A DNA stretch of 64,000 nt from the NCBI GenBank assembly GCA_964036195.1, contig OZ038452.1:3162001-3226000 (forward strand), given 5' to 3'. The notes under the pieces are model-generated. The model searched no databases and was not told where the DNA came from. It saw only the letters and a list, made by a program, of their open reading frames with translations. Position numbers and translations under genes: made by a program. Each line of letters begins with the position of its first letter. Within the stretch, counting starts at the first letter, position 1. Of this stretch, positions 1-64,000 are shown piece by piece. Origin of the DNA: Sphaerolaimus hirsutus (taxonomy: Eukaryota > Nematoda > Chromadorea > Monhysterida > Sphaerolaimidae).

Positions 1-111
1 AGAAGGCTGAAAGGGGAAAAATCGCTAATAATCGCTAAAAGTGGCCAAAAGTAGGTTTAAAATGGCTAAAAACAGGCATATAACCATGCATATAGCCGGA
101 GAGCACGATTT

Positions 112-743
112 TGAAGGTGAAAAACTATAAAGAGGTGCGAAAATTGGTGATTTTTAGCGAAAATTGGGGCAAAATTTCTCAAAAACCACTCCAGATAGAT
201 AGATAGCTGAGCGATTTGGGGGGGTCCTTGTGGGTAGTAGCCAAAAATTTTGCCTCGGGATAGATAGATAGCTGAGCGGCCTCAGGGATAGTGAGATAGC
301 TGGCGGATTTGGGGGGGGGGGGCAGCCCCCCCAGCCCCCTCCCTAGGAGACCCCTGATTTGCACTCTATATCTCTGTTCCATGGGCATGGACACCACTAC
401 AAATGGACTCGATACAGTGCCCATTACCATAGTTTAAGGTAAATACACATGCACAGGGGTTAAGTATGGGGGGTTACCCCTCCCCCCAAATCCGCCAGCT
501 ATCTATCTATCCCGGAGGCCCGCTCAGCTATCTATCTATCCCGGAGGCCCGCTCAGCTATCTATCTATCCCGGAGGCCCGCTCAGCTATCTATCTATCCC
601 AGAGGAAAAATTTTGGGCTACTTTTCCCTAACCCCCCTCTAAATCGGTCAGCTATCTATCTATCTGCTGCGATTTAAAAGAATTTTTGCCCCAAAATTTT
701 GCACAAAATCGCTAATTATCATACCCTTTATAGTTTTTCACTT
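112..743. repeat. palindromic element with CTAT-rich core
   Basis: About 60 bp at each end are inverted copies (GTGAAAAACTATAAAG on the left, its complement at 720-740). The inner arms carry GATAGATAGATAGCTGAGC and its complement. The small open frame here is not coding. Confidence 0.7.
496..610. repeat. 29-bp tandem repeat, about 4 copies
   Basis: Unit starts CAGCTATCTATCTATCCCGG; copies at 496, 525, 554 and 583 (last partial). It lies in the right arm of the surrounding palindrome. Confidence 0.9.
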
Positions 744-744
744 G

Positions 745-860
745 CACTTGCCAGAAAACGGAAACAGATAATTTTTTGCACTTGCTGGAAAACGGAACGG
801 AAAACGGAAAAAAATTGCCTGCGGAAACGGAAAACGGAAAATGGAAATGTGACACCCTAG
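745..860. repeat. TTTCCG-core element, partial
   Basis: GGAAAACGG hexamer runs and the end TGACACCCTAG match the right half of the elements at 8571, 11661 and 62566. The left end is missing. Confidence 0.7.
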
Positions 861-1061
861 TTAATACATACACATGCATATAAATATGGTAGACAGTGGT
901 GTGAATGACAATGCCAGGCAGCCCATTGCGCATTATCTAAATGAATCTATAGCATTGTTTTGGATGACAATTTAATCCAACGTTTCCGGCATCCATTGCT
1001 GTTTTGGGTCATTTTGTGAAATGTCAGGAAAAAAACCTGAAAACCAATTTTTTAGGCCTAA

Positions 1062-1176
1062 ATCCCTATCCCGACAAAACGCTAATCCCGATCCCGAAAG
1101 GTCAATTCCGATCCCGATCCCGAAATCTCAAAAAACCAATCCCGATCCCGAAAAGTCAATCCCGTTTGAACCCTAG
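1062..1176. repeat. GATCCC-core element
   Basis: Runs of CCCGAT and the end TCCCGTTTGAACCCTAG, shared with 41262-41403. Confidence 0.7.
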
Positions 1177-1645
1177 TTTTATGTGATCATTTTCTCTCGC
1201 AGCCGCTGGATGCAGATGGGTGGCAGTGCCGTGTTTTGGCACTGTGCCAGTTGGCTGGATTCCAGGCTGCTCTGGTTATTCTTGCTCTCATACTGGTTGG
1301 ATTGTGTTTTTTGCTTATTGTTATTGTACTGAGTGATTGGGTGTTGCTAACGACTGAGGTGTTCTGCGCATGTATACTCGGAGCGCATGTAGGTACTTAG
1401 TATATATTTACCCGGCGGTTGTGAATGACCATAATCCCAAAAATAAAAAACAATCCCGATGCCAATGGCTCACCGCACACTCTAAATTGGCAAGGCGGTT
1501 TGAACGTTTTGTATTTACATCCGTGCGGAATTCTAAAGTCGGTTCAGACGATTTTATTGAAGACAAGACAGAAAAACTGCTGAAATTTGGGTCGGTTCGG
1601 ATGATTTTTAATTCTACCCCTGTTTTTTTAATTCCGACTTTGAAT

Positions 1646-1874
1646 TAGGGTTCAAACGGGACCAGTTTTTCGGACCGGGACCGGGACCGGGACCAGAAAT
1701 TTTCGAATGTCGGGACCGGGACCGGGACCGGGACTGGGGGGTCGGGACCGGGACCGGGACCGGGACTGGCTTTTTTCAATTGTCGGGACCGGGACCGGGA
1801 CCGGGACTGGGGGGTCCGGACCGGGACTGGGATTTGCCGAACCAGGTACCAGAACCGCGGTATTGTTTGAACCT
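1646..1874. mobile_element. GGGACC-core element
   Basis: Ends AGGGTTCAAACGGGACC / TGTTTGAACCT with four blocks of tandem GGGACC between. Related copies at 2785-2982 and 48778-48914. Long open frames on both strands are a by-product of the hexamer. Confidence 0.8.
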
Positions 1875-1933
1875 TATTGGTATGTAATATCCAGCCAATG
1901 TTGTTCCACACACCTCCACTGTGTGTAGGACCA

Positions 1934-2373
1934 AGGACGTATCCAGGGGGGGGCGGAGGGGGGGCTGCAGCCCCCCCCCCCTTCCCGGGTGAGACCGGAA
2001 AAATACCGGGAAAATGCAATTTTCGGTACCAAATCTCAAGGTGCCGCTTAAAAATTTTTGCGCGCAAGCGCGCATTTGTCGCGCACACAGAAATATCAGC
2101 AGATCGGTCCCCATACACTCAAATCCATGAAATTTCACTCAATCGTGTGCCCGTCACTCTATATGTAGTGCATTTCCATACATATACAGTGCTTTCTGGC
2201 TCTAGTGCCAGTGCCAATGTCGCCATGGCGTGACGCCTACGGATGGCGCCAGCGCCATGGCGCCATTACCTCCCTTTGTAGGCAAAATTTTAGGGGGGGG
2301 GCTGAGCCCCCCCCCGTTCGCAGGGCTCTGTAAACAAACAGCCCCCCCTGCTCAAAAATCCTGGATACGTCCC
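1934..2373. mobile_element. 440-bp element with GGACGTATCCAGG ends and 12-bp flanking direct repeat
   Basis: Terminal inverted repeat AGGACGTATCCAGG / CCTGGATACGTCCC. The 12 bp TGTGTAGGACCA occur on both sides (1922-1933 and 2374-2385). Contains the palindrome TTTGCGCGCAAGCGCGC also seen at 2680, 3598, 4253 and 59997. It sits within an older inverted-repeat element whose arms are near 1865-2460 and 3360-3490. Confidence 0.75.
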
Positions 2374-2784
2374 TGTGTAGGACCACTCTCAATGTATAAG
2401 CCTTTTCTTATAACATTATTCAAGCAGTATTCCATTGCCATCTTCACTTGAAGTTGTGAATATTTGATGAAGCGCGATGTACGCAGGATTTTTTTGGGAG
2501 GGGGGGGCGGCGCCAGTTGTAGGTGCCAACGCCATGGCAGTATTGGTGCTGGCGTTGGCGCCAACGTCTACAATATAGGTATCTTTATATACCTATATTT
2601 CGTACTAGAATCATGTTGGGGACCTTTATAACGCTGTCACTTTATGGAAAAATACATAGTAATCATTGGCTGGGTATTTGCGCGCTTGCGCGCAAAATTT
2701 TTTTAGATGTTTCTACAAAATCGCATTAGAAAAGTGCCATTTCTGGCTAATTTTTTTTGAAAAATACGTTTTTTCCATCCCTTG

Positions 2785-2982
2785 TCGGGACCGCTATAAA
2801 ATTCCGGGACCGGGACCGGGACTGGGTGGTCGGGACAGGGACCGGGACCGGGACTGGCTTTTTTTAATTGTCGGGACTGGGACCGGGACCGGGACTGGGG
2901 TGTCGGGACCGGGACTGGGACCGCCCCAGTCCCGACTTTTTGCCGAACCATGTACCGGGACCGCGGTCCCGTTTGAACCCTA
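2785..2982. mobile_element. GGGACC-core element, second copy
   Basis: Right end GGTCCCGTTTGAACCCTA intact; left end altered (CTTGTCGGGACCGC). Confidence 0.7.
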
Positions 2983-3772
2983 CTTTGAATTCCGACCTTG
3001 CAAAAAACGTTCGAACCGCTCTTGCTAATTTTGAGTGTGAGGTGCGCCAAAGAGTTGATCCCGTTTGTACCCTTAAAAAAGTTTTGTCTGACCCGAGACT
3101 AGGGTTTTTTAGCGCTTTTTTTGTGTTTTTAAAAAAAAAAAAAACTTTTTTTAATTGAAAACGTTTTTTTAAGGTCCCATATATGATCTGGGTCAACAAA
3201 TATAGGTATATCAGACAAGTGAAAATACTCTGTGATGTTATACATATATGACCATATAATGGCTGTGGAGCCATGTGATAGCATTATAGGTGATGATTTG
3301 TGTCAAAAATGTCCATATTCGGCATATTCGTATATCGCCTTATAGTCGAATGTTTGTGACTTCAAGTGAAGTTTGGTGTGGAATAGTGATCAAACAAGGT
3401 TATAAAAGGAGGTTGTTACTTTGGGAGTGATGTTACACACTGTGGAGGTACATGGAAGCACATTACCTGAAAATTATATACTACAGCAACATACGACGGC
3501 TTCTTTACCCATGGTAGCACATAGAAATGGATGCTTCGATAATAAAAATGCCACAAAACCAATGAAAACAACCACCAATGTCAATTTGTTTGTGAAATTG
3601 CGCGCTTGCGCACAAAAATTTTGCAAAATACCTAGTGCTTAGTACTAAAAATTTCGGCCGATGTTTTTAAAAAAAAACGTTTTGGACCTTGTGTTTTTTT
3701 TAAATGACAACGTTTTTTAAAAATAAAACGTTTTTAAAAAATCGGCCAACCCTATCCGAGACGGCAAGGGCC

Positions 3773-3933
3773 CATTCCGCAAAAAAGCCCATTCCGCATT
3801 TTTGCCCATCCCGCAAATTATGTGACCCATCCCGCAAGTTGCATCACCTGTTTGCGGAATGGGCACATTTGCGGGATGGGTCACATAATTTGCGGGATGG
3901 GCAAAAATGCGGAATGGGCTTTTTTGCGGAATG
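3773..3933. repeat. 161-bp near-perfect foldback (CATTCCGC ends)
   Basis: Left arm of about 64 bp beginning CATTCCGCAAAAAAGCCC is matched base for base by the right arm ending TTTTTTGCGGAATG. The loop is around 3840-3868. It interrupts a GTTTTTTAAA-rich element. Confidence 0.9.
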
Positions 3934-4009
3934 CTACACTGTCATCCGAGACACGATTTTCACTGACTCTGTCGGCTCGTTCGAATTGATTTTGTTTCAG
4001 CTGCGGTTT

Positions 4010-4205
4010 TTTAAACTGGTTTCGATGGTTGCATTTTTAAACCGTGAAAAACCCGGTCATCCCTAGTCATGCGTGTCTGAAATTTTAAGTGATGAGCCAT
4101 AAAATTTATATTGCTTGTATGCAGGGATGGCCGGTGTTTTTTGCCGTCCTTTTTAAAAAAAGTTTTGTTTTTCAAACAGCTATCGAAACCGTTTTGTTGA
4201 AAAAA
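4010..4205. repeat. inverted-repeat element with GGGATGGCCGG ends
   Basis: Arms near 4010-4067 and 4123-4200 share GAAACC, TTTAAAAA and CCGGTCATCCC/GGGATGGCCGG in opposite orientation. Confidence 0.5.
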
Positions 4206-4589
4206 CATCAGCCAAAATTTTTGTACTATGCACTTCGCATTCTGCAATTTTTTTGCGCGCAAGGGCGCAATTTCACATAACCGTTTTCCGTACCCTCAGT
4301 GGCGACTCTCAACTGCGCAGGATTCCAGCCAACCCCCGGCGGTGCCATGTCTCGGTGCTGCCATTTATCTGCGGTGCCCCTTGCGGCGGTGCCGTTGTGG
4401 TGCTTTGCGGCCGTCGGCAGCTGGCGGTGTGTGTACAAATTTGTGTTATTGTCGTCAGTGTATACTCGGCGGACCGCTAAGAATATGCAGAATCTTACCA
4501 TAATTTAATGAATAAAATCTGGTGAAAAATTTCGTAATTAATTATTCCAAAATAAAAACAAAATATTATCATGAAAAAACGGTAAATTT

Positions 4590-4773
4590 TGGCGCTTGCC
4601 AACATCCTCTGGCGCCATTGGCGCTTGGCGCCGTGGTCCAGAAAAGCGCCATGCTGCTTGTGGCGCTTGGCGCTATTTTGCTGTGGCGTCATTGGCGCTT
4701 TGCGCTAAGGTCTAGAAAGCGTCATGGCGCTTTTGGCGCTTGGCGCCAAAAGTCTGGCGCTTTTTACATCACT
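4590..4773. mobile_element. GGCGCC-core element
   Basis: Repeated GGCGCTTGGCGCC motifs ending in GGCGCTTTTTACATCACT. Family copies: 10752, 14391, 15935, 16670, 17229, 19565, 32700. Confidence 0.75.
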
Positions 4774-5112
4774 ATCCAAGACTGCTCTAGTTCATTTCGC
4801 TAATTGATTAAACAAAACTATGCGACAGAGGAAAACAACCACTAACTGTGTATGCATCTCATGATAAGCGTTCTAAAAATCTCTGGAAGATTTATTTTTT
4901 CAATTTCAGAAAAAATGATTAAATATATATTGATTTTTTTGATTTTTTACTCTACTTGAGACCATTTGTATGAGTGAATTGTATACATGAAACCATTGTC
5001 ACATTTGAGTATTTTGTCCTAACATCTTTGTTTTTGGGAACCGTGAATCGTACGATTTTGAGTGTTCTGATGTTTGTTAATTTGAACAGCCACTTGGGTT
5101 GGTTGAAACACC

Positions 5113-5304
5113 TACCGTAATTCCTCGAAATACTCCCCTTCGAAATACCCCCTCGAAAACCACAAATTAGTACTGGGAGTTCAAGAAATTTCTGGCGAAA
5201 TAATAACCCCCCTTGAAATACCCCCCCCCCCTCATTTAATAACCCCTCAAAATTGACACTCTAAAACAATCTCACCCAAGAGGGTATTTCGAGGAAATAC
5301 GGTA
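5113..5304. mobile_element. TACCGTATT..CGAAATACCCC element
   Basis: Inverted ends TACCGTAATTCCTCGAAATA and TATTTCGAGGAAATACGGTA. Family also at 6020, 8041, 9531, 14932, 26142, 31681, 36842, 44885, 46291-47416 and 54318. Confidence 0.85.
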
Positions 5305-5327
5305 GGTAGAAGACATTGAATTGAATA

Positions 5328-5828
5328 TACCATATTTATTCTAATAGAAGAGCGCCGTTCTATTTTTTCATCAACTTTTTTTACCTGCCATACTACTTGA
5401 GGTGCCGTTCTATTGGAGGCTGCCATTCTTTTTTTTCACCAACTTTCTTCACAGATTTCTCACTTCAACATACCTAGCCTTATTTTTTCGTGAAGCTTGT
5501 GCAATATTTGAATTTCAGAGCATCAATTGAAATTTAACAACGTTTTAAATGCTTTGAACATTCTTAACATCCATTTTTGATTTATTTTTGTATTTTGGCA
5601 CACTCCCAACATCATCTGTCTGTACCTGCCGTTCTATTGGAGGTGCCGCTCAATTGTAGGCTGTCGTTCTATTGATTTCGTGAGCACAAAAACGTGACAA
5701 AACCTGCCGTTCTATTGGAGGTGCCGCTCAATTGGAGGCTGTCGTTCTATTGATTTCGTGAGCACAAAAACGTGACAAAACCTGCCGTTCTATTGGAGGT
5801 ATGCCGTTCTATTAGAAGTAATACGGTA
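5328..5828. mobile_element. TTCTAATAGAAG element with internal 78-bp tandem repeat
   Basis: Ends TACCATATTTATTCTAATAG and CTATTAGAAGTAATACGGTA. Inside, 78-bp units start CCTGCCGTTCTATTGGAGG at 5625 and 5703, with a partial third at 5781. Relatives at 7610-7715, 19228-19340 and 38520-38901. Confidence 0.85.
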
Positions 5829-6019
5829 TTTGAATTATAATTTTATAAAGCGTAGTTTATGAAGTAGAAGCACTGCGCGCATATACCATAAAACCTGGTC
5901 TAGACGGCTATGGTCAGCTGATGCTACCTTTTTATGTATTAGCACGGCCAATGTCGAAATATGCTGAAGTGTAAAGCGCCACAAAAACCTCGCCAGACAT
6001 CCAACGAAATCAACTACAG

Positions 6020-6423
6020 TACTACCTCGAAATACCCCCGGGGGTTTATTATTTCGCCAGCAAAATTTGGGGGAGGGTAATTCGAGTGGGGCTTATTCGA
6101 GTGAGGGGGGCTTATTCGAGGGGGGTCTATTATTTCGCCAGAAATTTTCGGAAATTCCCCATACAAACAATTACATAGATGCATACGTGTCTATAGGCAT
6201 ATATAACTGTATAAACTAATAAATCCTTCCCTAACGTCACTCAATCGTGTGTTCTGCATTGTACAGATCACAAACTGCGGTATTTGTCAAGTACGTTCTC
6301 TTTACATTCAATTAAAGGGGGGTATTTCGAGGGGTGGTTTGTATTTCCTCAGCCAAATTTTAGGGGGTATTTCGAGGGAGAGGGAGGTTAATTCAAGGGG
6401 GGTTTATTCGAGGTAATACGGTA
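6020..6423. mobile_element. CGAAATACCCC element
   Basis: Left CCTCGAAATACCCCCGGGGG, right TTATTCGAGGTAATACGGTA, with TTATTATTTCGCCAG motifs in both halves. Confidence 0.8.
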
Positions 6424-6493
6424 AAGATAAACCAAACATGGTTAAACATATTTCAAGTTTTTTTCACGTCCCGTGATGGTGACAAGTGGATGC

Positions 6494-6500
6494 TATAAAA
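6494..6500 (+). promoter_or_regulatory. TATA box of small secreted peptide gene
   Basis: TATAAAA 84 nt upstream of the ATG at 6578. A start of transcription near 6525 would leave a short leader ending in AAAGCAACC before ATG, a favourable animal start context. Confidence 0.5.
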
Positions 6501-6577
6501 TGGAACCGCACTTTGACTGAAACATTCACATTTTCATCTACAAAACATTTGAAATCACCAATCGACCGAAAGCAACC

Positions 6578-6700
6578 ATGATGTCTACCAAGGCAACAAT
6601 TCTGTGTGCAATTTTCGCGGTAGCATTCGTCGTGGCTTGTGCTGCAGAGGACCCGCAGTTTTTTCAAACCTTGGATGACGCAAATTCTGAATTTAAGAAG
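6578..6700 (+). CDS. small secreted peptide, exon 1 (signal peptide)
   Basis: 41 codons from ATG to donor AAG|GTTATT. Residues 1-22 form a signal peptide (ILCAIFAVAFVVAC core, likely cut after CAA), followed by an acidic segment EDPQFFQTLDDANSEFKK. The exon ends in phase 0, matching exon 2 at 8359. The start was chosen for the TATA box, leader context and hydrophobic core; a second Met follows at once. No family recognised. The frame continues 27 codons into the intron before a stop, so an unspliced reading is possible but less likely. Confidence 0.6.
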
Positions 6701-6897
6701 GTTATTTTAACAATTTGCAATTTTTTCATAAACCTACATGAAAATATAAATTTGTATTTTTCCGCTGTGAAGAGCAATAAATAAGTAAATTTACAAATTT
6801 TATGTAAAGAAACAAGTCAACTCATATTTCCCAAGTGGTAAGTGAAGTCATGTGTGGTGCACTATACTCCGCGGACCGTACGCTATGCATTTTCAGC

Positions 6898-7950
6898 AGA
6901 GTAGTTAAAAGTACTGAACATACTTTTTCAAAGTGAAAGTAAACGTAAAGTATTTTATTTTTACTCAAACATGAGTACAGAAAACGTAAAGTATTTTTAA
7001 AATAGTGTTACACTGCGTAAAACGTGAGTAAAATACTTTTTAAGAGAATATTTAAGAGAATTTTTTACTGAATATTTTTTCACAAAAACGTAAAAATGAG
7101 TATTTTTCTCATAAAATGTTCAAGTGAGTATTTTTTCTCACAGAAAACGTAAAATCAGAAATTTTGTCAATTTTTACTCTAGAATACATCAAATATGTGT
7201 TTTTTTCTCCCGATAACTATTTCTTAGGAAAATGTCCTATGTTTATCACTTTCTGCCTGTCAAAATGTCACTTTCTATGTCCCGCTAAAATACGTTTTTG
7301 GTACTCGCGTACTTTCAAAAAGTACGCGAGTAAGTGAGTACTGGTATTTTCTTGGGAAGAAATGTAAACGCATTAACGCAGTACTCGAGTATCCATATTT
7401 ATCGAGTAAATGTAAATACGTTTGAACAACTATGATTTTCAGGAGGAAACACCCCGCCATCATCAAATCAAAATTGTTCCAAAAACGAAAAAAAGGTTCC
7501 AGGAAAAAACATTCATTGCTTCTACTCAACTTTGCCTTTTTCTTTTTGAAATATTTTGTTTTGCAAAAGTGCATGCATACATAAATATCGTAATTACCTA
7601 TTCTGATTGAAGGGCGGGTCACCAATAGAATGGCGTCAGCAATAGAAGGTACACTTTTTCGACTTCATTTGGGCCACTAAATCACTAGAAGGGTGGTCTC
7701 CAATAGAAGGTACAGATAGTGCTGGAACTGTGCCAAATGCATTAAAAAATATCAGTGGAGGCTGCTACTTAGTGGCTTTGGTCCATTATTACGAAAAAGT
7801 CCACGAAAACGTATTTTACTCATGTTTACTCATGAGTAAAAGTAAACATTTTTACTTTACATATTATGTACTCAGGGGGCGAGTAAAAATTAAATACTTT
7901 ATGTTTATGTATACTTTGAAAAAAGTTCAGTACTTTTAACAACTCTGACT
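6898..7950. mobile_element. 1.05-kb element in intron of the small secreted peptide gene
   Basis: Inverted ends GTTAAAAGTACTGAACATAC and its complement at 7914-7945, with many GTAAAGTATTTTT/AGTACTCG motifs inside. A TTCTAATAGAAG-type fragment is embedded at 7610-7715. Confidence 0.75.
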
Positions 7951-8358
7951 CAGTCATCGGTTTTAACGTGTGTTCTGCATTATTTATACAAATCACAAAC
8001 TGTTGTATTTGTCATGTATGTTCTCTTTACATTCAATTTGGATGGGGGTATTTCGATGTGGGGGGGGGTAATTCAGGGGGGTTAATACGAGTTAATACGG
8101 TATTTAGGTATTAAGTGTCTGGCATACTACATTTCTTCTGATTAAGTGCCTTTATACTTTTTTCATCAACTATATACCGGCCATTCTGTCGAAGGTGCGG
8201 TTATATTTGACGATGCGAAGTTCAATTTTACATTCCAGATTTATTTTTCTTAATGAATTTTTTGTTCATTCAGATTCAAATTGCGCAGAAAAATACCCGA
8301 TATTGCAATGAATGTGTTATTGTTATAAAATACCTAAACTGAAGCACGAATTTCGCAG

Positions 8359-8466
8359 CGTCACGACGGATCAAAATCGAATACAATCTCTAAGAAATGG
8401 TTGAAAGACCTCACAAAGGATCCTGATGCACGCAAATGGCTTGATATCGTTAAAAAATTCTTCTGA
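8359..8466 (+). CDS. small secreted peptide, exon 2 (C-terminal part)
   Basis: Acceptor TTTCGCAG, 35 codons, stop TGA. The encoded tail is rich in Lys, Trp, Asp and Phe (KKWLKDLTKDPDARKWLDIV) and could form an amphipathic helix. An AATAAA lies 363 nt after the stop. With exon 1 it makes a protein of about 76 residues, roughly 50 after signal removal, without cysteines. Its role is unknown; secreted amphipathic peptides include antimicrobial and signalling types, but nothing here decides. The 1658-bp intron holds a 1.05-kb transposable element. Confidence 0.5.
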   Translation, partial: RHDGSKSNTISKKWLKDLTKDPDARKWLDIVKKFF

Positions 8467-8570
8467 TTTTCTAAAACTGATTAAAACGTGATATTATTGG
8501 ATCATGGTGAATGAATGGGTTGACATATAATTTATTTCTATTTATTAGTATTATATCTTTCAGTTCCATA

Positions 8571-8671
8571 TAGGGTGTCAACAAAAACTTTTTGGCGGAA
8601 AACGGAAACGGAAACGGAAAAAAATTTGCCTGCGGAAAGCAGAAACGGAAAACGGAAAGTTGACACCCTAG
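8571..8671. mobile_element. TTTCCG-core element, complete 101-bp copy
   Basis: TAGGGTGTCAA / TTGACACCCTA ends around GGAAACGG hexamers. TTCCATAT occurs on both sides, a near target-site duplication. Confidence 0.8.
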
Positions 8672-8828
8672 CTTCCATATGAATTGGATCTGCTGAAATT
8701 TTGGACATATTTTTTGGTTCCATACCATTATGTTCCAATATCGTGCAGAACCGCCATTTCTACTTCCATTATGATGAAATAAAGGCTCTATAACGGAACC
8801 AAACGCCTCAAATATGCCCATTTAACAC

Positions 8829-8834
8829 AATAAA
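8829..8834 (+). promoter_or_regulatory. polyadenylation signal AATAAA
   Basis: First AATAAA downstream of the stop at 8466. A TTTCCG-core element (8571-8671) lies inside the implied 3' UTR. Confidence 0.4.
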
Positions 8835-8871
8835 ATTATATTTTTCTTCAAATTGGCACAACAAATTTAAC

Positions 8872-9480
8872 ATATGGTTATGAGGTAAACTCGACGGACA
8901 TTATGGAAGTCAATGCTCTACGGGATTTTCGTACAACTGCGTATATTCGTAGTTGGCACTCGTCCAAGTTACCGTTTGAGAGAATGTTACCCAGTATGAA
9001 AGATGCAGGATTTCCGTCTGCGTCAACAAAAATGGCTGCGCAATGCGATTAAGCGAACCCAATTGGTCGCTAATGGCGGCGCACACACGAGTTGACACAC
9101 ATGTTGATTTAATTGGATACCGCGGTCATTTTCGTTGACGAGAGCGGAAATCTAGCGTCTTTTACCTCATTCGTATTCAACGCAAAGGTAACTTGGACGC
9201 ACTGGGAAGTTCATACGTTCTTTTTTGAAGGAATTCGTCGAGACTGCGACGAGAAGATCCGACCTAAGACCTTACAATCTGACTTTCTATAACGATTTGT
9301 CTATCAAACTCATCTCGTTCTCGCATAAAAAGTTGGATTGAATCAAAAGTATCGTGAACCGAATGGAATCCGTCCATTCAAGTTCGAATTAAAAAAGATA
9401 CGTCATTGGTAACCAAGGGCCGAATACCTGATTCGTTTCATGTCTGCCGAGTTTAATTATTCAATGGGATTTATTTTTTC
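8872..9480. other. intergenic, nothing identified
   Basis: Mixed-composition sequence without a recognised repeat. A 49-codon plus-strand open frame starts at 8903, but it has no codon bias or motif to support it. Confidence 0.4.
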
Positions 9481-9530
9481 CTCACTTCTCTTACATGTGG
9501 GAGGGGGATTTTCAGAAGGGGGAAGTATTC

Positions 9531-9965
9531 AAGCAAAGATATACCCTATTACCTCGAATTATCCCCCCCCCCCTTGAATTAACCCCCCCTCGAATTACCC
9601 CCCCCCCCCTCAAAATGGGCTGGGGAAATAATAAACCCCCCCCTCGAAATACCCCCCCCCCTTCGGAATGATGTACGTCATGTACATAATAAATACGTCA
9701 TGTACGCAATGTACATGATGTATAATACCGTTAATTTGCATTGCAGCTACACATAGAGTAGTTTGTGTAGCTACCTATCTACGTTTTTATGTCCAAATAT
9801 ATCCTGTTTGTACACATTTATTACCTATTTTGGGTACGCAAATGCCTACTATTTACTACGATCCTTACGAAAATTTCTGACGAGATAATAAACCCCCCCC
9901 TCGAATAAACCCCCCCTCGAATTAACCCCCCCCTCAAATTTTGCTGGCGAAATAATAAACCCCCA
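9531..9965. mobile_element. CGAAATACCCC element
   Basis: Left TATTACCTCGAATTATCCCC, right AATAATAAACCCCCATGGGG. The inner part (TGTACGTCATGTAC, then a segment with GTCCAAATATATCC) is shared with 31681-31930. Confidence 0.75.
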
Positions 9966-10003
9966 TGGGGTTTCTTAATGAAATGAAAACGGGGTAAACC
10001 CAC

Positions 10004-10162
10004 ATATTTAAAAACGAAAAAGGCAGAGTCGCGTACAACAAATAAGGAATGAGTTTTCCCTTGTTTTTCTGGTAAAATTATTTTTGTTTTGTTAATGATG
10101 ACGTCATGATGAAGTGTTTCCTTCAGAAAAATGCATAGCTTGTGGTCCGCCGAGTATACCTA
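10004..10162. repeat. dispersed repeat ending GGTCCGCCGAGTATACC
   Basis: Matches 52138-52312 in order (GAGTCGCGTACAA, ATGATGAAGTGTTTCCTTC, AAAATGCATAGC, then a CCGCNGAGTATNCC end). Similar ends occur near 4452, 6868 and 39961. Confidence 0.6.
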
Positions 10163-10233
10163 CCTATCCATTCAACACAGGTGAATAAATATTATCATGC
10201 CCTTTGTTGTGCTTTGTTGCTATTATTTTTTAT

Positions 10234-10612
10234 GATGACAAAATAAAAATAAAGCTGTTGAATTGCTTCTTCAAGTGGTAATAATATTTGGCTAAGATGC
10301 TTTCATAAAAACTCATAAAAACTATTATTTCTGTAGTTTATGTGGTGCTTAACAGTACTGGGGCTCACAGATGTGGATGCGGTTCAGAGATATATAAAGG
10401 CATGCTTTACTAAGATTTTCAAAGATGACAACATAAATAAAGCTGTTGAATTGCTTCTTCAAGTGGTAATAATATTTGGCTAAGATGCTTTCATAAAAAC
10501 TCATAAAAACTATTATTTCTGTAGTTTATGTGGTGCTTAACAGTACTGGGGCTCACAGATGTGAATGCGGTGCAGAGATATATAAAGGCATGCTTTACTA
10601 AGATTTTCAAAG
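10234..10612 (+). repeat. tandem duplication of a promoter segment (2 x 188-189 bp)
   Basis: Two nearly identical copies, about 10234-10423 and 10424-10612, differing at a few bases. Each contains TATATAAAGG (10391-10400 and 10579-10588) and the same stretch after it. The second copy is directly upstream of the Cys-rich secreted protein gene. Confidence 0.9.
10579..10588 (+). promoter_or_regulatory. TATA box of Cys-rich secreted protein gene
   Basis: TATATAAAGG 87 nt before the ATG at 10675. The identical box 188 bp upstream could drive a second start. Confidence 0.55.
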
Positions 10613-10674
10613 ATAACCAATACATCCATCCAACACAAAACAAACTCCATCAAGTCCCCACCGAACCTGCAAAC

Positions 10675-10740
10675 ATGCACAAAGTGTGCCTACTGGTGCT
10701 GTTGGCTGTTGGCTGTCTGAGCCCTGTTTATTGTAAAAAC
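10675..10740 (+). CDS. Cys-rich secreted protein, exon 1 (signal peptide)
   Basis: 22 codons, ATG to donor AAAAAC|GTGTGT, phase 0. The segment MHKVCLLVLLAVGCLSPVYC is a classical signal peptide. The following intron (147 bp) is almost wholly a GGCGCC-core repeat. Confidence 0.65.
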
Positions 10741-10751
10741 GTGTGTAGAAA

Positions 10752-10857
10752 CGCTTGGCGCCATGGTCTAGAAAAGCGCCATGACGCTTTTGGCGCTTGG
10801 CGCTATTTTGCTGTGGCGCCATTGGCGCTTGGCGCTCGCATGCCAAAAGCGCTATAA
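10752..10857. mobile_element. GGCGCC-core repeat forming most of an intron
   Basis: Occupies most of the 147-bp intron 10741-10887 between the signal-peptide exon and the Cys-rich exon. The TTTACATCACT end is not recognisable here. Confidence 0.7.
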
Positions 10858-10887
10858 AACCAACCCTGCACACAAACACACGCGCAG

Positions 10888-11064
10888 GAGTGCCTGAATT
10901 GCGTGCACTATGCCATGCTAGATCACAAGATCTACATGAGCACGCCCGTGTACAAGTGCGAGTCGGTGTGGAACCAGACGGCGCAGAAGTACTGCTTTCC
11001 CTCGAAGTGCGCGAGCCTGCAGGATGCGTACACCACCCTCTGGTGCAACGGCATCAGGAACAAG
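10888..11064 (+). CDS. Cys-rich secreted protein, exon 2
   Basis: 59 codons, phase 0/0. Acceptor CACGCGCAG, donor AACAAG|GTGAGA. Contains ECLNC, KCESVWN, YCFPSKC and LWCNG: six cysteines after the signal peptide, suggesting disulphides in an extracellular fold. One N-glycosylation sequon (NQT). GC-rich third positions support coding. Overlapping frames at 10797-11090 are shadows. No family recognised. Confidence 0.75.
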
Positions 11065-11111
11065 GTGAGACTGACCATGCCGCATTGTAGCGGCTCACGG
11101 GAATTTCCAAC

Positions 11112-11928
11112 ACACATCGAAACTGTGTCGCGCAGTTTTTGCGCGACACAAGTTTGTCGCGCAGGTAGTGATGGAATATTGCCGTGGTGCTGGCGCCATT
11201 TGAGGCTATTGCGATATTACATTACCAGCGTTGTCTTCTGCACAACAGTTTTTTGTTGCGCAAATAACAGCGCGACAAGATGTGTGTCGTGCACATAGAC
11301 AAAAATGGTCAAAATTTCTGGCGGTGACAGTGAGTGACAGCTATTTCAGAGGCGGTGACACCTTTATACTATAACTTTACTACTGCAGGCATTTTGAACC
11401 ATTTTTCCACAAGTTTCACTCACAATAGCATATTTTTGCTTTATTTTGCTAATTTTCACATTAGAAATCACTATTTTCAGCTATATACATGCTTAAATAC
11501 CTATTTTTCGCTTTCTACCGTCAATCAATTTATATGGCAGTGATTGTCACCGCGATGACGCGCCATTTTGTCGCGGTGACACCCGTAATCTAGGCGGTGA
11601 CGATCACTGCGTCCCACCGCCACATTTTTCGTCACTGGTCGTGCGCAAGTGGTGCCATGCCTAGGGTGTCAAATTTCCGTTTTCCGTTTCCGCTTTCCGC
11701 AGGCAATTTTGTTCTGTTTTCCGTTCCGTTTTCCGGCAAGTGCAAATATTTTTCCATTTCCATTTCCGTTTTCCGTAAAAAAAATTGTTGACACCCTAGC
11801 CACGCCACAACACCCTGGCGCCGTTAAATGGCGCCAGCACCACGGCGTCATTCCATCAGTACCTGCGCGACAAACTTCTTTCGCACAAAAACTGCGCGAC
11901 ACAATTTTGTTGTGCGTTGAAACTTATT
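11112..11928. mobile_element. 0.8-kb element with GTGTCGCGCAG ends
   Basis: About 90-bp inverted arms: GTGTCGCGCAGTTTTTGCGC and TTGTCGCGCAGGTA, then TGGTGCTGGCGCCATT on the left, complemented on the right. A second element with GGTGACA motifs (11322-11600) and a TTTCCG-core element (11661-11799) are inserted in it. Confidence 0.8.
11661..11799. mobile_element. TTTCCG-core element, complete copy
   Basis: CTAGGGTGTCAA / TTGACACCCTAG ends, with TTTCCG and GGCAAGTGCAAA motifs between. Confidence 0.85.
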
Positions 11929-11986
11929 CCGACCCCATTGTAGCTACTTGCCATGATCACATGGGTTGAACATCACACTCATTCCA

Positions 11987-12049
11987 GTGTACAGGACTTG
12001 GCTTGAACAGGCTGCAAATTGACCAAAGGGTGGATCATTAATCTTGTTT
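11987..12049 (+). repeat. 63-bp exact duplicate, copy 1
   Basis: Begins GTGTACAGGACTTGGCTTGA and ends TCATTAATCTTGTTT. Identical to 14327-14389. Confidence 0.9.
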
Positions 12050-12142
12050 ATCACAATAATGCCTGATTTCTAGATATTTTTAGTTTTTAGCCTGTTTTCT
12101 ATATATTTTTCAGCAACTAACTTTGCAAGTATTTGCACACAG

Positions 12143-12217
12143 GTGGGCTGTCCACTCGGCAGCACTACAGGTGCGAGCTGCACACGAATGATCGGTTTGG
12201 ATTGGATGGATGAATGA
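12143..12217 (+). CDS. Cys-rich secreted protein, terminal exon 3
   Basis: Acceptor TTTGCACACAG, 24 codons and TGA, phase 0. VGCPLGSTTGASC adds two cysteines, making eight in the mature chain if the signal is cut after the Cys in VYC. Total length 105 residues. AT-rich sequence with AATAAA-like motifs follows from 12365. Intron 2 (1078 bp) holds nested transposable elements. Confidence 0.6.
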   Translation: MGCPLGSTTGASCTRMIGLDWMDE

Positions 12218-12514
12218 TACGAAACTTTGAAATTTGTGTTGGTTACTGAACCGCACTACTGAACTTGTCAAACTAGGGATGTTTTCTTGCGCAAGTGATC
12301 ATTTAGAAATCATTTGTATGGGTAAATTGTATGCATGAATCCAATGTGATATAGCGGATTGATAATAATAAATAAATACTTTAAGTAACTTTAAATAAGT
12401 AACTTTATCAGGTGTATTAAGTTATCCAAACAAAACACATAAAACTCCAATGATTGATTCAATTGTGATGCATGGATAATGCTAAAATGGCACCCAAAAA
12501 TGTCATTTTTAAGG

Positions 12515-14254
12515 TGTGTTTGCACACTATAACTCATTGAGTTCCTTCCAATGGCGCTCCACACGGTAGTTGACGCTACTTTTTAGAAGTCGATTGAGTC
12601 AACTCAGAGTCAACTGTTTTTTTTCAGTTGACCCCAGAACCTATTTAGTTGAAAACGTGCACACTTTGTTTGGGTCAACTGAAAAATTTGGACAGTTGAC
12701 AATTTTGAGAAAGTGACAAGTCAATTCAAACGACACGCGTGCGCTAAAAAGTGTACATTTTTCATTCAGTTGACATTTCTTGATGATAACCTTTGTCAAT
12801 TGGGTGATTTTATTAGGCAAAAATCAACTTTAGTTGACATTTTTGCTGCACTCAAATAACAGATTTTTATAGTGAAAATGTCAACTAGTGAAAAATGTGT
12901 ATGTACTGCATGCAAGTGTACGTTTTTAGTTGACATTTTCATTTTACAGAAATTCAATTGACACAAGTAGTCACTCTTCATTGTCAACTGCCCAAAATAG
13001 TGCAAAAAAGTATGAAAAAGTATGTTTTTTCGCTAGTTGACACAGCACTCGCCGACTTTCTAAAAGTACCTTTATTAATTCATTTTTAATTGAAAATGTA
13101 TGAAATTTGAGACTCTGATAGAGAAAAATGTACTCCATCTTTCATAGAAGAACTTTTCGCATGAAAAATTATAATAAAGTTTTGAAAAACATTTTTGTCC
13201 AAATTTTTTGCTTGAGTTGACTTCAGGTTTTTGTACTGATCGTACGCGCATGCTCACTTGACAACCATGAATTTTTCACTTTGTCAACTTCAAAAAAAGT
13301 TTTATCACAAAACTTACTAAAAATGTAATTTGATGCTGGAGTAGTGAGGGAAAAGGTGAAAAAGTGAATAAAGACTGGTGAATGCAGACTGTCATGGATA
13401 AAATGGCCAAATTGCTCAATTGACATATCATTGTGATTGTGTTTGTCAAATTTATGAATTCATGCTCAACTCAGCAATTTTTCACTCATTTTCAAAAATC
13501 ATTTTTGAAAGTCAAATATGTCTCCATTCTTAACAATTAAAAAATATATGTTTGAATATTTTTCCTCTATCAAATGACATGTATTACACAATTTAAATTG
13601 CAGTAAAACATAACTTTGAAATATTTATACATTTAATTTTCTAAAAATTATATATTTTGTTTCCTGTATGCATTTCGTTTTGTTCAGTGATCACTATGTT
13701 CCAAATTTTTTTATCTTCCTGCTGGTACTGTTTGCAATATGATATACATTTGTTGTGTTCTGTGAAAAATAAATTTTGGTTTGATGCAAAATAATTTTTT
13801 CATCTATCATTAAGGCATCATTTAAACATGTTGATATATCAAAAAATTGGCCTTTATTAATACTACATGAATCACCAAAACAATTTTCACACAATTACAC
13901 ATGTCACAAATTAAAATTTTTTCAATGTGAAACAAGAAAATAAATTTTTAAATTATCATACTTTACTTTAACATGAATAATTGAGTGTCACAATATCAAA
14001 TGGATTTTGCTTAACAACATAGGAACATTTAAATCACGCAAATAGCATCAAAGAAGGCTGGGTCAACTCATTTCTGAAAATGTATTTTTCGCAGTTGACA
14101 ATATCGTTTAACAATCAGACCTAACTACCCAAAAAACAGGTTAACACATACGCAGTTGCGTAAATGTCTACTAAGAAATAGGTTGTGTCAACTAAATGGA
14201 GTTGACTCTGAGTTGACGCTGGAATCTATGTCAACTAGCGTGTGCAGCGCCAAT
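12515..14254. mobile_element. 1.7-kb GTTGAC element
   Basis: Ends contain GAGTCAACTCAGAGTCAACT (left, near 12594) and its complement (right, near 14200), with the outer ends CACACTATAACT.. / CTAGCGTGTGCAGCGCC. GTTGAC/GTCAAC recurs throughout the interior. AT-rich, with no coding frame. Smaller relatives at 29124-29285 and 51222-51431. Confidence 0.7.
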
Positions 14255-14326
14255 CATTCAGGACTACTTTTTTGGTCACACCATAAACAATTGCACATTG
14301 AGGAAATGCAATAAGGATGGACTGGT

Positions 14327-14389
14327 GTGTACAGGACTTGGCTTGAACAGGCTGCAAATTGACCAAAGGGTGGATCATTAATCTTGTTT
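14327..14389 (+). repeat. 63-bp exact duplicate, copy 2
   Basis: Same as 11987-12049. It abuts the GGCGCC tandem array directly. Confidence 0.9.
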
Positions 14390-14390
14390 C

Positions 14391-14765
14391 ATGGCGCCAT
14401 TCGGAAAGTGGGCGCCAAGCACCAAGGGCGTCACAGGAAAAGGGCGCCAGGCGCCAAGGGCCCCATGGCGCCATTCGGAAAGTGGGCGCCAAGCACCAAG
14501 GGCGTCACAGGAAAAGGGCGCCAGGCGCCAAGGGCCCCATGGCGCCATTCGGAAAGTGGGCACCAAGCACCAAGGGCGTCACAGGAAAAGGGCGCCAGGC
14601 GCCAAGGGCCCCATGGCGCCATTTGGAAAGTGGGCACCAAGCACCAAAGGCGTCACAGGAAAAGGGCGCCAGGCGCCAAAGGCCCCATGGCGCCATTCGG
14701 AAAGTGGGCGCCAAGCACCAATGGCGCCACGGAAAGAGGGCGCCAAGCGCCAAGGGCGCCAGGAT
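14391..14765. repeat. GGCGCC tandem array, 5 x 74 bp
   Basis: Units start at 14391, 14465, 14539, 14613 and 14687 with ATGGCGCCATTCGGAAAGTG. Open frames of up to 175 codons on both strands result from the repeat and are not genes. Confidence 0.95.
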
Positions 14766-14931
14766 AAATCACTTCGTACAATACACTGCTTGTGCCAAAA
14801 ATGTTTCTCCAACACACTGGGACTGGAGCACACATCCGCTTACTTATTCACGTTCCCCACGATGTAAGCACCAAAAACGATACTAGCAATGAATTTGTTT
14901 GCATAATGTCATACACTGTCAATTCAATACA

Positions 14932-15190
14932 TACCGTATTTCCTCGAAATACCCCCCCCCCTCGAAATACCCCCCCTCGAAATACCCCCCCCCCAGAAAT
15001 ACCCCCCCTCGAAATACCCCCCCCCCAGATTGAGTGAAAAGAGAAAATACATGACAAATACTGCAGTTTGTGTTCTGCGTAGTGCAGAACACACGTTACA
15101 ACAATGTTGGAATCACGTTAGAACAGTGTTTATACCATCTACGTACTAATATTAGTATACAGGATACATGTCAGTTATTGATGCAATTTT
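14932..15190. mobile_element. CGAAATACCCC element, right end missing
   Basis: Matches 36842-37110 from TACCGTATTTCC to CAGTTATTGATGCA. Confidence 0.75.
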
Positions 15191-15930
15191 TTTTATCATT
15201 TGCTATAAACTATATTTGAGTGCGAAAACGGGGCCCAGGAGCAGTCATATGTTGCCCCTGACACCAAACAAGCCAATTCTGGCCCCCATGTGCTGTATGA
15301 ATAGCTTGGGATAGTGGATTATTCACTTTGTAAAACCTATGTTTTTGTCAAAAAAATTTTTTCAGTTTGATCAACAATGCCATCATTGTGTGGGGATTCT
15401 GGGGGTTCTGAGGGGGTGGAAAAGTTGTACTACTATTAATCTACCAATGTTAAAAAAACTTTTTGGGCTCAAATGTCCAGAATAAAAATTATTAAAAATT
15501 TAAATTTCATCGGGAACAAAAATTTGTATGAAATTCTCATTTATATTTTCCAGAAAAAATGTGAAAAAAAAATTTTTCTCCACCAAGGGTGGCCTGAGGG
15601 GGGTGCCCCCTAGGGTATATATAGTAAATACTTGGGGGCACCCTCACACATAATGAAAGCCTAACAGCTTGCATGTGGGATTTGTAAAATACAATAAAGT
15701 GATTTTCTCATTTATATTTTCCACCAGTTTATAAGGCGTTAGTTATACAATTAGGTATTGTTTTATTGTTTAAAAACATTTTTTGGATGCAAAATATAAT
15801 ATAAAAAAACAGTGTACGTACATGCTACATTACATATTGAATTTTCTTTATCATTGCGGCCACAAAATTTCGAGCATCTGTTTCATTGTGGTTTGTGAGG
15901 ATTGTCATCATTACAAACTAGCAGTAATAA
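15191..15930. other. intergenic, one dispersed repeat
   Basis: AT-rich, non-coding. The stretch 15615-15690 (TATATATAGTAAATACTTGG to GCTTGCATGTGGGATTT) recurs inverted at 52985-53050 inside unc79 intron 8. Confidence 0.5.
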
Positions 15931-15934
15931 TAGA

Positions 15935-16045
15935 ATGGCGCAACGGCTCTGGCGCCATTTATGGGCGCCAAAGGGCGCCGAGCCATAGCGCCATTGGCGC
16001 TTGTCGCCAATTCTCTGTGGCGCCCACTTTTTGAAAGGCGCCGTG
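15935..16045. mobile_element. GGCGCC-core element
   Basis: GGCGCCAAAGGGCGCCGAGCC and flanking GGCGC motifs; ends not clear. Confidence 0.6.
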
Positions 16046-16249
16046 AATCGTGATACCCTTGGCCTTGGTGACAGGTGACCTGCCCTAAAAAGTAACCAAA
16101 ATAGGGGTCGGAAAACATTCCACCGCACAACACATTTTGGTCGCCCAGTTTTATAAACGCATATTGCACAACACATATATTTTTGATTTTAGTGCATTGG
16201 CAGTGTGTTTTTATTGGTTTCATAAGCTAAAGTGAAAATTTTCCCAATT

Positions 16250-16345
16250 TGAGTGCTTACTCTCACATTTACCATTTTGCTCACTCTCACATTTACCATT
16301 TTTATCACTCTCACATTTACTATTTATTTGGCTTACCTTCACATT
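16250..16345. repeat. short tandem repeat ACTCTCACATTTACCATTT
   Basis: Three to four diverged copies, about 28 bp apart. Confidence 0.7.
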
Positions 16346-16669
16346 TACCACTTTGTGCATATGTAACTAAGCATAAAAATGATGCATAAATGATGCACTT
16401 TCTTCTAAAACATCCAGTTACATCATGTTTTTATGAAAATACCAAAAATCACTATTGCGAATGCATTCACTAGTTTGCAGTCAAAACTTCAAAAACTCAT
16501 AAATAAGCTTTGAATGCATTTGTGTTTTCTAGAATGAGGTGACCGTTAACTACAGTTGTCAGATAAATGTCAAATATAAAATAAAGTATCAAATGCAATA
16601 CGGTAACATTGTTCTCTTCTTAAAAAGCTTCTGTTATAATATACATGCTAAAATAGTGATATTTATCGT

Positions 16670-16818
16670 TGGCGCCATTTTTTCAGATGGCGCCGTGGCG
16701 CCATTGGTGCCTGGCGCCATTTTCTTTGGCGCCCTTTGGTGCCCAGTGCCATTATTTTGAATGGCGCCATGGTGCCATTGGCGCCTGGCACCATTTTTCC
16801 TGGCGCTTTTCCATCACT
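16670..16818. mobile_element. GGCGCC-core element
   Basis: Right end TGGCGCTTTTCCATCACT. Confidence 0.7.
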
Positions 16819-17228
16819 ACACAATAGTAATTTTTGCTATTTTCTTAAATGCAGGGTGTTCAATTCACTTAAATTCACGTTTCGTTACATATGCACAAAA
16901 TGGCTGTGTGCACACTAGTTTTCAGCCAAAATTTGAAAAACAAGTAAATCTGCTTTGAATGCATTAGAGTTTTCTAAAATGATTCATTTTTCATTTCTGT
17001 CAACTTTTATTGACAAGACACATCATTGTAGAAAACTCAAATGCATTCAAAGCTGACAAATTAGTTTTGAAAATTTGAGTTTTGAGCTCAAAACTCAAAT
17101 GACTTTTTTATTGGAGAACACAGAAACACAGAAATTTTTTGAGTTTTTTTGTTGGATTTGAGGAATACTATGCAGTGTTTGACTGGATAGAATGTGCAAT
17201 ATTAATAAACAGTCATTTGGTCTCGATT

Positions 17229-17390
17229 TGTGATGGAAAAAGCACCAGGACTTTGTCACCAAGCGCTAAAAGCACCATGGCACTTTTCCGAACCCAAGCG
17301 CCAAGCGCCAATGGCGCCAAAGCAAAATGGCGCCAAGCACCAAAAGTGCCATGTCGCTTTTCAAGACAAAGGCGCCATGCAAAAAATTTT
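17229..17390. mobile_element. GGCGCC-core element with left end
   Basis: Starts GTGATGGAAAAAGCACC, the inverted form of the right end in other copies, which defines the family's terminal repeat. Confidence 0.7.
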
Positions 17391-18106
17391 TGCTCCTCAT
17401 ATATGCAGCCATGCTGATGGACTGCTATTAATTTGTTTTTGGCGCAAGATACAAGTCAACTGCAGTCACTTTTGTTGTTTTTTGTCTGTAATATGATTTT
17501 TCTAGAGTGATTCTTGAAATTTTCTGTAATATAGGATGTTAATGTGATGTTTTCACAGAAAGTGCATCATTTCTGCATCATTTTTACACCTGGTTACAAT
17601 TGCACAAAATGTTCCTGTGACCCTCACACACTAGCTTTCAACTGAAATTTTGAAATTGACAAAATCAGATGTCCCTTTCAGGTAGATTACCAGTGATGTC
17701 TACATGTGCCTACACACACTAGCTTTCAACCTAAATTTGGAAAAATCATAAATCAGCTTTGAATAGGTTTGTGTTTACCAACTATAATGAGTTATTATGT
17801 ATTTCTGTCAACTGCAGTTTTTTCCCTTAAATTCATTTCTTCATATGTCTTTTTGCCTATTTTCAGCTGTTTTTGTCTATATTAATATATATATGTTTTA
17901 ATATACCTACCTATTTTTGGCTATTTTTCCCTGTTTTTAAGATTATCTGTATTTAAGTACTTTCAAAAACGATTCCATTAAATTTGCACAAAAAGGCGTC
18001 AGTTTTTTAGAGCCAAAAGTTATACCTTATATAAGATGGTACCTTCAATTTTTTGGCCAGATTTTTGTTTGGTCAAAATTCGAAGTTTCTCTTCCAGTGC
18101 ATAGTT

Positions 18107-18452
18107 GTTAAAATACTGGTATTTTTAGAAAGTGTAAGTGTAAGTGTAAATACACTTTCCAAATTTTAAGTATGGATACCAAAAGTGTAAGGTATTTTTA
18201 AAATACCCAGGAAAGTGAAAAAAAGGTGTAAGTGTAAAAAAATTTTCAAAAAGAGCTCTCACTGTTGAGCATTAGAAAACACCACATAAAACAGGGCCAC
18301 CTGAAAGTAAAAAATACACTTTCTGTACCCAGGTATTTTGCCCAGGAAAGTTTATAAAGTGTATAGGTATTCTATGAAAGTGTAAGTGTAAGTGTAAATA
18401 TAAATGCCCATTTACCCGGGTATTTCGGGTAAGTGTAAATACACTTTCACAA
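18107..18452. mobile_element. GTTGTTAAAA element
   Basis: Left AGTTGTTAAAATACTGGTAT, right TACACTTTCACAACTCT. AAGTGTAAGTGTAA repeats inside. Related: 20912-21240. Confidence 0.7.
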
Positions 18453-18937
18453 CTCTGTTCCAGTGAATACTGCCGCTGTAAACTTACACATTTTTCAGCA
18501 GCCGAAGTCGACGAAGAGTTATCGCAGTGCCCGTCGCACCGTATTCATCATTTTCCGCCATGTTTAGCAACTGTTTTTATTATTTTGCTGTGCCTAATAT
18601 TAGAGGAATGCTTTATATTAGAGGGTACCTTATATTTACCTTATATATTTGACACATTTTACATCATAACATAAAAATGAAATCGACAGCTCATTATGAT
18701 CATTTTAAGCATTCATGGGTGAAAAGTCCGCCAAGAAATGGCCGAGATGTAAAGTTTTTGAATTTGCATGCTTTGTTGTTCATGCGGTAATGTATATTTA
18801 TGGTTTGGGGGTGGAAGTTTGAAGTGCTGTAACTTTTGACCGGAAAGATATATTCAATTTATTCAATTATTCAAATTTGATCTGAATTGGCCCAGAAATG
18901 GCCGAGTTACCTGTGTGCAGATCGAGCAGGTTGCGGT

Positions 18938-19127
18938 TTGGGGTCTGGGATATGACAAATTGTTTAGGTTTACTTGAAAAATCCCCCAGTCCCGAGATAA
19001 GTGGGGTCTTTAAAAAGGTGGTCATTTTGCATGGATAAAATGACAGCCATTTTATAGACCCCCCTTATCTCGGGACTGGGGGATTATTGGAGTAAACCTA
19101 AACAATTTGTCATAGCCCAGACCCCAA
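18938..19127. repeat. 190-bp foldback (GGGTCTGGGATATGACAAAT arms)
   Basis: Arms of about 75 bp: ACAAATTGTTTAGGTTTACT and CCCCAGTCCCGAGATAAG on the left, complemented on the right. Confidence 0.85.
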
Positions 19128-19227
19128 ACCTAACCTACTCAAACGGCATCAAAATCGGAAAATGTACAACAGAATGGGATGCATTTATGTATGTGTATGT
19201 GAGATCGCGAAAAATTATTCCTACCAT

Positions 19228-19345
19228 ATTTCTTCTAATAGAAGAGCGTGTTCTATTTTTTCACCAACTTTTACCTGCCATTCTATTGGAGGTGCCGTTC
19301 TATTGGAGGCTGCCATTCTATTTTTTTCACCAACTTTTTAACACA
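19228..19345. mobile_element. TTCTAATAGAAG element, left part
   Basis: TACCATATTTCTTCTAATAG then CCTGCCATTCTATTGGAGG, as at 5328. Right end lost. Confidence 0.65.
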
Positions 19346-19434
19346 TTTTTTATTTGAACATTTGAAGTTTTTGATAAAACGTGAACATCATTTTAATACC
19401 AGGGCATCAATTCAAGCAAAACCAAATGTGAAAA

Positions 19435-19545
19435 CACCCCTTCCACTCCAATTCTATTGGGAACTGATCCAAAACTTCCAATTTGATTGGGAAACGATCC
19501 ACTTCCAATTCGATTGGGAACCGATCCAAGCCAAGCCAAGCCCAT
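19435..19545. repeat. about 29-bp tandem repeat, 3 copies
   Basis: Diverged units of CCAATTCGATTGGGAACCGA. Confidence 0.7.
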
Positions 19546-19564
19546 GGTACTTTTTGGACCCTCA

Positions 19565-19830
19565 GCGTAAGCACCAATGGCACCAGAGCTAAATGGCGCC
19601 AAGCGCCAGAAGCACCATGGCGCTATTTGCTTTGGTGCCAGCTGCAAGCGCCAGTGCCAGGCATTTTGTTCCTGGCACCTGACAAAAAAAGTACAAAGCG
19701 CCAAAAGCGCCATAGCACTTTTCATTGGGGTAGCACCACAGCTAGATAGCCAAAAGTGCCAAAAGTGACATGACACTTTTTGCTTTGGTGCTAGCACCAG
19801 GCGCCAGCGCCGTGGCGCTTTTATATCACT
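19565..19830. mobile_element. GGCGCC-core element
   Basis: Decayed GGCGCC/GGCACC motifs; right end GTGGCGCTTTTATATCACT. Confidence 0.7.
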
Positions 19831-20569
19831 AAGCAATAGTGATTTTTTATATTTTCTCAGATACATGATGTAAATGTTACGTTTTAAACAAAAGTGCATC
19901 ACTTTTACGTTTCGTTACATATGCACAAAATGGCTCTGTGCACGTTAGTTTTCCACTGAAACTTTAAAAATGCATAGCCCTGCTTTGCATGCATTTGTGT
20001 TTTCTAAAATGAATCACTTTAATATCTGTCAACTGTAGTTAACAGTCACCTCATTCTAGAAAACTCAAATGCCTTCAAAGCTTATTTATGAGTGTTTGAA
20101 GTTTTATTTGCAAACAGATGTGTGCAGGCACAATAATGATTTTTGGTATTTTCATTAGTACATGATGTAGATGTGATGTTTTAAAAGAAAGTGCATCTTT
20201 TATGCATCATTTTTATGGTTTGTTACATATGCACAATATGTTACATATGCACAAAATTTTGAAAACCTTAGCAGTTAAGCAAAATTTTGAGAACCAAAAT
20301 TTTGAAAAACTAATAAATCTGCTTTGAATGCATTGAGTTTTCCATTGCCACATTATTAGAAAAAAATGAACATTTCTTTGCCGTTTTCGCTGTTTCGCTG
20401 TTTCATCGTTACACCCCCTCTGTTGTGTTTTACCCTTCTATTTTTCCATTTACATTTTCCCCGCCAGAGCTCTGCGTGCAGCGCCCAGACCCAGCGGCCA
20501 TCCTTGCGCCGTGTGCGTGAGAGCGTCCAATTTTTTGTGCATTTTCGTGCGCTATGGCCCTGTTTTTTA

Positions 20570-20850
20570 CGATTTTACGCTGCAATTTTACGCCAGCTGA
20601 AGAAAAGTCAATTCTACGCCAGGTGATTGCATGCAGAATAGATTTTTCTTCAGCTGGCGTAAAATTCCAATGTAAAATAGAAATTTTTGAATTTCCACAA
20701 TCAAATGGCAGTGACTGTGGATGATGACGCTCGGACACAATGAAGGTATTGATAAACATATTCTCCATGAAAAATTGCAGACCTGTATCATCATCCACTA
20801 TTATGTAATCAATTTTGCGATGGAATTTTACGCTGGAATTTTACGCCCGA
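20570..20850. repeat. TTTTACGCCAGCTGAAG inverted repeats
   Basis: Hairpin arms at 20586-20610 and 20646-20672; further TTTTACGCTGG copies near 20825-20845. Confidence 0.6.
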
Positions 20851-20911
20851 GCTGTAATCGTAGCATTAATGCAATTGCGGTTTGAAAATTGATCCCGTGT
20901 AAAAAAATTAG

Positions 20912-21240
20912 GTTGTTAAAATACCAGTATTTTGGAAAACGTAAGCGCAAGCATAAATACACTTGCCAAATTTTGAGTATGGATACTAAAGCGTAAGGTA
21001 TTTTTAAAATACCTACTAAAGCGAAAAAAAGCATAAGCATAAAAATTTTCTAGAAAGTGCTGTTGCTGTTGAGCATCGGAAAAGACTTTAGCTTTCACTT
21101 TCAGATGACTTTAGACATCTTTATAGTGCCCAGGTAATTCAGCTGGGAAAGTGTACGTTGTTTTTATGAAAGCCTAAGTGTAGGTATAAATACCCATTTA
21201 CCCGGGTACTTCGGGTAAGCGTAAATATGCTTTCGTAACT
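20912..21240. mobile_element. GTTGTTAAAA element
   Basis: Left GGTTGTTAAAATACCAGTAT, right GCTTTCGTAACTC. Same plan as 18107-18452, with AAGCGTAAG-type motifs replacing AAGTGTAAG. Confidence 0.7.
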
Positions 21241-21302
21241 CGGCTTTTTTAGCATACGGTACGGATATAAATCCATTAACGTTATTTATATAAAACAAGT
21301 GA

Positions 21303-21308
21303 TTTATT
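21303..21308 (-). promoter_or_regulatory. candidate unc79 polyadenylation signal
   Basis: First minus-strand AATAAA seen below the unc79 stop, which would give a 3' UTR of about 400 nt. Only position supports it. Confidence 0.3.
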
Positions 21309-21713
21309 TCAATAAAAACGAGTGATTGTATACTTTTTCTACAATGAAACTGCCCAAAGAAGTCAAGTTCCCGAACTGAAAATATATGAACTGCACAATG
21401 TTCCAATAATTGTGGGTCAGAGACTATGCGATAATATATATTATATCAAAAACTGTTAAAAGCCTAGATACGTCAATATAACAAATTTAAGATGAGGCGT
21501 CCAATTCTAAAAGTCAAAAAGTCCAAAATATGGAAATTTCCAGTTAGGCGGAGAAACGTCATCTGGGGCTACTCCCGCACATTTTTCATTGCACCACGGA
21601 CCATGAATAGGATCCGGCACTTAACATGCGATCTACTCAAAATCGCATTTAAGTTACTAATCGACTTCTAGAATCAGCCGCCTCAAATCGATAGCCTCGA
21701 TCAGCGGGCCGGT

Positions 21714-21854
21714 CTACACGGAGTAGATCTGCGTGGCGGCGGAGCTCTGCAGCTCCACCTGGGAGATCTTGTAGCGGACGCGTTTGAGCCACGGCTCGAG
21801 CGGCGCGTCGCCCGTCGCGCACGGCACCGCGTTCTCGTGCGCGTCCAGCCGCAC
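21714..21854 (-). CDS. unc79: unc79 terminal exon 32
   Basis: 46 codons plus TAG. Acceptor ACACTGCGCAG. PWLKRVRYKISQVELQSSAA precedes the final TQIYSV, as expected for the family C-terminus. Confidence 0.94.
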   Translation of the reverse strand: MRLDAHENAVPCATGDAPLEPWLKRVRYKISQVELQSSAATQIYSV

Positions 21855-24800
21855 CTGCGCAGTGTTCGTTGCGGAGTGAAGGTGGTAGACTTTTTGGGAA
21901 AAAGAGTTCACTTTTTGAGTGTTTTTACTACTCAGTTTACATATTAAACTCAGTAAACTTGAGTATACATTTTTTTGAGAAAACCAAAATATGTTTTAGT
22001 AACTTTGGAAAACGATAGTAAAGTTGAATGGTAAAATAAGTGAAAGTGAAAATTCAGTGAATTCAGAGGTTTCAGATTGTGATGTCATTGTTTGGGAAGT
22101 TCTGCGGCCAGAACCATCAAGCAATGCACCACTAACATCATCACCCGCCAGTTACTTCACAATTGGCAGTTTATGATATTTATTTAATGAAAGTTGGCAG
22201 AGACGAATGCCCAACATTTTGCACTTAATATACTCTGTATACCTATAAGTGCTGCTAGTGCTGAACAGCTTTTCAGTCAGACTTCAGTTGTGACAAATAG
22301 GTGTTTGAATTTGAGTGAGAAGATTTTTTGGGATGATATGTTTTTTGAAGATAGTGTTGAAGTAACATTTGTGACTTTTAATAGTTTCACTTGACTCTAT
22401 TTGAAAATTATATTGTTGTTTGTGTTGTTTGTAATTTCAAATAAAACTGTTTAAGCAACACATGAGCATATTGAATACATATTTACTCTGTGTTGTCCAA
22501 ACACCTTGAAATACCAAATAAAACCAAAATACCAGCAGGGAGATTTTTTGAGCTTTTTTCAAGCACGGTAGATTTTCTCAGAGATTTAATTATATTTTCC
22601 AAATGACATGAGAGATTTAATTATATTTTATGTTTAGAGAGATTATCTGAGATTATATTTACCGTATTTGCTTGAATAATCCCCCTGGGGGATTATTATT
22701 TCGTCAGACTTTTTTGACGGGGGGATTATTCAAGGGGGGGAATTATTCAAGGGGAGGAATTATTATTTCGTCAGAATTCTCAAGCATGTTTCCATTAACT
22801 CATTTGACAAAACATGCTTTATTTACACAATAATATGCTATTCTTGTTCAAATTAGACATAAAAAATTGATCGTATGCCTTGAGGGGGGGATTATTCGAG
22901 GGGGGGGGGAATTATTTTTTCCTCACTCATTTTACAGGGGGGATTATTCGAGGGGGGGAATTATTCAAGGGGGGGAATTATTCAAGCAAATACGGTAATT
23001 ATATTTTCTCAAAATTGGCTTTTGGAACGCTACTGGGGATGCATTTTAGATGGCCGCGAGCCCGTCACACGTCACGCTAGATCACCCACACGGTGACGCA
23101 CTCACCCTGAGCTGGTTGGGCACGACCGAGTGGTAGGCGGACAGGATCGGGTGCCACATGGGGTACAGCTGCGTCAGGATGGTCGACTCGCACTGCTGCA
23201 GCGCCTCGATCGCGTTCAGGAAGTGCAGGTTCACCATGTCCGCCAGCTGCAGGGGGGGGGGGGTTGGGGTCACTGTGGGTTGGCTACCACACCCCGGCAA
23301 GTGAGTACCAAAGCTGACCGTGGTCACTGGTGCCGGTTCCGCAAGTGGAAAAGTTAAGAGTTAAAACTTAAGAGTTGAGTAAAATGATAAATGATAAGTT
23401 AAGAGTAAAGTTAAAAGTAAAATCATTTGGGGTTTTACTCAACTCTTAACTCTCTGTCATTTGTCATTTTACTCAACTCTTAAGTTTTAACTCTTAACTT
23501 TTCCACTTGCGGAACTGGCCCCTGGTCAGTCAGAGCTGTAGAAGATGTAAGCGACAAGAAAATAATGTTTTTGGCATTTACGCGGAAAATGCTAGCAATG
23601 TTCCATTCTCAATTAGGCATATTGTATCCACGAATAAGGCCCGTTCGAATAAATCCCCATGTGGGCTGGCTGAATAAAAAAATACTCCCCCTCGAACAAC
23701 TCCCTCTCTTGATGGGTGGGTAAGACATCCATGTATAAAAAACGTTGTAGTTATGTGTCGTTTGAAAGCATGTATTGTTTGCATCTGATGTTCACTGGCC
23801 TTAACTTTATTGTATGATTATAGAATTTGTACTCTGCTTTGCACAGGTTCATGTAACTAGTCAAACCCCACACATCTTATAAATACAATATACTTATAAT
23901 GCATTTGAGTCAAGATTCTGACGCAGAACAACTCCTGCCCATAAATAACTCCCCCTCAGTTGACCCCAGTTAAAAAAATCTGGGGAGTTGGGACTTATTC
24001 GACGATATAAAGTAACTATAGTTTTCATTCTCGCCTCGTTTCCTGCAATGCTTCACAGCAAAAAAATGGGTTCGGGAAGTGTGTGAAGCGGGCAGGATGT
24101 GCGTGAAGCGGCCTCTGTGCAGACACTTCCACACACTTCACCACACTTCACGAAATATTTGGTGAAGTGTCTTCCACACACTTCACCTATCATCACGAAG
24201 TTCAAATTTTTGTGAAACTCGCTTCCCAACGCCGACGAAGTGACGACACTTCACAAAACATATGTGCAGCGTTGTGACGCATGTCTGTAATGTGAAGTGT
24301 CTTCACAACAAATTTCGTGAAGCGCCGGGGAGCGCCAGCCAGCTCTTCACAGTGTCTGGAAGTGTTGCCGTGAAGACACTTCACGACGCATTGCACGATT
24401 CCAGGTACTTTTCCCCCCGTGGACAACTTCCCCCCGGAGTGTGTTTCATTAGCGTTTTGTCCGTGTTGCATTAGCGTTGTGTCATGTTGCATTACCGTTT
24501 TGTCGTGTTCCAGTAGCGTTATGTCCGCACGGACATAACGCTAATGCATCACACCACGGGGGGAAGAAGTCCATGGGGGGGAAACGTGAAGTTAACGGCA
24601 TCACACACCAATTTTTTGCTGTGCTTCTTGTCGCTTGCATTTCGTCGCTCGCTGAGCTGACGACATCTTTTCGTGTCACTTGGCGAGGTGTGGAACTGAT
24701 CCCATTCTTTCTCCCCGATACACACACAAAGTGATAGGGACGCACACGAACATTTTAGGCATAATTTGTCAGATTGAAAAATTTTGTGACTTTGATTTGT

Positions 24801-27800
24801 CCCGTGGTAAGTTGTTGCGTTATTCAATCCTGCGGCAGTGATTGTTTTATCACACAAAAACACTCGATGTCATGCGATTGGTGACGTGCTATGAAACATG
24901 CAACTTTGCTTCCTCATTACATAAAATTCTATTAAAAAAACTTGTAATGAACATCTGTTTTGGTGAAAAAGTGCGTGTTAGTCACGATTTTCTCATAATT
25001 CAAACAATATTGAGCAAATTGAGTGAAAAAGCCAAACATTCATGATTATTACAAAAACTGCTCAACCACTTTCCTATTATCCACACATATTGCGCAGGGG
25101 CCGGTCCCGCACCCTGTAAATTGTCATGTTAATGCACGGTAAAAAAATATTTACCGGACACATAACATCATACAGGACCTTTTACATGATGTGAAAGCCG
25201 CCCCTGTAGTCACAAAGGTACAGTACAGCATATGGCGTCATGCAGTACTTTTCGTGCAGTGCAGGGGTCTCCAAGATTGGGGGCGATAGAAAAAGGGTTG
25301 TAGAAAAAAAACTACCTAAATATTTACCTGTTGGCTGTTAAGTGGATCAGTTTATTGTACCGTACTGTATTTTTATCGGGGGGGGGGGTATTTTTATAGG
25401 CACATGTAAATTGGTGAATAAAAACTGCTGCATGAGCACACCGTTCAAATAGTTGAAAATCAAACTCAAATAGACAAATGATAGGAAATTGGGGTGAATA
25501 TCTGGACTGCGTGAAAGTGAATACAACTCCGCAGAAATAAATAACTGGCCAAGTTGGGGCGAGTCATCGTATGGATAGGTAAGTACAACATTATTTTTAG
25601 GTTTGCGCATTAAGACACATACATTCGGGGGTTGTGTGAATGGAAACCGACCCCCAGCCCCCTTGGAGACCCCTCGTGCAGTATACAATTTCACTGTTAT
25701 CTACGAGACAAGTTCGAAAAAAATTACGTAGCAACCAAAGTCGTACCTCATCTTGCCTGTCCTAAATGGCAAATGTTCTCAGCATGAAAATACTGTTCAG
25801 CGTGAAGTTTTGCTCCATACATATTGTAGAGAACGTTCGTATGCAGAATATTACCTACGCAAGAACGAATGTTCAACATAAAAAATAAGTGCCTAAATCA
25901 AGCATGCCAAGTGCTGTTCTCAGCATACGAATTGTGTTGTATTAACGAAACACCCTGGGTTCGAAACCATAAAGTGAAATGTGTTTTGTTGAAAAATTGT
26001 CGATTCCGCACAGTTGATTTTGCATAGGTCTGTGTGATCATGCCTATCCACTACCCAGTAAAGTAAACTTTGAGGTTCATAGATACAAATTTTTACTTCA
26101 TGCCATATATTTACTCCAGGCTCAGGACCAATTCCGCAGGTACCGTATTTCCTCAAAATACCCCCTCAAAATGGACACTATGAATTTATAACCCCCCCCC
26201 CCCTCGAAATACCCCCCCCCAATTCAGTGTATAGAGAACGTAGATGACAAAAGCTGCGGTTTGTGATCCAGGAAATGCAGAACACGCGTTAAAACAATGA
26301 CTGTGTTATGTTAGAAAGGGTTTATACCGTCTACGTACTTATATAAGTTTATAGAGTTTTATAAATGGCTGTTTTTGTAGCACTTTCGACGTCTGTGTAC
26401 GTTTCAAACAACGATTTAGTACCGGGATTTCAAAAAATTTCTGGCAAAATAATAAACAACCTCTCGAAATTCTCTCCCCCCTCCCTCTCGTTTAGCCCCC
26501 TCAAAATTTTCACTCTGAAAAAATAAACCTCCCGGGGGTAATTCGAGGAAATACGGTAGTCATAAGTCTCAAAAAGTGGTGTGGAGTGACGTCAAAAGTG
26601 TATTGAATATCAAGCGGTAAGACAACTTATTGCTGACAAGTGAAGGTGTGAGCAGCAAAAACTGCCGGTCTAAATGTCATTACCGGTTTTACCATATGAA
26701 CATCTCATACGACCTGACATTTTGCCTGTGACTTGACCATCTGCGTATTTGCGGCATCCGTCTCGTCATTTATATTCAGATAAATACCTATATATCTGTA
26801 CTGCCAATCTTAGACTTGGAAAAACAGTATAAAGAATGTCTATGACTTGAAATGATGCAACAAAATTAGGTGAAGCGGTGACAACTTTAAAAATAAACTT
26901 ATAAATATTTGACTATGCGCTAAATACTAAACATGTTTTCAATTTACAGCACACGGTCTGCAGCTATATACAAATCTGAATCTATACTGCATGTAAAACT
27001 GCACTTCTAATCTCTACAGCGCATAGGTTAACACATACCATATCACACTTTGAATAACTCTACAGAGAAATTATTCAGACAAAAAGTAACCATCCTGAGG
27101 GTTATTCAAAGGACATACACCTGCTAGTCATGTAAACCCACTCGTCATGTAGACGCGGCCATCATGTATTTCTACACGACTGTATACCTTCTAGTCATGT
27201 AGCGGGTCGTACATGATGAGCGGGCGAATTAACGGCGATGGGTTTGCATGACTACCCCCCAGCAGCTGGCAGCAATCTATGATTATGGAGGGCATACATA
27301 ACTAATGGGTAGATTAGTGGCAGAGCGTTTACTGATGTGCTGAGGGTGGCACTGAGTCGTGCAATCACTGTGTCTGTCAGCTGCAGAGAGCAGGGGCCAG
27401 TTCCGCAAGTGGAAAAGTTAACAGTTAAAACTTAAGAGTTGAGTAAAATGACAAATGACAAGTTATGAGTAAAGTTGAGAGTTAAAAGTGGAGTAAAACG
27501 ACAAATCATTTTACTCAACCCTTAACTTTTAACTTTACTCTTAACTTATCGTTTATCATTTTACTCAACTCTTCACTCTTTACTCTTAACTTTTCCACTT
27601 GCGGAACCGGCACCAGGGGCGGTTATGCAAATTCACTGCCATTAATAGAACAGCTCATCATACATGGCTAGCAGGTATACATGATGGTTGGATAGAATTA
27701 CATGATGACCGGGTAGAATTTAACGATAGCCGGGTCTACATGACAAGCGGGTTTACATGACCAGAGGCACAGGCCAATTCAAATGACGATGATAGTGTTT

Positions 27801-30800
27801 CATTGCAGCGTAGGCAGACGTCATAACTGCGAAAGTACCACTGGGGCCACATTCAATTGGAACGTAAGGCTCAGGTAAGGCGTCTGCCATGGCACCAAGC
27901 GCGTGACATTACTACCGCGCTTTCAACACTTCAACATTACGTGCCAATTGAATCAGCGCCCTGGCGGGGGAGGGCGCGCGAACGCACCACTTTGGAGTGG
28001 GAGAGCAGTTGCAGGATGGCGGGGGTGACTCTCGACCAGAAGTCCATCACGTTGGCGAGCGCGATGTACGCCAGCTGCGCGTCCCCCGTGCGCCCGGCCG
28101 CCTGCGACGCGTCCCTCCCTTGTGCAGCTTATGCTAAAAAAATCCATTTAAAAAAATCGGGGTAGTTAAAAAAATAAATTTTTTCCAACCCTAACCCGAG
28201 GGTAATTTGAGGAAATACTGAAAATTTACGTTCAATATTCTGAACATGGTAGGAGTGGGCAATGTCATTTGAAAGAAACTTGTCACTTGACAGGGCACTT
28301 GACAGGGCACTTGACAGGCCACTTGACAGGGCACTTGACAGGGCACTTGACAGGCCACTTGACAGGGCACTTGACAGGGCACTTGACAGGCCACTTGACA
28401 GGGCACTTGACAGGCCAGTACACGCTGTGCGCGGGTCACCTGTTCGCAGTAGACCGTCCACAGCTGGCAGAGGTGGAACGCGTGGAACAGGGCCGACATG
28501 TGCTCCACGCTCTCCTTGCTCTGCTCCGCGAAGCCGGCCAGCACGAACTGGATCTGGTCGGCGATCTGCGCGCGCGCGTGGCCTTCCACTTGAGCCCTTT
28601 CTTTCAACTACATTGTGTGCGCGTGTAAACTGTGCTGGCCGCCCAGTATTCAACCCTACACGGCTTCACTATGAAATCAATAACGATGGCAAGGTGGTTC
28701 TGGAAGAAAAGTATTTTAATTTTTTAATGTTGTTTTCGAAAATGACTTTTTGATTTTCGAACTTTTTGCAGAGATTTGCAGTTTTATAACGTTTCGATTT
28801 TTATTTCTTTTTTTTCTTACTGAATTTTTTACACCAGATTATTGCATCTTCAAATTTTTCTGGTGAATTTTGAATACATGTTTTTACAGCTTTCCAAGTT
28901 ATTACCGCAGATACATCTGCACATTTTTGTCTAAGGCTATGCATAGATCCATGGCAAATTAACGTAATCATCGTTGGAAAAATGCATTTTCATGCTAAAG
29001 TGTTTGAAAAATCGCGTAAAAAACTTCTACGAGAAAAAGAAAAATTTTACATGTTTTTTCCAGGGGTGAAATAATAATTCGAAAACTCGACAACTTTTGT
29101 TTGCCATCGTTTGCAATCAATGGGCCCCCACACGCTACTTGACATCGACACCAAATGTCACTGGTGCCAATCCCGATTCAAAGCTTGCCGACGAACCGAC
29201 GATCAACGTTCAAACGCAAGCTTTGAATCGGGATCGGCACCAGTTGACCTTTGGTGTCGATGTCAACTAGCGTGTGTGGGGGCAACGAAGCAGCGCGAGC
29301 TAGCGACTGACCTGCTGACTGGCGTCGATGGGCACGGGCAGCGAGTCTGCGGCCACGGCGGCGCCCCCGGACGCGCTGGCGGGGGCGGACGACTGCAGCG
29401 CGCCCAGCAGCACCCACGACAGCACGCGCACGTGCGCCACGCACTCCACGAACTCCGCCGGGCCCTGTCCCAAATGGGGGGTGACTTGGCCGCACTTGGC
29501 AATCTTTGCCATGTCCATTGTATTTACCGTATTGGCTTGAAAAATCCCCCCCCCTGCCTGTAAGATGCGTGAGAGAAAAATACCCCCCCCCGCCGTGAAT
29601 AATTCCCCTTAAAGCATACGATCAATTTGTGATGTCTAATGTGAACAAAAATAGCATGTTATTGTGTTAACATGTATTGACGAAATAATAAATAATTCCT
29701 CCCCTTCAATAATGACCCCCCCTCCTCGAAAAAGTCTAACGAAGTAATAATTCCCCAAGGGGAATTATTCGAGCAAACATGTTATATGGAGGGAAAATAA
29801 ATGTGAATGTTTATATGGACTATAATATATCACCACATCGATATGCGATTTTTTCGACTTTTTGGATTTTTCATCGTAGGTATTGAAATGTGCTATGACA
29901 AAGTGCCTGTAATTCAATAATATAGTCGGCGGACGTCATCCTAAGTACAAACAATCGTATGAACCACTCCACCAGAGTCTCATGACGTACATAAATACCG
30001 TATCCAATCCATTGCAATTTTGTCAGCAGAAAATAAATATAAAATTGATAGGGGTCATGTATGGAAAGGCGCTGAGCCGGTGCGCAAGTAAAACTTGTGC
30101 CCAAGTATGCCCGGTGCCCAAGTATAATTTCCGGTGCCCAAGTACGCCCGGTGCCCAAGTAAAGTGTCCGTACTTGGGCACCGGGCGGCTCTTTACTTGG
30201 GCACCGGGTGGATGTTTACTTGTGCACCGGGCAGGTGCAAGCGCCCTGCCCGGTGCACAAGTATGGGAGCGATAGGGGGGCGATAGCGTATGGGAGTGAT
30301 GGTAGCGGTGCAGATCACATACCCGCCCGGCGCCCAGCATTGCTATTCTCATACAACATACCCCGAAACATGCAGATGTCAAAAGTCAAAGTGTCAAAAG
30401 TCATGAGAAATGCCCTGCTAAACGGCAATTCAAAACGGCAATTCGGTTACCATTTTGCATGGCATTTTCCATGACTTTTGACACTTTTCATGACATTTCA
30501 TGAAACTTCCAATTTCCCAGAAAACAGAAAACAGAAAATTCCCCAATTCCAATTCAAGTAAACCCGGCCCGCCCCAGCCCGACGCAACCATCCCCAAGTA
30601 ATGCACAAGTGTTGCCCAAGTAAACAGCCGCCCGGTGCACAAGTAAAGTGCACAAGTACTGGCACTTTACTTGGGCAATGGGCGTACTTGGGCACCGGTC
30701 TTTATACTTGGGCACCGGGCGTACTTGGGCACCGGTTTTACTTGGGCACCAACCCACGCCCGTATGGAAACATGGCCCACGTCCAGATTATCCGTTCCGT

Positions 30801-33800
30801 ATTATTAGAACAAGAATAAAAGCACTTATACTGCTCAAAATCGGTCAAATTTGCTCCATTTCGCCAATTTTTACTTTACGTTTACTTTTAAAAAAGTTGA
30901 GTACTCTGCTCTGCACAATCAATGCAAAAATAGCTAAGTGCAGTGCAACACACCTGCTGCGTGACCGAGGGCGGCGTGAGCAGCCAGGGCAGGTACCTGA
31001 GCACGGTCCTGGGGTCCCTGTAGTTGCCCTTGCCGATCTCCACGGCCACGTACTGGCTGAGGGCGGCCTTCAAGTCGCCGCCGAGCGTGTCCTCGCGGAA
31101 GCGGCCCTCCCTGGCCACGAGCTTGATCCGGTTGAGCACGTGCAGGTCGGCGATGAACGCGACCATGTCCTCCACGTAGGGCTTGGCGCACTCGGCCGCC
31201 CCCGTCGAGTACAGGTGCTCGTCGAGCCACTCCGCCCCCGGCACCACCTCGCCGCAGTCTTGCAGCATCAGCTGGGGGAGGGTAGGGCACGGTGCGGTGG
31301 ACTGTAGGGCGCGCCCTCCGAAGAACGAAGCCGAGTTAGGTGTGTGTTTAGTTACACCCGAAAATACTTTTACCTAGCAGTATTACTATTATACGTTTAA
31401 ATTCACTCAAAGTAATATTCTCACCCAGTTTCGTATTCCTAGAAACGTATGAAAACTTATCCGCCTGAGAAAAAACTAAAGGAAATCAGAGATGGAAATT
31501 GACGTTTATCAAAACGTGCAACATTTCAACAAGCAAGCGTGACTCACATTGAGAAGCATCATGTAGTTTGCCTCGGGCAAGGTGATCTTGAACTTGAGCG
31601 CCTGCAGCAGTTGGTTGATGCACGCGCGCGCGATGCACAGCCGGTCCCGTTCCTGCGCGCATCCACATACATTATATATATACCGTATTATCTCGAATTA
31701 TCCCCCCTTGAATTAACCCCCCTCAAAATGGGCTGGGGAAATAATAACCCCCCCTCGAAATACACCCCTTCGGAATGATGTACGTCATGTACGTAATGAA
31801 TACGTCATATATGTAATGTACATGACGTATTTATTACTGCTAATTTGCATTGCAGCTACACATAGACTAGTTTGTGTAGCTATCTACGTTTTTATGTCCA
31901 AATATATCCTGTTTGGACACATTTTTTACTCATTTATATCCGTACATTTGAAGACTCAATTGCTTGTGTTGCGCTGTGGTGTTCAAATGAGCCACGGATT
32001 TGTGTACCTTGACGAATGCGCGGTTGCAGGCGGAGCAGATGTTGAGCAGGTCGACCAGCTTGACGGGGGTCATCTCCACGGCCAAACTGACCACCTTGGC
32101 GAAGCCCTCGGCCAGGCTCGAGCTGCCCTGCCAGTGTTTACACGTGCTTTAACAGACTGCTGGATGTTGACCACATAAATGTTTGTGTTGACTACGGATG
32201 AAAAAACTTTTTTTTTCAACGACCCAGTTTAAAAAAAAACTTTGAAACAACACAGGCCATCCCTATCTTTGACTAACACACATGTGCCAATCATATATTA
32301 CTGGGGCCCGTGCCAGCCCCTGTGGAGTCAAGGAATTAATATCCAGGGGTGTCTAAACGTCCAGGGATTATTCGCCCCTGTGAAATGTCCTTCAGTTGAA
32401 AAGGCTCAAAAATTTGATGGCCCATGACATCTGGGTTATTTTCCTGCACCTTTTATCAACACGGACAAACGTAATAAATAACGTTTGGCACCCAAATAAA
32501 GCCAAAACGCAGTAAAGTGACCTTCATCTGTCCGAATCCAGGCAGTCGGAGGAAAAAGTTCATGATGATGGGTAAATCTTCGAAATCAGCCTGCAAACGC
32601 TCCTTGGTCGCGTCCTGGGCGTATCTGCGCGTGAAATTTTATATTTCACATTGTCTAGCAGTGACCAGACCGGGTTGAAAAAAACTTTTATACACATTGT
32701 TTAGCGACAAGTGCCAATGGCGCCAGAGGCGCCAAAAAAAATCCCTGGCACTTTTACATCACTCGCAATTAACTTTTCTGAAGTGCACTGCACTTTTCTG
32801 AAGTTCTGAACTCGAAAAGGCCCGACGAAAATTTGATCTGACGAAACAATATCTGCACAGTACACCTACAGTCACCCATTGACCTGCGTACAAAAGCGTC
32901 GAGCAGCGCGACCACGGCGGGCCAGGGCGCCTGGGGGTCGGGCGACAGCGTGAGCACGTACTGGCACAGGTTGAACACGAACCGCCGCATGCACGTCACC
33001 CAGTGCGACTGCACGTCCTGCGAACGCTGCCCGTGCTCGAATAGGTCCCCAGGGGGGGGGGTGTTTGGCGGCGCAGTTTTTGTCACGGGGAGGTTTACTG
33101 TGTTGTGTTTAACGTGGTGCTTAAATATTGACCCTTAGTGTAACATATGGTGCTTTGAATGTAAGTTTTCACTATCGCGCCGAGGCAACCTCATTCAGTT
33201 CAGGGGTGCCGTTTTCTTTGATTGGTTGGTTGAAGAGATATTGATTGTTTGAAATTCATGGATTATGATTGTTTGAAATTTGCTAGTTCACAAACCTCTA
33301 GTAGTATCTGCAGCAGGTTGACTGGAGTCAGTTCTTGGAAATCTGCCAACGAGGCAGAGATAGCTTTGAAGAAACCGCGCTCTGCAATGTTAATAACTAA
33401 ATATTAAGACACCCAGCGACTGTGGACATCAAACGCCCCTGGACAACTGCGCTCAGTGGACAATTGTGTGCGCAGTGGCAGCATACACCCTGGACAACCG
33501 CGGCACACGCATCGCTGCCGCACAACGAACACGGCTGCCCCGCGCTGTGTTATTAACGTGTGCGTGTGCCGCGGTTGTCCAGGGTGTTTACTGCCCATTG
33601 CTTGCACACAATTGTCCACTGAGCACAGTCCTCCAGGAGTGTTCGTGGTCCTGGTGTTATTTGCCCAGAAATTTCACAAAGTGTGTACCCACGTGTAAAA
33701 GCATTGTTACGGATCTGCTTTCTGCATAAAATATTGTATTTGTGCATGTGCATGCGTCACTATATGAATCGTATTGCCTGTTCGTGTTCGAACAAACATA

Positions 33801-36800
33801 AATCAGTTCAACATTACACGTGTGCAATCAATCAACGTCAATCGTCAATCGATTGCGCAGTCAATGCACCCCTCAAAGGCACGCACCCCTCAAATCCGAC
33901 TGGAACAGCTGCAGGAAGAGCGAGTTGGGCGACAGCTGGTGCAGCACGACGCGCAGCATCTGCCTGCACACGGACCGGTTGTTGCCCGGCACGAACACGT
34001 TCGACTCGGCCTGCCAGTCGTGCTGCGCCACTTGCGCCAGTCTGCGCGTTCGCAACTTTAGAGGGAACTTTAAAGTTGCGTGTTCAGTGGGTGCGATGGA
34101 AGGGAGCAAATGGTTGTGGGAAATTTGTTGGTTTATTCTAGTATTTTTTACGTTTTTCAATCCGTTTTAAAAACGATAAAACAACGAATAAAATTTAGAA
34201 CGTTTTGAGCGAAGCTGATGCCCCACTTCATCAAGGGCTACCCTGCCTGTAAAGTGTAAAATGAAGTAGGTAACAAATGTCATGTTGTTAAGTGGCAATC
34301 AAACTAAAAAAAGCAAAGATTTTATTACTGCACTTTGCATGACAGTTGACGCTTTGCTTTACATTTCGCATGGCAATTGACACTTTGCATGACATTTTAC
34401 ATGACATGATATGAGACTTTACTTTACACTTTACAGGGCTCGAAACTGTCAGAATGTGCGAGCGAATAAAGTTCAACCAGAAACATTGTTGGGTCATCTC
34501 TATGGCTGGGTTTATTTCTCGCCGTCCGATTCACCACCGCCAGGTGCCAATCCCAGGCCCTGTAAAATGTCAAATGTCATGAAAAGTGTCAAAAGTCATG
34601 TAAAATGCCCGGTAAAATGGCAAACGTACTTTTGCCATTTTACCGGGCATTTGACATGACTTTTGACACTTTGCATGACATTTGACATATTCCAGGGCAT
34701 TTTGCAGTGTCTGGGAGTGCTCCCAGCCCTTTACCCGGGCGCACGTACCTGGCGACGGCCTGGAGCATGCGCGGCAGCAGGTCGGCGGCCATGGCCGGCT
34801 CCCTCTCCACGAACGTCTCCAGGCAGATCACGCACAGGTTGAGCGTCTCCTCGTCCAGGTGCTCCAGGTGCGCGTTGCACCGGCCGCAGCGCAGCGACAA
34901 CGAGTCGCCGCTCGACACGTCCTGCCAAGGGGGGGGGGGTGGAGTGGGCGCGGCTCTGGCCGAGTGCTTTGTGTACAGGCGGCGGTCATGCGGCGAGTGT
35001 CTTGTGAAGTGAGAACTTCAACATATTTAGTTCGAAGAAACTGTTTAGAGCGGAGAAGAAACAAGTTTAGCCGCAGTTCACACGTTTTTTTGGTTGAAAT
35101 TTTTCTGACCACTATTTCCCATGAATATGGAACAATTTTTCGAACTTCACGAGCGTTGTCGGAATCCGACACAAAAAAAAACGTGAAAACGGTGTGATTG
35201 AGATGTGAGAAGTAAAGTGGCAAGTGCCACGAAAACGCTAACACACGTTTTTTTTGTCTTTTTCACTTGCCATTTCATTTCTCACCTATAAATATACTCA
35301 TATTTTACTATTTCAACTTTTTAACCCTCCCTTAAAATCGGTCTCGCCCGTGCACCCAAAATGGACCCGGCCCCGCACGGACGGGCATGGGCGGCAGTCC
35401 GCTGGAGGACACGCTGTGCCAGCGCTCCCTGACGGCGTCGATGCGCTTGCGCCGGGCGTCCCGGTCGGCCATGTTCGGCACGGGCGCGTTGGCGCCGGCG
35501 GACAGCTTGCGGCCAGCCCCCGCGCCGCCGCCCGACGTGGGCGACAGCAGCCCCGCGCTCGCACACGTGTTCGCCATCGGCGCTGCCCGTGGCGGGGCAC
35601 CCGTTATACTCGGCCCACATGATACTCTGCCCTCGCACTGATCTATGACTCACGTTGGAAGCGTGCCAAGGATGATAGAGCATGCGATTTTTTGTATATA
35701 AGATGAACAAATCATTGTTGTGAATAAATTAACGTATAGCTTTAGACCAGAGATGACTTTTTTCAACTTTTTATGAAAATGGCATGCGTAAAAGAATCGT
35801 TGGCACGATTCCAGCGGGAACCACATGTATGTGCAGGGTGTAAAGTGACAGGAGTAATCCTAAGATGACCCATCACTTTGAATAACCCCACCCGCGAGTA
35901 ACGATGGCAAAAAAAATCGAAAACGTTTTTGAATTTTCGATTTTTTTTACTTTTTGAATTTTTATTCCACCACCAGATAAATCACTTAAAAATCTATTTT
36001 TTCAAGAAACTTCAAAAATGAGAGAGAGCAAAATTTGACAAATGTATTCGAATTTTTCATGGTAGTTTTGGCTGAAAATGAGCAGGAAAAGTACAAATTT
36101 CACATGGAGTTAGTCACAGCGGCAAAAATTGTAGAAATTTGTTTTTGCGGTAACAGCTTGTAACTTTCAAAGGCAGCAAAAGATGAAAGTGTATTCAAAA
36201 TTCACCAGACAAATTCGAAAATGCAATACTTTGATGGAAAAAGATCGAAAACTAAAAAAAATTCGAAAATTAGGAAAATTCAAAAATTAAGAAAATTCGA
36301 AAACTATTTTCTGAAAAATTCTAAATTCGAAAATTTCAATTCAATTCAATTAGTTTACTCGGCGCGGACTATTCAAGTCAAATGCAAGTAAAAATAACAA
36401 CATACACCCGTCGGCTACCCTTACTGCGGTCATATTTGGTGAGATTTTAACCTCGTTGCTTACTGCTACAGCATAGAAATGGCATGTGATTGTCAGTGTG
36501 GATGAGATAACAGGTATTGCGATTGCCAGTGAAAAACAAAATCTACAAACTACCTAGCGTCCTAATAAATGAGTTGATACAGGAAAATGGCAAACAACAT
36601 CGCCAGTCACACCGGTGTAAAACACGCTAATACCCCTGACCCGGGTTGAACACTCGCGTATAAAAGCGAGCACAAAAAAAAGACCAAAGTAACAAGCGGC
36701 AAGTGAATTTTAACGCGAATATAAGCGAAATACGCCACACAAATACATCTTTGTCATAATTAATCACCTCCTTAGTCTAAAGATTTCCATTATTTTCGTC

Positions 36801-39800
36801 CATCGAAAAGTCGTTTAGTAAAACAACACTTAATAATATGTATACCGTATTTCCTTGAAATACCCCCCCCCCCTCGTTTGACCCCCCTCTCGAGACCACT
36901 ATGAAACAATCACCCCCCTCGAAATACCCCCCCCCCCAGATTGAGTGTAAAGAGAACGTACATGAAAAATACTGCAGTTTGTGTTCTGCGTAGTGCAGAA
37001 TACACGTTAAAACAGGGTCGTAATCACGTTAGAACAGTGTTTATACCATCTACGTACTACTATTAGTCTACAGGAGTTTATACCTGTCAGTTATTGATGC
37101 ATTTTTCTACCCCAGTGTACATCACAAACGACGATTTTGTACTAGGATTTTAAAAAGTTTCTGGCGAAATAAACCCCCCCCCCCTCTCGGGACCACTATG
37201 AAACAATCACCCCCCGGGGGGTATTTCGAGGAAATACGGTAAACACATTTTTCCAAATGCTTTGCCATCGTCACCACGAGTGTGAGCCACCAAGAGACAA
37301 ACCGGCGAGCGAGACCCTCCTGACGGGCGGGGCGGCCTCCTCGGAGATGGCGTGCAGCCGGTGCTCGGGGTCGTGCTGGGGGCACTCCCACACCCTGTAA
37401 AATGCCCTGTAAAACGCCCTGTAAAACGTCAAATGTCACGCATAGTATCAAACGTCGTGTAAAATGCCCTGCAAAATGGCGAACGTACGTTTGCCATTTT
37501 GCAGGCGGGCATTTTCCACGACTTTTGACACTTTGCATGACATTAGACACTTTACAGGGCACTTTACAGGGTGCGCGATGGACACCTGCTCGGACACGGC
37601 GGCGTACTGGTACGAGTCGCCCGACGGGCTCACCGTGAACACCTGCACGGGCGACATGGCCGCGCCCGGCGCCGACTGCCCGCCGCCCGACGCGCCCTTG
37701 ACACGTTCCACTGGCGCCGCGCCGCCGCGAGCGCCGCACTGCGCGCCGTTGTCGCCGCCGATCTGATTCGGGCAGGTTTGAATGGCTTATCTACTACACT
37801 GTGCCACCAGGGGCCAGTTCCGCAAAATGAGAAGTGAGAAGTGTAATGGCAAAGGCGAAGTGAAACGGCAAGTGAATTGGCAAAAGCGAAGTAAAAAAAA
37901 TAAAAATGAAAAGTAATTTCTCTTCGCTTTCGCCATTTCACTTGCCAATTCACTTGCTATTTCACTTCGCCTTTGCGCTTTTACTTCGCCTTTGCCATTT
38001 CAGTTCTCGCTACTCATTTTGCGGAACTGGCACCAGTTTTTGCGCAGCTGCAGTTTTGGAGAAGCGCCAAAAATGATGTCCGCGGCGCGGCGCGATTGCA
38101 TCCCTACTTGTTATAGAGCTACTAAAACCTTTTCCAAAAGTTTGGTACTTTTTTAGCCCTGGGGTCAGTTCCGCAAGTGGCAAAGTAAAGAGAAAAGCTT
38201 TACTATAAACTTTTTACTTTACCCTGTACTTTTACTCAAGTATACTCGTTACTTTACTCTAAACTTTCCATTTATCATTTCACTTTATTTTACACTTGGT
38301 AGTCTTAACTCTTTACTTTTCTCTTTACTTTGCAAATCTCGGAACTGGCCCCTGGTGTGTGGTAGTGCCAATCTCATGCCAAAAAGGATAAGTTTCAGTG
38401 CCTAGCAAAGCAGCAAATTTTAGAAAAATTCCTGGAAATTCTACAAACGTAACATGCTGGATAAGTGGATTAGTTTCTAACATTCTCAATGAAGGGAACT
38501 GGTAAGAATAAATGTTATAATACCGTATTTATTCTAATAGAAGGGTGGGTGTTCAATAGAGGGACGCATCCAATAGAAGGTACAGTTTTTTTACTTTATT
38601 TGGGCCACGAAAAAAATAGAAGGGCGGTCTCCAAAAGAAGGTCAAAAATTGCTGTAATAGTGCCGAAATGCATTTTTTATGTCAGGGAACGCTTTTATTT
38701 GGTAGTTTTGGTGTTATTTTGATTTTATTTTGCTGTAAGCAACACTTTGGAAATCTTTGGCCTAACATGGCGAGAAATTCACGAAAAAAATCGCGATAAA
38801 CGTAAAAGAGGCGGCTTCTAATCGGAGTGTCTCCAATAGAAAGGTGGGTAAAAAGGTCACGAAAAAATAGGACAGCGCCATGATATTGGAGAAATACGGT
38901 ATTTTAGAGCTACTTGTGTGAGTCATGGTGCAGAAAATTACCGTATTACCTCGAATAAACCCCTTTTGAATTAACCCCCCCCCCCTGTACAATGCAGAAC
39001 ACACGTTAAAACTGATGATTGAGTGACGTTAGGGAGGGTTTATGTGTATATACAGTCATATAAAACACATGTACATCTAAATATGTAATGGTTTGATTTT
39101 TATACGTCAAACCCCCTGGGGTATTTCGAGGTAATACGGTTGGTGAATAACATTCCGCATCAAATAAAGCCAGCTGAGAAACCGGCATAGAAAGTGCTGC
39201 ATCTCTCTTTCTCTCTCTGACAAAATCTGTTCAGATTTTTACGTGTGCTTCGAGTTCAAAAAAAAGTTCTAACAATCAACTACAAATTATCACATAAGTT
39301 CATCTACTTTAAAAATACTCCAACAAATGCACAAGAAGCCTCCACAACCTCGATTCGAAAATATTGTCGCTTATGTTCACTCGTTTATTAATACTTGTTT
39401 CCACACCGATTTCCGACAACGAACACAGCATAATGGGATTTGGAAAGTTGATTTGGAAAAGTAATTAAATTTATCCAGGAGTCGATTCACTAAAAATTTC
39501 AAGTTTCCATCAAAACCCCCCCTTGAAAAGCCTCCAAAACTTGGAAAAATACCAAAGTAGCAAACGACAATACTTTCTCAGAGCGGTTAGCGAACCTTGA
39601 GGTGCTCGGGCCTGACCAGCTGCGGCTCGCCCGGCGTCACCACCACCGTGGGCACGAGCGACGTGTGCGCCACCTGCGTGCGAACCAAACTCCGCCCACT
39701 TCCACACGACACTGCGGGGTGCCTGGCGCCCGGGGTGCTCTTAGCTGTGCGCACAGCTACAGGGCATCGGTGGATTTTAAGTTATACATGCGGACAGCAC

Positions 39801-42800
39801 ACCTAGTATGAAACATACCATAATTTAATGAATAAAATCTTGTGATAAATTTCGTAATTAATTATTCCATATAAAAACGAAATATTATGACGAAAAAACT
39901 GTATATTGTTTGGTTCATTATTCAGATGGGTTACGGTAGGTTTTCATACTAAGTGTGATGTCCGCCGCGTATACTTGGTGCCAGTGAAAAATTGGAACAT
40001 TTTGGATTTGTCGACTGGGGAACAACAAGTGCAATACAGGCTAGAAATACGAAAAAAAACTGGACTTGAATCCATTAGTGCCCTGTAGCGGCGCTATTGT
40101 GGTGATAGAAAAGACTGTCACTCATTTCTACGTTGCATACAATTCAAAATTTGCCGCTGGCTAATATAGAAATCGACCAAATAGAAAATCATGATTTAAA
40201 AAAAATTAAGCCAGAATTTTTGCCTTCCAAACTTTTTTCGCCAGTCTTTTCATAAATGTGTGAATTCATGCAGGCAAGTGGGAGAGTGACTTAACAAAGT
40301 GCGAAGTGTTGAAAAGTTTCAACTGTGGTAAAGTGCCTTTGGAAATTTGAAAGCTGGGTGAAATGCGACAGTAACTACCAAAATTAAATACAGTGGTGAT
40401 TGGTAGTGATGAAAAGAGTACATTTTATGTGGATGCTTGGCTCACACAAAAAGCGGGCATTTCTGCAGAGCATTTTGTTAAAGACACGTCGACAAGAAAT
40501 ATTGCCAGAGGTCAATCCTGCAACTGGACAAGCAACAACAAGTGTTAAGTGTTAAGTTGTCAATGGTATAACAAGTATCAAGTTAAGTTACAAAAGACAA
40601 GCGAAGTTGTCACTTGTCAAAACTTAAACAATAAACTCAAAAAATAAAACTTGTCACTTAACTTGTCACTTGCAACGTGACTTAACCTTCCACACTTTTC
40701 TCGTCACTTGACCACTTGCGGAATTGGCACGGCTACAACTGACACGAAGTGTGATTGGTGTCAAAAGAAAATGCGTGCGCAATTTCACCACTGATAGTGC
40801 AGGGAAAGTTTGGGCGGGTGGGCGAGCCCTGAAAAAATCCAGTGAATTATTCATGCAAATCGTATGGGTTGGATGGTGAGCCCAGTTGAAATACACTGAA
40901 AATCCTCGAATAAGTCCCCAGGGGAGTTATTTCATCGTTATTTTAGACTTATAGAAGGGAGGTATAAAAGGGGGCTTTTATTCAGGTGGTGAAGTTTTTC
41001 GTCAGGATTTACAAAGAAATTTGCAATCAATTGGTCCTGCAAATTGGTACCATTGGTCAAGTTTTTAAGTATTAATGTACCTCAATTCAACTAAAATGCA
41101 TGTTCATCACAATGACCCATCACAGGAGCGGGTATTTTTTACATAGACAACAGGGGGAGTTATTCAAGGGAGGAGATATTCAATGGATAAGTTCAGGATT
41201 AAGGGACTAATTCAAGGATTTGCGCTACGGTCATAACTTTTGATCCGTTCCAATTTGGGTTCAAACGAGAAATTTTTTGGGATTTTGCAGTCCCGATCAT
41301 GACATGATCCCCAACCAAGCCATAATCACGATCCCGATCCCGAAATTATAAAATTCCAATACCGATACCGATACCGAAAAGTCAATCCCGTTTGAACCAT
41401 AGTTTCAGTTCAGGATTTTATCGAAGAAGCCGAATTCGCTCTGAACAGAAAAGTGAAAGTTTTGCAGCGATCGCATGCGGCGGCGCAGCGGATTGTGCGC
41501 GGTGTTTGAAGCGGGCGCAAATGGCACACTTTGTCAACTTTTCTATTAAGTGCCAGGCTTTTAATGCTGCTTCAAGCTTAAGGAAAATATTAATTGAACT
41601 AGTGAAACATGTGAAGGAACGACTTAGGTAAGCTTATCTCCAATGAAGTTGCTGATGAGAAAAGTAAACTTTCAAATATTAACCCCAACAGGTTTTGGAA
41701 TGGTTTCTTGAGCATTAAGTGACAACTAAAACTTAATTGAAATGTCACTTGACACTTTACATATCACTTAACCACGAACTCTGAATATCATATTGCGACA
41801 CTTGAGAGAAAAGTGTGACAGCGCGGCACTGGTCGCCGGGGTCGTGGGCGGGGCGGCGCAGCGGCGTGGACAGGTGCGCGTGCAGTGCGCCTCAGTGCCG
41901 GTGCTCCGGTGCGGGCGAGACTCACGCTCCATCTGCGCGACCGTCTGGCGGGCGGCGGCGGCGGCGACATCAAAGACTTCTTCGCGTGCGGCGGCGGCAA
42001 GTCGCCTAGCGGGTGGCTGCTCACCGCGTCGCCGCCGGCGGCCGAGCGGCCGAACGACCGGTCGAACTCGTCGATCTGCTGGCGGATGCGCGACTCGACG
42101 GGCCGCGCGCCGCTGCCGCTGCTGCTGCTCACGCCGCCGCCCGTCGCCGCCGCGTCGCTGCCCGCTGAGAGACGGGGACACCTTTGTGAGCGCCCAGCCA
42201 ACTAGAGGCATCGCAATTCACGCAGTCTACCCGAGCCGGGCAAGTTCTTCTGACATTTGTCGCTTGATTCGCTTGACTACCCGACTTTCTAGCCCCGATG
42301 ATAAATGCTAGCGTGTTGGCGAAATGCAGTGGGACTCACCGTCGCTGTGCACCATGGCCACCGCCTCCACCATGTGCGCCCGCATGTCGCTGCAAAAGTT
42401 AAATGAAATTAAATATTTACCGTATTTGCTTGAATAATTCCCCCCTCGAAAAATCCCCCCTGTTAGACGCGTGAAGAAAAAAAATTACCCCCTTGAATAA
42501 TCCCCCCACGAATGGACTAAAAAATACTGCATATTTTTAGAAAAACAATCGGTGAAGCCAGACCAAGCAAAATCGCTCTGTCTGGTTTGATTCATCGAAT
42601 AGAAATGCTGTAAATACAGCCGATGTGCAGGAACGCAATGGAATGTGTGTACCATCAGAGACAGAACATAAATACACGTGTATGTTGTGTGTACACATTG
42701 TACACAATGAATCTACGCTGACGCTGATGCACTCGAATATGAATTTTAGGCATTACATAAATTTGTTGTGTGCAGTTTGAACAAAAATATCATGTTATCT

Positions 42801-45800
42801 TGCTAATAAAGCATATTGTGCATAATGAATTGATAGAAACATGCTTTTAAACTTTGATGAAATAATAATTCCTCCTTGAAAGATTCCCCCTCGAATAACC
42901 CCCCTCCCCCCTCAAAAAGGTCTGACGAAATAATCATTCCCCAGGGGGATTATTCAAGCAAAATTATTATTGAAATCATGCTATAATATCATAAATGAGA
43001 AAAAAAACTGGAGAATTTGCTCTAAGAAAGGTACAAAAAATATTTATACTGCTTTCTAATTTTTGTTGGCCGTCAAAATTTACTTACAGTGCAAAATTGA
43101 ATGTGAAAAAGAGACAAACGCACGTATACGCAGTTGCATCGGATGCAATGTGTTCGTGCGCAGCGTCGGGTGCAGATCCGCCCGAATGCTGCCTGCACGC
43201 ATAAGAGCACAATTAGAACGGCACCTCTAATGCAACGTCATGTTTTGGCACTTTTGTCCACCCGCGAAAAAATCGAACGGCAGCTTCCAATAGAACGGCA
43301 GATAGAAATTAGATTGGAAGCGTGCAAATACCAATGACTATTAAGCCCAAAAATGGTCCAGGCCGCAAAACTGACAACTTTGCATGGTGGCGTTTCTTCC
43401 TTTGGTGCCTGGGCGCTTGCACATGGCGCCTGTTGCCGCCCGACGACACCAACTCGCTGGTCTCGTCGCAGCTGCTCGAAGAGTCTGCAAATAGGCGGAG
43501 CTTAGTTGCAGATTAATGTCCCGTAGTGCATCGGGATGTTTCGTCGCCGTCAAAAAGCGGTGCGTGTGTATGAGGAAAATCGGCCTGTGCGTGAATTTAT
43601 CGCTGGAAATGTTTGAAGGTGCCACGTAGGGTCGGAAAAATGACATAGCACGCCGGTAAATGACGAAATTTTACCGGTAAAAAGATATTTATCTGCACTC
43701 ATATTAACAGTTTTATCGTTTAGATTACCGTGTAGTGGCGGTCGATAAAATTTCCCACCCTAGTCAACTGGCTTGCAAAAACGGCCATGCAATGCACAAT
43801 GAAAGGTGATGTATTCAAACAAAAGAATGGAAGTTGATTAAAAAAATAGCAACCGTGATTGAAGGAAAAGCAGAAAAAGAAGTGAAAAATAAAAGATTTT
43901 AAATGTGATTAGAAATGACATAGGTAGATGAAAATTCATCAAAGAAGGCATGCAGAAGTATACAGACAAGTAGAACACGATGTTCCCAATGAACAAAATC
44001 GATTTGTTCACATAGATCCATGCTGCAGGAATTGCACAGCGGGGCGGGAAAACATGATGCAGAATTACACAACTCTGCACATCATCAAGCTTATCACATC
44101 ATTTCATAGCACTGGAAAGAGCCCTTATCACATTTGGCAACGATCCAAAAATGAAGAAGAAGGAAGATTCGCCACGGGAAGAAGTGCAGAGTTGGGCTCA
44201 AGTGCTCGGTGCAGTGGCCGCGACGCACCGTTGCCGCGCTGCAGCTGCTGCTGGCTGCGACTGGCCGCCGCGTCGGACGACACGGTGGCGATGGCGCCGA
44301 ACGCGGTGGGCGCGGCCAGGGCGTGCTGCGTCCGCTGGGACACGTTGCCGCGGGCCGACTGCCGCCCGCCCGCCGCCGGCTCGAACAGCGGCGAGTCGCT
44401 CTTGCCGGAGCCGGCGCTGTGCGACGGCCGCGGCCACGAGTTCACCACGCGCACCTAGGCGGGTCGCAGCACCGGTCAGCCGAGGTGGACATCATGCCCG
44501 CGGACAACCAGCTCGCTGGACACCCGCACAGAGTGGACACTGATTGCAGTTGGACCGAATTTACCGCGTCAGGTGTGAAGTCACACGAGCAGCACGTGTG
44601 TGCATACATATGGAGTACATAGTGTCCAGGTGGAAAGATGCCCACTGGCTTTCCACTCTACAGATGTCTAGCGAGCTGGGACGTATAGTCCAGAAGTGTC
44701 TTTCCATGTCCATGGGGTAAAAAATCTACATTCTATGTGTATACTACGATTTGGTAGAGTGATGCCCAATGACATATTGCCCTGATTGCAGAAAGCATCT
44801 TTATATTTGTCCCTGAATTTTCTCAGTGAGATTTAATTTAATTCAATTTTTGAGAGATTTTTGTAGAGAGAGATAAAATTCAATTACCGTATTTCCTCGA
44901 AATACCCCCAGGGGGTTTATTTTTTAGAGTGTGACTTTTGAGGGGGTATTTCGAGGGGGGGTTATTATTTCGCCAGAAATTTTTTGAACTCCCAGTACTA
45001 ATAATGTACGCAGACGTAGAAAAATGCAACAAAAACCACCATGTATAAGAGTCTACAGCCTTATATAAGTATGTAGGTGGTATAAACCATGTTCTAACAT
45101 AACACAATCATTGTTTTTAACGTGTGTTATGCATTGCCCAGGTCATAAACCGCAGCTTTTGTCATTAACGTTCTCTTTGCACTCAATTGGGGGGGGGGTA
45201 TTTCGAGGGGGGTTATTAATTCATGGTGCCCATTTTGAGGGGGGTATTTCGAGGGGGTTATTTCGAGGGGGGTATTTCGAGGGGGGTATTTCGAGGGGGG
45301 TATTTCGAGGGGAGGGGGTATTTCGAGAAAAGACGGTATACTCTCTCAAAATCACCCATTTTTCATTCCACAATCTCAAACACGAAAGGGCACTTGACAA
45401 AACAAGAAATCCTACCCTGTCCTGCCCCACCCCCCAAAAAAACACACACAAAAAAGCAATAAAAAACTGAAAACTGCTTTAAAAGTAAAACACAGGTTCC
45501 CACGAGCGGACCATGAGCAGGACTTTGTTGACCAGGGCGCGCATGCTCTTGTTGATGTGCGACGAGATGGACGCCGTCTCGGCCGAGGGCGTCATGCCGC
45601 CGCCGCCGCGCGACGACCGCCGACTGCCTTGCGCTAAGACACAGGGGGGGGGCTGGCTTTGAGCGGGCCCCCGCACTGTCGGCGGTGGATAAAACGACCG
45701 CGTGGGCTCATTTTGATGTTACTTTTGAGATATGTTTAGTTTGGTGTTCCGATTCGCAAAATGCTGAACATAAGATAGACAGTGGCGGGGGTCGCCCCAA

Positions 45801-48800
45801 AGTGCCACCCCCGATTCGATGTTATGGGAATATTGGTTCAGTTGACTTGTATTGGTTAGTTGACACTTGGTCAGATGCAGAATTTCTGCAGCAAAACCGG
45901 GTTATGGTTATTGGGCCCACACACTGTACACACACATATTTACTATTATGAGATGCTCGACCACTTCGGTCAACTGTTTGCACAAAACAGTATGGAACAC
46001 TGTACAGAGTTGTACAGTGTTTCGTCGTGTTTTGTGAAACAGTTGTCCAATATGGTCGAGCATTTCATAACGATAAACTAGGGTGTGAGGCCCCATCAGG
46101 TTCTCATTTTTGTCTGTTTTTGTCATTGGCGAAAAACGCACACTGTGCGGAGTATTCTGGATCTGGCCAGGTGCAATGGATACAAAAACTAAACACAGGA
46201 ATGCTTGGTTACTGGGACATTTGGTTTGCTGACATGATGCATTTTTGGAGGTGAGTTGTGTAATTGAGTGTTGAAAAATTTGTGAATATTTACCGTATTT
46301 CCTCGAATTACCCCCCAAACGGTAATATTTTTTCATGTTGGTTCACACACATCAACGTACTTACCGTATTTCCTCGAAATACCCCCCTCAAAATACCCCC
46401 CTCAAAATGGACACAACTTATAAACCCCCCCTCGAAATAACCCCCTCCCCAATTTAGTGTATAGAGAACGTAATTGACAAAGCGTCACAAAGGCTGCGGT
46501 TTGTCATCCGGGCAATGCTGAACACACGTTAAAAACAATGACTCTGTTATGTGAGAACAGTGTTTGTAAATACCGTATTTCCTCGAAATACCCCCCCCCC
46601 CTCGAAATACCCCCCCCCCCCCCCTCAAAATGGGCACTATGAATTTGTGGTCCGGGAAATGCATATAAGACGTTCAAAACACTTACTGTGTTACTTTAGA
46701 ACATCGTTTATACCATCTACATCCTTTTATAAGGCTGTAAAAACTTATAAATGGTGGTTATTGTTGCATTTTTCACGTTTTTCTCTCAAAATTTTCACTC
46801 TGAAAAAATAAACCCCCGGGGGGTAATTCGAGGAAATGCGGTACGTCTACACACTTATACAAGTCTTTAGAGTCCTATAAATGGCCATTTTTGTTGCATT
46901 TTTCGACGTCTGCGTACGTTTCAAAGGACGAGACATTTAGTACTGGGATTTCAAAAAATATCTGGCGAAATAATACCCCCCCTCGAAATACCCCCCTCGT
47001 TTAACCCTCCTCAAATTTCTTACTCTGAAAACATAAACCCCCCTGGGGTAACGATGGCAAAAAAAGATTCGAAAATTCGAAAATTAAATTCGAAATTCGA
47101 AAATTAATTTCAGTAAAAATTCGAAAATTCGAAAATTCATTTGGGAAAAAACACTTAAAAATTTAAATACTTTTTTTTTGGAGGGTTTGCCATCGTTACC
47201 CTGGGGGTATTTCGAGGAAATACGGTATACACGTATGTAGATGTTACAAACCCTGTTCTAACGTAACACAGGCATTGTTTTAACGTGTGTTCTGCATTGC
47301 CTGGGTAACATACCGCAGATTTTGTCATTTACGTTCTGTTTACACTCAATTTGGGGGGGGGGGGGGTATTAATTCATAGTGGTCAGATTGAGGGTGTATT
47401 TTGAGGAAATACGGTATATGCTTTTTCTCTATAATTGGCACCTAATATTGAACAATACCAACAATGCATATGTCAGATCAGTAAATGTTAAACTAGAGGT
47501 TGTTACCATTTGGAAATGACGCTGATTAAACTGGTCACTGGACTACAATAAAAGCGTCCGGTGAAAATTGATGCACTGATTCGCTTTTGAAAAAACAAAA
47601 CAAAAATTCAAACTAAAAAAAAGAGTTAATTAGTGTGAAGTGGAAGCTGTGGATTATCTGTAAGTGTCTTCAAAAATATTGAAAAGAAAAAAATCAGGGC
47701 ACCTAGGAACTAAATTCTTCCCAGTTTCACGTAAATACTTGATCATGTAAATTAAACGTAGCTGATACGTAAATTGCTGTCAAGTCTGAAATGAAATTTA
47801 ACCGATGCAGCTCATTTTCCTGTAAACGCAATCCGTTGTGCTTCAAAAAGGGCAGTTATGACTGAAATGGCGCCGGATAAATTTCACCACTGATATTTTA
47901 CTTCTGCGAACCCAGGTTCACAATTCATCATAAAAAGTCACGCATCCACGAGCTTTTTTGAAAGCGTTTTACATGAAAACCTGAGCCGCAGAGATAGGGT
48001 TGGGACGATATTGTTATTTATCGTATCGAAAATAAAACTACCGTATATCCTTGAATAAGACCCCAGGGGCGTTATTATTTCGTCAGAGGTTTTGGAGGGG
48101 GGAGTTATTCAAGGGGGGGGGGGTACTATTCAAGGGGGGGAGTTATTTTTTCCTCAGAACTTCCAGGAAAACTTTCACTTTATTCATTGTTTGTATGCAT
48201 TCCGTCAACACATCTAATGCAGAAAATGACCAGTTCAACAAGAACAAAAACAATGTATCCATCCTAAAATTCGTGTTCATCGGCGTGTAGGTATGCATAC
48301 GCTGCGTACACAAAATGTATCTGTTGTGCCGTCCCGGCCGTCGGCTAACATTCTTTTCTATTTTTCGTTTCACACACCAAACCCCATTTGCATTTGATGA
48401 ATCAGCCCAGACATAGCTTTATTTTTCTGTTTGTTTCGTTTTCATTTTCGTGTGTTGCTCATCGATCGTTTTACCCAGAGGGGGGACTTATTCAAGAGGG
48501 GGGAGTTATTCAAGGGGTGGGCGTTATTTTTTCCTCACATGGCCAACAGGGGGGTGTTATTCAAGGGGGGTATTATTCGAGGGGGGGGGGTCTTATTCAA
48601 GGATATACGGTATAAACTATTGAATAACATGGGGACAAAAACTACATAAATTATAATTTTTAGAACATTTTAACGTGCAAAATATGTACAGTATACGAAA
48701 AAAAATCAAACTGATTAGAAATCATCCCAACCCTGTAAATAGCAGCGAATTAGCAAAAAACTGAGCGCTCGAGCACTAGGGTTCCAACGGGACCAGTTTT

Positions 48801-51800
48801 TCGGACAGGGACCGGGACCAGAAATTTTCTAATGTCGGGACCGGGACCGGGACCACCCCAGTCCCGACCATTTGCCGAACCATGTATCTCGACCGCGGTC
48901 CCGTTTGAACCCTAACGAGCACAAGGCAACTGAAAAGGCGCCCCGTGGAAACAGGCAACGACAACGGGAAGCTGAACCGTAGAGAGGTGCACCTGAGAGG
49001 GTGCCGATGGCGGTGGCGGCCTTGCGCAGCCGCGGCGACTCGGCGGCGGGCCAGAGGGGCTCGTCGCCGCCGCCCGGCTGCCCGCTGCCGCCCGGCGACT
49101 GGTACGCGCCGCTGTAAGCGAGCTCTGCGAGAACGGGGCACGGTGCTCATCTGGCGCGCCGCCCACAACCCATGTGCGCTGCGGCCGCGCTAGCGTACAG
49201 TCTCCTGGCTCGCAGTTTAGGGGGGGGTGGGGGTCCGCCATGGAGCTAGGTATAAACTCGAAATTATTACTCGGGAACCGCTCGGCGAAAATTGCTCAAA
49301 TTCAATGTTCATGACATGTTACAACATCATATTCATATTTGAGCAATTATCGACTAGCGTTAGCAGAGTTATAACCGCATGCTTATTGCTTCATGGCTAC
49401 CCCCCTCCCCTAAAATGCTACCCCTAGTGAACCCATGGGTGCGAGTAGGTTCAAACTGGGTTTCACAGTTGCGAAAACATAAATATTTAAGCGACGTTTA
49501 CACTGATTTTGTGCCGACAAAAAGAGGAGTGAAAAAAGTTCCGTAATTCCGGAATAACGTTTCATGTCTGCAACAAAAAGCAGTGATGTATACTCACTAG
49601 TTGAGTGTACACGCATGCAAATTTGCAAATAGTTCGTGCATGCCGTTCAAGTTTCAAAATGAATATCAGTTGTCGGTTCGGTTTCAAAATGAATATCAGT
49701 TGTCGGTTCGGTTTCAAAATGAATATCAGTTGTCGGTTCGGTTTCAAAATGAATATCAGTTGACGGTTCGGTTTCAAAATGAATATCAGTTGTCGGTTCG
49801 GTTTCAAAATGAAACCCTTTTTAAAACCGAACCGACAGCTGAAATTCATAATCAAACTTCAACGACAATCACTAGTTATCTGCAAATTGGCATGTGTGTA
49901 CATACAATCGGATCAACAAGTGAGTATACTTCACTGGCATACTTAGCAGATATAAAACTTTATACCAGGATTATGGAACTTTCTAACTCGATTTTTTTGT
50001 CGGCACAGGAAACCGTGTAAACGGCCCTTTAAGCTGCGTTTACACTGGCACGTGTGACGACAAAATTTTTTTGGGCTTTTAACTTTCGTTATGTGGCGAA
50101 AATTGGATATTTGTTGTGTCAGATACCTAGATCTCGATCACTCTTTTTGCCTAGGACAAACATAAATTTTTATATATGACGTGATCATACACAATAAAAC
50201 AAACAAGAAAATTTGTCGTCACAAGTTGTCGGTTCGAGTTATTCCCGGGAGCCTCGTTAACGAGGCTCCCGGGAACAACTCGAACCGACAACCTGTGACG
50301 ACAAAAATTTTGTTTCGTTTTATTGTGTATGATAACGTCATATATAAAAATTTATGTTTGTCCTAGGCAGAAAGGGTGATCGAGATCTAGGTGTCTGACA
50401 CAACAATTATTTAATTTTCGTGACATAAAGAAAGTTGAAAGCCCAAAAAGTTTTTGTCGTCACACGTGTCAGTGTAAACGCCGCTTTACCTATATCTAAA
50501 AAGAACGCATCCGCCCGCCACAAGTCCACAGGCCACGATATTGCATCCTGGAGTGATGGAAAATTCGCTGCACGATTGACATCACGTGTCATAGAAATTT
50601 CTAAATCAGAACACTCGATATTCTATTTTTCTAATAAAATAAGCAAAAGCGCCGCAGCCAAATAAGCATAACAATTTTCCATCACTAGTTCGACCAGTGC
50701 ACAAGGGCGATGCGGCTAAGGCGGTGTTTACAGTCAAAGTCAGTGACGACGCAACCATTTTTTTAAAGTTTCATATCTCACCGAAAAAGTTCTTTATTTT
50801 CAAGAAAAATCAGTGAAGTATGCATACTGTATAAGTATATATGCATGCCAACGTTCAGATAATTTGTGGATGCTGCTCATTAGTTACCGGCGTTTTATAG
50901 AAAAAAATGTGTTGTCGCGGCTGCGACAGATCTGCGACAACAGAAATTTTCTTCAAACTCCTATAACTTATGAGCAACAGACTCAAATCATCCGAAACTT
51001 GGCATGCGTATATACTCATACACTATGCATACTTCACTACCTTTTCTTGAAAATAAGGAACTTTTTCGGTGAGATATGAAACTTTAAAAAAATGGTTCGG
51101 TCGTCACTGACTTTGACTGTAAACACGGCCTTACGAAACCTCGCAAAATGCCTCGCCTGAGCGGCGGCAACGCACAACACAATATGGTCGCGCATGCAAC
51201 TCGCAAATAGTCATGTAAAGCGCTGGGCACACTAGTTGGCTGTCGCTAAACTAAAAACTTGGCCAACTCCCAAATCAACTGTGAATGGCATTGTAGGATA
51301 CTGGAAGGTGGTGTTTGTAAAGAATGCTGAGAGTAAAAAAAACTCATTCCAGTTAACTCATATGCGTTTAAGGTTGACTTATGAATTATCGATAGATTTC
51401 GATTTCATTAGTCAACTAGTGTGTGCAGCCTAAAACACTCTTAGGAGTGAGCTAGATCTAAGTTTACTCATACGGCCATAACATTTACCTGCGCTATAGA
51501 AATCTGGCGAAAACAAATGAAATTCAGTTTGAAAACATGGATAGCACACCCCAGAATAATGCCACACAACACTGCAAGTCTATACTATCATTTGATCATA
51601 TTAAAAATTAAAAAAAAACTATATTTACTGAATTTTTAAGTAAGCTGACTAATTTTTCTATAAATGACAGTTATAATAATTTATATTTATAGATAAATTT
51701 TCTATCTGTTCTAATTACCATATAGAGGTATAAATCAAGCACTAATTCTATTTATAAAGATGGTAATTTAATGGTGTTCATAATTTGGAATATCCAAACA

Positions 51801-54800
51801 ATTCATTTTATTACAGCTAGGTAGCTAGATAGATAGCTAGGTACACAGCTAAAAATCTTTAACATGTGCCTATTGAAAAATGAAGTGAAAGAACCAATTT
51901 TTTTGCAGCAGCGCCAAAAATCATATGAATAGTGTAGATTTTCTATAAATAATACAACTGCCTAAAAGTTTAATGCCGCGGCCATTTCCACACCTTGTCA
52001 GCTATGCATTGATAAGAACAAGACATGTTTTCATTTATAAGAACAGTCTCTTTTCCTATACTCTGTGTACCGCAAGGTATGCGTCCAAAATTACTTATGC
52101 CTTTGTCGATAAGGATACTTATGTATGCATGTTCATAAAAAGAAAAATATTTTTAAAAGGAAAGGCCGAGTCGCGTACAAGCGACGAATGTTTTTTAAAC
52201 AAACGTTTTTCTTTCCTTTTCGTTTTGAACAATATTTATTTTATAAACGATGATGTCATGATGAGTGTTTCCTTCAGAAAAACGCATAGCACGCGATCCG
52301 CGGAGTATCCTATATCAGCTACAACTCCACCCATCACTTGTCCACCCACTTGACAAACGACAACGCGTGAAATGGCACTTGACACTGACTGTGAGCGAAA
52401 TGCACAAATGCATAGCTACCCAGCCTCTACTGGACTTGGCGGCGCACCGACCTGCGGTGTTGCTGGCGGCGAAGAGCTGCGGCTGCCTGTCGGCGTCGAC
52501 GAGCTTGTCGCACCTGTGCGCCTGCGCCTCGATCGTGTTCAACAGCAACAGCACCACGTTGCGCACCACGTCGTCCAGCGGCTCCTTGTTGAAGTTGTAC
52601 TGCGGTGGGGGTGGGCGATTGATTGGGGTTGGGGGTAAAGGGGTGGGCGATTGATTGGGGTTGGGGGTAGGGGGGTGGGCGATTGATTATGGTTAGGGCT
52701 AGGGTCGGGGGACGGTTGTAATTGGTAGAATACAAGGTTGTTATTATTTGGGTAAACTTTGTTTGCGATCTTTGAGTAATAGTTTATCTTTGAGTACTTC
52801 TGTTAAGTATTTAATTCTTTGATATACATATAAATAATATGTCAAAAATTCAGCAGCACTGCACGGAGCAAATTTTTACCGTTGGCAGTGTGCCAACGAT
52901 AGCTAACATTCAGATCTTTTCTGAAGTAAACTGGTGGCAAATTTAAATGGAAAATTCATAAAAATATGTATAAAAATATGTGTAAATCCCACATGCAAGC
53001 TGTCAGGCTGTCATCTTGTGTCATCCCAAGTATTTACTATATATACTCAAATCGCACCTTATACAGGAGCAGGAGTAGAATCCACAGACACTGGTGCCTG
53101 GCGACCGGAGTCATCGCAGCGAGTGAGTAGTTGAGCGGCTGGTTGTCGCTGGCGAACCGCTGCGGCGACGGCAAGTACTGCAGCAGCTGCAGCGCCACCG
53201 GCATCAGGTAGTTGCCCATCTGCAGGTTCCTGTCCAGCACGGCCGGCAGCCCCATCTGGGCAGTGCCACACCCTGCAAACGACCCTGGCAAGTGTACAAG
53301 GCCCTGCAAAGTGTAACACATCCTGTAAAGTGTCAATGTATTCAAATCTTATTGTATCTATCAAAAGCTTCTTTTTTGTATAAAAATCTTACATGAGATT
53401 ACATGTAACACATTACACATGACACATGACACTTTACAGGGTCTTTTATATGATACATGACATTTTACAGGGCCTTCAAATGGCGAGGACTCTGTGCGCA
53501 TGTAAACTCGGTACCCATGTAGACCCAGTGCCCATCTAACGCTAACCCAGTGCCCTAGTGTTGCAAAAACTGATGTTGCAAAAACTAGTGCTGGGAAGTT
53601 AAAAGTATAAAAAAAAGAAGTGGGAAGTGAAAAGGCAAGTAAAAAGTCAAAAAACTTTTTTAACGTTTCCTTGTCGTTTGCCATTTTATTTGGTCAGTTA
53701 ATTTTTTACTCATTTTGTTAACTCAATATCAGAACACTTCTCGTATTGACGTTTTACTTTACATTTTAGAAGTATAAATACGTTTTAGATACTTTAAATC
53801 TGGAAAAGTTATTTATCTTTACGTTTAGGTACATTTTCCAAAATACCAGTATTTAACAGCACTGCATTGTACTGGTACATGGGTATGGTGTACATGTAGA
53901 CCCCATGCATATAAACCCGGTGCGCATGTACGGTTGAACAAGATGCGCACCGGGTAGAAATACATGGGCACCGAGCCTACGTTTACATGCGCACCGGCAC
54001 AGACCCCTTTTAAATGACACCTGACATTTCACAGAGTCCTTTCCACCTTACAGGGTCTGTTACAGGGTCTGGGACTGGCACCAGGTAGGCGTTGACGGCG
54101 GGCGCGGCGCGCAGCTTGTGCGGCGGGATGGTGAAGCAGCTCTCGCTGTTGCTGTAGCCGAGCAGCACGTTCAAGTGCCGGAACACCGTGTTCTGTTTCT
54201 TGGCCGCAGCCTTCTCGTCCGCTGATACTAGGACCGTGGTCTGCAGATGAAGGGGACACATTGGGTAGAAACGTTTAAATCTTCAAACAGACAAACTTAA
54301 AAAAACATATTTTTCAAAACTGGGGTATTTCGAGGGGGGCTTATTCGAGGGGGGTTATTATTTTGTCAGAATTTTTCGTGAAATTAGTAGTAAACAATAT
54401 GTTCAAACATGCCCAAAACCGGTAATAAATGTGATGAAATAGGACATATTTGTGCATATTAATGTTCATCGCTACTTACACTAGGTATATGTGTAGATGC
54501 GGTGCAAACCTGTAGCAATAAATACATCATGTACTTTGCATGCATGATGTACATCATTTCAGACGGGGTGTATTTCGAGGGGGGTTTTTTTTTTCTCAGC
54601 TAAACCCCTGCTCACCTCTCTTACAACCCTTCAAATATTTTCAAGAGAATCTAAAAAACTCGTGAATGGGGCAACTTTCATGGCCAAGTTGGGTATACAA
54701 TTGTAGGGCAAATCATGCCCTACAAGTGTATACCCAACTTAGCCATGAAAGTTGCCCCATTCACAAGTTTTTAAGTTTCTCTTGAAAAATTTTGAAGGGT

Positions 54801-57800
54801 TGTAAGAGAGGTGAGCAGGGGTTTAGAAAACGCCTTGGGGTATTTCGAGGGGGCGGGGTTAATGCAAGGGGGGGGGGGTATTTCGAGGAAATGCTGTAGT
54901 TTATTCTGTACCGCTCGTTTTACCAGTTCCATGACACCTTACATGACTTTTGACCCCCTTTGCATGACTTTTGACCCACTTTGCATGACATTTGACATTT
55001 TATAGGGCATTTACAGTGTCCGGGAGCGCACCCAGTTCCCCCAGCCAACCCACCGGCATGGAGAGGAAACGCATGAACAAGGACACGCTCAGAAAGAGGG
55101 TGTGCTTCTCGCTGGCGTGCGCGTCGATCGCCTTGGACAAGGACAGGCAGAAATTCGACTCGTGGTCAGTGAACTCGCGCAGCCGGCCCAACATGCCCTC
55201 CGCGTCTGAAATCAAAGCATGTCGTTGTTTTTGGTTTGTTTTTGTTGTCTGTTTCAGGAATTAAGTGGATGTTTTCACTTTGGTGTTTGTATTTAGTGTA
55301 TTATTTAGATATTTAGGCATGCATAGTGAGCAATCCCATTCATAAAATACCTAAGAATGCATGTTATCATTATCAATTTTGAGTTGCAAAACTTTTTAAA
55401 TATAATATGTAAAAAAGTGAAATTAACGATAGTACATATTTAGATGTATAGATATGACCAAACATTAACAAATTTGCATTGTTTACTTCTTCCAAATGAG
55501 CCCAGCAGAAGTGCAGGACTAGAAAGAAGTTATTCAAAAAAGGCCTACTTTATATATAAACTTACATATGAAATGCTGCATCATCTTATACACAAAGATG
55601 TTATGATAGCTGTGATGTGAATTTTCTAATCACAAAGGCTTAATCTTTGGTGCTTACACCACATGCTGTTTTGCTGAGAATTTGATTTTAAAAATAACAA
55701 CATTTTCTGAATACCATCACAAAAGCCTATGCATCATTATATGTCAGTGATAATGGAAAAATAAAGTATGGTTGATGGAATGTGGAAAATTACTTCTGTT
55801 GTAATCTGATTTAGTCACTGAAGCTTTCCAAAATTTCTTGAACCATCTAACAATCACTGTTCATGATTTATTGGCAAAAACTAAACAAAAACAACATTCC
55901 ATCAATCAAAACTAGAAAGAATTGCATAGTGCATACCCATAGTGCTTCCACGGTGCGATACGTTTGGTGGAGACGCCTCAGCGCGGCCGCCTGTGTCGAG
56001 GTGCAATTGTGCAGTTTGTTGCGAGAACGGTGGTGAAAATTTGAAATTTGAAAATATCAAGCTAAAATTACATTCCATTGGAAAATGTATGGTGCCAATT
56101 ATTCTGCTGAGCAAAATGCAGCCAGAATCATTCTGCATGGCAGAGAAATTGTGACAAGTCAGATATTTTTGTCACCAAAAGTGTATCAACATCAACCCAT
56201 ATGAGTTTACAATATGAATATTCTAAAATCAACTGTTCTGTCCCCTGATTAATGACTAACAACTTTTTACACTGATTCAATAACAACTAAAGCCAAAATC
56301 GGCCATTACCATGCAAAAAAATTAATCACAGTTGCAAAAACAGACAGAGATTAAAAGCAACATATGAACATGCACACAAACACAAGATACAAACACATAG
56401 CATAAATACCAGAAAAAGAACCTGGAACCCTTCCATAGTTGGCATCCCTGTGCCTGTAAAACGATGAACCCAGATATGCCGTTCTACCAGCAGCGATGCC
56501 CAGAGGTGTTGGCGTGCTGGCAGGGGTAACTGGCACATTGCCAGGTAGGAGGAGCTTGGAAGTTCCCACATTGCACTGTGCCTCCTCCTTCTCTGTGTAC
56601 ACTGACGTGATGGCAGTGTCGCAGGGGGATGCAGAGTCGCTACTATTGATGCGTCCCAGGGTGAACTTGGACACTCTAGCTGTAGGTTCCTGTGCAATCT
56701 GCAAGGTGTGTGGAAGAATGGACCAAAAGTCTCATGTGATTTAACAGATTATTGTTAAGCACATAGCTAAGTCATTTGGATCTGTCAGTCAAGTATTTCT
56801 ACCCACTACACATCTATACCCACTAGTCATGTAGATCTGTCAGTCAAGTATTTATACCCACTACTTATCTATATTTGCTAGTCATGTAGGTATGCCAGTC
56901 AAGTGTTTCTACCACTACACATCTCTATTCGCTAGACATCAATGCCTCTAAATAAGCGGGGAGTAGAGGACTAACAGAGGGGTAAGCACCACATGGGGAG
57001 CAGCACCAAAGACATCTGGCATGGTGAAAGAATTGTTGTTGTGTCTGCAGTGCTTTTATCATTTGCTAAATTTTTGCATAGTGAGTTAATATTAGTGGTG
57101 GAGGGGAACACAGTAAGAGAGAATGCAGCAGTATCGTTGCCCTATCATGCTATCATGTTCAGACACCACTCAAGAACAAAAACAAAAACAATGGCAGAAT
57201 AGTGATGAACTGCTGCAGTGCCATTGCATTCTCACTTACTTCCGCCACAACAACAATGCCTCACCTTGATGTAGTAGTGAGTACACATGCACTGTGGCCC
57301 ATACTATGTATTTATTTTACTAAGCCCCCCACTAGTCATCTACACCCCCTAATTAGGGGCATAGATGACTAGCAGCGAGAACTACATGACTGATGGGTCT
57401 ACATGACAAGCAGGTTTATATAGCCACAGTTACTGGGTTATTTTTACAAGAAAACTGATAAATTGTTGAGTTTGGGTAATTTTTTTAAATTTCACCTATC
57501 ACTATATGGACCATTCTTATGACTTCTGCTATAATACAACTTTTCATCAACTGACTGGTCACTGAACCTATAATTGAAGAAGCAAGCTGAAACAATGCCC
57601 AATGAAACATTATCAGATTATACCTGTGTGGTAGATGCCGGATCTACAGCCACAGTGAATGCCACAGCACATGCGGTGGATGCGGGCGGGGGTGTTTGCG
57701 GTGCCCGGCGCTCCAACAGTGAACCCCAGCTGTTGGTGCTCATTTTGCGACGCATCAGTCGCCAGGCATTCACCACGCGCACCATTGTGACTACTTTGTT

Positions 57801-60800
57801 GATCTTTCTACGACAGGCCACCGCGGCATCGTTGTCCATTGAACAGCTACAATGATTACGTGGGTAATTGCAACTGCAAAGGGGCACTAAACACTGGAAG
57901 CTTTCCGGCAGTAGACAAACACCACAATTTGAATAAAAAATATCAATGAAAATAATATGATGTACACGGAAAATAAATTCTGGTGGTTATCATTTTATGA
58001 TGTACTCATAAATGAGACTGATTTTGTAGCCAAGACTGAGACTGACATTTTATGGGACTAATGCAATGATCAATAGCTGATGTTGAGACTTCAAATGAGA
58101 CTGCTTTGTAGCCGTCTCATTTGAATTTGAGTTCAGCTGAAAGTCTGGATTTCCAGTCCCAATCTTACTCCCAAAATCAATCTAAATCTGGAATCATACT
58201 TTACAAATTCCACAGTAAGCAGGAATTACACAGCTTGCTACAGAGGGTATTTTAAAATAGAATTTTCAATTATTGAGGAACATAGGATAGGGTTCAGAAA
58301 AAAATTATCAAAATACCACAAGTTTGAAATCATTGGTGGGCATTAAAAATGTTATTTACACATTTACAAGTATACAAAAACTAATATGGACATACTAATT
58401 ATTTAGGTTACTAATATATACAATAAAGAAAGCAGAAGACAACAAACCAAAAAAAAATTTAACAGACCGATGCCAACCAAGTTTGTGTGAGGCACCACAC
58501 CTGCTGCATGGGCTGTTGCGACTTCTAGATGTGGCAGTGCTGCCACCCAAAGTTGGCGACTTGCCAGCTGCCTTACCACTGCTGCCATGATGATGGTCTA
58601 CATGGATGAGACAGACACTTTAGGCGGTGTTTACACTCAAAGTCAGTAACGACGTGACCATTTTTTTAAAGTTTCATATTTCACCAAAAAAGTTCTTTAT
58701 TTTTCAAAAAAGGCAGTGAAGTATGCATAGTGTATGAGTATGTATGCATGCCAAGTTTCTGATGATTCGAGTTTGTTGCTCATAAGTTTTAGTTTGAAGA
58801 AAATTTATGTTGTCGCACATCTGTCGCAGCCGTGACCATAGGCGGCGTAAGTGCTTGTGCGCTTGTGAATGTCACAAGCGGAATTTTCGGTGTCACAAGC
58901 AAAAATACCTAGTTTACCTGGTAAAAAGTGTCACAAGGTCAAATTTTGGCCAATGTGATTGTGAATGTCACAAGCACAAATTGGGACCTTGCACCGCCTA
59001 CGGCCGTGACAACACATTTTTCCTTTAAAACGCCTGTAACTTGTGAGTACTGAGCAGCATCCACAAATTATCTGAAAGTTGGCATGCATACATACTCATA
59101 CACTGTGCATACTTCACTGCCTTTTCTTGAAAATAAAGAACTTTTTTGGGGAGATATGAAACTTTAAAAAAATGGTCGCGTCTTCACTGAATTTGTCTGT
59201 AAACACTGCCTTAGTCCAACTGAAAACAGGCTGACATAACACAAATCAGAACAGCAAGCCACAGCAAATCAAAGGAGGACAGGCTGTAGTTTTGATAGAA
59301 ATGTTAACTTTGGATAGCATTTAAAAGTAATGGCAGAATTACAGATCAGGACAGATCCCACACCCGGTTAACATAGGAACAAGGCTCACACAACATTGAG
59401 GATTGATGCACTGCACACGGGAATTTGTCAATATGAATTCAAACATTTATTTGCAAGATCAAACCTAAAAAATCCTATCTAAAAACGTCCAACCTATTTA
59501 AATACATGAAATTGTGCAGTATTTTGGTTTTCTGATCATCATTTTTCTGACTATTTACAATCATTCGTGATACAACCATGCATAACTTAAAAACGTGTGA
59601 ATGCATATTGCCAATTTTCAGTGTGCTGTATGCCACTGAGTCCCAACTATTTAAAGCAACAAATGTCAGTATTTGATATAAAATCAATGGCAAATTGTCA
59701 AGTGAAAGCATTAAAAGAACAAACTGATTAATAAACTGACAAGCAGAAAATGACCAACTTTTACTGGGAAAAATATTGTTTGAATGTTGACAGGGTGTAA
59801 GATTTGTACCTTATGTCATGTTTAATGGTGCTATGCTATGGGTTATTTGGTAATTTTCCATCATTGTGTTTGGGCAGTGGCATAGCCAGGGGGGGCATGG
59901 GGATGGCGCCCCCCCCACCCCCCTTCCCGGGCCAGATAAAAAAGTTGCCGAGAATGGCACTTATCTATTCCGATTCTGTAGGTTGATTGTAAAAATTTTG
60001 CGCGCAAGCGCGCATTTCGTACATCACAATATTATTGTTATGTACATCGAAGGAGTATAAATACCGCTTCAATGCAGTACCAATTTTGATAAATTCACGT
60101 ATTGCTATTTTCTTGTATTGTATGCATTGGCGCCAACGCCAATGCCCATCACGCCATGGCGCAGCGCCTACGGATGGTGCCAGCGCCATTAGTCCATTCC
60201 GCAACTATAGGGGCCAAATTTTAGGGGGGGGGGCGCCCCCCCATTCGTTGGGCTCCGTATACAATCCCTCCACTCAAAAATCATCGCTACGCCACTGGGC
60301 TTGGGTAAACCTGAGGTTTATGCAAATATATGTGCAGAAAACATTATAAATTTGAGAGATAAAAAGTAAATTGTTGTTCCAACTTTGCACTCAGAAGTCA
60401 GAAGCATTTCTCTACTCAATTTTCATTTGTATATTTTTCTTTTGGTTTTGCTTCTAAAATAATTTTCCAATGATAAAAGAGAACCACCTATGCTTGTTAT
60501 AAACGAAAACAAAACAGAAGGCAAGAACACTGCATGAAACAATTTAGCAGCAAAAAGGTATGGTTGCAATATTATTGAAAATTTTAATTGTGCCTGGATA
60601 AAAAACAGGTCCAGGCTCTATTTTGGCCAAACATAAACATTCCTTATTTTCGTTTTTTCGCATGACAATGTATTGCCATAGTGGGTACCAGAATAGAATC
60701 TGATTCATTTCCACAAATTCAGTAAAATTTGGATCTATTTTTCAATTCATGTTTTGATATTCTGCCAACTAAAATTTATTTATCTCTCTTGAGTTTATAT

Positions 60801-62507
60801 TTTTAAAGTACACAGGCAATTTATCCAGATTCTAAACTCTGGCATTAGAAAATTCATAAAATTAAAATATGGATGTAAAAATGCAACTTACAGCTATGAA
60901 TTGATATCGTACTTGGTGAGCAGGGAAGAATGGGTGCAACTGGTTTTAGCAGCACTAGAAACAATTTTATGGAACGATTATACATGGTACACCATGCATG
61001 TTTTCAGTATAATACTTCTAGATTACTAAGATGTTAACCTAATTGTCGGGAAATACTTGTTTAAGACATTTAAAAATCATAGAAAAGCACACATCATGGA
61101 CAGCACAAGTATCAGGTACAAACCCCAATTTCCAGGAGTTTCCAGGAGACATTTAAAGTTCTACATTAAAGGTTCCACTACATTTCCAACTACAAAAGCA
61201 CTAAAGATCAGTGGATCCCCATATAACAAAACACTTCAACTGTTCATAAATGTAGAAATATATCTTGAAAAACTATTGAGGTGCATGACAATTTCTCTGG
61301 CATAATCAGTTTTTGTTTTTGATAACAACCATAGTTTTTGATTTCATAACATTATTTAATCACATATACATATTATACACTGCTGTTTATGGAGAATGGA
61401 AATGATTTGTTCTGATTAACTGAAACGTTTTTCAAAGATATTTATCTGTTTTGGAAATTTTAGCAAAAAAGTGGTGTGAGGAGCATGCAGACTTGTGATA
61501 AATACTAAATGTATATGTAAAATACGTTTTTTACTCACACCCGAATAATGAAAATGTAAAATACTTTTTTACCTGTACTCATGAGTACATGTGAGTAAAT
61601 AACTTTTTTCAGGAAAATTTTCTTTGAATACTTTTTACCTCGGAAAAAGTAAAATTGTAAAAATACATTGTAAAGTAAAAGTATATTGAGTACTTTTCTT
61701 CATATAATATGTAAAAGTGGGTACTTTTTTCATGGAAAATGTAAAAAGCGACTACTTTTTCACATGTGAGAGCGATTTTGACACTGGAAGACACATTAGA
61801 TGTCGTTTTCGAGTGATTATTTAGAATTGTTTTGGAAAAATGGTATAATTTCTTCAAGGTTTTGCATATTTTAGCAACAAAAAATTGCGATATTAGCAAC
61901 AAAAAATACATTTTCTGTACACCATCAGTAAATATGATACCCTACAACGTCAATAAATGATGGAAACCCCTGCACCTTTCTACCTGATAGTTGCATCTGA
62001 AAGCAAACTGAGGAAACCAAAATATAACATATACAAAGTAAAGCTATAGTTATTTATCCTGCAATCAGCCAAAAATGGAAAATGTACATTTTTCAATGAT
62101 GTCATGTTTTATCAGCAAAATTTAGCAGCCAGAGGTTGTGCCAATGTCCACCTCAGAGCACTACCGATCATCGATTGATTCAGTTTAATCACCTTAGATT
62201 AATTTAGCTAATTGCAGCAAACACATCATGATATTCACAATCAACTGCACTAAACACAATGGTCAATAACTTCCACCCAACCGCAATTTACATCCGAAAT
62301 TAGATCCCCATTTACCCCAGTAAGACCCCAACCCCAATTAGACCCCAACCCAAAAGCAGCCATTCTTCAACCCCCCCCCCCCCAACCCCCTAAAACCCAG
62401 TACATCCACTGACCGGAACCAGACTTGGCAGCATTCCCAGCCGCCCCCGCGGCACCGGCACCAGCCGCCTCCTGGTGCTGCTGCGCGAACGCGAACGTGA
62501 GCTCCTT
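21714..62507 (-). CDS. unc79: unc79 homologue (NALCN channelosome subunit), 3' part, 32 exons, 5' incomplete
   Basis: UNC79 is a very large HEAT/armadillo-type helical protein that, with UNC80, holds and regulates the NALCN sodium-leak channel at the neuronal plasma membrane. Thirty-two exons were placed by hand. Junctions are AG|..|GT (exon 13 may use GC), phases agree throughout, and the total is 4584 nt (1527 residues plus TAG). Family blocks seen in order: VFRHLNVLLGY (exon 7), LPAVLDRNLQMGNYLMPVAL (8), RCGRCNAHLEHLDEETL (20), QAESNVFVPGNN (21), RTVLRYLPWLLTPPSVTQQ (27), EFVECVAHVRVLSWVLLG (28), AGFAEQSKESVEHMSALFHAF (29, two overlapping parts), VMDFWSRVTPAILQLLSH (30), MVNLHFLNAIEALQQCES (31) and a short C-terminus ending IYSV. 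Vertebrate UNC79 has the same order and is about 2600 residues, so roughly the first 40 percent is missing, in the N gap or beyond. UNC80, the partner, is the main alternative; the block order fits UNC79 better. Exons are GC-rich, introns are full of transposable elements. Confidence 0.9.
22194..22394 (+). pseudogene. hAT transposase C-terminal (dimerisation) domain remnant
   Basis: The translation contains LCIPISAASAEQLFSQTSVV followed by a conserved-looking Arg and a Leu-rich tail, the pattern of the hAT C-terminal dimerisation domain (SSAxSERxFS type). A short upstream part appears in another frame, so there is a frameshift near 22.23 kb. No catalytic region, zinc finger or ends could be placed; an AATAAA occurs at about 22440. 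It is a dead fragment, but it shows that an autonomous hAT has been present, a possible source of movement for the short hAT-like elements around it. Confidence 0.75.
22659..22996. mobile_element. TACCGTATTTGCTTGAATAA element
   Basis: Ends TACCGTATTTGCTTGAATAA and TTATTCAAGCAAATACGGTA, G/C runs next to them. Same class at 29525-29790 and 42419-42965. Confidence 0.85.
23106..23246 (-). CDS. unc79: unc79 exon 31
   Basis: 47 codons, phase 0/0. Acceptor CCCCTGCAG after a poly-C run, donor CTCAGG|GTGAGT. LADMVNLHFLNAIEALQQCE then STILTQLYPMWHPILSAYHS. Confidence 0.95.
23329..23523. mobile_element. 195-bp palindrome with GGTTCCGCAAGTGG ends
   Basis: Arms filled with AAGAGTTGAGTAAAATGA-type motifs, matched in reverse on the right, which ends CCACTTGCGGAACTGGCCCC. 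Related: 27395, 37806, 38159, 40513. Confidence 0.9.
23600..24010. mobile_element. GAATAANNCCCC element
   Basis: CCACGAATAAGGCCC on the left and GGGACTTATTCGACG on the right; interior AT-rich. Confidence 0.5.
24058..24395. repeat. GTGAAGTGTCTTCACA repeats
   Basis: Many direct and inverted copies of AAGTGTGTGAAG / CTTCACACACTT, part of one or two foldback elements. Confidence 0.7.
24402..24593. mobile_element. foldback with GCATTAGCGTTNTGTCCGTG tandem arms
   Basis: Outer arms TTCCCCCCGTGG / CCACGGGGGGAA, inner about 24-bp tandem copies of CATTAGCGTTTTGTC with one inverted partner near 24534. Confidence 0.75.
25262..25676. mobile_element. hAT-like element with CAGGGGTCTCCAAG ends
   Basis: Ends CAGGGGTCTCCAAG and CTTGGAGACCCCT, flanked on both sides by CGTGCAGT. 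End sequence and 8-bp duplication fit hAT. No transposase inside. Confidence 0.75.
26142..26556. mobile_element. CGAAATACCCC element
   Basis: TACCGTATTTCCTCAAAATA left, ATTCGAGGAAATACGGTA right. Confidence 0.85.
26557..27115. other. intron 30 sequence, nothing identified
   Basis: AT-rich, no coding frame and no repeat recognised. Confidence 0.4.
27119..27772. mobile_element. element with GTCATGTA-rich inverted arms
   Basis: Left arm CTGCTAGTCATGTAAACCCA, right arm GGGTTTACATGACCAG, both packed with CATGATG/CATCATG motifs. A GGCCAGTTCCGC palindrome (27395-27617) is inserted. Similar: 56780-57425. Confidence 0.7.
27395..27617. mobile_element. palindrome with CAGGGGCCAGTTCCGCAAG ends
   Basis: Ends GCAGGGGCCAGTTCCGCAAG and CTTGCGGAACCGGCACCAGG; AGTTAAAACTTAAGAGTTGA arms as in 23329-23523. 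Confidence 0.88.
27988..28101 (-). CDS. unc79: unc79 exon 30
   Basis: 38 codons, phase 0/0. Acceptor GCGTCGCAG (a TAA just upstream excludes earlier acceptors in frame), donor AAAGTG|GTGCGT. VMDFWSRVTPAILQLLSH is a family hallmark. The next intron is 4.7 kb. Confidence 0.93.
28277..28422. repeat. 12-bp minisatellite ACTTGACAGGGC, about 12 copies
   Basis: Units vary GGGC/GGCC in a 36-bp higher-order pattern. On the unc79 strand it reads GCCCTGTCAAGT and begins close to the exon 29 donor. The unit resembles the CCCTGTAAAATG 12-mer of the intron-end elements. Open frames across it are artefacts. Confidence 0.95.
28440..28565 (-). CDS. unc79: unc79 exon 29
   Basis: 42 codons, phase 0/0. Acceptor CGCGCGCAG, donor GAACAG|GTGACC. 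IADQIQFVLAGFAEQSK and LFHAFHLCQLWTVYCEQ. Its donor is followed within 25 nt by a 12-bp minisatellite. Confidence 0.95.
28679..29113. mobile_element. AACGATGGCAA..TTGCCATCGTT element
   Basis: Inverted ends AACGATGGCAA and TTTGCCATCGTT, TTCGAAAA motifs inside. Same family as 47049-47198 and, lacking a right end, 35896-36340. Confidence 0.75.
29124..29285. repeat. foldback, CACACGCTAGTTGACATCGA family
   Basis: Arms GGCCCCCACACGCTACTTGA and TCAACTAGCGTGTGTGGGGGC, inner AATCCCGATTCAAAGCTTGC complemented. It ends 26 nt from the exon 28 donor. Confidence 0.9.
29312..29464 (-). CDS. unc79: unc79 exon 28
   Basis: 51 codons, phase 0/0. Acceptor TTTGGGACAG, donor CAGCAG|GTCAGT. GPAEFVECVAHVRVLSWVLL, then an Ala/Ser-rich loop, then SLPVPIDASQQ. 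Confidence 0.95.
29525..29790. mobile_element. TACCGTATTNGCTTGAAAAA element
   Basis: Left TACCGTATTGGCTTGAAAAA, right GGGGAATTATTCGAGCAAAC. Confidence 0.75.
30085..30270. repeat. CGGTGCCCAAGTA repeats in inverted arms
   Basis: Four CCCGGTGCCCAAGTA copies followed by inverted TACTTGGGCACCGGGCGG copies. A second cluster lies at 30595-30755. Confidence 0.85.
30365..30540. repeat. palindrome with GTCAAAAGTCATG motifs
   Basis: Interior like the CCCTGTAAA elements (ATGTCAAAAGTCAAAGTG, complemented near 30470-30510), but the ends are not typical. Confidence 0.55.
30595..30755. repeat. CGGTGCCCAAGTA repeats, second cluster
   Basis: AAGTAAACAGCCGCCCGGTG on the left, several TACTTGGGCACCGGGCG on the right. 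Confidence 0.85.
30954..31271 (-). CDS. unc79: unc79 exon 27
   Basis: Longest exon here: 106 codons, phase 0/0. Acceptor CCCTCCCCCAG, donor CAGCAG|GTGTGT. Encodes LMLQDCGEVVPGAEWLDE, VEDMVAFIADLHVLNRIK, TLGGDLKAALSQYVAVEI and RTVLRYLPWLLTPPSVTQQ, the most clearly recognisable UNC79 stretch in the window. Open frames on the opposite strand at 30648-31307 are its shadow. Confidence 0.96.
31548..31652 (-). CDS. unc79: unc79 exon 26
   Basis: 35 codons, phase 0/0. Acceptor GATGCGCGCAG, donor CTCAAT|GTGAGT. ERDRLCIARACINQLLQALK then FKITLPEANYMMLLN. Confidence 0.93.
31681..31930. mobile_element. CGAAATACCCC element, left part
   Basis: TACCGTATTATCTCGAATTA start, then the same interior as 9531-9830. 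Confidence 0.75.
32008..32127 (-). CDS. unc79: unc79 exon 25
   Basis: 40 codons, phase 0/0. Acceptor ACACTGGCAG, donor GTCAAG|GTACAC. SLAEGFAKVVSLAVEMTPV and LLNICSACNRAFVK. Confidence 0.92.
32522..32624 (-). CDS. unc79: unc79 exon 24
   Basis: Acceptor CACGCGCAG, donor ATGAAG|GTCACT; 1 nt + 34 codons. LQADFEDLPIIMNFFLRLPG. Third positions are less GC-biased than in neighbouring exons. Confidence 0.9.
32700..32763. mobile_element. GGCGCC-core element, short
   Basis: AATGGCGCCAGAGGCGCC and right end TGGCACTTTTACATCACT. Confidence 0.65.
32884..33017 (-). CDS. unc79: unc79 exon 23
   Basis: Acceptor CGTTCGCAG, donor CGCAG|GTCAAT; 44 codons + 2 nt. WVTCMRRFVFNLCQYVLTL and PWPAVVALLDAFVR. Confidence 0.9.
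33296..33381 (-). CDS. unc79: unc79 exon 22
   Basis: Acceptor AACATTGCAG, donor CTAGAG|GTTTGT; 2 nt + 28 codons. RGFFKAISASLADFQELTPV and NLLQILLE form one helical hairpin. Confidence 0.92.
33425..33650. repeat. 225-bp palindrome in unc79 intron 21
   Basis: Arms CCCCTGGACAACTGCGCTCA..GGACAACCGCGGCACACG on the left and the complement on the right (CGTGTGCCGCGGTTGTCC, CACAATTGTCCACTGAGC). Confidence 0.85.
33887..34041 (-). CDS. unc79: unc79 exon 21
   Basis: Acceptor AACGCGCAG, donor GAGGG|GTGCGT; 1 nt + 51 codons + 1 nt. QAESNVFVPGNNRSVCRQML then VVLHQLSPNSLFLQLFQSD; the spacing across both junctions equals that of the family. Confidence 0.94.
34243..34437. mobile_element. CCTGTAAAGTG palindromic element
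   Basis: Left GCCTGTAAAGTGTAAAATG, right CTTTACACTTTACAGGGC, with GACACTTTGCATGACATTT motifs. In unc79 intron 20. Confidence 0.7.
34545..34733. mobile_element. CCCTGTAAA palindrome abutting the exon 20 donor
   Basis: Left AGGTGCCAATCCCAGGCCCT then GTAAAATG; right CATTTTGCAGTGTCTGGGAG then TGCTCCCAGCC. Arms GTCAAAAGTCATGTAAAATG pair with their complement around a centre at 34627. The right end is about 16 nt from the exon 20/intron junction. Confidence 0.9.
34749..34921 (-). CDS. unc79: unc79 exon 20
   Basis: Acceptor CCTTGGCAG, donor GCCAG|GTACGT; 57 codons + 2 nt. RCGRCNAHLEHLDEETL holds a CxxC pair typical of the family here, followed by LCVICLETFVEREPAMAADL. Starts the second conserved HEAT region. 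A 190-bp palindrome ends about 16 nt inside the following intron. Confidence 0.93.
35383..35582 (-). CDS. unc79: unc79 exon 19
   Basis: Acceptor CACGGGCAG, donor ATGCCC|GTCCGT (weak); 2 nt + 66 codons. Gly/Ala-rich start, then a charged helix RDARRKRIDAVRERWHSVSS. Phase links exons 18 and 20. Confidence 0.75.
35600..36840. other. unc79 intron 18, no gene
   Basis: AT-rich. A CGATGGCAAA left end (35896) with TTCGAAAA motifs to about 36340 is the only repeat recognised; the rest shows nothing. Confidence 0.5.
36842..37241. mobile_element. CGAAATACCCC element, complete
   Basis: TACCGTATTTCCTTGAAATA and GTATTTCGAGGAAATACGGT ends; best full-length copy for the 14932 fragment. Confidence 0.88.
37303..37375 (-). 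CDS. unc79: unc79 exon 18
   Basis: 24 codons plus 1 nt. Acceptor GTGCCCCCAG, donor GCCG|GTTTGT. HDPEHRLHAISEEAAPPVRR is followed by VSLA; RRVS has the form of a basophilic kinase site (inference). Confidence 0.75.
37376..37585 (-). mobile_element. introner-like element forming the whole of unc79 intron 17
   Basis: The 210-bp intron is one palindrome. On the unc79 strand it starts GTGTCCATCGCGCACCCTGT and ends TTTACAGGGTGTGGGAGTGC just before CCCCAG|exon. Inner arms carry 12-mers (CCCTGTAAAATG) and GCAAAATGGC / GCCATTTTGC around the centre. CCCTGTAAA and TTTACAGGG lie within 20 nt of each splice site. Confidence 0.85.
37586..37762 (-). CDS. unc79: unc79 exon 17
   Basis: 59 codons, phase 0/0. 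Acceptor CCCGAATCAG, donor GAGCAG|GTGTCC. Gly-rich first half, then MSPVQVFTVSPSGDSYQYAA. The open frame runs on into the next intron, which is a transposable element. CAG|GTGTCC is preferred to a later CCCT|GTAAAG because both give phase 0, but only the former joins without extra residues. Confidence 0.75.
37806..38035. mobile_element. palindrome with CAGGGGCCAGTTCCGCAAA ends
   Basis: Left CCAGGGGCCAGTTCCGC, right GCGGAACTGGCACCAG; arms of GAAGTGAAATGGCAAG type. 44 nt from the exon 17 acceptor. Confidence 0.85.
38159..38358. mobile_element. palindrome with CTGGGGTCAGTTCCGCAAG ends
   Basis: Right end CTCGGAACTGGCCCCTGG; AGTAAAGAGAAAAG arms. Confidence 0.85.
38520..38901. mobile_element. TTCTAATAGAAG element, complete
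   Basis: Left TACCGTATTTATTCTAATAG, right ATTGGAGAAATACGGTA, inner CCAATAGAAGGT motifs. Confidence 0.8.
38939..39140. mobile_element. CGAAATACCCC element
   Basis: TACCGTATTACCTCGAATAA and GTATTTCGAGGTAATACGGT ends. Confidence 0.8.
39596..39673 (-). CDS. unc79: unc79 exon 16
   Basis: 26 codons, phase 0/0. Acceptor TCGCACGCAG, donor CTCAAG|GTTCGC. SLVPTVVVTPGEPQLVRPEH is a compact Val/Pro motif in the linker. Confidence 0.75.
39815..39970. repeat. dispersed repeat shared with 4498-4585
   Basis: ACCATAATTTAATGAATAAA and TTTCGTAATTAATTATTCCA in the same order and orientation in both places. Confidence 0.75.
40513..40733. mobile_element. palindrome with CACTTGCGGAATTGGCAC end
   Basis: AAGTTAAGTGACAAG-type arms; left end CCTGCAACTGGACAAGC is diverged. 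Confidence 0.75.
40900..41240. mobile_element. GAATAAGTCCCC element
   Basis: CCTCGAATAAGTCCCCAGGG at the left and GGGAGTTATTCAAGG motifs at the right. Confidence 0.55.
41262..41403. mobile_element. GATCCC-core element
   Basis: GGTTCAAACGAGAA left, CAATCCCGTTTGAACCATAG right, with CGATCCCGAT and CCGATACCGAT runs. In unc79 intron 15. Confidence 0.75.
41440..41630 (+). pseudogene. possible degenerate zinc-finger coding fragment
   Basis: Plus-strand open stretch reading CARCLKRAQMAHFVNFSIKC and then SSLRKILIELVKHVKERL, ending at TTAG|GTAAGC. Spacing loosely resembles a decayed C2H2 finger. No partner exons were found. It lies inside intron 15 of unc79 on the other strand. Confidence 0.2.
41926..42164 (-). 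CDS. unc79: unc79 exon 15
   Basis: Acceptor GTCTCTCAG, donor GGAGC|GTGAGT; 2 nt + 79 codons. Gly/Ser-rich start, a charged helix VESRIRQQIDEFDRSFGRS, then a poly-Pro run and a basic RRSRRWS end. About 75 percent GC; long open frames in other phases here are composition artefacts. Confidence 0.8.
42340..42389 (-). CDS. unc79: unc79 exon 14 (micro-exon)
   Basis: 50 nt, acceptor CTTTTGCAG, donor GACG|GTGAGT; 1 nt + 16 codons + 1 nt, reading DMRAHMVEAVAMVHSD. Strong splice sites on both sides and the phase fits exon 15. Confidence 0.72.
42419..42965. mobile_element. TACCGTATTTGCTTGAATAA element
   Basis: Right end GGGGGATTATTCAAGCAAAA; about 540 bp, non-coding. Confidence 0.8.
43430..43484 (-). 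CDS. unc79: unc79 exon 13 (short, donor uncertain)
   Basis: Acceptor TATTTGCAG; 2 nt + 17 codons + 2 nt, acidic/Ser-rich (SSSSCDETSELVSSGGN). The phase needed for exon 14 is met only by ending at AACAG|GCGCCA, a non-canonical GC donor that runs straight into a GGCGCC-like repeat remnant. Either this is a real GC-AG intron or the local sequence is altered. Confidence 0.5.
44229..44454 (-). CDS. unc79: unc79 exon 12
   Basis: Acceptor CCGCCTAG, donor CAACG|GTGCGT; 75 codons plus 1 nt. Starts VRVVNSWPRPSHSAG and ends in a Ser/Gln-rich stretch (SRSQQQLQRGN). This is a linker, probably disordered. Confidence 0.75.
44507..44681. repeat. foldback with CCAGCTCGCTGGACA ends
   Basis: CAGCTCGCTGGACACC on the left and TGTCTAGCGAGCTGG on the right; TCCACTCT/AGAGTGGA inside. 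Begins about 50 nt upstream of exon 12. Confidence 0.6.
44885..45338. mobile_element. CGAAATACCCC element with GTATTTCGAGGGGG array
   Basis: TACCGTATTTCCTCGAAATA left; right side has five tandem GGGGTATTTCGAG units before GACGGTA. Confidence 0.85.
45512..45633 (-). CDS. unc79: unc79 exon 11
   Basis: Acceptor GTGTCTTAG after a poly-C run; 2 nt + 40 codons. Reads through RRSSRGGGG and SSHINKSMRALVNKVLLM. I end it at ATG|GTCCGC, because the join then gives LLMVRVVNSW, matching the motif in exon 3. A downstream donor CCT|GTGTTT is in the same phase and would add VRSWEP. Confidence 0.72.
45912..46095. repeat. foldback with TGGGCCCACACACTGTAC arm
   Basis: ATGCTCGACCACTTCGGTCA and ACTGTTTGCACAAAACAGT on the left, complemented on the right, ending GTGTGAGGCCCCA. 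Open frames through it are artefacts. Confidence 0.85.
46291..47416. mobile_element. cluster of nested CGAAATACCCC elements
   Basis: At least three TACCGTATTTCCTCG starts (about 46293, 46362, 46573) and several GAGGAAATACGGTA ends (46842, 47225, 47413), some interrupted by others. Confidence 0.8.
47049..47198. mobile_element. 150-bp TAACGATGGCAAA element with 8-bp target duplication
   Basis: Ends TAACGATGGCAAA and TTTGCCATCGTTA, flanked by CCCTGGGG on both sides (47041-47048, 47199-47206). Inserted into a CGAAATACCCC element. An 8-bp duplication fits hAT. Confidence 0.88.
48041..48614. mobile_element. TACCGTATATCCTTGAATAA element
   Basis: Ends TACCGTATATCCTTGAATAA and TTATTCAAGGATATACGGTA; G-rich runs at both sides. 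Confidence 0.88.
48778..48914. mobile_element. GGGACC-core element, shortest complete copy
   Basis: AGGGTTCCAACGGGACC and GGTCCCGTTTGAACCCTA ends; only a few hexamers between. Confidence 0.85.
48993..49124 (-). CDS. unc79: unc79 exon 10
   Basis: Acceptor GTTCTCGCAG, donor CTCAG|GTGCAC; 2 nt + 43 codons + 1 nt. Gly/Pro/Ser-rich linker (LAYSGAYQSPGGSGQPGGG) followed by a short basic segment SPRLRKAATAIG. Very GC-rich against its AT-rich surroundings. Confidence 0.75.
49488..50029. mobile_element. element with GACGTTTACACTG ends
   Basis: Left TTAAGCGACGTTTACACTGA then TTTTGTGCCGACAAAAA; right TTTTTTTGTCGGCACAGG and GTGTAAACGGCCC. Contains a 30-bp tandem array. Confidence 0.8.
49651..49826. repeat. 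30-bp tandem repeat, 5 copies plus part
   Basis: GTTTCAAAATGAATATCAGT plus TGTCGGTTCG, copies at 49651, 49681, 49711, 49741, 49771. It opens frames reading FQNEYQLSVR repeatedly; not a gene. Confidence 0.95.
50030..50488. repeat. 459-bp near-perfect palindrome
   Basis: Arms of about 225 bp meet at GAGCCTCGTTAACGAGGCTC (50250-50269). Ends AAGCTGCGTTTACACTG / CAGTGTAAACGCCGCTTT. Directly abuts the preceding element. Confidence 0.92.
50717..51133. mobile_element. foldback with TAAGGCGGTGTTTACAG ends
   Basis: Arms TCAAAGTCAGTGACGACG, AAAAAATGGT/ACCATTTTTT and ATGCATACTTCACT complemented; centre near 50933. Confidence 0.88.
51222..51431. mobile_element. short GTTGAC-family element
   Basis: GCTGGGCACACTAGTTGGCT left, AGTCAACTAGTGTGTGCAGC right. 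Confidence 0.75.
52138..52312. repeat. dispersed repeat ending CGATCCGCGGAGTATCC
   Basis: Same order of motifs as 10004-10162. Confidence 0.6.
52452..52599 (-). CDS. unc79: unc79 exon 9
   Basis: 49 codons plus 1 nt. Acceptor CCCACCGCAG, donor CCGCAG|GTCGGT. YNFNKEPLDDVVRNVVLLLL then NTIEAQAHRCD, a family block that ends the first conserved region here. The polypyrimidine tract of its acceptor is a 32-bp C-rich tandem repeat. Confidence 0.92.
52611..52710. repeat. 32-bp tandem repeat, 3 copies, beside exon 9 acceptor
   Basis: GTGGGCGATTGATTGGGGTT units at 52611, 52643 and 52675. On the unc79 strand it is a C-rich pyrimidine tract leading into CCCACCGCAG. Confidence 0.9.
53058..53255 (-). CDS. 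unc79: unc79 exon 8
   Basis: 66 codons, phase 0/0. Acceptor CACTGCCCAG (end of a terminal inverted repeat), donor TATAAG|GTGCGA. LPAVLDRNLQMGNYLMPVAL, LLQYLPSPQRF and a Leu-rich WILLLLLYK end match the family's HEAT repeats. Confidence 0.92.
53256..54081 (-). mobile_element. unc79 intron 7 with introner-like ends
   Basis: On the unc79 strand the 826-bp intron starts GTGCCAGTCCCAGACCCTGT (AA follows) and ends TTTGCAGGGTGTGGCACTGC just before CCAG|exon; these are inverted copies. The middle contains other material, including a GCGCATGTA-rich cluster (53488-53995) and a GTTTTAGATAC fragment, so the element is either composite or invaded. Confidence 0.75.
54082..54240 (-). CDS. unc79: unc79 exon 7
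   Basis: 53 codons, phase 0/0. Acceptor TTCATCTGCAG, donor CTACCTG|GTGCCA. Carries VFRHLNVLLGYSNSESCF and HKLRAAPAVNAYL, a recognisable UNC79 block. Joining to exon 8 at this weak donor gives the length expected for the family. The donor lies in the end of a transposable element. Confidence 0.9.
54318..54900. mobile_element. CGAAATACCCC element with inserted foldback
   Basis: GGGGTATTTCGAGGGGGGCT left, GTATTTCGAGGAAATGCTGT right; interrupted by 54601-54826. Confidence 0.7.
54601..54826. repeat. 225-bp foldback, TAAACCCCTGCTCACCTCTC arms
   Basis: Arms of about 100 bp including CATGGCCAAGTTGGGTATAC and TTGTAGGGCA, complemented with few mismatches; centre at 54714. Confidence 0.92.
54930..55045. 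mobile_element. half CCCTGTAAA element beside exon 6 donor
   Basis: CTTTGCATGACATTTGACAT then GGGCATTTACAGTGTCCGGG and AGCGCACCCAG, the right half of a 34545-type element. Confidence 0.75.
55054..55205 (-). CDS. unc79: unc79 exon 6
   Basis: Acceptor TTGATTTCAG, donor ATGCCG|GTGGGT; 2 nt + 50 codons. Helical sequence (MLGRLREFTDHESNFCLSL, then HTLFLSVSLFMRFLSMP) opens the conserved block that continues in exons 7-9. About 16 nt into the following intron a CCCTGTAAA-type terminal repeat begins. Confidence 0.85.
55206..55936. other. unc79 intron 5, no repeats recognised
   Basis: AT-rich, unique-looking. From here to about 62.4 kb the density of palindromic elements is clearly lower than to the left. 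Confidence 0.5.
55937..55990 (-). CDS. unc79: unc79 exon 5 (micro-exon)
   Basis: 54 nt, acceptor CGACACAG, donor ATGG|GTATGC; 2 nt + 17 codons + 1 nt, reading GRAEASPPNVSHRGSTM. Phase joins exons 4 and 6. The frame could be misjudged if either neighbour is wrong. Confidence 0.6.
56488..56698 (-). CDS. unc79: unc79 exon 4
   Basis: Acceptor CCTTGCAG, donor GCTGCTG|GTAGAA; 70 codons plus 1 nt. Begins IAQEPTARVSKFTLGRINSS and is Ser/Thr/Pro-rich. The frame stays open past the donor; GTAGAA was chosen because it alone fits the phase of exon 5. Third positions are much less GC-rich than in exons 10-32. Confidence 0.72.
56780..57425. mobile_element. element with CACTAGTCATGTAG arms
   Basis: Left arm has about 58-bp tandem units (CTGTCAGTCAAGTATTT to CACTAGTCATGTAGAT); right arm ACATGACTGATGGGTCTACA. 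Same group as 27119-27772. It fills most of unc79 intron 3. Confidence 0.65.
57624..57873 (-). CDS. unc79: unc79 exon 3
   Basis: Acceptor CCTTTGCAG, donor CACACAG|GTATAA; 1 nt + 83 codons. Contains the basic motif INKVVTMVRVVNAWRLMRRK, then a Pro/Ala/Thr-rich stretch. A nearer acceptor (CGTAG at 57808) is in the same frame and would shorten the exon by 22 codons. The VRVVNAW motif recurs at the exon 11/12 junction. Confidence 0.75.
58501..58597 (-). CDS. unc79: unc79 exon 2
   Basis: Acceptor CATGTAG, donor AGCAG|GTGTGG; 2 nt + 31 codons + 2 nt. Low-complexity linker starting HHHGSSGKAAGK and rich in Ser/Arg. Phase fits both neighbours. It is too short and too simple in composition to be recognised alone, so the support is phase, splice sites and position. 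Confidence 0.65.
58619..59213. mobile_element. foldback with TTAGGCGGTGTTTACACTC ends, invaded
   Basis: Same family as 50717-51133; right end TCTGTAAACACTGCCTTAG. A 166-bp element is inserted at 58837-59002. Confidence 0.85.
58837..59002. mobile_element. 166-bp element with 8-bp target duplication
   Basis: Ends CATAGGCGG / CCGCCTACG; flanked by GCCGTGAC on both sides (58829-58836, 59003-59010). AATGTCACAAGC motifs inside. The other family member at about 50930 lacks the insert. Fits hAT. Confidence 0.88.
59875..60297. mobile_element. hAT-like element with CAGTGGCATAGCCAGG ends
   Basis: Left CAGTGGCATAGCCAGGGGGG, right ATCATCGCTACGCCACTG, a typical hAT end type. Flanks TGTTTGGG / GGCTTGGG agree at 6 of 8. 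Interior shares GCGCGCAAGCGCGC and CGCCTACGGATGG with 1934-2373. Confidence 0.8.
60300..62400. other. unc79 intron 1, little structure
   Basis: AT-rich without recognised coding sequence. 61490-61760 has GTACTCATGAGTAC and AAAAGTA motifs like the 6898-7950 element. 62280-62395 is C-rich. Confidence 0.5.
62414..62507 (-). CDS. unc79: unc79 exon 1 of window
   Basis: Acceptor CCCCCAG, donor TTCCG|GTCAGT, 31 codons plus 1 nt. Encodes KELTFAFAQQHQEAA followed by an Ala/Gly-rich tail, part of a variable linker. The acceptor is the outermost end of a CCCTGTAAA-type repeat that runs to the right (see 62508-62566). Upstream exons are not in the readable sequence. Confidence 0.75.
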
Positions 62508-62566
62508 CTGGGGGCAGTCCCGGACCCTGTAAAATGCTCTGTAAGATGTCAAATGTCACGCAAAGT
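62508..62566. mobile_element. CCCTGTAAA element end forming exon 1 acceptor
   Basis: CTGGGGGCAGTCCCGGACCC followed by TGTAAAATG; interrupted by the TTTCCG element, then resumes as GTAAAGTGTCGC before the gap. On the unc79 strand its end is the exon 1 splice acceptor. Confidence 0.8.
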
Positions 62567-62773
62567 TAGGGTGTCAACTTTCCGTTGCCCGTTTTCCATT
62601 TCCGCTTTCCGCAGGCAAATTGTTTATCCATTTCCGTTTTCCGTTACCGCAGGCAAATTTTTTTCCGTTTCCGTTTTCCGGCAAGTGCAAAAATATTCCG
62701 CTTCCGTTTTCCGGCAAGTGCAAAATTTTTTTCCATTTCCGCTTTCCGTAATCATATTTTGTTGACACCCTAC
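62566..62773. mobile_element. TTTCCG-core element, long copy
   Basis: TTAGGGTGTCAACTTTCCG left, TGTTGACACCCTA right; CCGGCAAGTGCAAA repeated. Inserted in a CCCTGTAAA element. Confidence 0.88.
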
Positions 62774-62798
62774 GTAAAGTGTCGCAGTGCACTTTTCC

Positions 62799-62998
62799 NN
62801 NNNNNNNNNNNNNNNNNNNNNNNNNNNNNNNNNNNNNNNNNNNNNNNNNNNNNNNNNNNNNNNNNNNNNNNNNNNNNNNNNNNNNNNNNNNNNNNNNNNN
62901 NNNNNNNNNNNNNNNNNNNNNNNNNNNNNNNNNNNNNNNNNNNNNNNNNNNNNNNNNNNNNNNNNNNNNNNNNNNNNNNNNNNNNNNNNNNNNNNNNN
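62799..62998. other. assembly gap (200 N)
   Basis: Run of N. Open frames spanning it are meaningless. Confidence 1.
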
Positions 62999-62999
62999 A

Positions 63000-64000
63000 A
63001 CTGACCTAAACACCCAAGTGGTCACTACTCAAGATTGGTTGAAACATAAAAGTTAACGGTTCAGACCAATCACCACAAACCTATCCAACCATAGGAATGC
63101 AAGTGTATATAATGTAGTGGACTCACAACAGTCCCCCCCCCCAAGTTCCCAGGGGGAACTGACAGAAAAACAATAATCAAATTCATACAAAAATCACAAC
63201 AAACACCAATTACAATAGAATAACAACATTCACCCAATAAACAGAAATGTCACCATTGTGCATGATCACTTAGCCTTGGAGTGTTCCTTGCCTTTCCTGT
63301 AGTTCCTCTATCCCTTAAATGCCATCACTGGTGCACTGACTGCTGGTTGCTGCTTGGCTGGTATGTTGAATGGGTGGTGTGGGTGATCAGAATTGCATGG
63401 TACTTGGTGATTTGGTGTACTGGTTGGAGGTGGCAGGCTGGATGGTGGTGTCTTGTGCAGGAAAACTGTCTGCTGCCTTATTTTGGACTTCATGTAGGTG
63501 GACCGTTTCAGAGGTGTGTATTGGATAATTGCATTGACATAGGTTGGTGGGTGTTTGGGTGGGTAGTTCTGCTGGTGTCACTGATTGACAGTCAGGGTAT
63601 GTTTGGGTCCTGGCATTGCTGATTAATGGCCAAAGTGGTGTTTTTAATTTACCAGTGTCACTGATTGACATCTGGTATGGTGGTGAGGGTTCCCAGTGTC
63701 GCTGCTTGACAGCTGGGATGGTTAGGCTGTCGGTGTCATTGCTTGACGGCTGACCTGTTTGCCTCAGTTCCTGGTGTCGCTGCTTAATGGCTGGGGTTAG
63801 GCTGTCAAAGTCTCTGTTGGACTGCTGACCTGTTTGCCTCTGTACCCAGTTTCTGCTTTGACGGCCAGGGTTTTTGCATTTGACATATTTTGTGTCATGC
63901 ATGCGCTCTTGTGGCGCGCGGCGGGGGGCTGCTCTTGCTGGCAGGTGCTGCCGCAGGTTCGATTGGGGTGCCACCAATGTCATTGTTGGACAGTCGGGGG
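63000..64000 (-). mobile_element. possible short LTR-type element
   Basis: On the minus strand a purine run (near 63130-63150) is followed by TGTTGTGAGTCCACTACATT and a TATA-like ATTATATACA, as at the start of a 3' LTR that enters the gap. At the other end CCAACAATGACA is followed by TTGGTGGCACCCC, the position and form of a primer-binding site. A 198-codon minus frame (63983-63387), Gln/Thr/Ser-rich with degenerate repeats and no retroviral motif, lies between. The internal region is under 1 kb, so it would be non-autonomous. Neither LTR is complete here. Confidence 0.35.

Follow-up and report, generated by a model that had tools for sequence, protein, structure and literature searches.

A palindromic DNA transposon as the probable source of an unc79 intron and of similar introns in the nematode Sphaerolaimus hirsutus

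Results

An unc79 intron composed of one palindromic element

A 210-nt intron of the unc79 gene of S. hirsutus is very probably an introner: judged from the sequence, it would have arisen from a non-autonomous, near-perfectly palindromic DNA transposon of ~192 nt with a CWG target. The intron occupies positions 37376..37585 of the window (i.e., the 64,000-nt stretch of contig OZ038452.1 that was analyzed), in which the minus strand is the sense strand of unc79. It has phase 0/0 and consists of a 207-nt palindromic element (37379..37585, minus strand) and one 3-nt target copy. The left tip of the element, GTGTCC, lies at 37585 and forms the donor; the right tip, GAGTGCCCC, lies at 37379. One copy of the target, CAG, is on the exon side (37586..37588, minus strand), and the second CAG (37376..37378, minus strand) constitutes the 3' splice site. 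The junction thus reads ..AAVSEQ (last base 37586) / GTGTCC..CCCCCAG / HDPEHRLHAISEE.. (first base 37375), and removal at these outer ends preserves phase 0, as a first-pass annotation of this DNA had held.

That annotation had also described the whole intron as a single inverted-repeat element, with CCCTGTAAA and TTTACAGGG placed near its ends. Both sequences can be read close to the two ends of the intron, and its arms, its fold, and its match to a repeat family all bear out the description. The outer arms of the inverted repeat (37405-37469 and 37507-37571) are 65 nt long and 85% complementary, and a central pair (37468-37486/37487-37505) is 95% complementary. Folded as single-stranded DNA, the intron hairpin has a calculated energy of -68.1 kcal/mol, compared to -27.0 kcal/mol (sd 3.2) for shuffled sequences (n = 200; z = -12.7); none of the shuffles (0/200) matched its stability. 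The element aligns to the family profile described below over positions 1-192 (nhmmer, 199.8 bits).

The identity of the gene is derived from the concatenated exons of the window, which match human UNC79 (7sx3_D, E = 4.5e-118). A search for UNC79 relatives, scoring the 8000 candidates with the most words in common, returned none at E ≤ 1e-5. VWECPQ, which shares its frame with HDPEHR, was considered as a possible exon; this candidate was rejected, since the sequence represents the right tip of the element and recurs at other copies. The 91-residue exon pair, queried in a form built with the VWECPQ reading, had no relatives in the PDB at E ≤ 10. Because of this, the 37376-37585 junction rests on frame and family membership rather than on alignment.

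Other repeats are present in this part of the gene. Beside the intron, at 37810-38060, is another palindromic repeat (CCAGTTCCGCAAAATGAG..CTCATTTTGCGGAACTGG), unrelated to the first; pieces of it reappear near 38170 and 38370. C-rich repeats containing CCCCCTCGAAATACCCC, on both strands, are found in introns at 36860-36940, 37170-37240, and 54850-54890.

A family of short, palindromic elements

The intron was used to search the genome (348 Mb in 762 contigs). At least 40 copies with 81-100% identity were found (40 scored of 3724 first-look candidates); these appeared as 80 match rows, since a palindrome matches in either direction and each of the 40 places was found once per strand. We studied 27 of the 40 scored copies, namely those most like the query rather than a random sample. 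The counts below refer to 26 of these; the copy at locus L009 was excluded because its flanks (AAA) differ.

The 26 copies have a mean pairwise identity of 90%. Their consensus is 192 nt long, and its two arms are identical at 93 of 96 positions; the only differences are at tip positions 2, 4, and 7, where the left arm begins GTGCCAA and the right arm GGGGCAG. One tip therefore starts with GTG, the donor, and the other with GGG, and the tips of the family can be summarized by the motif G[GT]G[GC]CA[CG]TCCCAGACCCTG. Copies were oriented by means of these tips, and the presence of GT at the left tip in 26/26 copies is thus not an independent result. Of the 26, the copy at 37379..37585 has diverged the most, with 84% identity to the consensus and 68% between its arms. 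The family is short, bears terminal inverted repeats (TIRs), and is present in many copies, as is typical of miniature inverted-repeat transposable elements (MITEs); at 192 nt, it is too short for a transposase gene.

Three of the loci (L007, L008, and L025) carry more than one family copy each, showing that single genes have been hit repeatedly. Two others, L011 and L020, are near-identical pieces of a leucine-rich-repeat (LRR) gene with a common insertion; this piece was probably duplicated after the element's arrival.

The flanks of the element are mostly CWG

The three bases to the left of the 26 copies were CAG (16), CTG (7), CCG (2), and AAG (1); that is, 23/26 were CWG. To the right, we found CAG (13), CTG (6), CCA (4), CCC (1), AAG (1), and AGA (1), with CWG at 19/26. 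The left and right 3-mers were identical in 15 of the 26 copies, compared to 9.65 after shuffling (p = 0.006). As part of the introner reading, it is therefore very likely that the element inserts at CWG and duplicates three bases.

Other family copies in the window

A profile built from the family was used to search the window, where it also detected older pieces. Another unc79 intron, at 53256..54081 (minus strand, 826 nt), bears family ends at its donor and its acceptor (CTG/GTGCCAGTCCCAG ... CACTGCCCAG/ATG), with other DNA in its middle. At 62508..62566 (minus strand), the right end of a copy, matched by the profile over 62511-62566, forms the acceptor CCCCCAG/AAGGAGCTC. A copy in reverse orientation (34544..34722, plus strand; plus-strand flanks CAG..CAG) lies within a larger unc79 intron, which it shares with one or more old, broken copies (34243..34458, no strand assigned; E = 1.9e-08 and weaker). 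A diverged copy, matching profile positions 15-154, is located at 30361..30500 (no strand assigned; E = 6e-26). Finally, a partial copy in reverse orientation, found by profile match (54916-55030) and by reading, lies just after an exon at 54916..55032 (plus strand).

When up to seven mismatches were allowed, the window contained 13 donor-type and 17 acceptor-type family ends, several of which are chance matches; the reversed window, used as a control, had 0 and 1, respectively. A further unc79 intron, whose donor follows ..LWTVYCEQ, opens with tandemly arrayed 12-mers that resemble CCTGTCAAGTGC (28280-28439). The array matches the family profile weakly and may be an expanded old copy.

Protein homology places the splice sites at the outer ends

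Does removal of the element restore the host genes? The element and one target copy were removed in silico, and the joined frames were searched against Pfam and against solved proteins. On the GT-first strand, 13 loci matched protein families or structures after removal. Twelve of these had Pfam matches at E ≤ 0.01 (L002, L003, L004, L008, L011, L018, L020, L021, L022, L025, L026, and L027), four of which (L002, L003, L004, and L022) were below Pfam's own cut-off; the L003 match lies upstream of the junction in its entirety, and the matches at L011 and L020 start just past it. The thirteenth locus, L012, matched NCX1. No Pfam match was obtained for the submitted GT-first frames of L005, L007, L010, L013, L014, L015, L016, L017, L019, L023, and L028. 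On the opposite strand, matches were found in 0 of the 24 loci tested. L019 looked cyclin-like by eye but, having no Pfam match, was not counted as genic.

Seven junctions, each with the outer GTG as donor and the end of the target copy as acceptor, aligned to solved proteins without a gap at the join: those in L002 (dynein heavy chain 1), L008 (TRPC4), L012 (NCX1), and L021 (SNAPC4; one gap elsewhere in the alignment), two in L025 (RRM2 of A1CF), and that of the unc79 intron at 53256-54081, where NAYL/MGLP is gapless against human UNC79. The alignment of L026 to PDB entries was weak (E = 0.011) and had gaps near the join, and it was not counted among them. These gapless junctions indicate that the outer GTG very probably serves as the donor and that the acceptor lies where the second copy of the target ends. 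The genome, then, holds other introns with the ends seen at 37376-37585; the first-pass annotation had named their absence as grounds for abandoning its proposal.

Some copies end in TG

In 20 of the 26 copies, an AG lies no more than five bases from the right tip. The other six (L013, L015, L019, L024, L025, and L026) have CTG at the right tip; among them, L025 and L026 are genic by homology. The conserved RNA-binding gene at L025 is interrupted by two CTG-ending copies, the second of which is 298 nt long, has 58% identity to the consensus, and also ends in CTG. At four more CTG insertions (L010, L016, L012, and the one in unc79 at 54081), the present end is AG. In L012, a tryptophan codon (TGG) that is kept in NCX1 marks the target as CTG; the right copy has since become CCCAG. 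The inference of a change from CTG to AG assumes that the left flank is the original target; homology supports this at L012 and lends weaker support at the unc79 intron.

In our reading of these sequences, a CTG target would provide a TG acceptor that is functional enough to survive, and selection would later make it AG. CTG insertions would accordingly be spliced at TG, with some mutating to AG afterward, a step of which we are less sure than of the others in the proposed mechanism. The broader scenario is that the transposon writes AG- or TG-ended introns depending on which CWG strand faces the gene, that the host splices both, that TG is subsequently changed to AG, and that intermediates in the birth of introns are therefore visible in one animal genome. 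We give this scenario an even chance of being correct.

The CTG-ending copies might instead not be spliced at TG, the genes being broken or a downstream AG being used. This alternative could well hold, although we incline slightly against it. TG acceptors are rare elsewhere, and by sequence reading an in-frame AG is available further downstream in L019, in L026, and after the second copy in L025. Against it stands L025 itself: it harbors two CTG copies, the second already drifted, yet exact removal of both yields an alignment of 94 residues to A1CF RRM2 with no gap (E = 1.1e-29), and use of the next in-frame AG would lose residues that are aligned in A1CF.

Inner splice sites and older introns

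In the first-pass annotation, the inverted repeat was envisioned as the source of both splice sites, an inner GTAAA serving as donor and an inner TTTACAG as acceptor. The consensus contains the two motifs, and GTAAA lies 18 nt inside, such that its use would keep the frame; however, six extra residues would result, which none of the seven alignments has, and with TTTACAG 19 nt would remain ahead of the exon, breaking the frame whichever donor is used. At the seven gapless junctions, the sites that fit are the outermost GTG and the terminus of the target copy, and the inner sites were rejected there. Inner splice sites are thus quite improbable as the family's general design. The inner donor was retained at one place, the partial copy at 54916..55032, where the frame requires GTAAAT at 55014(-) and the intron would span 54241-55014.

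Least probable of all is that ordinary MITEs entered pre-existing introns with splice sites predating the element: some copies do sit within larger introns (e.g., 34544-34722 in unc79), but both splice sites at the seven aligned junctions coincide with element tips plus target copy, leaving no older intron sequence on either side, and the frame-consistent junctions likewise have none beside the element.

Discussion

The introner reading implies a simple mechanism. If the CAG strand of the target lies in the sense of the gene, the GTG tip would create CAG/GT at the 5' side, and the second CAG would complete ..CCCCCAG/ at the 3' side; the spliceosome would then remove exactly the inserted DNA. 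A single difference, at the second base of the tips (GG vs. GT), would allow the MITE to be spliced in one of its orientations. The mobilizing enzyme would presumably be a PHIS (NuwaI-like) DDE transposase, and the introner is best read as derived from a PHIS/NuwaI-like MITE.

The group that surveyed introners has reportedly described their horizontal transfer in a later paper. As characterized in the portions of that survey considered here, introners are introns that resemble one another across many genes, the resemblance extending to the splice sites, and they have TIRs and target repeats (PMC9860276). The present family resembles them on each count: similar introns occur in unrelated genes, with similarity up to both splice sites, and there are TIRs (93/96 positions) and target repeats (15/26 identical). 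A further shared feature is the mode in which the element provides the 5' site and the target the 3' site, as depicted for Chrysochromulina (Fig. 2C of PMC9860276). The elements in that figure lack TIRs, whereas here a single palindrome makes up almost the entire element; the CWG target and a 3' end that is AG or TG according to the target also differ from what those portions describe. An animal host is uncommon in the survey: of animals and land plants, only two groups have introners, both of them animals, with copepods named (PMC9860276). What differs here is the full palindrome and a CWG target with two outcomes.

NuwaI elements (PHIS, PIF/Harbinger-like) of animals have 5'-CWG-3' target repeats and TIRs of 12-61 bp that usually start with GGG (PMC4482050). 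The family described here shares the CWG target repeats, one TIR end with GGG, and an animal host; in contrast, its left TIR starts with GTG (tips GGGGCA / GTGCCA). Its inverted repeat measures ~96 nt because the element as a whole is a palindrome. Introns are not mentioned in the passages on NuwaI in that source (PMC4482050). Pieces of PIF/Harbinger elements, beside other transposon classes, are present in recently gained fungal introns (PMC8476143). The likeness is a broad one, that of superfamily and of presence in young introns; the fungal cases, in the part of the source that treats them, are recognizable repeats inside introns with no splice-site mechanism given. In the open-licence literature, we found introners paired with Harbinger for fungi only.

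Regarding the TG ends, mammalian U2-type GT-TG introns occur in GNAS and TSPYL2 (PMC4176328); they share the 3' end but, as presented there, are single cases rather than transposon target copies. Fritillaria provides an example of animal introns with non-AG 3' ends, 95% of its introns being stated to escape GT/AG (PMC13326754), whereas the other unc79 introns examined here have ordinary GT donors and AG acceptors.

The origin of introns is an old question, and few animal cases of transposons making introns are given in the relevant part of the introner survey (PMC9860276). In S. hirsutus, the components are easily recognized: three bases near the tips set the palindrome arms apart, the three-base target doubles as exon end and acceptor, and a single orientation can be spliced. 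Should the TG ends prove genuine, the family would also show that 3' splice sites can be non-canonical at first and undergo repair by selection later.
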